A stretch of DNA of 57,766 nucleotides, taken from NCBI GenBank assembly GCA_017465155.1, contig JAFTWV010000107.1, forward strand, positions 1 through 57,766. Direction: 5' to 3'. The notes below the pieces were generated by a model. The model did not search any database. It had not been told where the DNA came from and saw only the letters and a program-made list of their open reading frames with translations. Shown here in pieces: positions 1-57,766 of the stretch (its first letter is position 1; each line of letters starts with the position of its first letter). Position numbers and translations under genes: made by a program. This DNA comes from Clostridia bacterium (lineage in GTDB: Bacteria > Bacillota > Clostridia > Christensenellales > Aristaeellaceae).

Positions 1-82
1 GGAAGCAAAAAAGTGCTTCCCCCCGGACCCCCTCCGTCCTCGTGGGAGTTGGTCGCGCGGCTGCAAAGCGGGGCGGCTCCGG

Positions 83-133
83 TTGCAGAGGATTGCCTGA
101 ATTTCCGCTTGCAGCGGAAGCAATCCTCTGCAA
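83..133. repeat. Nested perfect stem-loop
   Basis: Seen in sequence: 14-bp inverted arms (83-96 and 120-133) enclose a second 6-bp stem (103-108 with 114-119) around a 5-base loop. It lies in the non-coding first 240 bases, which hold no credible gene. There is no T-run, so it is not a simple terminator; its role is unknown. Confidence 0.6.
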
Positions 134-237
134 AGTCGCCGCATGGCTCCTTTGTGAGTTGAGCGGCAGCCGCACCGGCTCGTCGGAACACGTGCGGTGC
201 ATGGAATGCGGAAGCGCCGCTCACGCATCATACTGAT

Positions 238-525
238 AAATCCCAATTTGCTGAGCAAACAAAAACAGATTTCCACCCTCGCAGGAGGGCGCAATGATAC
301 GCACTGTACCAGTGCATTGCGTTCGTTGGGGCACATAAGCAAACGAGTATCCGGCACGATCACCGGATGCTCATCTTTTGTCGATGCCGGATAAATTGTT
401 CCTTCAGAATCCTTCCGCCATCTGGCCCTCTTTGTTTCTTTCTCAGGACTGAGAAAGAAGCAGCACGTACGCCAAGTTGCAAAGAAAATGTCATCAAACA
501 ATACAGACAGACGCCACAACTTCAA
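238..525 (+). repeat. Dispersed intergenic repeat, copy 1 (modules B then A)
   Basis: Module B (about 238-375) runs from a CCCAATTTG segment through GGAGGGCGCAATGAT, a GCACTG/CAGTGC stem-loop and a CCGG/CCGGATGC hairpin. Module B recurs at 8789-8880 and, inverted, at 57499-57632. Module A (421-525) includes a CTTTCTCAGGACTGAGAAAG hairpin and recurs, inverted, at 57633-57730. No open reading frame is shared by the copies. The element looks like a structured non-coding repeat (REP- or MITE-like); no mobility genes are nearby. Confidence 0.8.
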
Positions 526-540
526 GTTTGCAGCATTCAT

Positions 541-584
541 GGAAAAACAAAAACAGCAAGCCACACAATCTGTCTGGCTTGCTG
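541..584 (-). terminator. Rho-independent terminator of the galactomannan operon
   Basis: Read on the minus strand, a 10-bp stem (584-575 with 563-554) is followed by a TTTTTGTTTTT tract at 553-541. It lies about 80 bases past the stop of the GH27 gene and would end the GH42-GH26-esterase-GH27 transcript. Confidence 0.8.
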
Positions 585-666
585 CAATGACCTGACTGCT
601 TCCATTCGCTGCAAGTGAGCCGCAGCCTGCATGCAGCGGGCAGTGTCCTGTTTGCGTTACCCTTAT

Positions 667-1851
667 TTATGCTTTCACAAGCTTGCACAGGAACAGACGG
701 CAATCATGTCCTTCAATGTGCGGATTGTAGAAATCCGTTACTTTGCCGATGTGTTCGCCGGTGAATACGTCCGTCATGTCCAGCGCAACGCCGCCGGTCA
801 CGGGCAGGCCCATATCCACGAATTCGCCGTGAACCTCCGCTGCCTGATCCGCCAGGTTCATGTAGAGCAGGGCGAATTCATTGTCCGTCAGGTGGCGCAG
901 GAGGATGAAGGCTGTCTCGGGGATGTGCACCCACGGATCCTCGCCGGGGCCGGGATTCGGATTGGATACGCACACCGAGCTCCTGCGGACAACGTAGGGC
1001 GCGCGGCATTCCTTATCCTGATTGATGCGAAGGAGATGCTTATTCTGCATCAGCTCCTTGTATTCGGGAGCCAGCTTGCGCAGGTCAGCGCCCATCATCA
1101 GCGGTACGCCGCACAGCGCCCACAGCGTGAACTGCAGCCGGTACTCCTCGTAGGTGCATACCTTGCCCAGACCCACGTTGCCCTTGCCGCACATGCCGAC
1201 TGTCATCATGTCCATGTCGTTGAAACAATAGTTGGCGCTCATGCACAGCTTGTCCAGCTGGGACTTGACGATGTTGGTGAAGGAAATATAGTTGTCCATG
1301 ATGTCGCCGGTGGAGCGGTACATGTGCGCGCCAATCTGACGCATCCACTGACCGGGCTCCTCCTGGCCCCAGTTGCAGGCGGAAAAGAGGATTTCCCGCC
1401 CCGTCGCCTTCAGTGCCATGGACATGGTCAGGTAACGGGTCTTGCAGTCGCCGGAAGACGGGAAGTTGCAGTAATCGTACTTGAGGAAGTCCACACCCCA
1501 GTCCGCAAAGGTCTGGGCGTCGATGAACTCATGGTCGTAGCTGCCGGGATAGCCTGCGCAGGTACGTGCACCGGCGCAGGAGTACATGCCGAACTTGAGT
1601 CCCTTGCTGTGGACGTAATCCGCTACGGCCTTCATGCCATGGGGGAACTTCTCCGGATCGGGGACGATGCGGCCGTCTGCGCCGCGCTGACGCAGGCTCC
1701 AGCAGTCGTCGATCACCAGATACTCGTAGCCTGCGTCACGATAGCCCTCGTTCACCATGAAATCTGCCATTTCGCGGATGAGCTCCTCGTTGATATTGGA
1801 GCCGAAGGTGTTCCAGGAGTTCCAGCCCATTGGGGGCGTGTGTGCGATCAT
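667..1851 (-). CDS. GH27 alpha-galactosidase
   Basis: Removes terminal alpha-1,6-galactose from galactomannan or melibiose-type oligosaccharides. The 394-residue protein has the GH27 opening (MIAHTPPMGWNSWN), the strand-4 motif FLKYDYC with the predicted nucleophile D126, and RSTGD with the predicted acid/base D183. There is no signal peptide, so it should act in the cytoplasm on imported sugars. Its start codon overlaps the stop of the upstream esterase gene (ATGA), indicating translational coupling. It is the last gene of a four-gene operon with a beta-mannanase and a beta-galactosidase, which fits galactomannan breakdown. Family assignment is firm; exact substrate is inferred from neighbours. 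Confidence 0.93.
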   Translation of the reverse strand: MIAHTPPMGWNSWNTFGSNINEELIREMADFMVNEGYRDAGYEYLVIDDCWSLRQRGADGRIVPDPEKFPHGMKAVADYVHSKGLKFGMYSCAGARTCAGYPGSYDHEFIDAQTFADWGVDFLKYDYCNFPSSGDCKTRYLTMSMALKATGREILFSACNWGQEEPGQWMRQIGAHMYRSTGDIMDNYISFTNIVKSQLDKLCMSANYCFNDMDMMTVGMCGKGNVGLGKVCTYEEYRLQFTLWALCGVPLMMGADLRKLAPEYKELMQNKHLLRINQDKECRAPYVVRRSSVCVSNPNPGPGEDPWVHIPETAFILLRHLTDNEFALLYMNLADQAAEVHGEFVDMGLPVTGGVALDMTDVFTGEHIGKVTDFYNPHIEGHDCRLFLCKLVKA

Positions 1852-2732
1852 TGTGATTGTCCTCCTTTTGTTGTGTCATTGGTTTGCATGCTGCTCTGCA
1901 TCATCTGCAGGGCTTTTTCGATGGCAGTTTTTGTTCCTTCAGCAGAGAAGCCGTGCCCCTCGCCCTTGAGGATGACCAGCTCTGCATTCTCATATTTCCG
2001 CGACGCGCGCCATGCAACCGACGGCGCAACAATCCCGTCCTTATCGCCCTGCAGGATCAGCACCGGTCCTTTGAAGCCGCCGATGTGGTTGTAGGGCACG
2101 AAATCCTTCATGGCGGCGAAGAAGTTCCTGCCCAGCGTGAGCCCCCAGAATTCATAGGTTTCCGGGATGGTCTCCACCGGCCCGAAGCGATTACGCCAGT
2201 CGTCCGGGATGTTGAAGGCAGGGAAATACAGGATCATCCCCCGCAGCTGCTCTGCGCGTTCCTCTGCCGCCAGTGCGGTCACGATGCCGCCCTGACTGCC
2301 GCCAAGCACGAAGACGGAGGCTTCATCCACCTGCTCCATCGCGCTGATGTGGTCGAACACATCCAGCAGATCCTGCTTCTCGGTGAAGAGGGTCATATCG
2401 GTGGATTTACCTGTGCTGCGCGAACGGGTTGAACCGCCGCAGAAATCGAAGCTGTACGCGATGAAGCCGTGCTGTGCAAAGGTGCGGCACTCGGCGCCGA
2501 AGTCACTGTGGCAGCCGTTATAGCCGTGGCTGAGGATGACGGCAGGGCGCTTCCCGTCCGTCACAGGAAACCAGATGCGGCCGTAGATCGCCTTCTCTCC
2601 TGCGAGGATCACAATCTACTCTGTTTGGATTTCGTACATGGTGCGTGTTCCTTCCTGCAAGGTCGTTTCAGCCGGCGCGATTGTGCAGGCGGCGCACAGA
2701 AGCAGCAGCCATACCAGCATTTTCTTCAGCAT
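1848..2732 (-). CDS. Secreted alpha/beta hydrolase (esterase-like), interrupted by in-frame TAG
   Basis: The region from the GTG at 2612 downward encodes an alpha/beta hydrolase with the HGY oxyanion region (VILSHGYNG), nucleophile motif GGSQGG, and late Asp (LQGDKDG) and His (EGHGFS). The same frame is open further upstream, through ATG at 2639 to ATG at 2732. That start has a GGAGG site 8 bases upstream and encodes a hydrophobic signal peptide (MLKKMLVWLLLLCAACTIAP) only 11 bases after the GH26 stop. The sole interruption is TAG at 2616-2618, codon 39. Read through, the protein has 294 residues. Either this is a nonsense mutation, with a possible GTG restart at 2612 making a cytoplasmic 254-residue form, or the TAG is decoded. 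A role in deacetylating mannan is inferred from the operon. Confidence 0.75.
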
Positions 2733-2743
2733 CGCGGCCTCCG

Positions 2744-4189
2744 TCAGTTGAAGTCCGGAAGCTCGTCGCGGGTGATGACATACTCGCTGTCATAGACCTT
2801 CCTGAGCAGCTCGGCCTCGGTATAGGCCTCGTTGTACTTGCCGTTCTTCTGCACAAAATCGCCGCACCAGGTGTTGAACCAGGCCCAGCGGGCGTTGGTC
2901 ATGACCATCTGCTCGATGTCCGGTACCACGCCGTTTTCCGTCAGGGCGATGATCTTGTTGGAGTCAGTGTAGTCCAGCACCTCCATGAACTTGGCCGTCT
3001 GCGGACCGTAGGAATGCTGGGCGGCGTAGATGTCTTCACCGATGATATCAACGTACTCATCGCCGGGATACCAGGCAGGGTTCTGGCCGTTCCAGACCCA
3101 GATCAGGTTGTTGCAGCCGTAGGTGAAGGTCAGCTCGTTGTACAGGTAGATCCAGAGCTGCTTGCAGGGCGCTGCGCCCTTTGCGCCCCACCAGAACCAG
3201 CCGCCGCTGGCCTCATGCAGGGGACGCCACAGCACCGGTACGCCCTCCTCCTGCAGCCGCAGGAGCTGACGGGCGATCTCCGCGATGTCACGGTCAAGGA
3301 GCTCCTTGCCCTTTGTGTCGACGCCGTTCATGACCGCAGCGATGTCAAAGGTGGTGTTGTCGGTGTAGAAGCCGCCCCACCAGCGAGGGCTGCCGTTGCT
3401 GTCCGTGCCGGTTTTCAGGTACTCGCTGGGGGCGTTCCAGTGCCAGCAGAAGGCCACCAGGCCGCCTTCCTTGTGGTACTTGATGGCCTGATCCACCGCC
3501 ACGCCGCGTGCGCCAAGGGCCGTGCGGGAAGGGGTGTAGTCCATCATGTCAAGGCCGAGGATGGCGGGGTACTTGCCGGTGACGGCATGAATCGCGCGGC
3601 ATTCCGGGCCCAGTGTGCCGTAGTCGCATACCTGACCGGAGAGGGTCACCTTGCCGTAGGACTCGCACAGGTACGCGAAAAGCTGCTTTGCATCCTCGTT
3701 GGCGCAGGGGTTGATGAGGGTCGCATCCACGTTGTATACGCTGTCCGGGATGGACTCAGCAGCGGTAACCTCCAGACGGTCGAGGTAGATCCAGCCCCAG
3801 GAGGGGGTGATGGTCACGGTATGCTCACCGGCGCTGAGCAGGATGCCGCGCAGGGTATCCGCCTCAAAGGTTGTGCCGGAGCACTGGAACTGTCCTTCGT
3901 CCTGCCCGTCCACAAGAACGTTGTTGTACTTGCCGCCGCCGATGCCCTTGCTCACGAAGGTCAGGTCATACACGCCGTCGGCAGGTACGGTGATGGTGAA
4001 GGTGACGGTGTCGGTGGGGTTCTCGAAGCGGCCGACAACCTTGCCGCCGGAGGCCTTCGCGTCGCTGGATACGGCGATCTTGCCGGTGAAGGATGCGTTC
4101 TCGGCCTCGTAGACGGTGCTGTCCTCCGCCAGTGCGGCGGGAACAGTCAGCAGCGCCGCTGCCAGCAGGGCTGCAATAGATTTCTTCAT
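2744..4189 (-). CDS. Secreted GH26 endo-beta-1,4-mannanase with CBM35-like domain
   Basis: Cleaves the beta-mannan backbone outside the cell. Order of parts: signal peptide (1-21, ending ALAE), a CBM35/CBM6-like beta-sandwich (about 25-142, with a typical AENA opening and ending WIYLDRLEV), then a GH26 TIM barrel (about 150-475). Predicted catalytic residues are the acid/base E326 in WRPLHEASGGWFWWG and the nucleophile E418 in ALTENG; both contexts are diagnostic of GH26. An AAAGGAGG site precedes the start, and only three bases separate it from the GH42 stop. No cell-wall anchor is visible, so it is probably released or held through the CBM. It is the extracellular first step of the operon. 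Confidence 0.93.
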   Translation of the reverse strand: MKKSIAALLAAALLTVPAALAEDSTVYEAENASFTGKIAVSSDAKASGGKVVGRFENPTDTVTFTITVPADGVYDLTFVSKGIGGGKYNNVLVDGQDEGQFQCSGTTFEADTLRGILLSAGEHTVTITPSWGWIYLDRLEVTAAESIPDSVYNVDATLINPCANEDAKQLFAYLCESYGKVTLSGQVCDYGTLGPECRAIHAVTGKYPAILGLDMMDYTPSRTALGARGVAVDQAIKYHKEGGLVAFCWHWNAPSEYLKTGTDSNGSPRWWGGFYTDNTTFDIAAVMNGVDTKGKELLDRDIAEIARQLLRLQEEGVPVLWRPLHEASGGWFWWGAKGAAPCKQLWIYLYNELTFTYGCNNLIWVWNGQNPAWYPGDEYVDIIGEDIYAAQHSYGPQTAKFMEVLDYTDSNKIIALTENGVVPDIEQMVMTNARWAWFNTWCGDFVQKNGKYNEAYTEAELLRKVYDSEYVITRDELPDFN

Positions 4190-4192
4190 GGG

Positions 4193-6139
4193 TCAGACCT
4201 CCTTTGTTGTGATGTGCATCTCGAAGGGTGCGAGGGTCAGCGTTTCGCCGTCCAGCATAAACGACTGCTCCCTGCCCGAGTTGTTGAAGATGAAACGGGT
4301 GACGGCGCCGCTGCCGGTGCGGGTCGTGATCTCGACCTGAGGGGGAAGGCCGGAAATGACGGCGATGCCTGCTTCCTCTGCCGCGCCATGAGCCAGATGA
4401 TGATACAGCGCCTGATTGCCTACCGTGGCGATGTAGTACACCTTACCGCTGCCGTATGCATTTCGGGTGACGGCAGCCTTTCCCTTGAAGAATTCGCCGT
4501 CAAAGCTGGCCATCACCTCTGCACCTTCAGCTTCCAGCACATCGCACCACTGCTTGCCTTCTGCCTTCGTGCCGTCTGTGAAATGCAGCGCCACGCTGTC
4601 GTAGCCGATGGGTGCGTACTCCGTGGCATACGCGCCGACCATATCGCGATAAACCGTGGGCAGCTGAGCCATGATGGCATTGTTGTGCTCATCCTTGACG
4701 CCGCTGCGGGTGGTCAGGATGACCGTGCCGCCCTGTGCTGCAAAATCATGCAGCCGCTGCACCACGCCTTCGTCCGTCACATACATCTCCGGCGCGCAGA
4801 CGATCCGGTAACCCTCCAGCGATTCGTGCTGGCCGATGATATCCACATTCAGGCCCAGCGCGGCGAAGGCGGCATGCAGCCGCTGGAGCTGCTCAAGGTA
4901 GTAGTAGCCGTTGGTCTGGGGCTGGATCTTGAAGGCAAACTCATTGTCGAAGGACAGGAGAATGGCCACGTCTGCCCTGTTATCCGCGCCCTGTACGTTC
5001 TGCAGGGTTTCCGCAGCCTTGCACAGCTCCGCGAACTCGTGGAAGCGGCGTCCCGGCACGTTGGAATGATCAATCAGCCCATGCCAGTGCATCTCAGCGC
5101 CAATGTTCGCCGTGCGCCAGCGGAAGAACACCACCGTGTCCGCACCATGGGCGAAGGCCTGCAGGCCGTATCCCTTGATCATCCCCGGTTCGGGCATGCG
5201 GGCCATCGGCGCCCAGCAGCCCATGCCGCCGCTGAGCTGCTCCATCACCCAGAAGGGCGCGCGCTTCACACCGCGCATCATGTCCAGGTGGAAGGCGTGG
5301 GTGTAGCATTCCTCCGGATTGTCGGGGAGCTTCGTAGTGGGATAATTGTCGTAGGATATGAAGTCAAGGTTTTTGAATTCCTTGTAGAAGTCCGGCATGT
5401 GGCCGCAGAACCACACATTGGTGGTCACGGGCAGGCCGGGACAGTTTTTCCGGATGATCTCTGCCTGCCAGTTGGCGAAGTCAATCACGTTGTCCGAGGC
5501 AAAGCGTGCATAGTCCAGCATGAATGCGGGATTCAGCCATGCGTCCGGGTAATGGCCATAGGGCGGCTGGATCTGTTCCCAGGAGGAGTATTCCCCGCTC
5601 CAGACCACGTTGCCGTAGGCTTTGTTGAGGGCTGCCAATGTGCCGTACTTCGTCTTCAGCCATTCACGGAACTTCGCATTGCAGGTCTCGCAGAAGCAGA
5701 AGTAGGCCTCCAGCTCATTGTCGATCTGCCACGCTGCGACGGCCTTGTTCTCCGCGTAGTGCTGCGTCATTTTTTCAATCATCCGCTGGCAGTGGAAGCG
5801 CACTGCCTCATGGTTGATGCAGCGGTGGCCGCGGATGCCCGTGCGGGTGGGCGTGCCGTCCTTCTCCACCATGACTGCGTCCGGGTGCTTCTCGTACAGC
5901 CACAGGGGCGGACAGCTTGTGGGCGTGCACAGCACCACGTCGATGCCGCGGGCGGCAAAGAGATTGACTGCCTCGTCCAGCCATTCAAAGGTGAATACCC
6001 CCTCCCGAGGCTCCAGACGGCACCACGCAAACTCTGCCAGACGCACCAGCTTCACGCCGGTTTTCTGCATCAGGTCTGCATCCGCTGCCCACAGGGATTT
6101 GTCCCAATGCTCGGGATAGTAATCAACGCCGATTCTCAT
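4193..6139 (-). CDS. GH42 beta-galactosidase
   Basis: Hydrolyses beta-galactosides in the cytoplasm; there is no signal peptide. The 648-residue protein shows the GH42 start (MRIGVDYYPEHW), acid/base E142 in WQIDNE, nucleophile E300 in FWVMEQ, and the zinc-type cysteine cluster (C107, and CFCETC at 148-153). A trimerisation domain (about 390-590) and a small C-terminal beta domain complete the usual length. It is the first gene of the minus-strand operon, behind a TTGTTA-17-TATAAT promoter at 6313-6341. In a mannan operon it may remove beta-galactosyl branches or act on other plant or milk galactosides; which one cannot be told from sequence. Confidence 0.93.
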   Translation of the reverse strand: MRIGVDYYPEHWDKSLWAADADLMQKTGVKLVRLAEFAWCRLEPREGVFTFEWLDEAVNLFAARGIDVVLCTPTSCPPLWLYEKHPDAVMVEKDGTPTRTGIRGHRCINHEAVRFHCQRMIEKMTQHYAENKAVAAWQIDNELEAYFCFCETCNAKFREWLKTKYGTLAALNKAYGNVVWSGEYSSWEQIQPPYGHYPDAWLNPAFMLDYARFASDNVIDFANWQAEIIRKNCPGLPVTTNVWFCGHMPDFYKEFKNLDFISYDNYPTTKLPDNPEECYTHAFHLDMMRGVKRAPFWVMEQLSGGMGCWAPMARMPEPGMIKGYGLQAFAHGADTVVFFRWRTANIGAEMHWHGLIDHSNVPGRRFHEFAELCKAAETLQNVQGADNRADVAILLSFDNEFAFKIQPQTNGYYYLEQLQRLHAAFAALGLNVDIIGQHESLEGYRIVCAPEMYVTDEGVVQRLHDFAAQGGTVILTTRSGVKDEHNNAIMAQLPTVYRDMVGAYATEYAPIGYDSVALHFTDGTKAEGKQWCDVLEAEGAEVMASFDGEFFKGKAAVTRNAYGSGKVYYIATVGNQALYHHLAHGAAEEAGIAVISGLPPQVEITTRTGSGAVTRFIFNNSGREQSFMLDGETLTLAPFEMHITTKEV

Positions 6140-6312
6140 ATGTGTATTCCTCCGTATCTTGTGAAGGTCAGTTTTTGCGATGATTCACGATACAGATGTT
6201 GAGCGTCAGGGCGGGGAGTGAACTGCAAAAGCAATGCAGCAGCGATGATGCTCATCACCTGCTCCCGATGTGGTAATTGGTTATGCATGCCGAACAGCGC
6301 TCTCCGGCTTCC

Positions 6313-6341
6313 ATTATACCGTTAATCTGCAGAAATAACAA
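6313..6341 (-). promoter_or_regulatory. Sigma-A-like promoter of the GH42 operon
   Basis: On the minus strand, TTGTTA (6341-6336), a 17-base spacer and TATAAT (6318-6313) leave a leader of about 165 bases before the GH42 start. The rest of the 6140-6541 intergenic stretch holds no gene that I can support and no obvious strong operator. Confidence 0.65.
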
Positions 6342-6445
6342 CTGTCTGAATCAAGGGAAAAGGATGCCTTGAAGAAATATTGAAATCTTTTGTTTTTGCT
6401 TCAATCAGTGATTCTTTCAGGCTGAATTTGTGCTTTCTCATTGAT

Positions 6446-6474
6446 TTTTAATGCAGATTTCTGCCGTCTATAAT
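6446..6474 (+). promoter_or_regulatory. Weak promoter for the MFS gene
   Basis: A perfect TATAAT at 6469-6474 lies about 65 bases before the MFS start. The best -35 at 17-base spacing is poor (TTTTAA, 6446-6451), so activator help is possible. Confidence 0.45.
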
Positions 6475-6541
6475 GCGTTCGGCGGGGAAATATGCTATCA
6501 TGCTTGTGTGTGCCCTATCACCACGGAAAGGAAGCTGCATC

Positions 6542-7762
6542 ATGCGCAAGAAGCTATGGAATAAGGACTTTATTCTCCTTTTGCAGGGCAACGCGGTCAG
6601 TACCATGGGCGATCTGATGTACAGCGTGGCCATAGGCTATTGGGTCTACCAGCAGACGGGCTCCAGTGCCCTGATGGGTGTGATGTCCTCTATATCGATG
6701 TTTGTGACCATGTTTCTCTCGCCGGTTTGCGGCAGCATCGTGGATAAGTGCAGCCGTAAATGGCTGATTGTGGGCATCGATGTGCTGCAGGGCCTGCTCA
6801 TGCTGACAGTGGGTGTGTTGGCTTATTTCAACGCGCTGAATATCCCGGTTGTTCTGCTTGCCGCCTTGCTTGCAGCATTCGGCAGCGTATTCTATTCTCC
6901 GGCGGTCAGCACGCTGATGATTGATATCATCCCCCGCGATGATATGGTACGGGGACAGTCCGTCTTTTCAGGCGTTTCAACGCTGATCAATCTGATCGGA
7001 ACGGGCTTCAGCGGCGCGATGGTCGCCTTTTTGGGCGTACCGCTGATTGTGGTCATCAACGGCGTCAGCAATCTGTACTCCGCTTTGGCAGAGGTGTTTG
7101 TGCATGTCCCCAGAACGGTTCAGCAGGGGACGCAGGTGACGTTCAGGGGTATTGTGCAGGACACGAGGAACGCCGTAAAGATGATCTTTTCCGACGGCTG
7201 CCTGCGCCTGTTTGTGCCCTGTGCGCTGATTCTGAATTTGCTGGGGGCAGGCCCCATGGCGCTGATGCTTCCTTTCTGTATGGAAAAGGGTTTTTCTGTG
7301 GATATGTATGGCTATCTGATGTCCGTGACCACGGCAGCGTCCCTGCTGTGCGTGCTGATCCTGGGCATTGTGAAGCTGAAGCCGAACGTACGCTTCTGGA
7401 TTCTTGCACTGGGCTTCTCTTCCTCTGTGCTGCTGTTTACCCTGAGCTATTTTTCGGTTCAGTTCATTCCGCTGTGTGTGCTGACGTTCCTTGCCAGCTT
7501 TGCGAACGGCGCAGGAAATGCCGTATTCAACGCATCTCTGATGCTGGCGCTGCCGGAGGAAAACAGGAGCGCGATACTTGGCTTTATCCAATCCGCATCC
7601 TGCGGCGGCGTGGCGCTTTCCGCGCTGCTGTATGGGCTGCTGGGCGATATCTTCCCGTTGTATCTGGTCTTTGCTGCTGGCAGCATCCTCTCGCTGCTGC
7701 CCATGCTGTATATGTGCTTCCATAAGCAGACCAAGGCGTTTATCCTGACGCATTGCGAATGA
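6542..7762 (+). CDS. MFS transporter
   Basis: A 406-residue major facilitator with about 12 hydrophobic segments and the loop 2-3 motif GSIVDKCSRKW (the MFS G-x-x-x-D-R/K-x-x-R-R-like element). It resembles the MFS family that exports drugs or macrolides (MefA/EntS-like). The ATG at 6542 is chosen because GGAAAGGAAG precedes it; upstream in-frame codons are not needed. It is monocistronic by appearance, between the divergent GH42 operon and an AT-rich hydrolase gene. The substrate is unknown; efflux is the family's usual role. Confidence 0.85.
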   Translation: MRKKLWNKDFILLLQGNAVSTMGDLMYSVAIGYWVYQQTGSSALMGVMSSISMFVTMFLSPVCGSIVDKCSRKWLIVGIDVLQGLLMLTVGVLAYFNALNIPVVLLAALLAAFGSVFYSPAVSTLMIDIIPRDDMVRGQSVFSGVSTLINLIGTGFSGAMVAFLGVPLIVVINGVSNLYSALAEVFVHVPRTVQQGTQVTFRGIVQDTRNAVKMIFSDGCLRLFVPCALILNLLGAGPMALMLPFCMEKGFSVDMYGYLMSVTTAASLLCVLILGIVKLKPNVRFWILALGFSSSVLLFTLSYFSVQFIPLCVLTFLASFANGAGNAVFNASLMLALPEENRSAILGFIQSASCGGVALSALLYGLLGDIFPLYLVFAAGSILSLLPMLYMCFHKQTKAFILTHCE

Positions 7763-7912
7763 AATCTGCTGTAATCCTGATTCTGCCGTGCTCCATTCAT
7801 GCGCTCCTGGCCGTCGGAACCCTGCGTTTTCCGCACTTTCCGGGGAAAACAGAGTATCCGGCAATGGGGATGGAATGAAAGCGATAAACTTGAATTTGTG
7901 GGGGAAAATCAT

Positions 7913-8743
7913 ATGAAAGAAATAATAAAATGCAACGGAGAATTGGTGACAATAAACGGGCATAAAATCCATGTATATAGAAATGGAAATGCAGATGCTC
8001 CCGTAATCGTGTTTATGTCAGGCCATTGTACAGTATCCCCCGTTTATGATTTCAAGGTTCTTTATGAAAAATTGTTACATGATTTTAGGGTCATCGTTAT
8101 TGAAAAACACGGATACGGTTATTCGGATATTTGTGACTCTCCTTGTGACATAGACACGCTTGTTTCAATACAAAGGCAAGCATTGGCGACCCTTGGAGAA
8201 GCAGGCCCATATATTTTAGCACCGCATTCTATGTCTGGTTTGGAAGCCATTCGGTGGAAGCAAAAATACCCCGACGACGTTTCTGCTATTGTTGGAATTG
8301 ACATGGCAACACCTCTGTCATTTAGTGTTTGGACAGAGGAAGATATCAAAAAAACAGTCCGTCTGATGCAGGTTATAAGAAAACTGAGACTTGCAAGTAT
8401 TCTATCTTCCGTAAGTAATCTTTCTTTGACGGAAGATGAATTCAAACAACATAAGCTCTTGAAGAAAAGAAATGCATTTAATAAATGCTGTATAAACGAG
8501 GCAAAAGAAGTTTTGAACAACGCAAGAGTCGTAGGTAAGGATGGGAATATTCAATGTCCAACTTTGTTGTTTTCGTCCAATGGTAAGGACCAAGAAAGAG
8601 ATTGGGTTGAGAATCAACAAAAGTTTGCAGAAATCATGGGAGCAAGGTTGATTTCTTATGATTGCGGGCATTATATTCACCATTTCAAAAGTGATGAGAT
8701 GTGCAAAGAAATGATCGAATTTGTAAATTCTTTAGAGTGCTGA
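7913..8743 (+). CDS. Alpha/beta hydrolase, AT-rich and probably acquired
   Basis: A 276-residue alpha/beta hydrolase fold protein: oxyanion region FMSGHC, nucleophile elbow HSMSG, acid near CPTLLFSSNGKD, and late His in CGHYIH. It lacks a signal peptide. The ATG at 7913 follows GGGGGAAAATCAT; the reading frame is open upstream but has no better ribosome site. The gene is clearly more AT-rich than its surroundings (for example 19 G+C in the 60 bases from 7921 against 35 in the 60 from 7561). It also uses AT-ending codons, suggesting horizontal transfer. It sits directly before copy 2 of the dispersed repeat. Substrate unknown. Confidence 0.85.
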   Translation: MKEIIKCNGELVTINGHKIHVYRNGNADAPVIVFMSGHCTVSPVYDFKVLYEKLLHDFRVIVIEKHGYGYSDICDSPCDIDTLVSIQRQALATLGEAGPYILAPHSMSGLEAIRWKQKYPDDVSAIVGIDMATPLSFSVWTEEDIKKTVRLMQVIRKLRLASILSSVSNLSLTEDEFKQHKLLKKRNAFNKCCINEAKEVLNNARVVGKDGNIQCPTLLFSSNGKDQERDWVENQQKFAEIMGARLISYDCGHYIHHFKSDEMCKEMIEFVNSLEC

Positions 8744-8788
8744 ATTCAGATTTATCGAGCAGACGAAAAATAAATTCCTGTCATTTCA

Positions 8789-8880
8789 GGAGGGTGCAAT
8801 GATATGCACTATACCAGTCCACTGCGTTTATACAAGTACATAAGCAAACGGGCATCCGGCATGATTACCGGATGCTCGTC
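8789..8880 (+). repeat. Dispersed intergenic repeat, copy 2 (module B only)
   Basis: This copy matches 284-375 and the inverse of 57499-57587, sharing GTACATAAGCAAACG, the ATCCGGCATGAT-type hairpin and the CCGGATGCTCGTC end. Module A is absent here. The remainder of 8744-8988 shows nothing else recognisable. Confidence 0.8.
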
Positions 8881-8988
8881 GCTTTTTGTTGTTGGATAAA
8901 CTGATCCTTAAGAACTCTCACGCCATTGCCGCTTATTTGCAGGAGGTACCCTGTTTTACGTTCAATGCTGCAGGTTGGCTGCGATGTT

Positions 8989-10434
8989 TCAGCGCTCTGC
9001 GGGATGACAACCGCCGGACTGCGGCTGATCCAGTGCGGGGCAGACGGCTTGCGGCCGAACCTCCTTCATCCGGGCTGCAATCTGATCGACCCAGCCCCCC
9101 TTGAAGATCTCGCAGATGGCCAGATCGGGCGCGAGAATATCGCTGGGCGATGTCTCCAGCGCGGAGGCACGGCAGCCGCCCAGACACTGCAGCGCATGCG
9201 GACAGGCGCTGCATTCTGCGTTGTGGGAAAGCACCTCCGATGCGCGCGTGTCAAGCAGACGCATGTAGCGGGAATCGCTGATGCACTTGCTCAGTCCGAT
9301 CTCCGTGATCAGCGGGAATTCCTGCTGGATATCCATGCCTGACAGCGCCATGCAGGGCAGGGTACGGCCTTCGGCGGAAATATACATCACCATGCGCGCA
9401 TGGCCGCAGACGCAGGCAGATTCCGGCCGGGAGCAGTTCTTCATGCTGGGAATGTCGTAGCGATCCGGCGTATCGGGATCGGCCATGAAGAAGCCGCCAA
9501 GCTGCAGCGCCAGAGGCATACCGTCCTCATAATAATGCGGGATATAGTCATAGTACAGCTGATACAGCTCCTTCAGGGAAATGGATTCCCCGTAGCCGTT
9601 TTCCTTCCATGCGCCTACGTTGGAGATGGGGGTAGTCTTGAGACTTCGGCAGCCCATGGCTGCAAGATGCCGGATCGTTTCCCGAAGGAGATGCTTATTG
9701 CCCTGATGGATGCACATTTCTGCGCCGGTAGGGAAGCCCTTCTCCTTGCAGCGCAGGAAGGCTTCTTCGGCGATCCGGCCTGCGCCGTCGATGCCGCGCA
9801 GCCAGTCATGCCAGCCGTCCACGCCGTCAAAGCTCATGTTGAATTCGGGATGGATGCCCCGCCTGTCCAGTTCATCCAGCAGACGGTCGGTGACCAGACG
9901 GCCGTTGGAATAAATGGTAGTGATCCGGATGCCGCCTGCCAGCAGCGCATCGACGATTTCCATGAAGTCCCGGCGTACCAGCGGCTCGCCGCCGGTCAGA
10001 GAGACCTCCATCACGCCGCAGTCGATCAACTGCTGCACGATGGACATGACCTCTTCATGAGAAAGCTCGCCGTACTTGGCGTCCGGCGCGGACATGTAAC
10101 AGTGCTTGCAGCGATAATTGCAGTGACCTGTAATGGACCAATGTGCCGTGCGGATGTAGCGCGCCGGATAGCATTTGTATTCCTGCTCGGGCGCGATGCA
10201 GTCCCCCTGCCTGCAGGGCGCGATGATGCCGCGCTTTTCCAGTACGGGCAGAAGATCGCGGACCTCCTGCGGGATCAGCGGCAGGGACAGATCTACCTTG
10301 CCGTTGCAAAGCTGCAGCGCCTGCATCTCCGCAGCCTTGATAAACAGCGGCCGGGAATAGCCTTTTTCCACAACGGCATAGGGGAGCTTCTGCCAGCCGC
10401 GCAGGAGGAGCTTTTCATGGAGCTTGTAAAACAT
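8989..10434 (-). CDS. Radical SAM/SPASM peptide-modifying enzyme (putative)
   Basis: A 481-residue radical SAM protein. Residues 1-80 resemble a PqqD-like winged helix (RiPP recognition element). The [4Fe-4S]/SAM motif is C105-x3-C109-x2-C112 (TGHCNYRCKHCY). The C-terminal part has SPASM-type cysteines (CSACPHALQCLGGC near the end, plus CVCGH and LPC upstream). Such enzymes make C-C, C-S or similar cross-links in ribosomal peptides. The ATG at 10434 is chosen because AAAGGAA precedes it. It is the third gene after a 65-residue leader-like peptide and an ECF sigma factor on the same strand. Action on that peptide, or on the Nif11 precursor 12 kb away, is inference. Confidence 0.8.
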   Translation of the reverse strand: MFYKLHEKLLLRGWQKLPYAVVEKGYSRPLFIKAAEMQALQLCNGKVDLSLPLIPQEVRDLLPVLEKRGIIAPCRQGDCIAPEQEYKCYPARYIRTAHWSITGHCNYRCKHCYMSAPDAKYGELSHEEVMSIVQQLIDCGVMEVSLTGGEPLVRRDFMEIVDALLAGGIRITTIYSNGRLVTDRLLDELDRRGIHPEFNMSFDGVDGWHDWLRGIDGAGRIAEEAFLRCKEKGFPTGAEMCIHQGNKHLLRETIRHLAAMGCRSLKTTPISNVGAWKENGYGESISLKELYQLYYDYIPHYYEDGMPLALQLGGFFMADPDTPDRYDIPSMKNCSRPESACVCGHARMVMYISAEGRTLPCMALSGMDIQQEFPLITEIGLSKCISDSRYMRLLDTRASEVLSHNAECSACPHALQCLGGCRASALETSPSDILAPDLAICEIFKGGWVDQIAARMKEVRPQAVCPALDQPQSGGCHPAER

Positions 10435-10509
10435 CGGTTCACAGTTCCTTTCATCCGCAGTTCGGTGTTGTATATCTATACGCATGTCTGCCCGAAGTCT
10501 TGCAATGCT

Positions 10510-11031
10510 TTATACTTCCCCGGCCAGAATCCCCTGCAGCTTCTTTCGCGCCCGTGCCATGACGGCGGACACCGTGTTCTCGTTCATGTTCAGCTGTCGT
10601 GCAATCTCGCGGTTGGTGATGTTCAGAAAATACTTGTAGTACACAAACATGCGCTCCCGCTCTGACAGCTGCGCAAGCGCTGCAAAAATGGCTTTGCGTG
10701 TTGGCGAAGCGATCCGCTCATATTGCTCGTCAAAATGCACATGCAGTTCATTTGCCAGTCCGGATTCCTCGTGATCAATGCTCAGGACAGGCCGCTGCCG
10801 GCGGTAAAAATCAATCAGCAGATGATCGGTGATGCGGTATATCCACGTCTTCAGCGACGCTCTTTCCGGATCAAAGGTATCCAGATGTCTGCATACCTTC
10901 ACGAATACCTGGCTGACGATATCCTCCGTGTTTTCGCGGTTCAGCAGCCTGTAAAACACATAGTTGTAGATCACGGGAAAGTATTCATGATAGATGGCCT
11001 CCATGTCCGGCGGCCTGTTTTTTATGATCAT
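10510..11031 (-). CDS. ECF-type RNA polymerase sigma factor
   Basis: A 173-residue sigma-70-family factor with region 2 (about 8-80: YHEYFPVIYNYVFYRL through LKTWIYRITDHLLIDFYRR) and region 4 helix-turn-helix (about 112-168: LSERERMFVYYKYFLNITNREIARQLNM followed by VSAVMARARKKL). It redirects RNA polymerase to a specific promoter set. No membrane anti-sigma gene is adjacent; instead a 65-residue peptide gene lies 44 bases upstream and a radical SAM gene 75 bases downstream, probably co-transcribed. GAGGGA precedes the start. The trigger is unknown; the partner-switching proteins at 20061-22440 are possible but unproven regulators. Confidence 0.9.
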   Translation of the reverse strand: MIIKNRPPDMEAIYHEYFPVIYNYVFYRLLNRENTEDIVSQVFVKVCRHLDTFDPERASLKTWIYRITDHLLIDFYRRQRPVLSIDHEESGLANELHVHFDEQYERIASPTRKAIFAALAQLSERERMFVYYKYFLNITNREIARQLNMNENTVSAVMARARKKLQGILAGEV

Positions 11032-11075
11032 GGCATTCCCTCACTTGCTCAGTCAGCAGTGTCCTCAATGCAGGC

Positions 11076-11273
11076 TCACTGGAAGGGATTCTTTTCCTTG
11101 CTGCGGTTAATTACGCCTGCTGCGCTGACCCATTCAAGGTCGTCATCTTCCAGGGGCTGCAGGTCAGGTACAGGTTTGCCGGGCTGCAGTTTCTGCCACA
11201 ATCGTTCCTTGAAGTCCTGTGCTTCCAGTGAAAAGTCGAATGCTGCTGCCGTGACTGCGTTTTTTTCAGCCAT
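11076..11273 (-). CDS. 65-residue leader-like peptide, candidate RiPP precursor
   Basis: A small protein with a strong ribosome site (GGGAGGGAGAAG) just before the ATG at 11273. It has no membrane segment. Residues 41-53 (LEDDDLEWVSAAG) align with the leader end of the Nif11 precursor in this window (LNDDELDAVAGG), leaving a 12-residue tail (VINRSKEKNPFQ). It is the first gene of the unit with the ECF sigma factor and the radical SAM enzyme. What is seen is the motif and the context; that it is a modified peptide precursor is inference. It could instead be a small regulator of the sigma factor. Confidence 0.6.
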   Translation of the reverse strand: MAEKNAVTAAAFDFSLEAQDFKERLWQKLQPGKPVPDLQPLEDDDLEWVSAAGVINRSKEKNPFQ

Positions 11274-11354
11274 TTCCACTTCTCCCTCCCATGCTGAATG
11301 TCCGGGCTTTTGCCATTTGTATATACGGTTGTGTCCGGTGTGTCTTTCATTGTT

Positions 11355-11384
11355 ATTATATTCGCCATCGGCCTGATTCGTCAA
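11355..11384 (-). promoter_or_regulatory. Promoter of the peptide-ECF-radical SAM unit
   Basis: Minus-strand TTGACG (11384-11379), an 18-base spacer and a perfect TATAAT (11360-11355) lie about 80 bases before the 65-residue peptide gene. This is a vegetative sigma-A promoter, so the ECF factor is not the only route to its own expression. Confidence 0.75.
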
Positions 11385-11409
11385 GCAGGCGCCGGCCCAT
11401 GGAAAATGA

Positions 11410-11438
11410 TTGACATGCGTAATGAAATCAAATAAAAT
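11410..11438 (+). promoter_or_regulatory. Promoter of the secreted lipase-fold gene
   Basis: TTGACA (11410-11415), a 17-base spacer and TAAAAT (11433-11438) lie about 70 bases before the start at 11511. It is back to back with the divergent promoter at 11355-11384. Confidence 0.8.
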
Positions 11439-11510
11439 ATAGGTAAGTACAATTGAGTTTCCTGCGTATATAATTATATAATCATGGACGCAAAGCATTG
11501 GAGGGATGAT

Positions 11511-14500
11511 ATGAGCAACAGGAACCGGAGAATCTGGAGCTTGCTGGTCACGCTGATGCTGCTTTTGCAGCCGCTGCAAGCCGCCCATTTGCATCAGTAT
11601 GTACATGCCGAGGAGGAGCCCGGGGTGATCCGCGGCGTATTCAGCTATGCGGGCATGTACAACAACCGGAAGGACTCTGTGCTGGACTATGTGTACAGCG
11701 ACGCCTATTTTACTGATGACGCCCGTGTATACAACCCGAGTCTGTCCACAATGTCACTGGCGCTGGAAATGTCCTCCTGGTCCAGCCTGGATGAAGAAAG
11801 CTGGGTGAACAAAAGCGCAAATGCCCGTGATCTTCTGACAGAGACAGGCTTTGTTGACTATGCGCAGAATGATTTCTGGAATGATGTGCCGACGGTGGAA
11901 TCCATAGGCGTGGTGGCGGCCCGCAAGGAGCTGGAGGATTCCACGCTGATTGCGCTGGCTGTCCGCGGCGGCGGATATTTCAGCGAGTGGGGCAGCAATG
12001 TGCTGGTGGGTTCGGCAGACGAGCATGTCGGCTTTGCCACCGCCCGTGACAATGTGCTTTCCTTCCTCAGAAAGTATATTGAAGACTGCGGCGTTACCGG
12101 CCGTGTGAAGCTGTGGCTGGTGGGCTTCAGCCGCGGCGGCGCGGTGGCCAATATGACGGCAGGATATCTTAATGATCATGGTTTGACGACGGAGGCCAGT
12201 CTGGTTCCGGCTGACCTGTACTGCTACACCTTCGAAGCGCCGCAGGGCGTGCTGGAAGCAAGCACCGGCCCGGATGCGGAATATGGCAACATCCATAACA
12301 TCATCAATCCCAACGATATTGTGCCGCTGGTTGCTCCGGATTATTGGGGTTTCAGCCGCTATAACCAGACCTCTCATCTGCTGCCGACCATCACCACAGC
12401 CTGTTATGCACAGGCGCGGGAACAGATGTTGATCCAGTATGCCGACATTCTGAAAGGCGTGGAGGTGCTCAACCCTGACAAGGCGGCGTATAACATTGCT
12501 GAATATGCCAAGACCCTTGAGATGAAGATCAATTGGCTGAGCTTCCTGCCCGGCGGAACGCCCTTCATTGAAATTCAGACAGTGGACAACACCCATCTGC
12601 CTCAATCCCTCATGCTGATGGAATCCGTGTCCGCCCTGGTGGAGGCGGCGAAGTCTCGCGATCGTTTTCACGCGGATATTGAAGCGGACATATCCACCCT
12701 GCTGGGTGAACTGCTGGGGGCGAACAAGGGAACCAACCTGTCAGACTACATCCAGGCGCTGGGAACGGAGCTCACCGAGAACAGCTATGCCAACCTGATC
12801 TACATTCTGGAACCCATTGTTCAGCTGAACTTCAAGTCCTTTGAAGAACGCATGAACGCGGTTGCTGTCCGGCTGAAGGAGATCATTCCCCAGCCGGAGG
12901 GGTATACGGATATCGTCGGTACTGTCGGCTCGCTGGTGGACGTGATTGCCACCATGCTGGTGGATGACCCTCAGGCGGTGCTGAATCTGGTGATGTCGCT
13001 GTCCAGCACGAACATGATTCAGGCCCATTATGCCGAGGTTACCATGGCTTGGCTGCGTACGGAGGATCCCAATTTTACCGATACGCCCTTCACTGCCAAC
13101 GTGCCCGAGACGGTGCGTATCGTGCGCGTGAACTGCCCGGTTGATCTCCTGGTCTATGACGGCGAGGGAACGCTGGTTGCTTCCATCATCGGCGGCGAGA
13201 GCGCCGTGTATATGGACGGAATCGGCTGTGCAGTCAATCCGGACGGCGAAATGGTGATCTACCTTCCCGCAGATGCGGAATTCGAGGCGCAGATCATCGC
13301 GACCGGTGACGGCTCGGTCAGCTGCGCGATCAACGAGCTCAACATCGTTCGCGGCAAGCACACCTTTGTTGTCAATTATCCGGATGTGCCCATCCGCACC
13401 GGCGATACGCTGTGCGCTGTACTGCCCAAGCTGATTGATGCAGAATACACGGACGAACCCGCGCAGGGTTCTACTGCCGATTATCGCCTGATCGGCCCGG
13501 GCGGAAGCGCCATTGAGCCGGATCATATCCACCGCGGCGACGACGTCATCCTTCATACCGTCAAGGCCGAACGCAGCAATCAGTTCGGGCAGGTGCTGGG
13601 CGGCGGTCAGTACATAGATGAGAGCTACGCGCAGCTGGAGGCCTATCCGGTCAGCAGCAGCAGCTTCCTCGGATGGTACGTGGATGGCCGGAAGGTATCC
13701 TCCGAAGCAGTCTATCGCTTTCCTGTGACGCAGGATGTGACGGTTGTGGCGCACTTCAGCGATGTGGCGCTGCATCAGATCCGCTTTGAAGCTACTGCAG
13801 GCGGCACGGTTCATAATGCGGATAACGCTTATTCCGCAGGCAGCATGGTGCTGCTGTCTGCCACCGCGGATGCGGGCTATTTCCTGACGGGCTGGAAAAC
13901 TTCTGCCGGCAGGATCGTCACGCTGGAGGACGGGGCGGCATATCTGATCGTTCCGGCCGGTGCGGCAACGGTCACGGCAGTCTTTGTGGAAGCGGGCATT
14001 GTCTGTCCTGCCTGCAGGCAGCTCCTTCCCAAGGGAACGCATCATCTGGCGCTGTGCGGCGGCAACGGCCACTTCTCCTGCGAGCCCGGATACCGCGCGG
14101 TGAATCATGCTGACTGCACCATCTGCGGCAGCGGCCACGTCTGCGAGGGCGGTCACGGCTACGGCAGCGGGGAGTGCGGCGTGTACGAGTGCGCAGGCTG
14201 CGGCGAGGAAATTCTGATCACGGAGAACCATGCGTCTCCCTGCGGCACGGCAGGGCACTGGACATGCGCAGCGGACTACGAGGCAGCAGGCCACGCGATC
14301 TGCGAACACTGCTCGGCGCTCCTGTGCAATGGCGAAGATCACGGCGAATGTACCATCTGCGGCAGCGGCCACGTCTGCGAGGGCGGTCACGGCTACGGCA
14401 GCGGGGAGTGCGGCGTGTACGAGTGCGCAGGCTGCGGCGAGGAAATCCTGATCACGGAGAACCATGCATCCCCCTGCGGCACGGCAGGGCACTGGACATG

Positions 14501-14993
14501 CGCAGCGGACTACGAGGCAGCAAGCCACGCCCTGTGTACCCTCTGCGGCGGCGGTTACGTTTGCGACGGGACGCACGGTACCGGCGAAGGCCAGTGCGGG
14601 TATGTGGAGCCCACACCTGCACCGGAAGAGACGCCGTCGCCCACGCCTGTTGAGTCTGTCGCATGGGATAACTGCGAAGAATGCGGCGGCTGGATCGTCA
14701 TGGGTGAAACCCATCTGGGAGACTGCGGCGTGCATTACACCTGCGCGGACGGATACGCGGAGGATGAACACGCCCTGTGTACCCTCTGCGGCGGCGGTTA
14801 CGTTTGCGACGGGACGCACGGTACCGGCGAAGGCCAGTGCAGCTACGCTGCGTTCGATGCCTCGGCGGTGCTCCGGCTGAACCAGGTGCAGACTGTCTCC
14901 GCGGCCCGAACGGATCGTATGCTGCCTGGTCTGGCAATTGCCAGCCTTGCGGTCCTGGTTCCTCTGCGGCGCAGGAAGAATCAAAAGAAATAA
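11511..14993 (+). CDS. Large secreted lipase-fold protein with cysteine-rich repeats and C-terminal membrane anchor
   Basis: A 1160-residue protein: signal peptide (about 1-33), an alpha/beta-hydrolase region of class-3-lipase/Mbeg1 type with nucleophile motif VGFSRGGA (S207) and a following conserved NPNDIVPLV (about 270), a long helical part to about 520, beta-rich domains (about 530-830) including two InlB B-repeat-like segments (FLGWYVDG, FLTGWKTS), then about 300 residues of cysteine/histidine-rich repeats (CxxC pairs such as CTICGSGHVC, ECAGCGEEIL). It closes with a hydrophobic segment and positive tail (SLAVLVPLRRRKNQKK). The cysteine repeats look like metal-binding ribbons. The ATG at 11511 follows GGAGGG. 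It is probably a surface esterase or lipase; substrate and repeat function are unknown. Confidence 0.8.
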   Translation: MSNRNRRIWSLLVTLMLLLQPLQAAHLHQYVHAEEEPGVIRGVFSYAGMYNNRKDSVLDYVYSDAYFTDDARVYNPSLSTMSLALEMSSWSSLDEESWVNKSANARDLLTETGFVDYAQNDFWNDVPTVESIGVVAARKELEDSTLIALAVRGGGYFSEWGSNVLVGSADEHVGFATARDNVLSFLRKYIEDCGVTGRVKLWLVGFSRGGAVANMTAGYLNDHGLTTEASLVPADLYCYTFEAPQGVLEASTGPDAEYGNIHNIINPNDIVPLVAPDYWGFSRYNQTSHLLPTITTACYAQAREQMLIQYADILKGVEVLNPDKAAYNIAEYAKTLEMKINWLSFLPGGTPFIEIQTVDNTHLPQSLMLMESVSALVEAAKSRDRFHADIEADISTLLGELLGANKGTNLSDYIQALGTELTENSYANLIYILEPIVQLNFKSFEERMNAVAVRLKEIIPQPEGYTDIVGTVGSLVDVIATMLVDDPQAVLNLVMSLSSTNMIQAHYAEVTMAWLRTEDPNFTDTPFTANVPETVRIVRVNCPVDLLVYDGEGTLVASIIGGESAVYMDGIGCAVNPDGEMVIYLPADAEFEAQIIATGDGSVSCAINELNIVRGKHTFVVNYPDVPIRTGDTLCAVLPKLIDAEYTDEPAQGSTADYRLIGPGGSAIEPDHIHRGDDVILHTVKAERSNQFGQVLGGGQYIDESYAQLEAYPVSSSSFLGWYVDGRKVSSEAVYRFPVTQDVTVVAHFSDVALHQIRFEATAGGTVHNADNAYSAGSMVLLSATADAGYFLTGWKTSAGRIVTLEDGAAYLIVPAGAATVTAVFVEAGIVCPACRQLLPKGTHHLALCGGNGHFSCEPGYRAVNHADCTICGSGHVCEGGHGYGSGECGVYECAGCGEEILITENHASPCGTAGHWTCAADYEAAGHAICEHCSALLCNGEDHGECTICGSGHVCEGGHGYGSGECGVYECAGCGEEILITENHASPCGTAGHWTCAADYEAASHALCTLCGGGYVCDGTHGTGEGQCGYVEPTPAPEETPSPTPVESVAWDNCEECGGWIVMGETHLGDCGVHYTCADGYAEDEHALCTLCGGGYVCDGTHGTGEGQCSYAAFDASAVLRLNQVQTVSAARTDRMLPGLAIASLAVLVPLRRRKNQKK
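14118..14530 (+). repeat. Near-identical 179-bp direct repeat inside the lipase-fold gene
   Basis: Bases 14118-14296 and 14352-14530 are almost identical, offset by 234 bases (a multiple of three), so whole cysteine-rich units can be gained or lost in frame. The few differences I see are single bases. Confidence 0.9.
14526..14840 (+). repeat. 72-bp direct repeat inside the lipase-fold gene
   Basis: Bases 14526-14597 and 14769-14840 repeat the unit encoding HALCTLCGGGYVCDGTHGTG, separated by a proline-rich linker. This is a second layer of repeat expansion in the same cysteine-rich region. Confidence 0.9.
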
Positions 14994-15008
14994 TCATATG
15001 GGTTCTGG

Positions 15009-15036
15009 GGCCTCCTGCATGTGCGGGAGGCCTTTT
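15009..15036 (+). terminator. Terminator of the lipase-fold gene
   Basis: A 7-bp GC stem (15009-15015 with 15026-15032) is followed by TTTT (15033-15036), 15 bases after the stop codon. Confidence 0.8.
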
Positions 15037-15048
15037 CGCGGCAATATG

Positions 15049-15080
15049 AAAGGCGGATTCCTGGTTTAGAGGAATCCGCC
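15049..15080 (-). terminator. Terminator of the peptide-export operon
   Basis: Read on the minus strand, a perfect 10-bp stem (15080-15071 with 15061-15052) with a 9-base loop is followed by a short TTT. It lies 15 bases past the stop of the last exporter gene. Confidence 0.75.
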
Positions 15081-15095
15081 TGAAGTTCGTTGGCG

Positions 15096-17282
15096 TTATG
15101 CGTTGTCCAATCGCTGGCGTTCCACCAGTTCGGCGAAGAATCCGCCCTGCTTGATCAGCTGCTCATAGGTGCCGTCCTCGACGATGCGGCCTTTATCCAG
15201 CACAATGATCCGGTCGCACTGCCGGATGGTCGACAATCGGTGGGCGATGACGATGCGGGTGCACTTGAGGCTGTCCAGCGATTCGGATACCTGCTTTTGC
15301 GTCAGGTTGTCCAGAGCGCTGGTCGCTTCATCAAACATGAGGATCTTCGGCTTGGGCGCGATGGCACGGGCGATCATCAGCCGCTGGCGCTGTCCGCCGG
15401 AGATTCCGCCGCCGCCCTCGGAAACAATGGTGTGCAATCCCATGGGCATGTGTTCAATGTCGTCCTTCATGCCGGCAGCCTCAGCGGCTTTCATCGCATC
15501 TTCCATGCTCAGGCCGGGGGCGGAAACGGCGATGTTGGAGTACAGGTCGCCCTGGAAAAGCTTGCTGTTTTGCATCACGACGCCGATCTTACGGCGCAGG
15601 GATTTCAGGTCAAGGGTGTTCATGTCCTTGCCGTCATAGTAGACTGCGCCCTTTTGCGGCGTTTCAAAGCCCAGCAGCAGCCTCATCAGCGTTGATTTGC
15701 CGCAGCCTGTCTTGCCGACGATGGCGACGTATTGTCCCGCGCGGATCTTCAGCGACAGGTTGTCGATGATCATTGGCGTTTCAGGGGAATAGCGGAAGCT
15801 GACGTTGCTCAGCTCGATTGCGCCGGAGATCTTCTCCACCACGCGCTTGCTGCTGGAAACTTCAGGGGCGGTGCGGAGGATGGGTTCCACCATTTCCAGC
15901 GTCGGCTTGATGCGCGCGACGGTGTAGGCGATGGCTGCAAGGCTGCCGATTGCGCCGCTGAGCATGCCGTATGCCGTGTTGAAGGCCATGTAATCCGCTG
16001 TGCTCACACCGCTGGAAACAGCTGAGGAGTAAAACACGATCGTGCCTGCCATGGTAATGATGGAGGGAATCAGGCCGCTGAGCTTGACCAAAAGGGGCGG
16101 GGCGTAATGCGCCTGCGCATATTCCTGATAGCCCTTGGCCCATTGAGAGAAGGCGCGTTTTTCTGCGCCGGAGAGCTTGATCTTCTGCACGCCGCTGAAC
16201 AGCCCGAATACCAGACCTGACAGCTTCGCGCTGGTGCTCATGGCCCTGCGTGTCTGGGTCAGCTGCGCATAGACGGCAGCGAAAGAAAAGACCAGAGACC
16301 CCAGCAGGATCACGATTGCCGGAGCAGCCAGCGCAGGAGCAAAGGAGAAGATCTGCCCGATGTATACCAGCGAGAACACCGACGTCAATCCCGTGGTCAG
16401 GAAGGTTTCCACCAGCATCTGACACAGCTGGGTGACGTTGTTGGTGCGCTGCGCCAGCTCACCGGAGGAAAACTGCTTAAAGAAAGAGGCAGGCAGCGAC
16501 AGCACGCGGGCCATGGCAGCGGCAGAAACGGCGGTGCTCATCTTCGTGGTGATGCGGGACAGCAGCAGCGTCTTGATGACGGTTGCCAGCGCCGAGGAGA
16601 TCGTCACGCCGATCAGCATGCAGGCCATGGGCAGGACGAGCGATGCATTGCCGCTGGGGATGACCTGTGAGAAAACGATCGAATTAACTTCCGGCAGGAA
16701 CATTCCCAGCAGGGTCACTGCCAGCGTTGCTGCGGCAACCATGAGGAAATCATATCGGGACAGCGTACCGATGATGAACTGAAGCAGCTCCATGACGCCG
16801 ATGGGCTTGAGCGGTAAGGGCTTATAAAAGCAGACAGCGTCAGAAAGGATGCGATCCTTGTTCTTTGCCGTCACCTTGACAGACTGTCCTGTTGCATAAT
16901 CCGTGAAGCGGTAGCCGGAGACTGCATCGGGGATCAGGGCGATTACGTCGCCCTCCGCCGTGTGGCCCAGCATAGGGCCGATGCCGTTTTTGTACCATTC
17001 GCCTGTCAGCGCCACACTGCGGCGCATGATGCCCGAGGGGCGCATCAGGTATTCGAGGATATCCTCCAGCTCCGTAATGCTGGCAGGCAGCTCCGCCTGT
17101 TTGACGTGGTAGAAGCGAAGGATTTCTTCAATGGCGTTCTGTGCCTTTTCTCTTTCGCCCTTGAGTGCTGCTGCCAGCACCGACTGGCCCATCACCACCG
17201 AGGAAAGGCGGAGGAACGCGTTTTCGAGGCTTTCCTGATCGTTATGCATCCTGGTTTTGATTTGCTCGTCAAACCAGCTCAT
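15096..17282 (-). CDS. NHLP-type peptide export ABC transporter, permease/ATPase without peptidase
   Basis: A 728-residue protein: N-terminal cytoplasmic extension (about 1-160, of the kind in NHLM/NHLP export ATPases), six membrane helices (about 170-455), and a C-terminal ATPase with Walker A GKTGCGKST, signature ISGGQRQR and Walker B ILMFDEATSALD. It partners the C39-containing ABC protein encoded just upstream (15 bases apart) to export leader-cleaved ribosomal peptides. AAAGGAGG precedes the start. The extension lacks the peptidase residues of C39, so it is the non-cleaving half of the pair. It is the last gene of the operon. Confidence 0.88.
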   Translation of the reverse strand: MSWFDEQIKTRMHNDQESLENAFLRLSSVVMGQSVLAAALKGEREKAQNAIEEILRFYHVKQAELPASITELEDILEYLMRPSGIMRRSVALTGEWYKNGIGPMLGHTAEGDVIALIPDAVSGYRFTDYATGQSVKVTAKNKDRILSDAVCFYKPLPLKPIGVMELLQFIIGTLSRYDFLMVAAATLAVTLLGMFLPEVNSIVFSQVIPSGNASLVLPMACMLIGVTISSALATVIKTLLLSRITTKMSTAVSAAAMARVLSLPASFFKQFSSGELAQRTNNVTQLCQMLVETFLTTGLTSVFSLVYIGQIFSFAPALAAPAIVILLGSLVFSFAAVYAQLTQTRRAMSTSAKLSGLVFGLFSGVQKIKLSGAEKRAFSQWAKGYQEYAQAHYAPPLLVKLSGLIPSIITMAGTIVFYSSAVSSGVSTADYMAFNTAYGMLSGAIGSLAAIAYTVARIKPTLEMVEPILRTAPEVSSSKRVVEKISGAIELSNVSFRYSPETPMIIDNLSLKIRAGQYVAIVGKTGCGKSTLMRLLLGFETPQKGAVYYDGKDMNTLDLKSLRRKIGVVMQNSKLFQGDLYSNIAVSAPGLSMEDAMKAAEAAGMKDDIEHMPMGLHTIVSEGGGGISGGQRQRLMIARAIAPKPKILMFDEATSALDNLTQKQVSESLDSLKCTRIVIAHRLSTIRQCDRIIVLDKGRIVEDGTYEQLIKQGGFFAELVERQRLDNA

Positions 17283-17297
17283 TCGCGTCCTCCTTTC

Positions 17298-19508
17298 TTA
17301 CTCGGTTGTCACAAGGGTTGTGTAGAAGCCGCCCAGCGCCATCAGCTCCTCATGGGTGCCGCGCTCGACGACTACGCCGCGGTTGAGCACGATGATCTCA
17401 TCGCAGTCGCGGATGGTAGAGAGTCGGTGAGCGATGATGATGCAGGTTACGCCGCGGTTGCGGATGGCCTCGACGACATTGTATTCTGTCTTGGCGTCCA
17501 GTGCACTGGTGGCCTCGTCCATCACGACGATGGTGGGATCCTGCGCCAGCACGCGGGCGATCTCAAAGCGCTGCCGCTGGCCGCCGGAGAAGTCCCGGCC
17601 GCCCTCCAGCAGCCTGTGGTTATAGCCGCCGTCGCGAAGCATGATGTCCTCGTGGATTTGCGCGTCGCGGGCGGCGAGGATCATCTCGAAGTCCTCGATG
17701 GTGCTGTCCCACATTTTGATGTTGTTGGCGATTGTGTCCTCATAGAGGGTGATGTCCTGATCCACCACGGCCAGCGAGCCGGTAAAGACCTCGCGTGGAA
17801 TTTCGTTCATGGGCTTGCCATCGAAGAGAATCTCGCCCTCCCATGGCTGGTACAGGCCGGAGATCAGCTTGGCCAGTGTGGATTTGCCACAGCCTGACGC
17901 TCCCACGAAGGCCACCCGGGAGCCGGGCTTCAGCGTCATGGAGAAGTCCCGGATCAGCGGTTCTGCCAGACGCGAGTAGCCGAAGGTTACATTACGCAGT
18001 TCCACCTCGCCCGTCAGCTTGGCATAATCGCTGTCACCGCCAAAGGCAAGGTCAAAATCGTCCGCTTCTGCCTCCGGCCCTTCGGCGGCAGAAGCTTCTT
18101 CCTCCGGCAGCGGCTCGGAGAAGGTCACGTCAGGTTCGTAGTTCATCACGTCCTCCACGCGCTCCATGGACGAACGCATTTCCTGCACGGACTTCGACAC
18201 CTCCAGCAGCTCCTGCACAGGCACCATAAAGGAGGACATGAAGCTTTGGAAGGCCATCAGCATACCGGCGGTGAACTGCCCCTGGATGATCAGCAGCACG
18301 CCGATCATGAGAATAACGATCTCCGACAGGGAGCGTACAAGGCCGGGTAAAGCATTCCAGACACGGTTGAGACGTGCGGATTGTGCATCCGCCGCATTGA
18401 CGGAGGCGGAGAAGCCAGCCCAGCGCTCAAAGTAGCCGTTCTCAGCGCCGGAGGCCTTGATGGTCTCAATCATCTCGATGCCCGCCACCGTTGCGCCGTA
18501 GAGCTTGCCGCTGTCGCGCATGCGGACGCGGCTGATATTCACCCGCTTCTTCAGGATGATCTGATTCAACCAGACGTTGATGGCGATGGAGCACACGCAG
18601 ATCAGCGTCAGCACCGCGCTGTATCGCAGCATGATGACCAGATAGAGTACCAGCATGAGCAGGTCAATCACCACCGGGCCCAGTTCCTTGACGAGGGTAG
18701 CGGCGATGCCCTCATTGGACTCCTGTCGTTGGGCGATGTCGCCGGCCATGCGCTGGGAGAAGAACTCCACCGGCAGCCGCAGCACATGCCACATGAATGC
18801 TGCGCTGGAAACGATGGCCAGCTTGCCTTCGACCTTGGACAGGTAGATGGTCTGCACCAGCGAAACCACTGACTGCACTGCCGCCACCATCACCATCAGC
18901 CCCAGAAAGGGCATCAGCCATGCAGGGTTTTCTCCCGGCAGCAGTCGATCCATGAACACCTGCCCGAAGGCGGGGTAGATCAGGTTGATGATGGCGGTGA
19001 TCAGCGTTGTCAGGACAATGAAGGCGATGGCCGGGCCAGCACCCTTCAGCCGCTGCTTTGCAAAGGGAAGGATGCTTCGGGGCTTACCGCCCTTTTCAAA
19101 GCTCTCGGCGGGGGTGAAGGTCAGCACCACGCCGGTAAACTCCCGATCCAGCTCCTCTTTGGTCACCCGTACAGTACCGCGGGCCGGATCGTTGATGACG
19201 GCTTTGTCCTTGTGGAAGCCGCAGAACACCACAAAGTGGTTGAAGCCCCAGTGAAGGATGCAGGGCGTCTGGAGCTGGTAAAGGGAGGAGGTATCGCAGC
19301 GATACCCCTTGGCCGTCATGCCGTAGTTCCGTGCGGCCTTGAGCAGATTCTTGGCTGAGGAGCCGTCGCGGGAAACGCCGCAGTCCTTGCGGACTGTTTC
19401 CAGCGGCAGCCACTTTCCGTGATAAGCCAGGATCATCGTCAGGGAGGCCGCACCGCATTCCAGCGCCTCCATCTGCATGATCACCGGCACTTTGGCATAT
19501 TTGCTCAT
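17298..19508 (-). CDS. NHLP-type peptidase/permease/ATPase exporter (C39 domain)
   Basis: A 736-residue bacteriocin-type ABC exporter. The C39 peptidase domain (about 1-135) has the catalytic Cys in MEALECGAAS (C18 region), His in WGFNHFVVF, and Asp in VINDPARG, and should cut after a double-Gly leader. Six membrane helices follow (about 160-430), then an ATPase with Walker A GASGCGKST, signature FSGGQRQR and Walker B IVVMDEATSALD. The Nif11-type precursor at 22538 ends its leader in VAGG, a fitting substrate. GGAGG precedes the start. An acidic insertion (about 470-500) lies between the membrane and ATPase domains. Confidence 0.92.
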   Translation of the reverse strand: MSKYAKVPVIMQMEALECGAASLTMILAYHGKWLPLETVRKDCGVSRDGSSAKNLLKAARNYGMTAKGYRCDTSSLYQLQTPCILHWGFNHFVVFCGFHKDKAVINDPARGTVRVTKEELDREFTGVVLTFTPAESFEKGGKPRSILPFAKQRLKGAGPAIAFIVLTTLITAIINLIYPAFGQVFMDRLLPGENPAWLMPFLGLMVMVAAVQSVVSLVQTIYLSKVEGKLAIVSSAAFMWHVLRLPVEFFSQRMAGDIAQRQESNEGIAATLVKELGPVVIDLLMLVLYLVIMLRYSAVLTLICVCSIAINVWLNQIILKKRVNISRVRMRDSGKLYGATVAGIEMIETIKASGAENGYFERWAGFSASVNAADAQSARLNRVWNALPGLVRSLSEIVILMIGVLLIIQGQFTAGMLMAFQSFMSSFMVPVQELLEVSKSVQEMRSSMERVEDVMNYEPDVTFSEPLPEEEASAAEGPEAEADDFDLAFGGDSDYAKLTGEVELRNVTFGYSRLAEPLIRDFSMTLKPGSRVAFVGASGCGKSTLAKLISGLYQPWEGEILFDGKPMNEIPREVFTGSLAVVDQDITLYEDTIANNIKMWDSTIEDFEMILAARDAQIHEDIMLRDGGYNHRLLEGGRDFSGGQRQRFEIARVLAQDPTIVVMDEATSALDAKTEYNVVEAIRNRGVTCIIIAHRLSTIRDCDEIIVLNRGVVVERGTHEELMALGGFYTTLVTTE

Positions 19509-19521
19509 ACGCAGCCTCCCA

Positions 19522-20037
19522 TCACTGGAACACCAGGTCGATGGGCCGCTGGGTCTGGGTCACGGCGGAGATGGAATAAACCATGCCCTCCAGCAGCGGT
19601 TCGGCGGGTGAAACCTTTACCACGATGTTCCACGTCGAAATGCCCAGCACTGCCAGCAGGTAATCCTGCTCCATGCCCTCGCTGGCCTCCTCATAGGACA
19701 GGGGGATGTCCGCAATGGAAGCCACGCAGCCGCCCACAGGCTCTGCTGTGTCCGTCTGGGAGATGGGCACGATGTCCACCGTCATTCCCGCTTCCAGCTG
19801 TGAGCTGGTGATATTGTCCACATAGCAGTAAAGCATCCCATCCTCCGCCAGACCGGTGAAGGTCACGCTCTGGGTCAGCTCCCCGAAGCAGCCCCAGATC
19901 AGCAGCCCCAGCACCAGTGCCAGCGCGGCCCCCAGCACCATCCAGCTGCTGGGGTTGGAAACCTGAATATAGTCGTTGAGCTTCTCCGGCGAGGAGAAAC
20001 GCTCCACGCTGGATTTCTTGAACAGCTTGTTCTGCAT
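19522..20037 (-). CDS. Short HlyD-like adaptor of NHLP export
   Basis: A 171-residue protein with one N-terminal membrane helix (about 31-51) and an extracytoplasmic beta-rich part with a barrel-like element (SSQLEAGMTVDIVPI). It matches the position and general form of the NHLM secretion protein (HlyD family) but is short, without the long coiled-coil hairpin of true HlyD adaptors. This suits a single-membrane cell. The ATG at 20037 is preferred for its GGAGGAA site. It lies between the RsbW-like and C39 exporter genes in one operon. Confidence 0.75.
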   Translation of the reverse strand: MQNKLFKKSSVERFSSPEKLNDYIQVSNPSSWMVLGAALALVLGLLIWGCFGELTQSVTFTGLAEDGMLYCYVDNITSSQLEAGMTVDIVPISQTDTAEPVGGCVASIADIPLSYEEASEGMEQDYLLAVLGISTWNIVVKVSPAEPLLEGMVYSISAVTQTQRPIDLVFQ

Positions 20038-20060
20038 ATCAATTCCTCCATACTGCTGCA

Positions 20061-20468
20061 TCACAGCAGCTTTCGGATGGTCAGGATATTCTGCCCATCC
20101 TCATAGGTATAGACGACCTCATCCATGCTCTTTTTGACCATGTAGATGCCCAGTCCGCCGATCTGCCGCTCCTCCACGCCGAGGGTGACGTCGGGGTCCT
20201 CCCGGCTGAGCGGGTCATAGGGCTTCCCACGGTCGATAAAGCGGATCACCGCGCAGGGCGGAGCCTCTTCCACATCCACCGCGACCGTTGCCTCTCCCAC
20301 ATCCGGGTTATAGGCGTAGTGGGCGATGTTGACGAACAGCTCCTCTACGGCGATGTCGATCTGCATGATGGTCTTCATCGGTACATCATGGCTTTCCAGC
20401 TCTGCGTTGATGAAATCGAGCACGTCGTCCATCCGGTCGACCTCAGCTGTCAGGATCATTTTTTTCAT
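20061..20468 (-). CDS. RsbW/SpoIIAB-like anti-sigma serine kinase
   Basis: A 135-residue GHKL ATP-binding protein: N box AVEELFVNIAHYAY, G1 region FIDRGKPYDPL and G2 GGLGIYMVKKSMD. Proteins of this family bind a sigma factor and phosphorylate a STAS antagonist. The STAS partner is encoded directly upstream and a SpoIIE-type phosphatase is divergent, so all three members of a partner switch are here. The target sigma factor is not shown; known kinases of this type act on group 3 sigma factors, so the ECF factor at 10510 is only a possibility. Alternatively the kinase could control the exporter itself. Confidence 0.87.
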   Translation of the reverse strand: MKKMILTAEVDRMDDVLDFINAELESHDVPMKTIMQIDIAVEELFVNIAHYAYNPDVGEATVAVDVEEAPPCAVIRFIDRGKPYDPLSREDPDVTLGVEERQIGGLGIYMVKKSMDEVVYTYEDGQNILTIRKLL

Positions 20469-20582
20469 GGCTTTTCACACGTCCTTTTTTTCAAAAGCAC
20501 AGCAGGCTGCGCGCTTCAGGAATCAACTGATGCGTGCAGCCTGTATAGATCGTATATGGTATGCTTTGCCGCATCAGCCATG

Positions 20583-20879
20583 TCATTCGATGGTGAGCAT
20601 ATCTGCAAAGCCGGTGATTTCAAAGACCTCCATCACCGTCTCATTGACGTTGCGGACCATCATGGAGCCCTGTTTCTTCATCAGCTTCATTGCGGAGAGC
20701 AGCACGCGCAGTCCTGCGCTGGAAATGTAGGCAAGATTCTGGAAATCCATCACCAGATCCGTCACGCCGCGCAGATTCTCCTTCAGCACGCCCTCCAGCT
20801 GTGGGGCGGAGCCTGTGTCAAGACGGCCCTCCAGCGCAATTGTCAGCTGGCTGCCCTCTGTCTTCGTGTTGATATTCAT
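20583..20879 (-). CDS. STAS-domain anti-anti-sigma factor
   Basis: A 98-residue single STAS domain like SpoIIAA/RsbV. The phosphorylation region is FQNLAYISSAGLRVLL, with S53/S54 the likely phosphosite. Unphosphorylated protein would bind the kinase encoded at 20061 and free its partner. GGAGGG precedes the start, and a strong promoter lies at 20936-20964. It is the first gene of the exporter operon. Confidence 0.9.
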   Translation of the reverse strand: MNINTKTEGSQLTIALEGRLDTGSAPQLEGVLKENLRGVTDLVMDFQNLAYISSAGLRVLLSAMKLMKKQGSMMVRNVNETVMEVFEITGFADMLTIE

Positions 20880-20935
20880 ATGTTTCCCTCCGAATCGGAA
20901 GCGCCGCAGCGCCGGACTTTTATTTCTTGTTTTTC

Positions 20936-20964
20936 ATTATAGCAGAGCCCGAAAATCTTGTCAA
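20936..20964 (-). promoter_or_regulatory. Strong promoter of the STAS-kinase-exporter operon
   Basis: Minus-strand TTGACA (20964-20959), a 17-base spacer and TATAAT (20941-20936) are both consensus. They lie about 57 bases before the STAS gene. Confidence 0.85.
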
Positions 20965-20990
20965 TTCAGCAGTGTTCAATCTGCCAAGCC

Positions 20991-21019
20991 TTGCGGTGCA
21001 GCGCAAAATATGGTACTAT
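20991..21019 (+). promoter_or_regulatory. Promoter of the SpoIIE-type phosphatase gene
   Basis: TTGCGG (20991-20996), a 17-base spacer and TACTAT (21014-21019) form a moderate promoter diverging from the one at 20936-20964. The two could be co-regulated. Confidence 0.6.
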
Positions 21020-21051
21020 GCAATGGTGATGAGAAGACAGGAGGCCTGTTA

Positions 21052-22440
21052 ATGAACGAACAGGAATACTTGAACGCCTTTGCTCAAAACGAAAAGGAAG
21101 CCAACCGCTACACGGCAAAATGCCTGCGGGTTCTGGCGGTTATTGTGGCGATTGTGTGGCTGCTGAATATCATCGGGATCTTTACCGTGCCGGTGGATGT
21201 GATGACCATTGCGGCGCCGCTCAGCATGGCGATCTTTGTTACGCCGACGTTCCTGCTGCGCTTTTTCAGGAAGAAGCCCTACCGGATGAAGTACTTCATT
21301 ATGCTCTGCTGCGTGCTGGGCATCACGGTGCTGTCGGGGGCGCTGCCCAAGCATTCCATTGTGGCATGGGCCGCGCCGATTATTCTGGCGTGCCACTATT
21401 ACTCCAAGCGCCTGTCCTGGGGGACGCTGGCTGCCACGACGGTGTGCTTGCTGGCCTCGCTGATTTTTGCGACCTATTATGGCGAGTGGGATCCCTATCT
21501 GCTGCGTTCGCTGCCCTATGAAGGGGAACGCCGGATCACCGCAGAAATGCTGTCCATGAGTATCCAGTATTACGGTTTGCCCCGATGTATGATACTGGCA
21601 GGGCTGAACTTCACCTGTGCAACGCTGGCGACCCGTACCCGCAAGCTGCTGGAGCTGCAGGTCAAGGAGAGCGCGGAGAAGCACCGGATCGAATCCGAAC
21701 TGAACGTTGCGACCCAGATCCAGACTTCCATGCTGCCCACAGCCTTCCCTGAGCGGGAGGAAATCGACGTCTTCGCCAGCATGAGTCCGGCCCGCGAGGT
21801 GGGCGGTGACTTCTATGATTTCTTCATGGTGGATGACCGCCATCTGGCCATCGTCATGGCGGATGTGTCCGGCAAGGGCGTACCCGCGGCGCTGTTTATG
21901 GTGATCGGCAAGACGCTGATCAAGGATCATACCAATCCCAACTGTGATCTGGGCGAGGTCTTCAGCAATGTGAATGACCTGCTGTGCGAATCAAACAGCG
22001 AGGGGCTGTTCATCACTGCCTTCGAGGGCGTGCTGGATCTGGTGACGGGCGAGTTCAACTTCGTCAACGCCGGGCATGAGATGCCGATGATTTCCCGCAG
22101 CGGCGAGGCCTTCGCGGCTCACAAAATCCGCCCTGGCTTTGTGCTGGCGGGCATGGAGGGAATTCGCTACCGTGCGGGTACCCTGACGCTGGAGCCCGGC
22201 GACAAGCTCTTCCAGTATACCGATGGCGTCACGGAGGCTACCAATGCGCATGACGAGCTGTACGGCATGCAGCGCCTGACGGATGTACTGGCGGTCAACG
22301 CGAACCGCACGCCCCGGGAAATTCTCCCGGCTGTGCGCGCGGATATCGACGCTTTCGTTGGTGACGCGCCTCAGTTTGACGATATCACCATGCTCTGCCT
22401 GGAATACAAGGCCAGGATGATTCCTGCGGAGGAAGCGTGA
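21052..22440 (+). CDS. Membrane SpoIIE-type PP2C phosphatase
   Basis: A 462-residue protein with five or six membrane helices (about 25-190), a short coiled-coil linker (about 198-222), and a PP2C/SpoIIE phosphatase domain (about 225-455) with metal ligands D253 (VGGDFYDF) and D271 (ADVSGKG), then NAGHEMP, YTDGVTEA and DDITMLCLEY. It should dephosphorylate the STAS protein encoded divergently and so switch on the kinase's partner. The membrane part is a likely sensor of an unknown signal. ATG at 21052 follows AGGAGG. Reading frame upstream of it is open but unneeded. Confidence 0.9.
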   Translation: MNEQEYLNAFAQNEKEANRYTAKCLRVLAVIVAIVWLLNIIGIFTVPVDVMTIAAPLSMAIFVTPTFLLRFFRKKPYRMKYFIMLCCVLGITVLSGALPKHSIVAWAAPIILACHYYSKRLSWGTLAATTVCLLASLIFATYYGEWDPYLLRSLPYEGERRITAEMLSMSIQYYGLPRCMILAGLNFTCATLATRTRKLLELQVKESAEKHRIESELNVATQIQTSMLPTAFPEREEIDVFASMSPAREVGGDFYDFFMVDDRHLAIVMADVSGKGVPAALFMVIGKTLIKDHTNPNCDLGEVFSNVNDLLCESNSEGLFITAFEGVLDLVTGEFNFVNAGHEMPMISRSGEAFAAHKIRPGFVLAGMEGIRYRAGTLTLEPGDKLFQYTDGVTEATNAHDELYGMQRLTDVLAVNANRTPREILPAVRADIDAFVGDAPQFDDITMLCLEYKARMIPAEEA

Positions 22441-22468
22441 TGCACTCACCATATCCATATACGCACAA

Positions 22469-22506
22469 GCCCGCCCTGCTCTTGCATCAACAGGAGCAGG
22501 GCGGGC
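22469..22506. terminator. Terminator between phosphatase and Nif11 genes
   Basis: A 13-bp GC-rich stem (22469-22481 with 22494-22506) is followed on the plus strand by ATTTATTTT. It separates the converging phosphatase and precursor genes; on the minus strand the T-tract is poor. Confidence 0.75.
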
Positions 22507-22537
22507 ATTTATTTTCTGTTCAGTCCTGATGGTCAGA

Positions 22538-22885
22538 TCAGGTGTCGTAGCCGTAGCCGGCGAAGCCGCAGACGCAGCGCTCACGGCCGGACTTGGAGTA
22601 ACCGGCGCCGGCGAGGACGCACGCGCAGGTCTTGTCATTGCTGTCCTTGGTTCCGCCGCCGCCCATGGCACAGGCGCAGCTGACGTCGCCGCCGCCGGCA
22701 ACGGCGTCCAGTTCGTCGTCATTCAGTTCTTCCACGGGCTTCTTGAGATCCTCCGCGGTCAGCTCAAAGCCCATCTCTTTGGCCAGAGCGATCAGGGCAG
22801 CAGGATCTTTTTCTGCACTGACCTTTTCCGCCAGCGCCTTGTCTTCGGATACCTTTTCCAGGAACTTCTTCAGATTCTCGCTCAT
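22538..22885 (-). CDS. Nif11-type RiPP precursor with three CxC repeats
   Basis: A 115-residue precursor. The Nif11-like leader (1-65) is helical (MSENLKKFLEKVSEDKALAE) and ends ELNDDELDAVAGG, the double-Gly site expected for the C39 exporter. The core (66-115) has exactly six cysteines in three CxC pairs at 70/72, 87/89 and 104/106, a strict 17-residue spacing. Each pair is followed by a Gly/Ala-rich stretch (CACAMGGGG, CACVLAGAGY, CVCGFAGYGY). AAGGAG precedes the start. No lanthionine synthetase, YcaO or other dedicated modifying enzyme is adjacent; the nearest candidate is the radical SAM protein at 8989. The cysteines may form disulfides, thioethers or a metal site; this is open. Confidence 0.9.
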   Translation of the reverse strand: MSENLKKFLEKVSEDKALAEKVSAEKDPAALIALAKEMGFELTAEDLKKPVEELNDDELDAVAGGGDVSCACAMGGGGTKDSNDKTCACVLAGAGYSKSGRERCVCGFAGYGYDT

Positions 22886-22911
22886 GATTCAACTCTCCTT
22901 TTCTTGCTTGC

Positions 22912-23019
22912 CGAACGATCAACCCCGGAATGCTTGAACACTCCATCTGTCATTCGAATCACTTAACTATACGCAGCTGTCAGAAAAGTCTTGCACGGAT
23001 TGTATCACTTGATCGTTCG
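22912..23019 (-). promoter_or_regulatory. Long-range inverted repeat in the Nif11 precursor leader
   Basis: CGAACGATCAA (22912-22922) and its exact complement TTGATCGTTCG (23009-23019) flank an 86-base stretch of the untranslated leader. One arm sits at the expected transcription start, the other just before the ribosome site. They could close a folded RNA leader or be two operator half-sites. Confidence 0.5.
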
Positions 23020-23029
23020 ATTTAACAAT

Positions 23030-23058
23030 ATTATATCCTACTGAGAAATTGCTGTCAA
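23030..23058 (-). promoter_or_regulatory. Consensus promoter of the Nif11 precursor gene
   Basis: Minus-strand TTGACA (23058-23053), a 17-base spacer and TATAAT (23035-23030) leave a leader of about 140 bases. The rest of the 22886-23266 gap holds the inverted repeat, the divergent promoter, and otherwise nothing I recognise. Confidence 0.85.
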
Positions 23059-23204
23059 GAAAAAACGGTTTTCGCGGGCTGCTCCGGCACCCTGTATCAT
23101 CCAATCCGCATACAGCCCGTCCTCCCGCGTGCGGTGCTGTCAAGCAGATTCGGGCCAGCGTACGTTGCGTCAGGCCTGCCTTGCGGCGCAGCCGGGACGG
23201 AGCG

Positions 23205-23233
23205 TTGACAGGATTTCCGCGGTGAGGTATAAT
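23205..23233 (+). promoter_or_regulatory. Consensus promoter of the small membrane protein pair
   Basis: TTGACA (23205-23210), a 17-base spacer and TATAAT (23228-23233) lie about 34 bases before the start at 23267. Confidence 0.85.
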
Positions 23234-23266
23234 GTGGAAAGATTCCTGTACAAAGGAGAAAACATC

Positions 23267-23551
23267 ATGCGTATCAGCTACAGAAAGTATCCGCTGTCCA
23301 AAAAGCTTAATGAGAAAAGCAGGCTTGTTGCAACGTTGACTCAGCCGCTGGTTGCTGTGTGCCTGGGGGCATTGCCCGGGATCGCGGTGATGATGTGTAT
23401 GACGGATTTTGATAAGATTCCCATGTTCATTCCGGGGGCGCTTGTGGGGGCTGGCATGGTGGCCGGACTGGCGCTGGCGCCCGTTATCCGCAGGAAAAAG
23501 TATGCCAGGTACGATGCGGAATACGCAAAGCTTCAGCAGACGACCAAGTGA
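23267..23551 (+). CDS. Small membrane protein, two helices
   Basis: A 94-residue protein I do not recognise. It has a basic N-terminus, two hydrophobic segments (about 25-45 and 54-74) and a basic, helical tail. AAAGGAG precedes the ATG at 23267. It is divergent from the Nif11 precursor and followed after 36 bases by a DUF805-like gene. The position is what one would expect of an immunity protein, but nothing in the sequence proves it. Confidence 0.7.
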   Translation: MRISYRKYPLSKKLNEKSRLVATLTQPLVAVCLGALPGIAVMMCMTDFDKIPMFIPGALVGAGMVAGLALAPVIRRKKYARYDAEYAKLQQTTK

Positions 23552-23587
23552 TGTCTGCAGGTATGGCCTGGAAGGGGAGGAAAACAA

Positions 23588-24481
23588 ATGATCAAGGCAT
23601 ATAAGGACATGCTCCGGAATTGCTTGAATTTCAGAGGAAGGACGAGCGTCCGATCCTTTTGGCTGGCAATCCTGATGCATATGATCGTGACGCTGCTGGT
23701 GGCGCTGTGCAGCGGCTTGCTTGTCAATCTCATTGGGAAAGCCGCGGGGCTGCGGAATGTCAAAGACACGGCGCTGGTGGTTTCACTGATGCTGCCCGCG
23801 CTGATCCAGTGGCCGGTGATTTCCCTGTATGTGCGCCGGATGCGCGATACTGGGGAGAAATGGTGGAAAATGCTGGCGGTGATATGGCTGCTGCCTGTGG
23901 TAGGCCTGGTGATTGTCGGCAGCATGGCGAGTAAGGGAGAAGGAATAACCCTCCGAAGCTGGGCAATGTCGCTTATTCAGAAGCACATCGACAGCGGCGC
24001 ATTCCGCATCCTTGCGGAGTCGTCCGACGGTCTTGTCGGCTGGCTGCATGAAAAGTATCCGGTGATGTTACGCTATGCGGATGTGACCAAGTATGACATG
24101 AGTCCGCTGATCACCTGTATCGACGCAGAGAAAGCGAATGAAGTGCGGATGAGCCCGAGTTACGTGGAGGCGGCTGCCAGGGAGTCGGAGAGCATCGTTT
24201 ATACTGCTGAGGAAAAGGCAGAAATAGAAGAAGCCATGCAGAATTGGCTGAATCGATATACCTCCCAAAACAGGAAGGCACGGCTGATGCATCGCGGCGG
24301 ATTGGCGATGTTAGCCGCAGGCATTGCGATTCCGGCAGGCAGCATAACGCTGATGATGATGACTCCTGATCTGGTGATGGTGATTTATGGGGTGGGTTTG
24401 GTGCTTTTCTTTGCAGGCCTTGTGATTGGGTACATCGGAAAGCTGAAGAATCCCCAGCGCAGCGGTGATGAGCTGCTTTAA
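23588..24481 (+). CDS. DUF805-like membrane protein
   Basis: A 297-residue protein. The N-terminal part (about 1-120) resembles DUF805 (NCLNFRGRTSVRSFWLAIL, then RMRDTGEKWWKML) with three or four membrane helices. A cytoplasmic helical region (about 125-235) and two more helices near the end follow. It lies in one unit with the 94-residue protein and faces away from the precursor gene. Function is unknown; immunity or export support for the RiPP is a guess from location. Confidence 0.75.
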   Translation: MIKAYKDMLRNCLNFRGRTSVRSFWLAILMHMIVTLLVALCSGLLVNLIGKAAGLRNVKDTALVVSLMLPALIQWPVISLYVRRMRDTGEKWWKMLAVIWLLPVVGLVIVGSMASKGEGITLRSWAMSLIQKHIDSGAFRILAESSDGLVGWLHEKYPVMLRYADVTKYDMSPLITCIDAEKANEVRMSPSYVEAAARESESIVYTAEEKAEIEEAMQNWLNRYTSQNRKARLMHRGGLAMLAAGIAIPAGSITLMMMTPDLVMVIYGVGLVLFFAGLVIGYIGKLKNPQRSGDELL

Positions 24482-24506
24482 GCTATGGCCTGAAAACTGC
24501 ACAAAG

Positions 24507-24542
24507 AGAGCCTCCGGCCTTGGTTAGTGGGCCGGAGGCTCT
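24507..24542. terminator. Bidirectional terminator
   Basis: A perfect 13-bp stem (24507-24519 with 24530-24542) lies between the converging DUF805 and GH4 genes, 7 bases from the latter's stop. T-tracts are short on both strands. Confidence 0.7.
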
Positions 24543-24549
24543 TGCGGCA

Positions 24550-25857
24550 TTAGCGGTATTCCGGGAGCCAGCCCTCGTGGGCGGCGATGAGGTCGTCGCA
24601 AAGGGAAACAATGTCGTCGATGGACAGCTCGCTGGAGGTGTGCGGGTCAAGCATCGCGGCCTGATAGATCGCGTCCTTGCGGCGGGTCATGGCGGCCTCG
24701 ATGGTCAGGAGCTGCACGTTGATGTTGGTGCGGTTGAGCGCTGCCAGCTGCTCGGGCAGGTCACCGACGTAGCAGGGCGTTACGCCGTTTGCATCCACCA
24801 GACAGGGCACCTCCACGCAGGCGTTGCGGGGCAGGTTGGTGATCAGGCCTGTATTGAGTACGTTGCCGCCGATCATGTAGGGCTTGTTGGTTTCGATGGC
24901 GTCCATGATGTAGCTGGCGTACTCGCGGGAGCGGGTGTGGGTCAGATGGGGATCCTTCGTCAGCTCGTCGCGCTGTTTTTCCCAGCGGGCAATCTGGTTG
25001 ATGCAGCGGCGGGGGTATTCGTCCAGCGGGATGTTGAAGCGGTCGATCAGCTCCGGATACTTGTCCTTGATGAAATAGGGCATATATTCGGCGTTGTGCT
25101 CGCTGGATTCGGTGACATAGTAGCCGAAATGCTTCATGATCTCCAGCCGGACCATGTTGTCGTGCTTTTCAGTCAGGGCAGCGGCGCGGCGCTTGATTTC
25201 GGGATAGAGATCCTCGCCGTTGCGGGTGATCTCCAGCAGCCACGCCATGTGGTTGATGCCGGCGATCTTCCAGCGCACGTCCTCGTCATAGGGCATACCG
25301 ACGGTTTCCAGCAGGCTCTTGGCGCATACCTGCACGCTGTGGCACAGGCCGACGGTTTTTACGCCGGTGTAGCGCTGCATCGCTCCGGTCAGCATGGCCA
25401 TGGGGTTGGTGTAGTTGAGGAACCATGCGTCGGGACAAACCTCCTCCATGTCGCGGGCGAAGTCCATCATCACGGGGATGGTACGCAGGGCGCGGAAGAT
25501 GCCGCCGATGCCGAGGGTGTCAGCGATGGTCTGGCGCAGGCCGTACTTCTTGGGTACCTCGAAGTCAGTGACGGTACAGGGCTCGTACAGACCTACCTGA
25601 ATGGCGTTGACAACGTAGTTGGCGCCGCGCAGGGCATCCTTGCGGTTTTCTACGCCGCAGTACTTTTCGATCCGGGCTTTGCCGCCTGCGTTGCTGTTGA
25701 TGGCGGTGAGCATCAGGTAGCTCTCCTCCAGACGCTGCGGATCAATGTCGTACAGGGCGATGGTGCTCTCAGCCAGGGACGGCGTGAGCATGCTGTCGCC
25801 CAGCACGTTCTTGGCGAACACTGTGGAACCGGCGCCCATGAATGTAATCTTCGGCAT
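24550..25857 (-). CDS. melA: GH4 alpha-galactosidase (MelA-like)
   Basis: An NAD- and Mn-dependent glycosidase of 435 residues. Seen: Rossmann start ITFMGAGSTVFAKN, DIDP after strand 2, NYTNPMAM, and the metal-ligand motifs LCHSVQ (C172) and GINHMAW (H203). These are typical of GH4 alpha-galactosidase/alpha-glucosidase members. Cytoplasmic. It diverges from an AraC-type regulator with a shared 116-base control region. This is the second alpha-galactosidase of the window (GH27 at 667), using an unrelated redox mechanism. Alpha-glucosidase or alpha-galacturonidase activity cannot be excluded. Confidence 0.88.
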   Translation of the reverse strand: MPKITFMGAGSTVFAKNVLGDSMLTPSLAESTIALYDIDPQRLEESYLMLTAINSNAGGKARIEKYCGVENRKDALRGANYVVNAIQVGLYEPCTVTDFEVPKKYGLRQTIADTLGIGGIFRALRTIPVMMDFARDMEEVCPDAWFLNYTNPMAMLTGAMQRYTGVKTVGLCHSVQVCAKSLLETVGMPYDEDVRWKIAGINHMAWLLEITRNGEDLYPEIKRRAAALTEKHDNMVRLEIMKHFGYYVTESSEHNAEYMPYFIKDKYPELIDRFNIPLDEYPRRCINQIARWEKQRDELTKDPHLTHTRSREYASYIMDAIETNKPYMIGGNVLNTGLITNLPRNACVEVPCLVDANGVTPCYVGDLPEQLAALNRTNINVQLLTIEAAMTRRKDAIYQAAMLDPHTSSELSIDDIVSLCDDLIAAHEGWLPEYR

Positions 25858-25889
25858 GATAACGACTCCTTCCGGAATGTGGTGATTTC

Positions 25890-25938
25890 ATTATACCGCA
25901 GGCAGCGTGTTGACGAAAGCAGCTCTTTGTTGTATGAT
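25890..25938. promoter_or_regulatory. Divergent promoters of GH4 and AraC genes
   Basis: Plus strand: TTGACG (25910-25915), 17 bases, TATGAT (25933-25938), 35 bases before the regulator. Minus strand: TATAAT (25895-25890) with no good -35, as expected of a promoter needing an activator such as the AraC protein. Confidence 0.65.
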
Positions 25939-25973
25939 TGCGTCAGAATGTTGCATCCTGGAGGATGAGAACG

Positions 25974-26807
25974 ATGCGGAATACACCCGGAACAGCATGC
26001 TATGCGGCGGATGATGAACTATACATCTGTCAGTTCGGGGAGGAAAGATGCCGTCCGCGACATGGTTTCGGGCCGGCACAAAGGGATCATTATCTGATTC
26101 ATTTTGTTGTGTCCGGGCGCGGTGCGCTGTACAGCGGCGGGCAGTCGTGGCCTGTTGAGGCAGGGCAGGGGTTCCTGATCCTTCCTGGCGAAGAAACCTA
26201 TTATGAGGCAGATGCGCGCGATCCCTGGCACTATGCATGGGTGGGCTGCCGCGGTGCGCAGGCAGAGAAGCTGACACGGATGGCCGGGCTGGATGCACGG
26301 CTGAGGGTTTTTACCGTGCAGGATGCGGAAGCTGTCTGGCAGGTGCTGACGTCGATGCGGCAGGAGGCGCGGGCACTCCGGCTCAGCCAGCTGGCGGCGG
26401 CCGGCGGCCTGCTGCGCTTTCTGGCGCTCATTGCGCCTGTGCAGGATCCTCACATGGTTGTGCCCTCCGGCAGGGCCTGCTGTGACAAGGCGCTGTGGTA
26501 CATGGAGGGCCGCTATGACCGTCCGATCTCCATTCAGGAGACGGCAGATTTTGTGGGGCTGAGCCGGTCGCAGCTGTACCGGGTGATGATGGCTGAGTGC
26601 GGCTGTTCGCCCAAGGAAATGCTCCTGCGCATTCGCATGCGTCACGCCGAACAGCTGCTGACAGACACGTCTCTGACGCTGGAGGAGATCGCGCACCGGA
26701 TCGGCTTGCAGACGGGTGCACAGCTGGGCGCGGCGTTCAAGGCGGCAAGAGGCGTCACGCCCGGCGCGTACCGGCAGAAGAGGAAATCAAAGGAAGGAAA
26801 TGCATGA
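25974..26807 (+). CDS. AraC-family transcription regulator
   Basis: A 277-residue regulator: N-terminal cupin sugar-binding domain (about 10-150; QRDHYLIHFVVSGRG, GFLILPGEETYYEAD) and C-terminal double helix-turn-helix (about 175-275; ISIQETADFVGLSRSQLYRVM, LTLEEIAHRIGLQTGAQLGAAFKAARGVTPGAYR). The ATG at 25974 is chosen because GGAGG lies 9 bases upstream; an ATG at 25965 is too close to it. It probably activates the divergent GH4 gene in response to a sugar. Its stop overlaps the start of a metallophosphoesterase gene (ATGA). Confidence 0.9.
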   Translation: MRNTPGTACYAADDELYICQFGEERCRPRHGFGPAQRDHYLIHFVVSGRGALYSGGQSWPVEAGQGFLILPGEETYYEADARDPWHYAWVGCRGAQAEKLTRMAGLDARLRVFTVQDAEAVWQVLTSMRQEARALRLSQLAAAGGLLRFLALIAPVQDPHMVVPSGRACCDKALWYMEGRYDRPISIQETADFVGLSRSQLYRVMMAECGCSPKEMLLRIRMRHAEQLLTDTSLTLEEIAHRIGLQTGAQLGAAFKAARGVTPGAYRQKRKSKEGNA

Positions 26808-28018
26808 AGAAGCTGTTCATCCTGCTGGCGCTGCTTGTATGCGCCTGTATCCCGGCGCGGGCGGAAGCTCCTGTCATACTGATTGCTACCGACCTGCACT
26901 ACCTTTCCCCGCAGCTGACGGACAACGGTCCTTTTTTCAACGGGCTGGTGTCTGCGGCGGACGGAAAGGTCATGCTGTATATTGACCCGCTGTGCGAGGC
27001 GTTCACGGAGCAGGTAATCGCCTGTGCGCCGGATGCGCTGGTGCTGTCGGGCGATCTGACCTTCAACGGTGAGCGGCAGAGTCATGTCGACCTTGCTGCA
27101 AAGCTGCAGCGGATCGTGGATGCAGGCATTCCTGTGCTGGTATTGCCGGGTAATCACGACCTGAATACCTCTGCACATGCCTTCTGCGGCGATGGGTATA
27201 CGTCTGTGGAGAACGTTACAGCGGCGCAGTTCCGGGAGATCTATGCTGCCATGGGATACGACGATGCGCTTGCCTGTGATCCGGCCTCGCTGAGCTATGT
27301 GCGGCAGCTGACAGAGGACTGGCGCATCCTGATGCTGGATGTGAACACGCCTGAAGCGCCCGGTGCTGTCCGTCCCGAGACGCTCGCGTGGGTACAGCGT
27401 CAGCTGGAGGACGCCCGAAGCGCCGGTGCACGCGTCATTGCTGTCAGCCATCAGAATCTGCTGGGACACAATGCGCTGTTTACGGCGAATTACATCATCG
27501 GCGGAGCAGACCAGCTGGAGGCACTCTATGCCGCAGGGCCGGTTGTGTGCAATGTCAGCGGTCACATGCATATCCAGCACATCCGCAGAGACGGAAGCGT
27601 ACCGGAGATTGTCACATCGGCGCTGTCGGTCTACCCGAATCAATATGGTGTGCTGACGCTGGGGGATGCTGCAGGATACGAAACGGCCTCGGTGGATGTA
27701 TCAGCGTGGGCGGAACGCCGGGGGCTTACAGACGAGGCGCTGTTGGATTTTGCCGCCTATTCAGAGGAGTTCTTCCGTACGACGGCTGCTGCACAGGCTG
27801 TACAGGCCATCTGGCATGATGCAGACATCCCGGAGCTGGCCGCATGGTTCGCGGAACTGAATACGGCGTATTTCTCCGGAAGGATGGATCAGGCCGACCT
27901 GAGCGGTGATCATCCGGAAAGATGGCAGCAGCAGCCCTCCTTCATGGCGACATATATCCGGAGCATCCTGATGGAGGAGCCGCAGGATCATACGCGGGTC
28001 GTGTTGCCTTTGCCATGA
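26804..28018 (+). CDS. Secreted metallophosphoesterase
   Basis: A 404-residue calcineurin-like phosphoesterase with signal peptide (1-20, ending ARAE). Metal motifs in order: ATDLHY, SGDLTFNG, LPGNHD, SHQN and SGHMHIQH. It should cleave phosphomonoesters or diesters outside the membrane. AAGGAAGG precedes the start, which overlaps the AraC stop by four bases. Co-transcription with the regulator suggests a link to the same nutritional signal; the substrate is unknown. Confidence 0.87.
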   Translation: MKKLFILLALLVCACIPARAEAPVILIATDLHYLSPQLTDNGPFFNGLVSAADGKVMLYIDPLCEAFTEQVIACAPDALVLSGDLTFNGERQSHVDLAAKLQRIVDAGIPVLVLPGNHDLNTSAHAFCGDGYTSVENVTAAQFREIYAAMGYDDALACDPASLSYVRQLTEDWRILMLDVNTPEAPGAVRPETLAWVQRQLEDARSAGARVIAVSHQNLLGHNALFTANYIIGGADQLEALYAAGPVVCNVSGHMHIQHIRRDGSVPEIVTSALSVYPNQYGVLTLGDAAGYETASVDVSAWAERRGLTDEALLDFAAYSEEFFRTTAAAQAVQAIWHDADIPELAAWFAELNTAYFSGRMDQADLSGDHPERWQQQPSFMATYIRSILMEEPQDHTRVVLPLP

Positions 28019-28083
28019 GGAAGGCTTGCGGTTGGCTGGAGCGCGAAAGAATGTGAATGTGCTGTAACTTTTCATGAAAGGCA

Positions 28084-28112
28084 TTGCGCGAAACGCGAAT
28101 TCGTGTCATAAT
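28084..28112 (+). promoter_or_regulatory. Promoter of the foldase gene
   Basis: TTGCGC (28084-28089), a 17-base spacer and CATAAT (28107-28112) lie about 50 bases before the PPIase gene. Confidence 0.6.
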
Positions 28113-28162
28113 AGAGAACAGAGCCTGCGCCTGACGCGGGCAGAAGGGAAGGAACCTGTTCT

Positions 28163-29533
28163 ATGAAGATGATTACCCGCCTGCTGGCGCTGCTGATGGC
28201 ACTGATGCTGTGCCTGCCGGCGCTGGCTGAGACCACCGCCGAGGACGTCCTGGCGACTGTCAACGGCACCCCCGTGACCCGTGCTGAGTATGAGGAGTAC
28301 CTCAACAGCATGAAGGAGTATTATACCACCTATGGCTACGATGTGAACGATGCGACTTTCGTGGCGCTGCTTCGGCAGCTGGCCATGAAGACCGCCATTG
28401 AGTACAAGCTGATGGATCAGAAGATCGTTGAGATGAATCTGGCCATGACCGAGGAAGAAAAGGCTGCCGCTGCCCAGACTGCCAAGGCGGACTGGGAAGC
28501 CGTCATCAACGAAGGTCTGACCTACTATGGCATCACCGAGACTTCCACCGAGGATGAGCGTGCCGCCAAGCTGCTGCAGGTGCTGGCTGAGCTGGAGTCC
28601 ATGGGCTATACCGAGGAAACCTATATCGAAGAGACCGTTACCTACGCCAACTATGACAAGCTTTATGCTGAGATCATCAAGACCGCGGAGGTGACCGACG
28701 AGGAGGTCAAGGCGCACTTTGACTCCCTGGTTGCTGCGGATGAGGTTTCCTACAAGGGCAACGCTGCCGCCTATGAGGAAGTTCAGTACATGAACCAGAT
28801 GTACGCCATGTACGGCATGAGCGATTATGTCACGGATCTGTACTATGTTCCCGAAGGCTACCGCGGCATGAGCCATATCCTGCTGAGCGTTGAGGAGACC
28901 GTGCTGACTGCCTATTCTGACCTGCAGGCCAAGTATGAGGAGCAGCAGAGCGCGCTGGAGGAAGGCACTGAGGTGACCGATACGCTGGTGACCGCTGAAG
29001 AGGTGGAGGCTGCCCGTCTGGCGGTAATCGCTTCTGTGCAGACGACCATCGACGAGATCAACGCCAAGCTGGCTGCCGGCGAGTCCTTCGCCAGCCTGAT
29101 CCCTCAGTACTCCACTGATCCCGGCATGACCGACGCGGCCACCATCGCGGAGGGCTACGCCGTGCATATGGATTCCATCATGTGGGATCCGGCGTTCCGT
29201 GACGCTTCCTTCACCGTGGATAACGTTGGCGACGTGACCGCGCCCGTTGTCGGTTCCTATGGCGTGCACATCCTGCAGTATGTCCGCGACATTCCTGCCG
29301 GCGCTGTGGAGCTGACTGCTGAGCTGACCGAGACCCTGCGTGCCGAGCTGCTCTCTGCCGAGCGGTCCACCGTGTACAACAGCACGCTGGAAGCCTGGAT
29401 GGCCGAAGCGGAGATCGTGTACTCTGCTGAAGCGCAGGCCTTCATGAGCGAGGAGTCCGCTGAAGCTGCCGAGGAAACCACTGAGGAAACTGCCGAGGAA
29501 ACCACCGAGGAAGCTGCTGAAGCTGCCGAGTAA
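28163..29533 (+). CDS. Secreted peptidyl-prolyl isomerase (SurA/PrsA-like foldase)
   Basis: A 456-residue foldase: signal peptide (1-22, ending ALAE), SurA_N-like helical region (about 25-190, starting VLATVNGTPVTRAEYEEYL), and a PPIC/parvulin domain (about 235-375; GYRGMSHILLSVEE, LIPQYSTDPGM, VGSYGVHILQYVRD). A helical acidic tail of Glu/Thr/Ala repeats ends the protein. There is no lipobox cysteine, unlike Bacillus PrsA, so it may be released or held otherwise. It assists folding of exported proteins. Single gene with its own promoter and terminator. Confidence 0.9.
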   Translation: MKMITRLLALLMALMLCLPALAETTAEDVLATVNGTPVTRAEYEEYLNSMKEYYTTYGYDVNDATFVALLRQLAMKTAIEYKLMDQKIVEMNLAMTEEEKAAAAQTAKADWEAVINEGLTYYGITETSTEDERAAKLLQVLAELESMGYTEETYIEETVTYANYDKLYAEIIKTAEVTDEEVKAHFDSLVAADEVSYKGNAAAYEEVQYMNQMYAMYGMSDYVTDLYYVPEGYRGMSHILLSVEETVLTAYSDLQAKYEEQQSALEEGTEVTDTLVTAEEVEAARLAVIASVQTTIDEINAKLAAGESFASLIPQYSTDPGMTDAATIAEGYAVHMDSIMWDPAFRDASFTVDNVGDVTAPVVGSYGVHILQYVRDIPAGAVELTAELTETLRAELLSAERSTVYNSTLEAWMAEAEIVYSAEAQAFMSEESAEAAEETTEETAEETTEEAAEAAE

Positions 29534-29548
29534 TCCGGAAACATTTGC

Positions 29549-29580
29549 AGGGGCCTGTGCAATTGCATGGGCTCCTTTTT
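29549..29580 (+). terminator. Terminator of the foldase gene
   Basis: A 14-pair stem with some G-U pairs (29549-29562 with 29563-29576) runs into TTTTT, 16 bases after the stop. The fold must open a small loop at its centre. Confidence 0.75.
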
Positions 29581-29693
29581 GTGTCCTGCAGACGTGCCGC
29601 GCAACGGGTGGCAATGGTGGATTGCTGCGCTTCTTGACTGCCTGTAAACATCAATGCGGAAAACCTCGCGTATGATTGCTGCCAAATTACCGT

Positions 29694-29745
29694 AAAAAGA
29701 AAAATAAGGGGTATGAAAACGGGAATGCCCGAATCCATACCCCTT
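29694..29745 (-). terminator. Terminator of xpt
   Basis: On the minus strand, AAGGGGTATG (29745-29736 region) pairs with CATACCCCTT (29715-29706), with an inner CGGG/CCCG stem. ATTTTTCTTTTT follows, just after the xpt stop. Confidence 0.8.
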
Positions 29746-29759
29746 TGCATGAGAAGGAC

Positions 29760-30341
29760 TTATCCGTCCTTGCGAACGATAAGCCTGCCATCTTCAATGG
29801 CGTCCACAATGGCCAGCGAGACCAGCTTGACGCCTTTTTCGCGCAGAAGCCTGCCGCCTGGCTGCCAGCCCTTCTCGATGCACACGCCTGCACCAACCAG
29901 CACCGCGCCTGCCTGTTCCACGATGGAGATCAAGCCGTTGAGTGCCGCGCCGTTGGCGAGAAAATCATCAATGATCAGCACACGCATGCCCTGACGCAGA
30001 TACTGGCGGCTGACGCGGATGACGTTGCTCTTCTGATGGGTGAAGGAATAGACCTCGGCTGTGTATACATCGCTGCCGATGTTGCGCCGCTCGCCCTTCT
30101 TTGCGAAGATAACGGGGATGTTGCCAAAGGCCATGGCGGTTGTCATGCCGGTGATGATGCCGCTGGCTTCGACGGTCAGGATGCAGTCCACCTGATCATC
30201 CCGGAAAGCTTCGCAGAAAGCCTGTCCCATCTGGATGGCCAGCTGAACGTCAATCTGGTGGTTCAGGAACATGTCAACCTTGACGACCTCCTGCCCCACG
30301 CCCACGCCTTCCTGCTCGATCTTGCGCTTGAGAGCTTCCAT
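29760..30341 (-). CDS. xpt: Xanthine phosphoribosyltransferase
   Basis: Converts xanthine and PRPP to XMP in purine salvage. The 193-residue cytoplasmic protein opens MEALKRKIEQEGVGVGQEVV and carries the PRPP-binding motif VLIIDDFLANGAA; TVEASGI and KKGERRN are typical of Xpt. The ATG at 30341 is chosen for its GGAGG site, leaving out an upstream in-frame stretch. The 36-base leader is too short for a purine riboswitch, and no permease gene follows. Housekeeping gene unrelated to its neighbours. Confidence 0.93.
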   Translation of the reverse strand: MEALKRKIEQEGVGVGQEVVKVDMFLNHQIDVQLAIQMGQAFCEAFRDDQVDCILTVEASGIITGMTTAMAFGNIPVIFAKKGERRNIGSDVYTAEVYSFTHQKSNVIRVSRQYLRQGMRVLIIDDFLANGAALNGLISIVEQAGAVLVGAGVCIEKGWQPGGRLLREKGVKLVSLAIVDAIEDGRLIVRKDG

Positions 30342-30376
30342 ATACACGATTCCTCCTGCATGTTTGTGTTGAGGAT

Positions 30377-30405
30377 ATTGTACCGTAATCGACGCGTTGG
30401 GACAA
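30377..30405 (-). promoter_or_regulatory. Promoter of xpt
   Basis: Minus-strand TTGTCC (30405-30400), a 17-base spacer and TACAAT (30382-30377). Confidence 0.7.
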
Positions 30406-30433
30406 GGGGAAAATTCACCTTTTTTCATGGACG

Positions 30434-30462
30434 ATGACAAATCGCGCGGATTGTGCTATGAT
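30434..30462 (+). promoter_or_regulatory. Promoter of the MBL-fold gene
   Basis: ATGACA (30434-30439), a 17-base spacer and TATGAT (30457-30462), 33 bases before the start at 30496. Confidence 0.65.
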
Positions 30463-30495
30463 GATGGAACGGAAAAAAGCAAAGGAGCCAATGCC

Positions 30496-31359
30496 ATGCG
30501 CCGCCTGATGATCCTGCTGATGCTGATTTTACTGCCTGTTCTTGCCCGCGCGGAGATATTCGTTGACGCGGAGACTCCGGCTGACTGGGCGGAGCGGGAG
30601 CTGCTGCGCGTGACCTTCCTGGAAACGGGGCGGTCGGATGCGATCCTCGTGGAATGCGGCGGTGAGGCGATGCTCATTGATGGCGGCGACGCCTCCTGGT
30701 CGGAGGCGGTGCGCAGCGATCTGGAGAAGCGCGGATTGACGGATTTCAAGTACTTCCTCAACACGCACCCTCACAATGACCATGTCGAGGGGCTGACCAA
30801 CCTGATGCGCTGGGGCTACAAGCCCGGGCGGTTCATGTCGCCCTTTGCGGCGGACTGGGAGGGAGACGACTACCATCAGGCGGCGGTACAGGCTGCATTT
30901 CATGGCGGCATTCCCTTTCGGCTGGTGCGGGATGGCGATGTGTTCCCTCTTGGCGGTGCGTCCATGACCATCTGGCGCAGCACGGCGTATCCCGGCGTGA
31001 ATGACCGCAGCGCGATTCAGATGATCACCTTCGGGGAGAGCCGCGTCCTGCTGCTGGCGGATCTGTCCGGCAACGCGCAGAAGGATATCATGAAGGCGCT
31101 GCCCGATGGCGCACTGACGGCGGAGATCGTCAAAGCGCCGCATCATGGCGAAAACGCGATGGTTGCCGAATTCCTTACTGAGGTCAGTCCGGAGCTGGTC
31201 ATCTGCACCAGCAATCCGGATGAAGCGCCCGCGCTTGTCCGGCAGACAGGCAACCGCGATCTGCCGCTGATGTTTTCGGGGGCGGGAGAAATTGTCCTTG
31301 AAACAGACGGCATGGACTGGTATGTCCGGCAAAGCGAGCCGCAGGGAAGAACGCGCTGA
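30496..31359 (+). CDS. Secreted MBL-fold hydrolase, ComEC C-terminal type
   Basis: A 287-residue protein with signal peptide (1-19, ending ARAE) and a metallo-beta-lactamase fold: metal motif THPHNDHVEG, then LLLADLSG and KAPHHGEN, which resemble the free-standing MBL domain of ComEC-like proteins. The likely role is hydrolysis of phosphodiesters or DNA outside the membrane, but substrates vary in this family. AAAGGAG precedes the ATG at 30496. Single gene between two terminators. Confidence 0.85.
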   Translation: MRRLMILLMLILLPVLARAEIFVDAETPADWAERELLRVTFLETGRSDAILVECGGEAMLIDGGDASWSEAVRSDLEKRGLTDFKYFLNTHPHNDHVEGLTNLMRWGYKPGRFMSPFAADWEGDDYHQAAVQAAFHGGIPFRLVRDGDVFPLGGASMTIWRSTAYPGVNDRSAIQMITFGESRVLLLADLSGNAQKDIMKALPDGALTAEIVKAPHHGENAMVAEFLTEVSPELVICTSNPDEAPALVRQTGNRDLPLMFSGAGEIVLETDGMDWYVRQSEPQGRTR

Positions 31360-31411
31360 CGGAACGGGTTGTTTCGAGAAGGTTGAAGCAGACGCCCGAG
31401 GGTATAAAAAA

Positions 31412-31442
31412 GGGAGACTGGCAAATGAGAAGCCAGTCTCCC
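31412..31442. terminator. Bidirectional terminator
   Basis: A perfect 11-bp stem (31412-31422 with 31432-31442) has TTTATA on the plus side and TTTTTTATA on the minus side. It serves the converging MBL and AraC genes. A nearly identical hairpin ends the locus at 57450-57482. Confidence 0.85.
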
Positions 31443-31498
31443 TTTATATATGCAATTGCTGCTGACTGCGGGCCAAGAAGCGGCATGGCCGAGCAGCC

Positions 31499-33649
31499 TT
31501 ACTGATGCGCCTTGCGGTATTCGCCGGGAGTGACGCCGGTAATCTGCTTGAAGCGGCGGATGAAGGAGTTCAGATTGTAGTAACCGACGGATTCGGAAAT
31601 CATCTGCAGAGGCATTACGGTGTTTTCCAGCAGCGTGCAGGCCTTGCGAATGCGCAGATCGGCAACGTAACCGGTCAGGGTATTGCCGGTCTGCTGCTTG
31701 AAGTACTGGCTCAGATAGCTGCCGGAGAGGCCGAGACGGTCTGCCGCATCCTGAATGGAGAAGTTGCAGTCGTCATAGTTTTCGCCGATGCAGGCGTAAA
31801 TGCGGCCCAGCAGCTCGGAGACGGGCTCCTGATGAGCCTGGGCGGTCTCAGGTTCGGGCTCTGGAGCCAGCATATGGAGCATGAAGGCGAGGTAATCGTC
31901 GGCGGTGCGCAGGTAGCTGATGGTGAACAGATCCTCCATGTTGACCGCACGGTCGGCGTTGGAAGACAGGAGCAGCTGTACGGCGGAGTTGCAGTAGCTC
32001 TTCGCCAGCAGAGCGGGAACCTTGCGTTCCTTAAGCGTCCCGACAAACTGCCGCAGAAGCACCATTTGCTGCTCCGGCTTCTTTGCCGGCAGATCGCGCA
32101 GCTCAATCAGGACGTTGTCATGGATATCCAGCGTACGGTTGAGTTCGCTGTAACGGATCAGCTGGTGCCGGCCGCGGATGAAGTATTCACGCACGGCCTG
32201 CGTGGCTTCAAAGCAGGCGGCGGTAATCTGCCGGATGTCCTGATAGCAGCCGCTCATGCCGAGAGTGAAGGAGAGCGCGTGCTCCTGCGCGCAGACGTCC
32301 AGCAGACGCTGACAGCGCTGGTGGAGATCGTCTTCGCAGTTTTCCGGCATACCTACGAGGCACACGATCATGGAGGGCTCGAAAAGTTCGCGGAAGTGGA
32401 AGGTGTAGTCCGGTCCCAGAACGCTTGCCAGCGCGCTGGCAAGGCTTTCGCGCGGAACCTCCTCGTCCTCGCCGAAATGGCGCAGCATCAGCACCTGATA
32501 CCACTGCTTGTCAAAGACCATGTCCAGCGGCGCAGCTTCCTGATTGAAGGCCTCGAAGGAGCTGAATTTGCCCTTCAGCAGGGAAAACAGCAGCGTATCC
32601 CGCAGCGCCTGCCCGTCGGGGGAGCACATGAGCTGTGCACGCATATGCTCGTTCTGCGCGGAAAGCGAGCTGATGACGTCCTTGAGCGAGCTCAGTTCGT
32701 CGCCCTGCGTCGATGCGCCCAATGCCTGCGTCAGCTCCTTGATGGGCTTGTAATTAACTTGCATCGCATAGTGGATGACCAGCGCGCCCATGATGAGCAG
32801 CACCAGCATAAAGACAAGCAGGGTGATCTGCGCGCGGTGGATGGGCGCAAGACAGGTGGAGGCGGGCAGCAGGAAGGTGTACGTCCAGTCCATGACGGCA
32901 GAGGGTTCGTTCAGGACAAGGTATTCCGTGCCGTTCAGGCGCAGCCTGCTGCCGGTGGGCATCGAGCTCATGGGAAGCGTGGACACGATCAGACGGCCGG
33001 AAGCATCCCAGATGGCGCCCTCCTGCCCTTCCTCTCCCTCGGGGGCGAGCTGCCCGATGAAGTAGGATTCCTTCACGAAGTACATTTGCACCGTATCCTG
33101 CAGGCGGGAAAAAACAGAGGCTTCATTGATGAAGGTGATGTAGCGGGCGGTGGCGTTGATGCGCTCTGCCGGGCGGACGATACGGCCGCGGAGCGCCGCC
33201 AGATCCGCTTCAGGGTCTGACCATTCGTCAAAGGCGAAGATATTGCTGAAGAACAGGGGCTTGGCATATACGGCGGTGGAGGTGTACACATTTTCGGCGT
33301 CGCGTTCTACCAGTGCCATTTCGCTGATAAAGGACAGGGGCGCCAACAGATTCTTGAACTCGTTGACGATGCGAAGATCACGCATGGGACTCTGGTCAGA
33401 CAGGTAGTAGGAGAGGAAATTCTCGTTCACGCTGGAGATCTGATAATCGATGGTGTAGATCTGCTGGATATCGCTGTCCAGCTTCTGCACGGTCTGACGC
33501 AGGCGGCTCCGGTGCGTTTCCATCAGATTGCTGCGCAGCTGCACGACGAAAAAAGCCTGCGAGAAAACCACCAGTGCAATCACGGCAGTCAGCAGCAGCG
33601 CTACGTAGGAAAGCAAATATTTATAGTATGTTCTGGAGCGCTTCAGCAT
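31499..33649 (-). CDS. Membrane-anchored AraC-type sensor-regulator
   Basis: A 716-residue single-chain signal transducer: membrane helix (about 12-34), extracytoplasmic sensor of Cache type (about 35-265), second helix (about 275-297), a cytoplasmic linker, and a C-terminal AraC double helix-turn-helix (about 610-715; FSIQDAADRLGLSGSYLSQYFKQQTG, QMISESVGYYNLNSFIRRFKQITGVTPGEYRK). Proteins of this kind (for example YesS/YtdP-like) control pectin or rhamnogalacturonan importers in Bacillus. It diverges from the importer operon at 33971 and is the likely activator of the locus, sensing an external oligosaccharide. Confidence 0.9.
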   Translation of the reverse strand: MLKRSRTYYKYLLSYVALLLTAVIALVVFSQAFFVVQLRSNLMETHRSRLRQTVQKLDSDIQQIYTIDYQISSVNENFLSYYLSDQSPMRDLRIVNEFKNLLAPLSFISEMALVERDAENVYTSTAVYAKPLFFSNIFAFDEWSDPEADLAALRGRIVRPAERINATARYITFINEASVFSRLQDTVQMYFVKESYFIGQLAPEGEEGQEGAIWDASGRLIVSTLPMSSMPTGSRLRLNGTEYLVLNEPSAVMDWTYTFLLPASTCLAPIHRAQITLLVFMLVLLIMGALVIHYAMQVNYKPIKELTQALGASTQGDELSSLKDVISSLSAQNEHMRAQLMCSPDGQALRDTLLFSLLKGKFSSFEAFNQEAAPLDMVFDKQWYQVLMLRHFGEDEEVPRESLASALASVLGPDYTFHFRELFEPSMIVCLVGMPENCEDDLHQRCQRLLDVCAQEHALSFTLGMSGCYQDIRQITAACFEATQAVREYFIRGRHQLIRYSELNRTLDIHDNVLIELRDLPAKKPEQQMVLLRQFVGTLKERKVPALLAKSYCNSAVQLLLSSNADRAVNMEDLFTISYLRTADDYLAFMLHMLAPEPEPETAQAHQEPVSELLGRIYACIGENYDDCNFSIQDAADRLGLSGSYLSQYFKQQTGNTLTGYVADLRIRKACTLLENTVMPLQMISESVGYYNLNSFIRRFKQITGVTPGEYRKAHQ

Positions 33650-33699
33650 CAGCGTCTACGCCATCCCTTCTGTATGTGGTGGGAACGATCCGGGATTTC

Positions 33700-33728
33700 A
33701 TTATATCATACTTGTCTTTTGTGTTCCA
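33700..33728 (-). promoter_or_regulatory. Promoter of the AraC sensor gene
   Basis: A perfect TATAAT (33705-33700 read on the minus strand) with a weak TGGAAC -35 at 17 bases (33728-33723). Confidence 0.5.
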
Positions 33729-33836
33729 AAGAATTTCCCGGAATCATAAAAAATGAATATGGAAAAGGGCTTGATCTACGTTTTTTTAGGTTGCAAAACT
33801 GTACAAAAGGGGAAAATGATGACCTTAAAACACATG

Positions 33837-33872
33837 AAACGGGGTTTTTGAAGATTGAAAACCCTGTTTTTT
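33837..33872 (+). terminator. Leader terminator (possible attenuator) before the importer operon
   Basis: A 12-pair stem (33837-33848 with 33858-33869), 9-base loop and T-run to 33872 lie about 100 bases before the start of the operon. No plus-strand gene lies upstream, since the neighbour is divergent. The terminator would therefore act on the operon's own leader. A TTTAGGT/ACCTTAAA pairing upstream (about 33785-33828) may be a further stem. I see no known riboswitch class and cannot place the plus-strand promoter with confidence in 33650-33970. Confidence 0.6.
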
Positions 33873-33970
33873 CGTGCAACAATTTTCTTGAACGACGGCA
33901 GGGCGTACTGACTCTGTCACCAACGATCATCAGGGGCCGGGGCTTCCCGGCTGAGTAAGGAGGCGCCGAA

Positions 33971-36895
33971 GTGAAACGGAGCGCAATGCTGGCACTGCTG
34001 CTGGCCCTGGTATGTTTTGTCTGCCCCGCGCTGGCGGAGGACTGGTCGGATCTCTATGCGTTTGATACCGACGAGGTGATCGGCTATGAGGAAGCGCTGG
34101 AGGTTTACGCGGCGTATGCGTATGCGCCGGCGGGCACACGGCTGGAGCTGACGCCGGAAATGGCTGTCCTGTCGGGCGATGCGGCGCTGACCGATGCTGC
34201 CGGCCCGGACGGATCGGCTGTCAAGGCGCTGCGGACGGGCACGGCGAACAGCGCCGTCACCTGGACGGTTGACGTTCCTGCCGACGGCCTGTATGAGCTG
34301 GAAATTACCTATTTCAATGAGGGCGGCAACGAAGCCAAGATTCAGCGCAGGCTGCTGATTGACGGTGCGGTGCCTTATGAGGAGGCCAACAACCTTTGCC
34401 TCTATCGCCGGTTTGAAGAGGCAGCGGAGGAGATTGGCCGCCGGAACTCCATCGACGATGAGGTGTGGCCCAAGCAGACCGAGGTTCGCCTGTGGCAGAC
34501 GGTTCGTGTGGCGGATGGTCAGGGCATCTATGTTGATCCCCTGCGTTTCTATTTGACTGCCGGCGTGCACGAGATCACCCTGAGCTATGTGGATCAGCCT
34601 GTGCTGCTGGGCACGGTGGCGTTTGCTGCTCCGAAAACCTACCCCGCATACGCGGAAAAGGCGGCGGAATATGCCCGGCTGGGCTATGCTTCTGTCTCTG
34701 AGGCTGTGGAGGTCAAGCTGCAGGCGGAGAACAGCCTGTGGCGCAGTGAGAATGTTGTTCGCCGTGAATCTGACGCTGATCCCAGGACGGAGCCCCGCTC
34801 CGGTGCAAACCGTGTGCTGAACGTGGTGGGCGGCTGGCGCTGGCGTCTGGGCAATGCGGCGGTCACCTGGGAGTTCGAGGTGCCGGAAACGGGTCTGTAT
34901 GCGATCCATTTCAAGGTGTCGCAGGCGCAGGACCCGGGCATGCCCTCTTACCGCCAGATTATGATCGACGGCGAAATCCCCTTTGAGGAGATGCGCCTGT
35001 ACTCCTTCCCCTACAGCAACCAGTGGTACGGCGAGACGCTCCGTGATGAGAACGGCGAGCCCTACCAGTTCTACCTCACCGAGGGCGAGCACACGCTGAC
35101 AGCCGTGGTAAAGCTGGGCCCGATCGGCGAGATCATGACGCGTACGGAGGCGGACACAGCTTATCTTGGCGCGATGCAGCGCGAGATCGTCAAGATTACC
35201 GGTACTGAGCCGGACTACAACTATGAGTACGATCTCTACCGCACCATGCCCGATCTGCACAATCAGCTGACCTATCTGGCGGGCCGCCTGACCGAGTGCG
35301 CAGATCTGCTGGCCTCCATCTCCAACGAGACCACCTCCATGGAGAACAACTACCGTCAGATCATCGACCAGCTGAAATTCTTCGCCGAAGATGTGGACCG
35401 TATCCCGCGCGCGCTGAGTGATCTGGACAACGCGCAGTCCAATCTGGGCACGTACATCTCCTCCATGGAGAAGTGCCCGCTGACTGTCGACTACATTATG
35501 CTGACTGCGCCGGAAAAAAAGGTCAGCGTCAGCACCTCCGGCGTCATTGAACGCCTGGGCGTGACGGGCGAGAACTTCATCGCTTCCTTCTATAAGGATT
35601 ACGATTCCGTCGGCCTGATTGTGGATGAGGACTCCGCGGACGCCCAGGAGAAGGTCGTGCTGGATGTGTGGATTGGCCGCGGCACGGAATGGGGCGAGAT
35701 CCTCAAGGAAATGTGCGACGAGGAGTTCACCCCTTCGACCGGCGGTAAGATTGTCGTCAATCTGCATGTGCTGCCCTCGGGCCAGCTGGCGACGGGCTCT
35801 GTCAACACCATTCTGCTGAGCGTCACCTCCGGCACTGCGCCGGATGTGGCCCTCTCGGTGGATTACAACCTGCCCGGTGAGTTTGCCTTCCGTGAGGCTG
35901 TGGTCGATCTGACACAGTTTGCGGATTTCGGGGAGGTTGCCAAGCAGTTTTACGAGTCCAGCCTGATTCCCTACACCTATAACGGCGGCGTGTATGCCCT
36001 GCCCGAGACGATGGACTTCTCCGTGATGATCTACCGTCAGGACGTGCTGGAGGAGCTGGGCGTAACTTTGCCTGAAACATGGACGGATCTGTATCAGTCC
36101 ATCCTGCCCCGCCTGTACGAGAATAATATGGCTTTCTCGCTGCCGGTGGATACCTCTGTATCCTCCAATTCGCCCGGCGCGCTGCGCGGCTTCACGATGC
36201 TGCTGCTGCAGATGGGCGGCGATTATTACAACAACGACGGCGAATCCTCCGCGCTGGATACCCCGGAGGCCTATCAGGCCTTCAAGTTCTGGACGGATAT
36301 GTATGCCAACTACGGCATCGACGCGGAGAGCAACTTCTTCACCCGCATCCGCACCGGCACGATGCCCATTGGCATCGGCAACTTCTCCACCTACATGCAG
36401 CTGATGACGAGCGCTCCTGAGCTGTACGGCCGCTGGTCCATCGCCCCCGTGCCCGGCACGGAGCAGGCGGATGGTACGGTGTCCCATGCGGTGGGCACGA
36501 CGGCCGCCACGGCCAATGTCATCCTGGCTCAGTCCGACAAGCAGGAGGCGGCGTGGGAATTCCTCAAGTGGTGGATGTCCGAGGATACGCAGACCCGCTA
36601 TGGCCGCGAGCTGGAGGCGGTGCTGGGTACTGGCGCCCGCTGGAACACGGCCAACGTGGAGGCGTTCTTCTCCCTTCCGTGGGACCAGCGCCATGCGGAG
36701 ATCATCCGTGCGCAGATGGAGAGCGCTGAGGAGCAGCTGATTGTTCCCGGCGGCTACTTCACCGGCCGTCATATCATCAACGCGTGGAATCGTGTGGTTG
36801 TCAACAACGAGAATGCCCGCGACTCCCTGGAAGAGGCTGTCAAGGACATCAACAAGGAGCTCTACAACAAGCGCAAGGAATTTGGACTTGAATGA
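33971..36895 (+). CDS. Solute-binding protein fused to two carbohydrate-binding-like domains
   Basis: A 974-residue exported protein. Signal peptide (1-22, ending ALAE, no lipobox Cys); two related beta-sandwich domains (about 30-225 and 240-420), each with a W-x-V/F-x-V-P-x-x-G-L-Y core and an R-x-x-x-I-D-G-x-x-P-x-E-E end, like CBM6/35; a helical segment (about 425-510); and an extracellular solute-binding domain (about 545-960; DVALSVDYNLPGEFAFREAVVDL, WEFLKWWMSEDTQTRYG). It starts at GTG 33971 after AAGGAGGCG. It is the first gene of the importer train, feeding the permeases at 36892 and 37853. How it is held at the cell surface is unclear. Confidence 0.88.
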   Translation: MKRSAMLALLLALVCFVCPALAEDWSDLYAFDTDEVIGYEEALEVYAAYAYAPAGTRLELTPEMAVLSGDAALTDAAGPDGSAVKALRTGTANSAVTWTVDVPADGLYELEITYFNEGGNEAKIQRRLLIDGAVPYEEANNLCLYRRFEEAAEEIGRRNSIDDEVWPKQTEVRLWQTVRVADGQGIYVDPLRFYLTAGVHEITLSYVDQPVLLGTVAFAAPKTYPAYAEKAAEYARLGYASVSEAVEVKLQAENSLWRSENVVRRESDADPRTEPRSGANRVLNVVGGWRWRLGNAAVTWEFEVPETGLYAIHFKVSQAQDPGMPSYRQIMIDGEIPFEEMRLYSFPYSNQWYGETLRDENGEPYQFYLTEGEHTLTAVVKLGPIGEIMTRTEADTAYLGAMQREIVKITGTEPDYNYEYDLYRTMPDLHNQLTYLAGRLTECADLLASISNETTSMENNYRQIIDQLKFFAEDVDRIPRALSDLDNAQSNLGTYISSMEKCPLTVDYIMLTAPEKKVSVSTSGVIERLGVTGENFIASFYKDYDSVGLIVDEDSADAQEKVVLDVWIGRGTEWGEILKEMCDEEFTPSTGGKIVVNLHVLPSGQLATGSVNTILLSVTSGTAPDVALSVDYNLPGEFAFREAVVDLTQFADFGEVAKQFYESSLIPYTYNGGVYALPETMDFSVMIYRQDVLEELGVTLPETWTDLYQSILPRLYENNMAFSLPVDTSVSSNSPGALRGFTMLLLQMGGDYYNNDGESSALDTPEAYQAFKFWTDMYANYGIDAESNFFTRIRTGTMPIGIGNFSTYMQLMTSAPELYGRWSIAPVPGTEQADGTVSHAVGTTAATANVILAQSDKQEAAWEFLKWWMSEDTQTRYGRELEAVLGTGARWNTANVEAFFSLPWDQRHAEIIRAQMESAEEQLIVPGGYFTGRHIINAWNRVVVNNENARDSLEEAVKDINKELYNKRKEFGLE

Positions 36896-37833
36896 AAAAG
36901 GAGGGACAGCCCGTGACTGCCATTACCCAGAAGAAACACAATGGCGGCGTGAAGGAGTGGCTGCGTAAAAATGCGATCGGCTATGCCTTCCTGCTGCCCT
37001 TCCTGATCCTGTTTGCGATCTTCGTCATCGTGCCTGTGGCCGTGGCGATGTATTACAGCCTGACCAACTACAACATGATCCAGACGCCCGGCTTTGTGGG
37101 TCTGGATAACTACGCACAGCTCATTCTGGATGACGATGTGTTCCTTATCTCCCTTCAGAATACGCTGGTGCTTGCGGTTGTGACCGGTCCGCTGGGGTAT
37201 TTCGCTTCCTTCATCATGGCGTGGATCATCACGCTGGTGAAGAAGGGAAGGGGATTCTTCTCCCTGGCGTTCTATGCGCCCTCGCTGACCAGCGGCGTAG
37301 CCATGTCCACCATCTGGCTCATCCTCTTCTCCGGCGACCGTTACGGCTACATCAATAACCTGCTGCTGCGCTTCGGCGTGATCATGGAGCCGATCCTGTG
37401 GACCAAGGACGCCAACTACGTCCTGCCGGTCATCATGATCATCTCTGTGTGGATGTCCATGGGCAACGGTTTTCTCAGCTTCCTGGCGGGCTTCCAGAAC
37501 ATCGACCCGTCGATGTACGAGGCGGGCCGTGTGGACGGCATCAAGAACAAGTGGCAGGAGCTGCGCTTCATTACCATTCCGCTGATGAAGCCCCAGATGC
37601 TCTTTGGCGCGATCAACTCCATTGTCGGCGCGTTTGCCGTGTTCGACGTGGCAACAGCCGTGGCCGGCATGCCCAGCCCCAACTACTCTGCGCACACCAT
37701 CGTTGCGCACCTGTACGACTACGCCTTTACCCGTTTCAACATGGGCTATGCGTCGGCGGTTGCCATGGTGCTGTTCCTGATCACCTTTGTGCTGGGCCGC
37801 GTGTGTATGCGCGTCTTCCGCGATGATACCTGA
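36892..37833 (+). CDS. Sugar ABC transporter permease (MalF/LplB type)
   Basis: A 313-residue membrane protein with six helices and the EAA loop (SMYEAGRVDGIKNKWQELRFITIPLM) that docks the ATPase. Its start overlaps the stop of the binding-protein gene (ATGA), so translation is coupled. It pairs with the permease at 37853 to import oligosaccharides, presumably pectic ones. The ATPase must be supplied from elsewhere (MsmX-like). Confidence 0.92.
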   Translation: MKKEGQPVTAITQKKHNGGVKEWLRKNAIGYAFLLPFLILFAIFVIVPVAVAMYYSLTNYNMIQTPGFVGLDNYAQLILDDDVFLISLQNTLVLAVVTGPLGYFASFIMAWIITLVKKGRGFFSLAFYAPSLTSGVAMSTIWLILFSGDRYGYINNLLLRFGVIMEPILWTKDANYVLPVIMIISVWMSMGNGFLSFLAGFQNIDPSMYEAGRVDGIKNKWQELRFITIPLMKPQMLFGAINSIVGAFAVFDVATAVAGMPSPNYSAHTIVAHLYDYAFTRFNMGYASAVAMVLFLITFVLGRVCMRVFRDDT

Positions 37834-37852
37834 TGAAAGGAGGGCCAGAAAA

Positions 37853-38773
37853 TTGACTGCGATCCATTTTAACAAGAAGCAGAGGCATCCGCTGCCGTCG
37901 CTCAAGATCGGCAAGGAGCGTATCCGTCTGCACCGGCCTTCCTTTGCGCAGATCATGCTGTACCTGTTCCTGCTGGTGATGGTGCTCTTCTGCGCGCTGC
38001 CCCTGTTTGCGATGGTCTGCCGCGCGCTGATGCCGCTGGATGAACTGTACCTGTACCCGCCGCGTATCATCGTGCAGAAGCCGACCCTGCGCAACTTCTC
38101 CGATCTGCTGACCTCCCTGTCTTCCTCGACTGTGCCCTTCACGCGCTACATCTTCAACAGCCTGTTCACGACTGTGGTGACGGTGGTTGCATCCATCATG
38201 GTCTGCTCGCTGGGCGCGTATGGCCTGGTGAAGCATAAGCCGGCGGGCTCGGGATTCATTTTCGCCATCGTCGTGGCAGCGCTGTCCTTCTCCAGCCATG
38301 TGACGACCATCCCCAACTATCTGGTGGTCAATGGGCTGGGCCTGGTGAATACGTATCTGGCGCTGATCATTCCCAAGATCGCCGTGGCGTACAACTTCTT
38401 CCTTGTGAAGCAGTTCTGCGAGCAGCTGCCGGACTCCATCCTGGAGGCGGCGCGCATTGACGGCGCAAAGGAACTCCGTATTTTCTGGAAGATCGCCATG
38501 CCGCTTCTGAAGCCCGCCTGGACGACGCTGGCGGTGTTCTCCTTCGTCAACAACTGGAACGATTATTTCTCTCCGCTGATCTTCATCCAGTCCAATGCGC
38601 TCAAGACCCTGCCGCTGGCGCTGCAGACCCTGCAGGGCGGCGCTGGCGTGGTGGCCCGTGCGGGTACCGTTGGCGCGGCGACGTTCCTGACGACGCTGCC
38701 CTCCATTCTTGTATTTGCTTTCATGCGCGGCAAGGTCATGGAAACCATGTCCTACTCCGGCATCAAGTCCTAA
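37853..38773 (+). CDS. Sugar ABC transporter permease (MalG/LplC type)
   Basis: A 306-residue permease with six helices and the EAA loop (SILEAARIDGAKELRIFWKIAMPLLKPA). I place the start at TTG 37853 because AAAGGAGGG lies 8 bases upstream and the codons before it overlap the previous gene without a ribosome site. Second half of the permease pair begun at 36892. Confidence 0.9.
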   Translation: MTAIHFNKKQRHPLPSLKIGKERIRLHRPSFAQIMLYLFLLVMVLFCALPLFAMVCRALMPLDELYLYPPRIIVQKPTLRNFSDLLTSLSSSTVPFTRYIFNSLFTTVVTVVASIMVCSLGAYGLVKHKPAGSGFIFAIVVAALSFSSHVTTIPNYLVVNGLGLVNTYLALIIPKIAVAYNFFLVKQFCEQLPDSILEAARIDGAKELRIFWKIAMPLLKPAWTTLAVFSFVNNWNDYFSPLIFIQSNALKTLPLALQTLQGGAGVVARAGTVGAATFLTTLPSILVFAFMRGKVMETMSYSGIKS

Positions 38774-38787
38774 GGGGGGAGCGGAAC

Positions 38788-40215
38788 ATGATGAAACGAT
38801 TTGTCACCATTCTCATGGCGCTGCTGCTCCTGACGGGCGCGACGAGTGCCTCGGCGGTGGTGGGCATGGACGCCTTTGTGGCAGATAAGGATGAGAATTA
38901 CATCCCGATTCCCGCGGCCTATGAGGTTTATGCGACCTACAAGAACCTGGACGAGTACGATTTCCTCAAGCACCCCGAGGATCTCTTCATTGGCCCCGAC
39001 GACATGCTCTACATCGCCGACACGGAGAACAACCGTGTGCTGAAGATGACGCTGGAGGGCGAGGTGGTCGAGGAGATCACCGAGTCCGGCGGCAAGAAGC
39101 TCAACAAGCCCCGCGGCGTGTATGTGGGCGAGGATCTCTCGCTGTGGATCGCCGATACCGGAAACCTGCGCCTGACGACCCTCAACGCCGACCGCACGCA
39201 CCGCAAGGATTACGTGAAGCCTGACTCCGCGCTGCTGGAGAACAACTTCACCTTCGACGTGCAGAAGCTCTTCGTGGCCAACACCGGCTACATCTACGTC
39301 CTCAAGGGCGCAAACCTGATCGCGCTGGATGAGAACAATGCCTTCCGCGGCTACCTCGGCGCGGATGAAGTGGGCTTCTCCCTTTCCCGTACGCTGATCC
39401 GCATGTTCGGCACCAAGAGCCAGATCGAGCGCACGGTCAAGCAGGAGCCTGCCAGCTACTCCAACTTCTTCATCGGCGCGGATAACATGATCTACGGCAT
39501 CCTTTCCAACAAGGATACCGCGCAGATCCGCAAGCTGAACTCCGTTGGCAACAACACCTACCCCGAGGAGAAGTACGGCTTCACCCTCGAGGATGAGGAG
39601 GGCAAGCCCCTCACGCCCACCCTTGCGGACGTCACGGTGGAGGACAACGGCATCATCACCGTTGTTGACCGCCTGACGGGCCTGATCTACCAGTATGATC
39701 AGGAGGGCAATCTTCTGTGTACCTTCGGCGGCATCGGTACGGTGGGCGGCCTGTTCCAGATCCCCATCAGCATCGACGCTGACTCTCAGGGCAGGCTGTA
39801 TGTGCTGGATTACAGCACCGGTTCCATCACCGTGTTCGAACCCACCCACTTCATCCAGCTGATCCATCAGGCGGTTACCCTGCATGGCGAGGGCCGGTAT
39901 GAGGAGGCGCTGGGCTACTGGAAGCAGGTGTTGGAGATCGACAGCAACTACGCGCTGGCTCATCAGGGCGTGGCGAAGGTCATGGGTAAGCAGGAGAAAT
40001 GGGAAGCCGCGCTGGAGTCCTATTACCTGGCCGATGACAAGGAAGGCTACTCAGAAGCCTTTGGCGAGTATCGTCATGAGCTGTTCCGCCAGTACTTCGT
40101 ACCGGTGGTGGCGGTGATTTTTGTGGGCGGCTTCCTGCTGCTCAAGCTCCTGGGGCTTGCCAAGCGCAAGGCTGACCAGTGGGCGGACGACGTACAGATG
40201 GGAAGGGGGCTGTAA
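38788..40215 (+). CDS. Exported NHL-repeat/TPR protein with C-terminal membrane helix
   Basis: A 475-residue protein: signal peptide (about 1-23), NHL-type beta-propeller repeats (about 55-355; PEDLFIGPDDMLYIADTENNRVLKM, KPRGVYVGEDLSLWIADTGNLRL, ISIDADSQGRLYVLDYSTG), one or two TPR motifs (about 362-425), and a membrane helix near 437-457 with a short cytoplasmic tail. It lies between permeases and YIP1/DUF5696 genes, a set that recurs with such importers in Bacillota (from memory, not checked). It may scaffold or dock the binding protein at the membrane; this is inference. Confidence 0.82.
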   Translation: MMKRFVTILMALLLLTGATSASAVVGMDAFVADKDENYIPIPAAYEVYATYKNLDEYDFLKHPEDLFIGPDDMLYIADTENNRVLKMTLEGEVVEEITESGGKKLNKPRGVYVGEDLSLWIADTGNLRLTTLNADRTHRKDYVKPDSALLENNFTFDVQKLFVANTGYIYVLKGANLIALDENNAFRGYLGADEVGFSLSRTLIRMFGTKSQIERTVKQEPASYSNFFIGADNMIYGILSNKDTAQIRKLNSVGNNTYPEEKYGFTLEDEEGKPLTPTLADVTVEDNGIITVVDRLTGLIYQYDQEGNLLCTFGGIGTVGGLFQIPISIDADSQGRLYVLDYSTGSITVFEPTHFIQLIHQAVTLHGEGRYEEALGYWKQVLEIDSNYALAHQGVAKVMGKQEKWEAALESYYLADDKEGYSEAFGEYRHELFRQYFVPVVAVIFVGGFLLLKLLGLAKRKADQWADDVQMGRGL

Positions 40216-40216
40216 C

Positions 40217-40843
40217 ATGGTCGAGAGCCTGAAGCTGTGTCTGATGACCCTGTTCCATCCCATCGTGGTGACGGAGCATATCAAGAAGCAGCGCGACAGG
40301 AAGATGAACTGGTGGCCGGTCATCATCCTGATGCTGCTGGCGCTGGCGGTGCGTATCTTCTCCATCTATGTCACGCACTATCCGCTGGCTGCCGTGTCCG
40401 TGCGCAAGGCGAACCTGCTGCTGGAGTGCGGTAAGCTCTTTGTGCCGGTGCTGACGTGGGTGCTGGCGTCTTACGCCATGACTACCATCCTTGACGGCGA
40501 GACCCTCTTCCGGGAAACGCTGCTCTTCTCCTCCTACGCGCTGACGCCTTACATCGTCTTCACCCCCATCCTGAATGTCGCCTCCCGTTTGATGGATGGC
40601 AATCAGCTGGGGCTGTATGGCACCATTGAGATCGGCATCCTCGCATGGGTCGTGCTGCTGATGATCGTCGCGCTCAAGGAAATGAACGGCTACTCCGTTG
40701 GTAAAACGGTGCTGATGATCGCTCTGTCTCTGTTCACTATGGTGATGATCTGGGCGGTCGTCATCCTCCTGTATACCATCAGCTCCCAGTTCGTAACGAT
40801 GGTGAAGGAAATGTTCTATGAAGTGATCTACCGGATCGACTGA
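40217..40843 (+). CDS. YIP1-family membrane protein
   Basis: A 208-residue protein with about five membrane helices and YIP1-like order (N-terminal FHPIVVTEHIKKQRDRKMNWW, then helices through MLLALAVRIFSIYV, FVPVLTWVLASYAMT, FSSYALTPYIVFTPIL). The start at 40217 is one base past the previous stop. Function in bacteria is unknown. Its place among importer genes suggests a role with the NHL/TPR and DUF5696 proteins. Confidence 0.82.
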   Translation: MVESLKLCLMTLFHPIVVTEHIKKQRDRKMNWWPVIILMLLALAVRIFSIYVTHYPLAAVSVRKANLLLECGKLFVPVLTWVLASYAMTTILDGETLFRETLLFSSYALTPYIVFTPILNVASRLMDGNQLGLYGTIEIGILAWVVLLMIVALKEMNGYSVGKTVLMIALSLFTMVMIWAVVILLYTISSQFVTMVKEMFYEVIYRID

Positions 40844-40858
40844 TGCAGGAGGGATGAG

Positions 40859-43333
40859 ATGATGAAAAAGTTGATTGTCCTGTGCCTCGCGCTGCTGATG
40901 TCCTTCGGCCTCGCGATGGCTAAGGCAGATGATCGGATTCCCGTGGCGGAAAACGACCGCCTGGCGCTGTACCTGAAGGCGGATCACTGCGGCTTCGACG
41001 TGGAGGATAAGGAGACCGGCGTTACTTGGTCATCTTCCATGAACGACCCGACCTTTACCGGCAAGCTGGCCGGCCTGAACCTGAAGAAGGCCAACAGCCT
41101 GCTGATCGTCAACATCACCAACCTTGTCAAGGGCGCGGGCTCCATCACCAATGCTGTTCTGCTCAACGACAAGCAGCTGTCTACCGGTTATGAGCTGATC
41201 GAGAACGGCGTGCGTGCCCATTACGATCTGGGCTCCTACCGGCTGCGGCTGTCAGTGGACATCGTACTGGAGAACGACACGGTGCTTGTGAGCGTTCCCT
41301 ATGACCAGATCATTAATTACTATGTCCTGGAGCTCCCCAAGAACATCGTACTGACCTCGACGGACGGCAAGGAGCTGGCGATGGCCTCCGACGGTATCCA
41401 CTGGGTAGTGAGCACCGTCAACGAGGAGGGCAACACCGTCAAGAAGAATGGCGAACTCTACGAGAACGCGGTGGTCAACTGCAGCTATGACAACAAACGG
41501 TTTCAGATGGACACTGTGCAGCTGATGGCGCTGTGGGGTGCAACAGTGACGCTGGACATGGGTTATGAGATGGTCAATGGCAGCGTCCAGTGCGCTCTGG
41601 TGCAGGAGGGTGAAACGGAGCTGGTTCAGCTTCCGGGCGCGCTGATTGACACGCTGGCCGGGGAGCAGGATGTGTTCTCCATCGTGTCCATCGACATGCT
41701 GCCCTACCTCTGCTCCGGCTCTGACAATGCGGACGGCTTCCTCTTCTACCCGGATGGCTCCGGTGCGATCCTGGAGTTCCAGGACTACGCTCACTTCAAG
41801 GAGACTGCACAATACTTCAATGTTTACGGCAGCCTTGAGAAGCGTGAGAGCGTGCTGGACTTCTTCGATCAGGAGGACCCCAACGTCATGATGCCGGTCT
41901 ACGGCATTTCCATCGGCGGCAACGCCATGATTGCGGTGATCGAGGATGGCGCGGAGAGCGCCCGCATCGCAGTCAACTCCTCCACGAAGATCGTTGCGCT
42001 GAACAGCGTGTACGCCAACTTCCAGTATCGCCGAGGCTTCGACGACCTGCGTGTCAGCGACGCCCGCTCGATCAAGACCTATGACAAGAAGGCCATGGAA
42101 ACGGACTATGCCCTGCGCTTGATGTTCCTGCCGGAGGGCAAGGACACCTACAGCGACATGGCCGTGGCGTACCGCGATTACCTGCTCAACGACCAGGGCT
42201 TCGAGCGCCGGACGAACGAGCAGGACGTGGCTGTTGACCTGTTCATGTCTGCACCGGAGGAGGGCCTTCTGTTTGACACGCAGCGCACCGTGACCACGCT
42301 GTCACAGGCTGATGATATCCTCGACGCGCTGGCGGAGAAGGGGATCGGCGGTGTGCAGATCTCTCTGAAGGGCTGGGCTAAGGGCGGCTATGGCAGCACG
42401 CCCGACCGCTTTCCCGTGGTTGGCTCCATTGGCAATAATGCGGAGCTGACCAGATTGATGGAGAAGGCAGAGAGCATGGGCAGCACTCTGAGCCTGACGG
42501 CCAACTTCGTGGAGGCCGACAAGGATTCCTGGGGCTACTCCAAGCGCAACGACGTCGTCTATCTGAGCAACTACGCCATCCTGACCAACGAGGAGGAGGA
42601 TGTGTTCATCCTCAGCCCGGAGGCGATGTATCAGAAATTCAGCGACTTCCGCAAGCAGGCGGAAAAGCTGGACGTGAACGGCGTACGCTTCGAGTTCCTT
42701 GGCGAGTGCGTTACCTTCAACTACAACAGCAGCCACTACCACACCTCTGCCGACAGCCTTGACACCTACCTGAAGATGCTGGCCGAGGCGAAGGAATCTC
42801 TGGGGCATGTGAGCGTTGTGGGCGGCGCGGTTGCCCTGGCGAAGCAGGCAGACCTGATGACGGAGATCCCCTACGATGACAGCGGCTTCCAGTTCACCAC
42901 GACCTCCGTGCCCTTCTACCAGATCGTGATGCACGGCGTGCGTGACTACACCGGCACCCCCGGCAACCTCTCCAGCGATCTGGAGCGCGAGACGCTCCGC
43001 TGGGTCGAGATGGGCTACATGCCCTACTTCGAGCTGACCTGGGGCAGCACAGAGGAGCTGATGTACACCGATTACCAGAGCCTGTTCACCGCGCAGTATA
43101 CCGCGTGGATCGACGAGGTGGCTGAGATCGCCAGGGCATTCTCCGAGGGTGACCTGAAGGCGGTGCGCACGGCGCTGATCATAAAGCATGAGTGCCTGGC
43201 GGCTGATCTGTATAAGGTTACCTACGACAACGGCTGCGTCGTATATGTGAACTACAGCAACGAGGCGATGGAGGCTGACGGCCTGACCATCCCTGCCAAG
43301 GACTATCTTGTGGTAAAGGAGGGAGTGCAGTGA
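40859..43333 (+). CDS. Exported DUF5696-like protein
   Basis: An 824-residue exported protein (signal peptide 1-22). The first half is beta-rich (about 30-350; ADHCGFDVEDKETGVTWSSS, SDNADGFLFYPDGSGAILEF). The second (about 440-760) looks like a TIM-barrel (GIGGVQISLKGWAKGGYGS, LNANFV-like SLTANFVEADKDSW, VNGVRFEFLGEC), which suggests a carbohydrate-binding or catalytic barrel. No catalytic pair can be named with confidence. GGAGGG precedes the ATG at 40859, and the next permease start overlaps its stop. I infer an extracellular partner of the importer. Confidence 0.83.
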   Translation: MMKKLIVLCLALLMSFGLAMAKADDRIPVAENDRLALYLKADHCGFDVEDKETGVTWSSSMNDPTFTGKLAGLNLKKANSLLIVNITNLVKGAGSITNAVLLNDKQLSTGYELIENGVRAHYDLGSYRLRLSVDIVLENDTVLVSVPYDQIINYYVLELPKNIVLTSTDGKELAMASDGIHWVVSTVNEEGNTVKKNGELYENAVVNCSYDNKRFQMDTVQLMALWGATVTLDMGYEMVNGSVQCALVQEGETELVQLPGALIDTLAGEQDVFSIVSIDMLPYLCSGSDNADGFLFYPDGSGAILEFQDYAHFKETAQYFNVYGSLEKRESVLDFFDQEDPNVMMPVYGISIGGNAMIAVIEDGAESARIAVNSSTKIVALNSVYANFQYRRGFDDLRVSDARSIKTYDKKAMETDYALRLMFLPEGKDTYSDMAVAYRDYLLNDQGFERRTNEQDVAVDLFMSAPEEGLLFDTQRTVTTLSQADDILDALAEKGIGGVQISLKGWAKGGYGSTPDRFPVVGSIGNNAELTRLMEKAESMGSTLSLTANFVEADKDSWGYSKRNDVVYLSNYAILTNEEEDVFILSPEAMYQKFSDFRKQAEKLDVNGVRFEFLGECVTFNYNSSHYHTSADSLDTYLKMLAEAKESLGHVSVVGGAVALAKQADLMTEIPYDDSGFQFTTTSVPFYQIVMHGVRDYTGTPGNLSSDLERETLRWVEMGYMPYFELTWGSTEELMYTDYQSLFTAQYTAWIDEVAEIARAFSEGDLKAVRTALIIKHECLAADLYKVTYDNGCVVYVNYSNEAMEADGLTIPAKDYLVVKEGVQ

Positions 43334-44541
43334 GTGCCCAGAAGGCTGTCAAGAGCCATGGCCAGCCCACAAGGTTGTCCAAAGGATTGAAGATCGTCGG
43401 CAAAGCCGCACTGATCCTCCTCGCCATCGCCAGCGTCGTATTTGTGGCGTACCACGACTGGGTCACGGCCCTCGCGGCGCTGCTGCTGATCTACGTCTTC
43501 GTCTACACGGATCTGCCGCGCATCATCGGCGAATCGTGGATCGGCAGGGTGATTCTTGATCCCATCAGCCGCTTCTTTGGGGAGCTGCTGCGTCCGATCC
43601 GCTGGCTGTTTGGGCTGATTGGCAAGGGTCTGAAGAGCGTTTTGCGCTTCCTGACCTGGCCTCTGCGCAAGATCGGCGGCCGGATGAGCATGCAGCAGAA
43701 ACGTTCCTGTGAGGCGCTGATCTTCCTGCTGCCGTGGCTGGTGGGCCTGTGCTTGTTCTTTGCCGGCCCGATCATCACTTCCATCCGCCTGTCCTTCTCT
43801 GAGATCCTTAAGCTGAAGGGCTTTGAGATGGGCTGGGTCTGGCTGGACAACTACCAGCACATCTTCTTCTACGACATCAACTTTGTTCCCATGTTCGTGC
43901 AGACGATTACCGATACGCTGCTGAATACCCCCATTTGCCTCGTATTCTCGCTGGTCATCGCAGTTCTGATCAACCGTCCGATGAGGGGGCGCGGCTTCTT
44001 CCGTGCGGCGTTCTTCATCCCGGTGCTGCTGGGTGCGGGCTATGTCATGAAGCAGATGCTGGGCATGGGCGCGGACGGAACGACCATCACCACAGGTATT
44101 GTGGTGCCGGAGCTGATTGCCAATCTGCTGGGCCACAGCCTGACGGATTTCCTGCAGGGCGTGCTGGATCGCATCACGGTGGTGCTGTGGAAATCCGGTG
44201 TGCAGATCGTCCTCTTCCTGGCGGGCCTGCAGGGTATTTCCAACTCGCTCTATGAGGCTGCCCGCGTGGACGGTGCGACCGAGTGGGAAATGTTCTGGAA
44301 GATCACCCTGCCGATGATCTCCCCGGTGATCCTGATGAATCTGGTGTACACCATTGTCGCCTTCTTCACCGATGCGACCAATCCGATCATCGACTACATC
44401 TACGAGATGAGCTTCACGAACCAGCAGTTTGGCTACGGCGCTGCGATGAGCTGGGTCTACTTCGCCTTTGCGCTGCTCATGTGCGGCGTGAGCATGGGTG
44501 TTGTGGGCAGATATGTCTTCGTGTCCGGCGGAAAGGAGTGA
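43330..44541 (+). CDS. Sugar ABC permease (LplB type) with extended N-terminus
   Basis: A 403-residue permease. The standard six-helix part starts near residue 125 (ALIFLLPWLVGLCLFF) and has the EAA loop (SLYEAARVDGATEWEMFWKITLPM). The first 120 residues are extra: two hydrophobic helices (about 24-62) and a basic amphipathic region with Trp/Arg repeats (RPIRWLFGLIGKGLK, FLTWPLRKIGG). Usual family length is about 290-310. GTG start at 43330 overlaps the DUF5696 stop. It pairs with the permease at 44547. Confidence 0.9.
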   Translation: MSAQKAVKSHGQPTRLSKGLKIVGKAALILLAIASVVFVAYHDWVTALAALLLIYVFVYTDLPRIIGESWIGRVILDPISRFFGELLRPIRWLFGLIGKGLKSVLRFLTWPLRKIGGRMSMQQKRSCEALIFLLPWLVGLCLFFAGPIITSIRLSFSEILKLKGFEMGWVWLDNYQHIFFYDINFVPMFVQTITDTLLNTPICLVFSLVIAVLINRPMRGRGFFRAAFFIPVLLGAGYVMKQMLGMGADGTTITTGIVVPELIANLLGHSLTDFLQGVLDRITVVLWKSGVQIVLFLAGLQGISNSLYEAARVDGATEWEMFWKITLPMISPVILMNLVYTIVAFFTDATNPIIDYIYEMSFTNQQFGYGAAMSWVYFAFALLMCGVSMGVVGRYVFVSGGKE

Positions 44542-44546
44542 GGAGC

Positions 44547-45497
44547 ATGGCAAAGAATAAAAACGCTAATGTACGTAGGAACAAGAGCCATTGGACCCGC
44601 TTTCTCCGTGACAACATCCTTAAGCTTGGCTTTTACTTCCTGCTGTGTGCACTGAGCTTCGTCTTCCTCTACCCCTTCATCAAGATGATCACCCAGTCCC
44701 TGATGACGGATGATGACCTCATCAACATCACCGTCAAGTGGCTGCCCTCGGAGCTGACGTGGAGCAACTACAACGTTGCCTACCGCAGGCTGCAGTTCGG
44801 CAGCTACGTGTGGAACAGCGCCCGCGTCGCCATCGTATGTACGCTGGGCCATGTGTTCTCCTGTGCAATGACGGGCTACGCTTTTGCGCGGTACAAGTTC
44901 CGCTTCAAGGGTGTGCTGTTCACGCTGGTCGTTCTGACCATGCTCGTGCCTGTGCAGACGATCATCATCCCGCAGTACATGCAGTTCTCCAACTGGGGCT
45001 GGATCAACAGCGAGTACTATCTCCCTCTGGCGGTCCCCACTTTCCTGGGCTTCGGCCTGAACGGCGGCTTCTTCATCTTCCTGTTCCGCCAGTTCTTCTC
45101 CGGCATGCCCTACGAGATGGAGGAGGCTGCCCGCGTGGACGGCTGCGGCCCGATCCGTACCTACACCCACATCATGCTGCCCATGAGTCAGTCCTCCCTG
45201 CTGGTGTGTACTGTGCTTTCCCTCGTGTGGCACTGGAATGACTACTTTGAGCCCGGCGTCTATGTCACCGACATTTTCCTGAAGATGCTGCCCAACCGTC
45301 TGCCCTCCCTGTACGCAGACCTGAACAAGGAGCAGCACAGCATGATCCAGGTCAACGAGATCGAGGGCATCATGTTCAACGAGGCCATGCTCATGGCGGC
45401 TACCTTCTTGTGCATCCTGCCGATCATGGTCATGTATCTGGTGCTGCAGCGCCGCTTCATGGAGGGCGTTGAACGCAGCGGTCTGACGGGTATGTAA
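44547..45497 (+). CDS. Sugar ABC permease (LplC type)
   Basis: A 316-residue permease with six helices and the EAA loop (YEMEEAARVDGCGPIRTYTHIMLPM). The ATG at 44547 follows AAGGAG and lies 5 bases after the previous stop. With the extended permease at 43330 it forms the second import channel, served by the binding proteins at 45697 and/or 47496. Confidence 0.92.
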   Translation: MAKNKNANVRRNKSHWTRFLRDNILKLGFYFLLCALSFVFLYPFIKMITQSLMTDDDLINITVKWLPSELTWSNYNVAYRRLQFGSYVWNSARVAIVCTLGHVFSCAMTGYAFARYKFRFKGVLFTLVVLTMLVPVQTIIIPQYMQFSNWGWINSEYYLPLAVPTFLGFGLNGGFFIFLFRQFFSGMPYEMEEAARVDGCGPIRTYTHIMLPMSQSSLLVCTVLSLVWHWNDYFEPGVYVTDIFLKMLPNRLPSLYADLNKEQHSMIQVNEIEGIMFNEAMLMAATFLCILPIMVMYLVLQRRFMEGVERSGLTGM

Positions 45498-45513
45498 ATA
45501 GGGCTACATTTTG

Positions 45514-45625
45514 CCGATTATAAATCGGTAGAAAAAATTCCGAAAAGAACAAAAAACACTTGATTTTGGGACGTAAATGTGGTACCATTTGGATATGTGA
45601 TAACGCTTACAAATCCGATCGGATT
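45514..45625 (+). promoter_or_regulatory. Promoter with cre-like site and two palindromes before SBP gene
   Basis: Promoter TTGATT (45560-45565), 17 bases, TACCAT (45583-45588). Just downstream, TGATAACGCTTACA (45598-45611) matches the CcpA cre consensus at all but one fixed position, as a roadblock site would. A perfect 14-base palindrome AATCCGATCGGATT (45612-45625) follows, and CCGATT/AATCGG (45514-45528) lies upstream. The two palindromes could bind a locus-specific regulator. Confidence 0.65.
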
Positions 45626-45696
45626 CCTCGTCTATGATGTCGGCAGCTGTTGCTGTTGAACATACGGTTACCCCATTTCAAAAAGGAGGTTTTCCC

Positions 45697-47328
45697 ATGA
45701 AGAAGTTTCTGGCTACCCTGCTCGCGCTGACCATGCTGCTTGCCATGGCCGCGCCTGCGCTGGCGGAAGAAGTCCCCACCGTGTCTGTCATGGAGGCGGG
45801 CGGCACCGCGCTGTACCAGCCCTACCTGAGCCCCACGCTGGTTGGCCTGCTGAAGATTCAGGACATCGCTGGCGTTAAGATCGAGTGGAACATCCCCGGC
45901 GGCACCAACGATGAGATTCAGGCTCAGTACCTGTCCATCCTGGCGTCCGGCAACTACCCGGACATCATCAAGTGGCAGCACAACAACTCCTACGTTGGCG
46001 GCGTTGCGCAGCTGTATCAGGATGGCATCATCATTCGCCTGAATGAGGTCATCGACCAGTACATGCCCAACTACAAGAAGCTGCTGGAGGAGAATCCTCA
46101 GGTTGCCAAGACCCTGATGGACGACGACGGCAACTACCTGTACTTCACCGTTATCAACCCCCTGAACACCGAGCTGGAGAAGGCTTCTGTGACCTGGTGG
46201 GGCCTGATGATGCGTCAGGACTGGCTGGACAACGTTGGTATGGAAGCTCCTACCACCATCGATGAGTGGTACGAAGTTCTGACCGCCTTCAAGGAGGGCG
46301 ATCCCAACGGCAACGGCGAGATGGACGAGATCCCCTTCGACGGCGGCTCTGCCGGCATCGGCCTGTTCATGCCTGCCTTCGGTATCAGCTCCGGCGCGTA
46401 CATCGATCCTGAGACCGGCAAGGTCGGCTACGGCGAGTACGGCGAGGACTACAAGGCTTACCTGGAGACCATGAACAAGTGGTACGCCGAGGGCCTGATC
46501 CAGAACGTGTTCCTGGACGAGACCGGCGCCCCCACCGCGACTGCGGACAACAACATCTACGCTGACCTGTCCGGTTCCTGGAAGGGCCTGTCCAACTACT
46601 GGGAGCAGCGCCTGCCCATGGTTCTGGAGAAGAACCCCAATGCTGACTTCGTGGCTGTTCAGTGGCCCACCTATGTCAACAACTCCGACGTGTTCTATGC
46701 CGGCGACTACGGCATGGGTTACGGTGACCGCGTGAGCGTTGTTATCACCGTGGACTGCAAGAACATCGAGGCTGCTGCCCGCCTGATCGACACCATGTAC
46801 ACCGAGGAAGGCACCAACCTGACCACCTGGGGCACTGAGGATTCCGATCCCTTCAACGCCACCCAGGAGTGGACCGGCGGCCGCGGCACCTACTACATTG
46901 CTGAGGATGGCTCCTTCAAGGAGACTGACTGGGCGAACGAGATCTGCACCAACTTCTACGATGGCGCTTTCCCGAACAAGTACCGCTATGCCATGTCTCA
47001 CGCTTCCTGGCCGCGCTGGGGCGCTGCTGAGTACATCATGGCTACCCGTGAGGATACCTATGTGAACTCTTCCAAGCTGTGGGCTCTGGCCGACAACAGC
47101 CTGGAGTATCCCGCCGCTATCGTTCTGAGCGTTGATGCCCAGAAGGCTGTTGCCGAGATCGAGAACATGGGCACCTACATCGCCGAGATGCAGTACAAGT
47201 TCATCACTGGTGAAGAGCCTCTGACCAACTACGACGCCTACATGGAGCAGCTCCAGAAGATGGGCATCGAAGAGCTGATTAAGCTGTACCAGGAAGCTTA
47301 CGACCGCTTCATGGCCCGCGGCAACTAA
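45697..47328 (+). CDS. Extracellular solute-binding protein (LplA/YtcQ type)
   Basis: A 543-residue binding protein with signal peptide (1-24, ending ALAEE) and no lipobox Cys. It carries an EF-hand-like calcium loop (DPNGNGEMDEIPF, about 207-219). Codon use is unusually uniform, as in highly expressed genes, and it has its own promoter and terminator within the locus. About 38 percent of its length has obvious counterparts in the lipoprotein encoded at 47496 by eye (for example TIDEWYxVLTAFKxGDPNGNG). It should deliver oligosaccharides to the permeases at 43330/44547. Confidence 0.9.
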   Translation: MKKFLATLLALTMLLAMAAPALAEEVPTVSVMEAGGTALYQPYLSPTLVGLLKIQDIAGVKIEWNIPGGTNDEIQAQYLSILASGNYPDIIKWQHNNSYVGGVAQLYQDGIIIRLNEVIDQYMPNYKKLLEENPQVAKTLMDDDGNYLYFTVINPLNTELEKASVTWWGLMMRQDWLDNVGMEAPTTIDEWYEVLTAFKEGDPNGNGEMDEIPFDGGSAGIGLFMPAFGISSGAYIDPETGKVGYGEYGEDYKAYLETMNKWYAEGLIQNVFLDETGAPTATADNNIYADLSGSWKGLSNYWEQRLPMVLEKNPNADFVAVQWPTYVNNSDVFYAGDYGMGYGDRVSVVITVDCKNIEAAARLIDTMYTEEGTNLTTWGTEDSDPFNATQEWTGGRGTYYIAEDGSFKETDWANEICTNFYDGAFPNKYRYAMSHASWPRWGAAEYIMATREDTYVNSSKLWALADNSLEYPAAIVLSVDAQKAVAEIENMGTYIAEMQYKFITGEEPLTNYDAYMEQLQKMGIEELIKLYQEAYDRFMARGN

Positions 47329-47367
47329 TCATCCGCGCTTGATGAAAGCATCATAAGTAGACCCACT

Positions 47368-47400
47368 GGGGGTCGTCGGGCGACCGGCGATCCCCTTTTT
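47368..47400 (+). terminator. Terminator after the abundant binding protein
   Basis: A 12-pair stem (47368-47379 with 47384-47395), 4-base loop, TTTTT. It isolates the 45697 gene from the enzyme operon that follows. Confidence 0.88.
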
Positions 47401-47422
47401 AGTTAATTTCTTCAAAAGACTT

Positions 47423-47450
47423 TTGTCTATGCCTGTGTTCATGGTATAAT
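47423..47450 (+). promoter_or_regulatory. Promoter of the pectin enzyme operon
   Basis: TTGTCT (47423-47428), a 16-base spacer and TATAAT (47445-47450), about 45 bases before the lipoprotein gene. Confidence 0.7.
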
Positions 47451-47495
47451 GAGGGCACATGATTACAGGCGTATATAAAGGTGAGGTGCTTGCGT

Positions 47496-49022
47496 ATGAA
47501 GAAATGTTTTCTGGCGTTCATATTCGTTTTCATCCTGCTGCTGACCGCTGGCTGCACAAAGACGGTGGAAGAGACGGTGCAGATTACCTGGTACATGCCC
47601 GGCGATGATGTGGAGCTGTACAACCGCATGAAGGGAATCCTCGCCATTGAAGAAGCTACCGGCGTGGACGTTGTATTCGAGTGCCCGCCCAGCAACAGTG
47701 AGGATGCGTTCAAGATGATGGTCGCATCGGGAAAGCTGCCGGACGTGATCATGTGGACCTATTCTGCGGGTATCGACCGCATGTATGAGGATGGCGCCGT
47801 CCTTGACCTGACGGAACTGATCGCGCAGTATGCTCCCAACCTGACGAAGATTTATACCGAGCGGCCTGAACTGCGCAAAGAGGTCGAAACCTCCGATGGC
47901 CGCCTGTACTATTTCCCTTCCATCAACCCCATGCAGACGGTGGAGGAGATCTGCCGTAAGTCCTATCAGGGCTTCATCGTCCGCGATGACTGGCTGAACA
48001 GGCTGGGCCTGGAAAGCCCGCAGACCATCGACGAGTGGTATGCTGTGCTGACGGCCTTCAAGACCGGCGATCCCAACGGCAACGGCTATCAGGATGAGAT
48101 CCCCTTTGACGGTCAGTCCCTGAGCTACTTTGCTCCGGCCTTCGGCGTCCTGAGTACCTTCTGCATCAAGACCGACGGCACGGTTGCCTTCGGCCCCATG
48201 GAGCAGGAGTACAAGGCATGGCTGGAGACGATGAACAAGTGGTATGTCGAGGGGCTGCTGGGCAGCAACTGCCTGATCCACTCATCATCGTGGATGAACG
48301 AGAACATCGTCAACAACCTGACTGGCGCGTTCCTCGGGCTGGACAACGCCTGGCGTGTCTATCTGCCGGAGATGGAGCAGAACGTGCCCGGCGCAAGTTT
48401 GGCAGCTGTGCCATGGCCTGTCAACAATCAGACCGGCGTGCGTTACACCCCCCGCGAGGAGATGGCTGGCCACATGGCAAGCACCGTGACGGTCATCACC
48501 TCTTCCTGCAAGAATCCGGAGGTGGCGGTAAAGCTCATCGATTACATGTACTCCGAGGAGGGCAGCAACCTGCTGACCTGGGGCGTTGAGGGCGAATCGT
48601 GGGAGTGGGTGGACGGCAAGAAGCAGCTGACCGAGCTGGCGCTGTCCCCCGATCCGGAGAAGGGCTGGCTGAATCTGTACAACTATGCCATCGGTCATTC
48701 GTCCTTTCCCAAATATGACGGCGAGACGGTCGTGCTGGCCAGCTACCCGGAGGATCAGCTCATCGCCGAGAAGACGTGGGCGGAGGCCTCCGCAGCGCTG
48801 ATCTACCCGCCCTATATCTCCATGAGCGTGGAGGACAAGGCCTTCTGCGACGGCGTGATGGACGATGTGGATATCTACATCACCGAAATGGTGCTGAAGT
48901 TCATCACCGGCGAGGAACCCTTGAGTAATTATGACGCCTTTGTTGCCCAGCTTGACCGGATGGGCGTCAATCAGGCACTGGAGATTTACCGCAAGGCCTA
49001 TGAAAGCTACATGGCGCAGTAA
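47496..49022 (+). CDS. Solute-binding lipoprotein (LplA/YtcQ type)
   Basis: A 508-residue binding lipoprotein: signal peptide with lipobox LTAGC (Cys20), then a type-1 binding fold with the calcium-like loop DPNGNGYQDEIPF. It is a paralogue of the protein at 45697, sharing TIDEWYAVLTAFK, the LETMNKWYVEGL segment and the ITGEEPLSNYDAF end. ATG at 47496 follows AAGGTGAGG. First gene of the enzyme operon; it may serve the same permeases with a different ligand range. Confidence 0.92.
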   Translation: MKKCFLAFIFVFILLLTAGCTKTVEETVQITWYMPGDDVELYNRMKGILAIEEATGVDVVFECPPSNSEDAFKMMVASGKLPDVIMWTYSAGIDRMYEDGAVLDLTELIAQYAPNLTKIYTERPELRKEVETSDGRLYYFPSINPMQTVEEICRKSYQGFIVRDDWLNRLGLESPQTIDEWYAVLTAFKTGDPNGNGYQDEIPFDGQSLSYFAPAFGVLSTFCIKTDGTVAFGPMEQEYKAWLETMNKWYVEGLLGSNCLIHSSSWMNENIVNNLTGAFLGLDNAWRVYLPEMEQNVPGASLAAVPWPVNNQTGVRYTPREEMAGHMASTVTVITSSCKNPEVAVKLIDYMYSEEGSNLLTWGVEGESWEWVDGKKQLTELALSPDPEKGWLNLYNYAIGHSSFPKYDGETVVLASYPEDQLIAEKTWAEASAALIYPPYISMSVEDKAFCDGVMDDVDIYITEMVLKFITGEEPLSNYDAFVAQLDRMGVNQALEIYRKAYESYMAQ

Positions 49023-49046
49023 GCGCCGGATCAGGAGGAACAGAGA

Positions 49047-50309
49047 ATGAATATCCGCGATTACGCAGCTTATTCCCATGACGGCAAGGACTGGACGGAG
49101 GCGTTCATCCGTGCCATCGACGACATGAAGCAGCAGGGCGGCGGCGTGCTGACCGTGCCCGCAGGCGAGTACCCGACGGGCTCCATCCGCCTGTATGACA
49201 ACATGACCCTGCGCATCGAGAGCGGCGCTGCGCTGCGCTTCCATCAGGACGCGAAGGCTTTCCCGCTGATCGATCTGGAGTTTGAGGGCCATGCGGGTCT
49301 GATGCATCAGGCCTGCATCTATGCGGAGAAGGCGAAGAACGTGGTCGTCACCGGCTACGGCACGGTGGATGGTCAGGGCAGCTACTGGTGGAAGCAGATC
49401 CGCGAGCAGGGCCGGACAGCGTATCCCCGGCCTTACCTCGTCTGCTTCGCGGACTGCGAGCATGTGGTGCTGGAGAACGTAACGCTGCTGAACTCCCCGG
49501 CGTGGACGGTGCATCCCCTGCGCTGCCGCAATGTCACCGCGCGCGGGCTGAACATCAAGAATCCTGCTGATTCCCCCAACACCGACGGCATCAACCCCGA
49601 CGCCTGTCAGGATGTGCGCATCCTCGACTGCACCATCGACGTGGGCGACGACTGCATCGCCATCAAGTCCGGCACGGAGGATACCCCGAACCGTCAGCCC
49701 TGCGAACGGATCATCATTGCCAACTGCCACTTCCTGCACGGCCATGGCGGCGTGGTGCTGGGAAGCGAGATGTCTGGCGATGTGCGCAACGTGGTCGTAT
49801 CCTCCTGCGTATTCTACGAGACCGATCGCGGCATCCGCCTCAAAACCCGTCGCGGCCGCGGCGGCACGGTGGAGGGCATTCAGCTGAATAATCTGGTGAT
49901 GGAAAAGGTCATGTGCCCCTTTGTGTTCAACATGTACTACTCCTGCGGCACGGATATGAGCATGAAGCATGTCTGGGAGAAGACGCCCTATCCGGTTACT
50001 GAGAGCACCCCCTGCCTGCGGGATGTGGCAATTAGCGGCGTGCGCGCACGTCAGTGCACGGCCTGCGCGGGCTTCTTCTATGGCCTTGCGGAAATGCCGG
50101 TGGAGGGCGTGACGATGCAGGACGTGGTGGTCGAGATGGACGAAAACGGCAAGCCCGGCCGTCCGGCGATGATGAGCGGCCTGGATGACATGCAGGGCGC
50201 GGGCTTCTTCCTGCGCAACGCTGTAGGCGTGGACCTGCGCGGCGTGAAGGTACGCGGCGTGAAGGGCGAATGGCTTGACATTGACGACAGTGTGAAGCTG
50301 GAAAAGTAA
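49047..50309 (+). CDS. GH28 polygalacturonase family enzyme
   Basis: A 420-residue right-handed beta-helix glycosidase. GH28 motifs in order: NTDG (D180), GDDC (D201, D202), HGHGG (H233) and RLK (R264-K266), all intact. No signal peptide, so cytoplasmic; probably an exo-acting enzyme (exo-polygalacturonase or rhamnogalacturonan galacturonohydrolase type) trimming imported oligosaccharides. GGAGGAAC precedes the start. Exact linkage cannot be read from sequence. Confidence 0.92.
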   Translation: MNIRDYAAYSHDGKDWTEAFIRAIDDMKQQGGGVLTVPAGEYPTGSIRLYDNMTLRIESGAALRFHQDAKAFPLIDLEFEGHAGLMHQACIYAEKAKNVVVTGYGTVDGQGSYWWKQIREQGRTAYPRPYLVCFADCEHVVLENVTLLNSPAWTVHPLRCRNVTARGLNIKNPADSPNTDGINPDACQDVRILDCTIDVGDDCIAIKSGTEDTPNRQPCERIIIANCHFLHGHGGVVLGSEMSGDVRNVVVSSCVFYETDRGIRLKTRRGRGGTVEGIQLNNLVMEKVMCPFVFNMYYSCGTDMSMKHVWEKTPYPVTESTPCLRDVAISGVRARQCTACAGFFYGLAEMPVEGVTMQDVVVEMDENGKPGRPAMMSGLDDMQGAGFFLRNAVGVDLRGVKVRGVKGEWLDIDDSVKLEK

Positions 50310-50334
50310 TGCGTAATAGCCGGGAGGATTCTCC

Positions 50335-52650
50335 ATGAAGAACTGGAAGCTGTGGTATGACGCGCCCGCAAAGGACTGGAACATTGCCCTTCCGCTGGGC
50401 AATGGCCGCATGGGTGCGATGATCTTTGGCGGCACGGTGCTGGAACGCATCAGCCTGAACGAGGATACCTGCTGGTACGGCGGTTTCCGCGATCGCGTGA
50501 ACCCCGATGCGAAGAAGTACCTGCCGGTGGTGCGCCGTTTGCTGGACGAGGACCGCATCGAGGAGGCCCAGATGCTGGCGGAGGAGGCGCTGACGGCCAC
50601 CCCCGACGGCGAACGCCACTATGAGGTGCTGTGCGACCTGATCCTCCAGCAGCTGGAGGGCGGCAGCGCGAAGCCCTTTGGTAAGGAGCTGCTGGACGAG
50701 CTGCAGGGTGTGGACGATCAGCGCATCGTGTTGGAGAAGCTGGGCGGCGACCGCCCTGAGGGCCTGCATGGCATGCGCAACATGCGCGGGCATGACATGA
50801 CCCGACATGAGCGCCCCGTCAGCGATTATCGCCGCGAGCTGGATATCCGCGACGGTGTGCATCGTGTCAGTTACATCCGCAGCGAAAAGGCTGTCACCCG
50901 CGAGAGCTTCATGAGCACGCCGCATCAGGTGTTCGCCATGCGGCATGAGGGCTTCCCGGCCCGCGTGCTGCTGCGGCGCGGCAGCTATGTCAACCGGATT
51001 GACAAGGCGGATGACTGCACCATCCTGCTTTCCGGGCAGGCAGGCGACGGCGGCGTGCGCTATATGGCTGTGTGCCGCGCGGTGGGCGAGGGCGTGCACG
51101 TCATCGGCAATACGCTGCATGTAGGCGAAACGGCGGATATTTTCCTTGCTGCCGCCACGTCCTACCGCTTTGACGATCTGCAGTCCGAGTGCCTGAGCAG
51201 GCTGGAAGATGCCGTTGCCGCGGGGTATGACGCGGTGAAGGCCGCCCATATCGCCGAGCACCGGGCCATCATGGACAGGTGCAGCCTGACCCTGAACGGG
51301 GACGATGCATTGGATGCGCTGCCTACGGACAAGCGTCTTGCGCGATATGCCGAGAGCCATGCTGACAACGGTCTGGAGGAGATGTACTTCTCCTTCGGGC
51401 GCTATCTGCTGGCAGGCTGCTCCCGCCCGGGGACGCTCCCGGCCAACCTGCAGGGTATCTGGAACGATGATTTCCATCCCGCGTGGGACGGTAAGTACAC
51501 CATCAACATCAACACCGAAATGAATTACTGGCCTGCAGAGGTGTGCAATCTGAGCGAAATGCACCTGCCGCTGTTTGATCATCTGAAGCGCATGCGCCCC
51601 CACGGAGAGCATGTCGCGCAGGCAATGTACGGTGCGCGCGGCTGGGTGGCGCATCACAATACCGACCTGTGGGGCGACTGCGCGCCGCAGGATACCTACT
51701 GCCCGGCAACATATTGGCCGATGGGCGCGGCGTGGCTGTGTCTGCATATTGCGGAGCACTACCGCTTTACGCTGGACGAAGGCTTCCTGCGCGAGCACTA
51801 CGACCTGATGGAGGACGCGGCGCGGTTCTTTACCGACGCCTGTGTGGAGCGCCCGGACGGCACGCTGACGGTCAGCCCCTCTTCCTCGCCGGAAAATGTG
51901 TATATTACGCCCTCGGGTGCATCCGGCACGCTGACAAACTGTGCAGCGATGGACGGGCAGATCCTGTGGGCGCTGATGACAGCGCTGATTGAATGCGGTG
52001 CAGTGATCGGGCGGGATGCTGCAGAGTGGGAGGTCTTCCGCAGCCGGCTGAACCCGGTGCAGGTGGAGGACGGCCTCGTGAAGGAGTGGCTGCGTGACTG
52101 CAGGGATGGCTGCCCGGGACACCGGCATATCAGCCATTTGTTCGCGCTCTATCCCGGGAGGCAGATTACCGCTGATACCCCGGCGGAATTCGCAGCGGCC
52201 CGTGCCACGCTGGAGAAGCGTCTCAGCTGCGGCGGCGGTCACACCGGCTGGAGCCGTGCGTGGATCATGTGCCTGTGGGCACGCCTGATGGATGGCGCGA
52301 AGGCGGGCGAAAACATCCGCCTGCTGCTTGAGCGCTCGACGCTGCCCAACCTGTTTGACAATCATCCGCCCTTCCAGATTGACGGAAACTTTGGTTCTGT
52401 TGCCGGTATGGCAGAGATGCTTGTACAGAGCCATGAGGGATTCCTGCGTTTGCTGCCTGCGGTGCCTGCCCAGTGGGAGAAGGGCTCGGCAAAAGGTATC
52501 CGTGCCCGGGGCGGCTACACGGTTGATATCGCCTGGGAAGGCACGTCCTTCCGCGCAGAGATTGCGGCGGAGCATGATGGCGTGCTGAAGCTGGCAGATG
52601 GACGAGCGCTGCCCCATCATGCGGGAGAAACGCTCCGAATTGAAGGCTGA
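50335..52650 (+). CDS. GH95 alpha-L-fucosidase/alpha-L-galactosidase family enzyme
   Basis: A 771-residue enzyme with the GH95 opening (WNIALPLGNGRMGAMIFGG, ERISLNEDTCWYGG) and the signature NINTEMNYWP (N391, N393) plus LPANLQGIWNDD. No signal peptide. It removes alpha-L-fucose or alpha-L-galactose caps; in a rhamnogalacturonan locus alpha-L-galactosidase is as likely as fucosidase. Positions 95-165 look divergent from the usual N-terminal beta domain. Follows GH28 by 25 bases. Confidence 0.9.
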   Translation: MKNWKLWYDAPAKDWNIALPLGNGRMGAMIFGGTVLERISLNEDTCWYGGFRDRVNPDAKKYLPVVRRLLDEDRIEEAQMLAEEALTATPDGERHYEVLCDLILQQLEGGSAKPFGKELLDELQGVDDQRIVLEKLGGDRPEGLHGMRNMRGHDMTRHERPVSDYRRELDIRDGVHRVSYIRSEKAVTRESFMSTPHQVFAMRHEGFPARVLLRRGSYVNRIDKADDCTILLSGQAGDGGVRYMAVCRAVGEGVHVIGNTLHVGETADIFLAAATSYRFDDLQSECLSRLEDAVAAGYDAVKAAHIAEHRAIMDRCSLTLNGDDALDALPTDKRLARYAESHADNGLEEMYFSFGRYLLAGCSRPGTLPANLQGIWNDDFHPAWDGKYTININTEMNYWPAEVCNLSEMHLPLFDHLKRMRPHGEHVAQAMYGARGWVAHHNTDLWGDCAPQDTYCPATYWPMGAAWLCLHIAEHYRFTLDEGFLREHYDLMEDAARFFTDACVERPDGTLTVSPSSSPENVYITPSGASGTLTNCAAMDGQILWALMTALIECGAVIGRDAAEWEVFRSRLNPVQVEDGLVKEWLRDCRDGCPGHRHISHLFALYPGRQITADTPAEFAAARATLEKRLSCGGGHTGWSRAWIMCLWARLMDGAKAGENIRLLLERSTLPNLFDNHPPFQIDGNFGSVAGMAEMLVQSHEGFLRLLPAVPAQWEKGSAKGIRARGGYTVDIAWEGTSFRAEIAAEHDGVLKLADGRALPHHAGETLRIEG

Positions 52651-52666
52651 CCATGACAGGAGGATC

Positions 52667-53317
52667 ATGAAGATGACTATATTTGTCTGCGGTGATTCCA
52701 CGGCCGCGACTTACGCGCCGGACCGCGCGCCGATCACCGGCTGGGGTCAGGTGCTGGGGGAGTTCATTCCAGGTGTACGCATCGTCAACAAGGCGATGGG
52801 CGGCCGCAGCACAAAGTCTTTCCTTGCAGATGGGCGGCTGGTTGATATCGAAAAGGAAATGCAGCCGGGCGATCTTCTGCTGATTCAGTTTACTCACAAT
52901 GATACCAGTGATCTGGTTTGGCGGCATACCGACCCGCATACGTCTTTTGCTGCGAATCTGGAGCTGTTTGTGGATACGGCCCGTGTCCACGATGCGATTC
53001 CCGTGCTGATGACGCCCATTCCCCGCCGCTGGTGGCGGGAGGGCAAAATTGCCAACGCGCACGGGGAATATCCGGACGCCATACGCCGGGTAGCAAAGCA
53101 GAAGGCTGTGCCGCTGCTGGATGTGCTGGCGGAAAGCACCCGCGTGATTGAAAGCATGGGCGACGAGGCGACCTGCCCTCTCTACATGAATGTGGAACCG
53201 GGAATCTATCCGGCCTACCCCGATGGCTCGAAGGATGATACCCACACGCAGCGTGCCGGCGCGGAATTCTTCGCGCGCATAACGGCAGAGCTGCTGAAAA
53301 AGCAGCATCTGATTTAA
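52667..53317 (+). CDS. CE12-type rhamnogalacturonan acetylesterase (SGNH)
   Basis: A 216-residue SGNH hydrolase: block I VCGDST (S11), GGRSTKSF (Gly block II), THND (Asn block III), and the late DDTH (D190/191, H193). Cytoplasmic, AGGAGG start. It removes acetyl groups from rhamnogalacturonan oligosaccharides. The C-terminal half of the next gene product is a paralogue (TGWGQ, GRSSKSF, DNTH). Confidence 0.9.
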   Translation: MKMTIFVCGDSTAATYAPDRAPITGWGQVLGEFIPGVRIVNKAMGGRSTKSFLADGRLVDIEKEMQPGDLLLIQFTHNDTSDLVWRHTDPHTSFAANLELFVDTARVHDAIPVLMTPIPRRWWREGKIANAHGEYPDAIRRVAKQKAVPLLDVLAESTRVIESMGDEATCPLYMNVEPGIYPAYPDGSKDDTHTQRAGAEFFARITAELLKKQHLI

Positions 53318-53329
53318 GGAGGGGAACCC

Positions 53330-54946
53330 ATGTATATCATTGCCAGAGACGGCTCGGGGGATTTTACCTCCATTCAGGCTGCCATTGATGCGGTACCCAT
53401 GTCCAACCGGCACCCCGTCATTCTGCTGCTCCGCATGGACGAATACCATGAGAAGGTCATTGTCAACAAGGACAACATCCGTATCATCGGCGAGGCACGT
53501 GACCGGACGGTCATCACCAACTCCGGCTGCGCTCATGATCTGGACGCGGAAGGCAAGGAAAAGGGAACCTTCCTCAGCTACACCTTCCTTGTGACCGGCG
53601 ATAATGTGGAGGTGGAGAACGTCACCATCCGCAACGATGCGGGCGATGGCTCCATTGCAGGGCAGGCTGTTGCGGTGTACGCGGCAGGTGACCGGGGCGT
53701 GTGGCGCAATGTCCGCATGTTCGGCTGTCAGGATACGCTCTTTTGCGGTCCCACGATGCCTAAGGTCGCCAGGGATGCGCTGCCCCGGCTCATTCCGGAG
53801 GGCGTGATTTCCGTGGGGGACTGCCCGCTGGTACTGGGCCGGCAGTACTTTGAGGATTGCTTCATTCAGGGGGACGTGGATTTTATCTTCGGTCCCTATG
53901 CCTGCTGGTTCGAGCGCTGCACGCTGCACATGAACGAGCGGGGCGGTTTCTATACCGCAGCCAATACGCCGGAGCAGGCGCCCTATGGGCTGGTGTTCCA
54001 CAAATGTCACCTGACGGGCGACTGCGAGTCCGGTAAGGCATATCTGGGCCGTCCGTGGCGCAGGTTTGCCCATACGCAGTTCATTGCATGTGAAATGGAC
54101 GAATGTGTTGCGCCGGAAGGCTTCCAGGACTGGGGAGAAACGAAGATCACCCGCCGCTGCGGCGAGTACAGAACCACAGGAGCACGGGCGGATCAGACGC
54201 CCCGCCATCCCGGACAGGCACGGCTGACGGACGAGGAAGCGGCCATGCTGACCATTCGCAACGTGATCGGCGGCTGCGACGGATGGAATCCGCAGAAGCG
54301 CACGCCTACATGGTTCCTCTGCGGCGACTCTACCATGGCGGATTATACGCCGAACTTTGCCCCCATGACCGGCTGGGGGCAGGCGCTCAAGGGGATTGTG
54401 GAAGGCGTATATGTAGAGAACTGTGCCGTTTGCGGGCGTTCCAGCAAATCCTTCGTTGCTGAAAAGCGGCTGAACTATGTCGAGCTCTGTCTGCGCAGGG
54501 GGGATAAGCTGTTTATCCAATTCGGCCACAACGATGAGAAGCCGGATGCGGAGCGCTCCACCGTGGCTCGGATCACCTATCCGGAATATCTGGGCATGTA
54601 TATCGATGCAGCCCGCCGTCAAGGGGCGGAGCCCATCCTGCTCACGCCCATTGCCCGCCGCCACTTTGATGAAAACGGCGCCTTGAAGCACACCCACGGG
54701 GATTACCCCGCCGCCGTGCGTGATCTGGCTGATTACCGGGGCGTGCGTCTGCTGGATATGGAAAAGGCAACCGAGGCGATGCTGACAGAGCTGGGGGATG
54801 AGGGGTCGAAGGTGCTGTTCAACTGGCAGGAGGCCGGGCATCCCAATTACCCCGACGGCGTGCAGGATAATACCCATCTGTGCTTTACCGGCGCGGTACG
54901 GCTTGCACAGCTTGCGCTGCGGTTGATGGAGGAAAGTCAATGCTGA
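53330..54946 (+). CDS. Pectin methylesterase-acetylesterase fusion (CE8-CE12)
   Basis: A 538-residue two-domain enzyme. CE8 pectinesterase (about 1-310): GSGDFTSIQAAIDAVP, GCQDTL (Q134, D135), VDFIFG (D184) and LGRPWR (R241). CE12 acetylesterase (about 325-538): LCGDSTMADY (S334), GRSSKSF, FGHND (N401) and DNTH (D513, H516). Both active sites look complete. There is no signal peptide, so it strips methyl and acetyl esters from imported oligosaccharides. Its end overlaps the GH105 start by 7 bases. Confidence 0.93.
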   Translation: MYIIARDGSGDFTSIQAAIDAVPMSNRHPVILLLRMDEYHEKVIVNKDNIRIIGEARDRTVITNSGCAHDLDAEGKEKGTFLSYTFLVTGDNVEVENVTIRNDAGDGSIAGQAVAVYAAGDRGVWRNVRMFGCQDTLFCGPTMPKVARDALPRLIPEGVISVGDCPLVLGRQYFEDCFIQGDVDFIFGPYACWFERCTLHMNERGGFYTAANTPEQAPYGLVFHKCHLTGDCESGKAYLGRPWRRFAHTQFIACEMDECVAPEGFQDWGETKITRRCGEYRTTGARADQTPRHPGQARLTDEEAAMLTIRNVIGGCDGWNPQKRTPTWFLCGDSTMADYTPNFAPMTGWGQALKGIVEGVYVENCAVCGRSSKSFVAEKRLNYVELCLRRGDKLFIQFGHNDEKPDAERSTVARITYPEYLGMYIDAARRQGAEPILLTPIARRHFDENGALKHTHGDYPAAVRDLADYRGVRLLDMEKATEAMLTELGDEGSKVLFNWQEAGHPNYPDGVQDNTHLCFTGAVRLAQLALRLMEESQC

Positions 54947-56055
54947 AAGAGTTCATGCCCCGGTCTGCCGCGCTGATGGCAGACTGCCTGATGCAGCGCT
55001 ATGGCCTGCTGACCAGCCGCTGGAGCTATGACTACTGCGTGACATGGCGCGGCATGGAGGCTCTGTATGCGCAGACCGGAGAGAAGAAGTACTTTGATTA
55101 TATCAAGGACGCGATGGATACCTTCGTGACGGACGAATCGGGCGCCATCCGCGATTATTCCTTCGATGAGTTCAATCTGGATTATGTCTGCAATGGCCGA
55201 CAGCTGCTGTATCTGTACAAGGCGACAGGCGAGGAGAAGTATCGCAGGGCAGCGGATGTGCTGCGGGAACAGCTGCGCCGGCAGCCACGTACCTCTGACG
55301 GCGGCTTCTGGCACAAGAAGTGCTATCCCTATCAGATGTGGCTGGATGGACTGCATATGTCCGCGCCCTTCTATGTGGAGTATTGCCTGATGACGGGCGA
55401 TGACGAGGGCGTCCGGGATGCGGCAAAGCAGTTGACGCTTGCCTATGAGCACACCTATGATCCCCGGACGGGCCTGAATCACCATGCATGGGATGAATCG
55501 CGGGCGCAGATGTGGTCTGATCCGGAAACGGGTCGTGCTGCACATGCCTGGGGGCGTGCGGTGGGCTGGTACATGCTGGGTCTGGTGGATGTGCTGGAGC
55601 TGCTGCCTGATACCCATGAGTGTTTCGAGCCTCTGCGGGCGATGTTTGAAAAGCTGGCGGCGCGAATGCTGGAGATCCGCGTAGACGACGCATGGCTGCA
55701 GGTGATGGATTGTCCCGGCAGGGAGGGTAACTATCTGGAGTCCTCCGGGTCCTGCCTGATGGCATGTGCCATCCTCAAGGCTGCACGGCTGGGCGTTGTT
55801 CCGGCGGAAATGGGCGAGGCGGCAAAGGACAGCTTCCGCGCAATTCAGCGGCATTTTGTCGGGCAGATGCGGAATGGAACGCTGTTCCTGGCCAAAACTT
55901 GTCACGGCGCAGGCTTGGGCGGCCGGCCCGACGCCTATCGTGACGGTTCCTATGCCTATTACATTTCCGAGGCTGTGGGCAGCTACGACCTGAAGGGAAC
56001 CGGCGCGTATATTCAGGCGGCCTGCGAATATGAGAGGAGCATGAAGGATGCTTGA
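54940..56055 (+). CDS. GH105 unsaturated rhamnogalacturonyl hydrolase
   Basis: A 371-residue (alpha/alpha)6-barrel enzyme like YteR/YesR. Motifs: WSYDYCVTWRGMEALY, YQMWLDGLHMSAPF with catalytic D136, and AHAWGRAVGWYMLGLVDVLE. It hydrates and removes the unsaturated galacturonate left by pectate or rhamnogalacturonan lyases, which implies an upstream lyase encoded outside the window. ATG at 54940 follows GGAGG inside the previous gene's end. Cytoplasmic. Confidence 0.93.
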   Translation: MLKEFMPRSAALMADCLMQRYGLLTSRWSYDYCVTWRGMEALYAQTGEKKYFDYIKDAMDTFVTDESGAIRDYSFDEFNLDYVCNGRQLLYLYKATGEEKYRRAADVLREQLRRQPRTSDGGFWHKKCYPYQMWLDGLHMSAPFYVEYCLMTGDDEGVRDAAKQLTLAYEHTYDPRTGLNHHAWDESRAQMWSDPETGRAAHAWGRAVGWYMLGLVDVLELLPDTHECFEPLRAMFEKLAARMLEIRVDDAWLQVMDCPGREGNYLESSGSCLMACAILKAARLGVVPAEMGEAAKDSFRAIQRHFVGQMRNGTLFLAKTCHGAGLGGRPDAYRDGSYAYYISEAVGSYDLKGTGAYIQAACEYERSMKDA

Positions 56056-57394
56056 TCAACGCCTGAAGACCCGGATTGAGAATTTCATCAGCCGTCTGGA
56101 GCGGGAGGACGTGTGCATGCATGGCTTTGTCCTCTCCGTGGGCGGCGAAATCAAGGCGAAGGCTTATTACGCTCCGTTTGAGGAGGGAAAGCCCCACCGG
56201 ATGTATTCGGTCTCCAAGAGCATGACGGCGATTGCCATCGGCATTCTGCTGGGCGAGGGCAGGCTCTCGCTGGATGACCATATTACAGATTACTTTCAGG
56301 ATTATCTGCCTGAGCAGCCTGATGAACGCCTGCTGCGCCTGACCATCCGGGACATGCTGCGTATGGCGACCTGCTACCGCAGCACGGCTTATCGCGAAGG
56401 TGTGGATGAAAACTGGACGAAGCCCTTCTTCACTGCCAGAGCCACCCACGAGCCGGGTACCGTGTTCCACTATGACACCGGCTGCTCACAGGTGCTGGCG
56501 GCGCTGGCAGCACGATTGAGCGGGCAGGAGGTCATTGACTTCCTCAACGAGCGGGTGTTTCGGCCCATCGGTGCGGAGGATGAAAAATACTGGCTGCGCG
56601 ATCCCAGCGGCACCTGTCAGGGTGGTACGGGATTGTGCATGTCCCTGAGAGATCTGCATAAGGTGACTCGTCTGATCATGGAGGGGGGCCGGGGGCTGAT
56701 CCCCGGGTGGTTCTGCGAGGAGATGGGCAGGAATCACATCATCAATGCGCTCAATGCGACCCGGGAGGAAGGCTACGGCTATGGCTGGCAGGTATGGATG
56801 ACCCGTGCCGGCTGGGCAATGTATGGGCTGGGCGGTCAGCTGGCCGTCGTCTGCCCGGAGAAAGATGCGCTGCTGTGCACCATTGCGGATACCCGGCTGG
56901 ATCCTGTGGGCGTGCAAAGAATCTATGACGCTTTCTTTGAGGAAGTATATCCTTACATTGGCACGGAGGATATGGCCTTTACGCAGTGGCAGCTGAAGAC
57001 CCATCCCGTGCCCTTCGATCCGGCCTGTGAAATGCAGCAGGCGGGCCCGTATTTCTTTGAGGAGAACCCGATGGGGCTCCGGAGCGTCGAGCTGCAGGGG
57101 CATTCGCTGCTGCTGGAAAATGCAAGGGGCAGGAATCTGCTGCGCTTTGGGGTGGGTGAGAACATCGTGGATACTTTCCCGGGCTGGCCCGATCTGCCGA
57201 CGCTGTCCTCCGGCGGATGGCTCGCGCCGGGACTGCTGCGGGTGCGATGCTTCATCATCGGCGATGCGCCCTGCGGTGTGGATATGTTGCTGTGCTTCAA
57301 GGGAGACAGCCTGACCGTCCAGTCACGCAAATCCTTTGATCCGGCGACGAACTCCTACGAGGGCGTAGCGTCCGGCCGCCTCAAGAAACAATAA
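56048..57394 (+). CDS. Beta-lactamase-like serine hydrolase (class C/PBP fold)
   Basis: A 448-residue protein with the serine hydrolase motif S54-x-x-K57 (YSVSKSM) and the tyrosine motif Y142 (HYDTG, where Y-x-N is usual). A C-terminal beta extension (about 320-448) follows. No signal peptide. Such proteins act as esterases, amidases or transferases; in this operon an esterase that removes acetyl, methyl or feruloyl groups is plausible. The start overlaps the GH105 stop by 8 bases. Confidence 0.85.
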   Translation: MLDQRLKTRIENFISRLEREDVCMHGFVLSVGGEIKAKAYYAPFEEGKPHRMYSVSKSMTAIAIGILLGEGRLSLDDHITDYFQDYLPEQPDERLLRLTIRDMLRMATCYRSTAYREGVDENWTKPFFTARATHEPGTVFHYDTGCSQVLAALAARLSGQEVIDFLNERVFRPIGAEDEKYWLRDPSGTCQGGTGLCMSLRDLHKVTRLIMEGGRGLIPGWFCEEMGRNHIINALNATREEGYGYGWQVWMTRAGWAMYGLGGQLAVVCPEKDALLCTIADTRLDPVGVQRIYDAFFEEVYPYIGTEDMAFTQWQLKTHPVPFDPACEMQQAGPYFFEENPMGLRSVELQGHSLLLENARGRNLLRFGVGENIVDTFPGWPDLPTLSSGGWLAPGLLRVRCFIIGDAPCGVDMLLCFKGDSLTVQSRKSFDPATNSYEGVASGRLKKQ

Positions 57395-57449
57395 TATGAA
57401 GGGGTATGTTCCGTGAGGATACCGCGGTGCATGGCCGGGGATGCAATTG

Positions 57450-57482
57450 GGAGACTGGCGCATCAGCGGCCAGTCTCCTTTA
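57450..57482 (+). terminator. Terminator of the pectin enzyme operon
   Basis: A 10-bp stem (57450-57459 with 57469-57478) plus TTTAT; nearly the same arms as the terminator at 31412-31442, which bounds the other end of this locus. Confidence 0.85.
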
Positions 57483-57498
57483 TCCCGCAACAAGAAGA

Positions 57499-57730
57499 GA
57501 CGAGCATCCGGTGATCATGCCGGATGCTCGTTTGCTTATGTACTTGAATAAACGCAATGCACTGATACAGTGCGGTCATTGCCTCCCCCGAAACGGGTGT
57601 GTGGGGGGCAGTTGTTCGACAAATTGGGATTTGGTGTTTATCTGTATTGTTTGTGGACATTTCCTTTGCAGCTTGGCATTCGTGCTGCTTCTTCTTTCTC
57701 AATCCTGAGAAAGAAGCAAAGAGGGCCAGA
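57499..57730 (-). repeat. Dispersed intergenic repeat, copy 3 (modules A then B, inverted)
   Basis: Read on the minus strand, module A (57730-57633) is followed directly by module B (57632-57499). In copy 1 the order is B then A. Hairpins and flanking words are conserved. No gene is credible in 57395-57766. Confidence 0.8.
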
Positions 57731-57731
57731 G

Positions 57732-57766
57732 GGGGTGGCAGACTTGTGCCCGATGACTGCCACCCC
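57732..57766. repeat. Stem-loop at the window end
   Basis: GGGGTGGCAG (57732-57741) pairs with CTGCCACCCC (57757-57766), loop 15. It abuts repeat module A and may belong to the same element. Confidence 0.6.

Follow-up and report, generated by a model that had tools for sequence, protein, structure and literature searches.

A Nif11-leader precursor with a repeated CxCxxxGxG core and the radical SAM/SPASM enzyme that probably matures it

The precursor peptide described here, which a gut bacterium encodes, carries a core made of three copies of a nine-residue unit, CxCxxxGxG, and in related genomes this core is found together with one type of radical SAM enzyme. Genome comparisons give good support to this pairing, and the enzyme encoded in the window (the whole stretch of DNA analysed, 57,766 nucleotides) very probably modifies the CxC core. 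The reading that the evidence on balance favors is that of a RiPP in which a radical SAM enzyme would form thioethers from cysteines to glycines, followed by cleavage after a double glycine and export. The enzyme would probably staple each cysteine-glycine unit into a tiny hairpin, and this would be a new layout for such natural products.

The precursor and its repeated unit

Genes in the window were called by codon usage; longest-ORF calling was misled by the high G+C. The precursor gene and its parts are as follows.

22541..22885, minus strand: Nif11-leader precursor, 115 aa (stop codon 22538-22540; translated from 22885..22538)
22691..22885, minus strand: Nif11 leader, residues 1-65, with GG end (PF07862 on residues 3-47, TIGR03798 on residues 3-65)
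22652..22678, minus strand: core unit 1, CACAMGGGG, residues 70-78
22601..22627, minus strand: core unit 2, CACVLAGAG, residues 87-95
22550..22576, minus strand: core unit 3, CVCGFAGYG, residues 104-112

A first-pass annotation had called this gene a Nif11-type precursor, and both leader models agree, each above its cut-off: PF07862 with E 3.3e-14 (53.3 bits, cut-off 23.8) and TIGR03798 with E 7.6e-21 (74.1 bits, cut-off 32.3). Its placement of six cysteines as CxC pairs is likewise exact, as the translation has its cysteines at residues 70, 72, 87, 89, 104, and 106. The double glycine of the leader, G64 and G65, is invariant in all 23 rows of an alignment of precursors (A1); some precursors of genome G070 have GA instead of GG at this place. 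Could such a core be the product of chance? When it was shuffled 200,000 times, three CxC appeared in 179 shuffles, three evenly spaced CxC in 8, and three CxCxxxGxG units in 0; therefore, the three-unit core is not a chance arrangement.

Relatives were drawn from two sources: one scan of genome contigs, which gave 7 loci in Clostridia MAGs (three of them titled as goat, water deer, or sheep gut), and the GTDB family of the window's genome, covered by 200 genomes and then by all 308. Across the 23 precursors of A1, the core columns that never vary are C70, C72, G76, and G78; C87, C89, G93, and G95; and C104, C106, G110, and G112, and these columns define the conserved unit as CxCxxxGxG. The 51 distinct cores collected from 19 genomes contain 150 CxC-anchored units, of which 139 match it exactly, a count that includes an eroded core of G049 and the variants of G602 and G620, misses units with a lost cysteine because it is anchored on CxC, and omits G656 because its cores repeat others. 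With the eroded core and the variants left out, 138 of 144 units are perfect. The glycine at position 7 is kept in 149 of the 150 units and that at position 9 in 140, its replacements being S, N, A, or H; positions 2, 4, 5, 6, and 8 vary, so that cysteine and glycine alone are fixed. The cores of G602 and G620 have two CxC units with Asn at position 9 (CxCxxxGxN), and two of the 51 distinct cores hold four units.

These counts bear out the earlier suggestion of a repeated structural unit and change what its signature is. The annotation had taken the CxC pairs at exactly 17 residues as the signature; the glycines belong to the conserved motif as well, and the 17-residue period has to be abandoned, as a 17/17 spacing occurs in 20 of 44 three-unit cores and spacings range from 13 to 36. 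Homologues lacking a conserved CxC spacing, which the annotation had named as the finding that would speak against its proposal, do exist as far as the spacing goes, and yet the CxC units themselves are conserved.

The A1 profile matches 27 of the 308 genomes; 19 are counted as having CxC cores, and in the remaining 8 the match falls mostly on the leader (sequences read for four of these, the others being G601, G651, G673, and G685). Precursors also form arrays: G042 gives 11 profile matches and G064 gives 10, some of them truncated or lacking cysteine; in G064, eight CxC precursors surround one enzyme. The cores of G070 follow short leaders that have no Nif11 helix.

Association with a radical SAM enzyme

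The proposed maturase, which the first-pass annotation had overlooked, lies 12 kb from the precursor in the window.

8989..10434, minus strand: radical SAM/SPASM protein, 481 aa, proposed maturase (PF04055)

Its start at ATG 10434 is preferred over 10485 because a promoter-like element, described below, lies there. In three loci (L032, L034, and L035, as a set genomes G045, G653, and G184), the gene directly after the precursor is a radical SAM gene whose product is 75-80% identical to that of 10434-8989. Close relatives of the enzyme, defined at E<=1e-120, occur in 17 of the 308 family genomes, and a CxC core is present in 16 of these 17 against 19 of 308 overall (hypergeometric 7.7e-23, uncorrected for kinship); without the variant cores of G602 and G620, the figures are 14 of 17 against 17 of 308. 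Precursor and enzyme genes adjoin in 12 of the 17: the three genomes above, seven more (G064, G193, G655, G656, G634, G070, and G080), and the two with variant cores. As for the remaining five, an eroded precursor adjoins the enzyme of G042, whose intact precursors lie at other places, 12 kb separate the two genes in G000, the enzyme of G652 and G050 is on a different contig from the precursor, and in G089 the enzyme is present and no CxC precursor was found. The CxC cores for which no close enzyme was found are those of G657 and G590, in assemblies 71% and 85% complete, respectively, and that of G049, which has lost one cysteine.

What does the enzyme follow, the leader or the core? In G070, cores without the Nif11 helix stand beside the enzyme, which argues that the enzyme tracks the core. 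A tree of 32 enzymes covers 15 of the 17 genomes (without G050 and G656) and 17 of 18 sister enzymes (one of the two L109 enzymes is absent). The 15 close enzymes, 14 with CxC cores plus that of G089, form one branch with support 100/99, a clade that is partly by construction, since identity to the window's enzyme was the criterion that had separated the groups at the outset. More telling is that core type follows this clade: a Nif11 peptide was found at 11 of the 17 sister-enzyme loci, none with the three-unit core.

Some neighborhoods deserve a separate mention. Sister enzymes in L107, L109, L113, and L115 pair with another Nif11 core family, with the motif DGHEMGC or DGREMGC. In G089 (L076 246-1640 and upstream), the radical SAM gene is preceded by genes that we take to be of the asparagine-synthetase and lasso B2 types, and in G070 (L069 9996-17797) the radical SAM gene and four short CxC peptides have presumably phage terminase-like genes as neighbors.

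The same data bear on a different view of the cysteines, in which the thiols would stay free or pair as disulfides in a secreted, metal-binding peptide of the metallothionein or metallophore kind, and the radical SAM gene would serve another substrate. CxC is abundant in metallothioneins, and the orthologous core is strongly constrained, unlike an arms-race peptide. This view nevertheless leaves the glycines at positions 7 and 9 unexplained, together with the co-occurrence, the neighborhood, and the shared element that connect precursor and radical SAM gene, and it is judged improbable.

Another route would be an unlinked LanM or YcaO enzyme, giving a lanthipeptide or a thiazole-type RiPP. Nif11 leaders do pair with lantibiotic synthases, cyclodehydratases, and other modification clusters (PMC3023750). 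However, among 13 CxC genomes examined, several of them incomplete, a LanC-like domain occurs in 1 and YcaO in 2; the window's own genome, 68.5% complete, has neither; and no LanM or YcaO gene is found among the conserved neighbors. An origin of this kind is very unlikely.

The enzyme and its chemistry

The radical SAM motif CX3CX2C and the SPASM motifs CX12GX4C and CX2CX5CX3C with the last C are conserved, and the seven SPASM cysteines, assigned with what we take to be the full motif definition, are invariant or nearly so across 16 enzymes. The CX2CX5CX3C motif is described in PMC3023750. Compared with NCBIfam, none of the best 25 of 71 models reaches its cut-off; TIGR04103, for instance, gives 81.4 bits against 725. 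The nearest solved structure is SkfB, the sactisynthase of the sporulation killing factor (E 2.3e-19, positions 101-296), and PqqE and SuiB are also among the matches. The SkfB match spans the radical SAM core alone and thus says little about the reaction. An RRE domain was sought by sequence, with no Pfam match at E up to 10 and no significant PDB match. An N-terminal RRE domain is common, though not universal, in sactipeptide maturases.

How might the peptide be matured? In the mechanism proposed, the Nif11 leader would deliver the precursor to the SPASM radical SAM enzyme, which would work unit by unit on CxCxxxGxG and join the alpha carbon of each invariant glycine to a cysteine sulfur, with two thioethers per unit and six per peptide. 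A C39/NHLM transporter would then cleave after the double glycine and export a peptide of ∼50 residues. The parts of this scheme are not equally firm. The sequences establish the precursor and its unit, the class of the enzyme, the neighborhood, the co-occurrence, the shared element, and the export genes. A thioether is the likely product, a glycine alpha carbon as acceptor has about an even chance, and the ring topology is put forward tentatively: either C1-G9 with C3-G7, a small hairpin register with a three-residue loop, or C1-G7 with C3-G9, where the rings would be equal in size. The only carbon that glycine offers for such a bond is the alpha carbon, so that a Cys-Gly thioether would be a sactionine by definition. 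The stacked thioether loops that the first-pass annotation had listed among its guesses are now the likeliest of these, because a radical SAM/SPASM enzyme tracks the core; the bond itself is inferred.

The invariant glycines may instead serve to give the backbone room rather than act as acceptors. The same enzyme would then form another bond, such as a ranthipeptide side-chain thioether or a C-C link, and the glycines would be needed only for tight turns. All of these bonds are made by SPASM enzymes (PMC8326336), and the structure matches to PqqE and SuiB fit such a range. Within the unit, however, no acidic, Thr, or aromatic residue is conserved at a constant distance as a partner, the other positions being the variable ones, and this option is considered rather unlikely, the thioether to glycine being the preferred reading.

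Export genes and a shared promoter-like element

Between the enzyme and the precursor lie genes for export and for proteins of the RsbW, STAS, and SpoIIE kinds.

15096..17282, minus strand: NHLM export ABC transporter subunit 2 (TIGR03797 over cut-off)
17298..19508, minus strand: NHLM export ABC transporter subunit 1 with C39 peptidase (TIGR03796 over cut-off, PF03412)
19522..20064, minus strand: shortened HlyD-like NHLM secretion protein, 180 aa (TIGR03794 on residues 22-71 only, below cut-off)
20061..20468, minus strand: RsbW-like anti-sigma kinase (PF13581)
20583..20879, minus strand: STAS anti-anti-sigma factor (PF01740, TIGR00377)
21052..22440, plus strand: SpoIIE-type PP2C phosphatase, convergent with the precursor gene (PF07228; start from the codon-usage caller)

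NHLM/C39 export homologues are also present in L034, L035, L036, L038, L040, L095, and L097. The NHLM HlyD model has a length of 421, and similar short proteins of 154-156 aa occur in L034, L035, and L040; in L034 and L035, the short HlyD, RsbW, STAS, and SpoIIE genes accompany the NHLM subunits. In G655, the order is unsplit: SpoIIE faces the precursor, followed by the radical SAM gene and then by a piece of the sigma gene.

A further connection between precursor and enzyme is found upstream of their genes.

22969..22993, minus strand: bipartite promoter-like element, CAAGAC-N13-GCGTAT, upstream of the precursor
10478..10502, minus strand: second and only other copy in the window, upstream of the radical SAM gene
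10510..11031, minus strand: ECF-type sigma factor, 173 aa
11076..11279, minus strand: small acidic protein beside the sigma gene (51% over 67 residues in L090)
23030..23058, minus strand: sigma-70 consensus promoter, TTGACA-17-TATAAT, upstream of the precursor and its element (12/12, consensus match only)

The motif YAAKAY-N13-GCGTAT was read by eye from the regions upstream of the precursors of G000, G652, G045, G050, and G655. Both sites in the window are exact; the one at the precursor was used in building the motif, the one at the radical SAM gene was not. When one mismatch is tolerated, at least 2 matches turn up in 18 of 100 shuffled versions of the window, so that the position of the sites counts above their number. 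In its strict CAAKAC form, the element has two sites each in the G652 and G655 assemblies, before the precursor and the radical SAM gene only (in G652 on different contigs). G000 has one extra site, G045 has one site, at the precursor, and G050 and G184 have one and two, respectively, all away from the precursor and enzyme genes; none was found in the G653 or G089 assemblies. A reversed control pattern hit G045 3 times and was absent from the remaining seven genomes. Ahead of the G089 enzyme lies a looser version of the element.

An orthologue of the sigma factor, with 65-72% identity, is present in G652, G045, and G050, all genomes with the element at the precursor, and the G655 sigma gene is a 29-residue piece at a contig end; no orthologue at E<=1e-25 was found in G653, G184, G089, G064, G634, or G193. 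We infer that the sigma factor reads the bipartite element, which would be an ECF promoter, and that the factor encoded beside the enzyme would, via the shared element, express enzyme and precursor together. A perfect sigma-70 promoter stands upstream of the precursor's element, which could therefore be an operator at that place.

Other features of these regions may be recorded. An exact 11-base inverted repeat, CGAACGATCAA / TTGATCGTTCG, at 22912-22922 and 23009-23019, 86 bases apart, flanks the precursor's element. The small acidic protein beside the sigma gene contains EDDDLEWVSAAG, which resembles the end of a Nif11 leader, and L040 has a small ORF with EEQLELNAAG beside its sigma gene. 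A Lipase_3 protein with InlB-type and cysteine-rich repeats is encoded at 11484-14993 of the window; its counterpart in G652 (L090) is 72% identical and occupies the same place beside the sigma gene.

Distribution and origin

How widespread are these cores? A class-level search (391 genomes, E<=1e-12, just one other of them from the same family) returned only the window's own genome, as did a phylum-level search of 239 genomes with a core-only profile. The CxCxxxGxG cores may extend beyond the GTDB family to which the window's genome belongs: such cores are present in L036 (Oscillospiraceae RGIG5472).

A mobile origin was considered and set aside in each form. Phage records gave no match; the best PHROGs E was 0.16; 96 stretches in viral contigs fitted a pattern, none encoding a relative; and the two plasmid records that match do so in the Nif11 leader only, both being cyanobacterial.

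Selection and possible function

Comparison of six orthologues (15 pairs) gives pN 0.03-0.10 at pS 0.32-0.68 for the 49-residue core and pN 0.12-0.30 at pS 0.42-0.83 for the leader. By these values, the core is constrained, unlike a diversifying bacteriocin. In contrast to the single-copy orthologues, the precursors of multi-copy genomes diversify, and for this reason several functions are candidates: a signal, a cofactor-like peptide, or a metallophore for the single-copy type, and a peptide library in multi-copy genomes.

A wider reading can be offered, to which we give somewhat less than even weight. This would be a new modular RiPP of three or four nine-residue units, each folded into a small hairpin by two Cys-Gly alpha-thioethers, made by one iterative enzyme that recognizes the unit, whatever the spacing from one unit to the next. 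The version that has changed least is nearly the same in three genera, some of which would place it under a sigma regulon private to enzyme and precursor, and it would be signal-like or cofactor-like rather than an arms-race toxin. If this is true, the enzyme has a short, portable, repeated recognition unit and tolerates variable loops, which would be useful for peptide stapling, and the system would be a clean case for how radical SAM enzymes act iteratively. The natural library of G064, with its eight precursors and one enzyme, reveals which unit positions are free. Finally, with its constrained core and shared promoter-like element, the system lends itself to asking whether certain radical-SAM peptides act as signals or cofactors.

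Comparison with known systems

No published description of the CxCxxxGxG motif was found in the literature searched; figures, supplements, and most subscription papers lay outside its scope, so that the absence is weak evidence of novelty.

In the Nif11-class radical SAM systems (TIGR04064, TIGR04103), a Nif11 leader likewise comes with a radical SAM enzyme that is the only maturase candidate (PMC3023750); the present enzyme, however, is far below the TIGR04103 cut-off, with the scores given above. The Tvg peptides, with repeating TVGG and cyclopropylglycine, resemble the present system in their short repeated core motif and single radical SAM enzyme but differ in motif and chemistry, the Tvg motif having no cysteine (PMC9062424). 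The same paper lists 22 further candidate pathways, given in figures outside the present comparison.

Ranthipeptides (freyrasin PapA/PapB, SCIFF/CteB) are alike in having a repeated cysteine motif and one radical SAM enzyme; PapA has a CX3D motif and six bridges (PMC8172795). The present unit has no conserved Asp, Glu, or Thr partner; glycine, the partner that is fixed in it, lacks a side-chain carbon.

Sactipeptides (subtilosin A, SKF, thurincin H, ruminococcin C, and streptosactin) share a cysteine-rich core and a radical SAM maturase with a SPASM or twitch domain (PMC8172795, PMC8326336). Both a Cys-Gly sactionine and rings that are not nested have been described for streptosactin (PMC8172795), and known sactipeptides generally have 1-4 bridges and one hairpin, ruminococcin C and streptosactin excepted (PMC8326336). 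The present peptides differ from them in carrying three or four copies of a nine-residue unit, with six to eight cysteines in total, behind a Nif11 leader; their thioether bond is a putative one.
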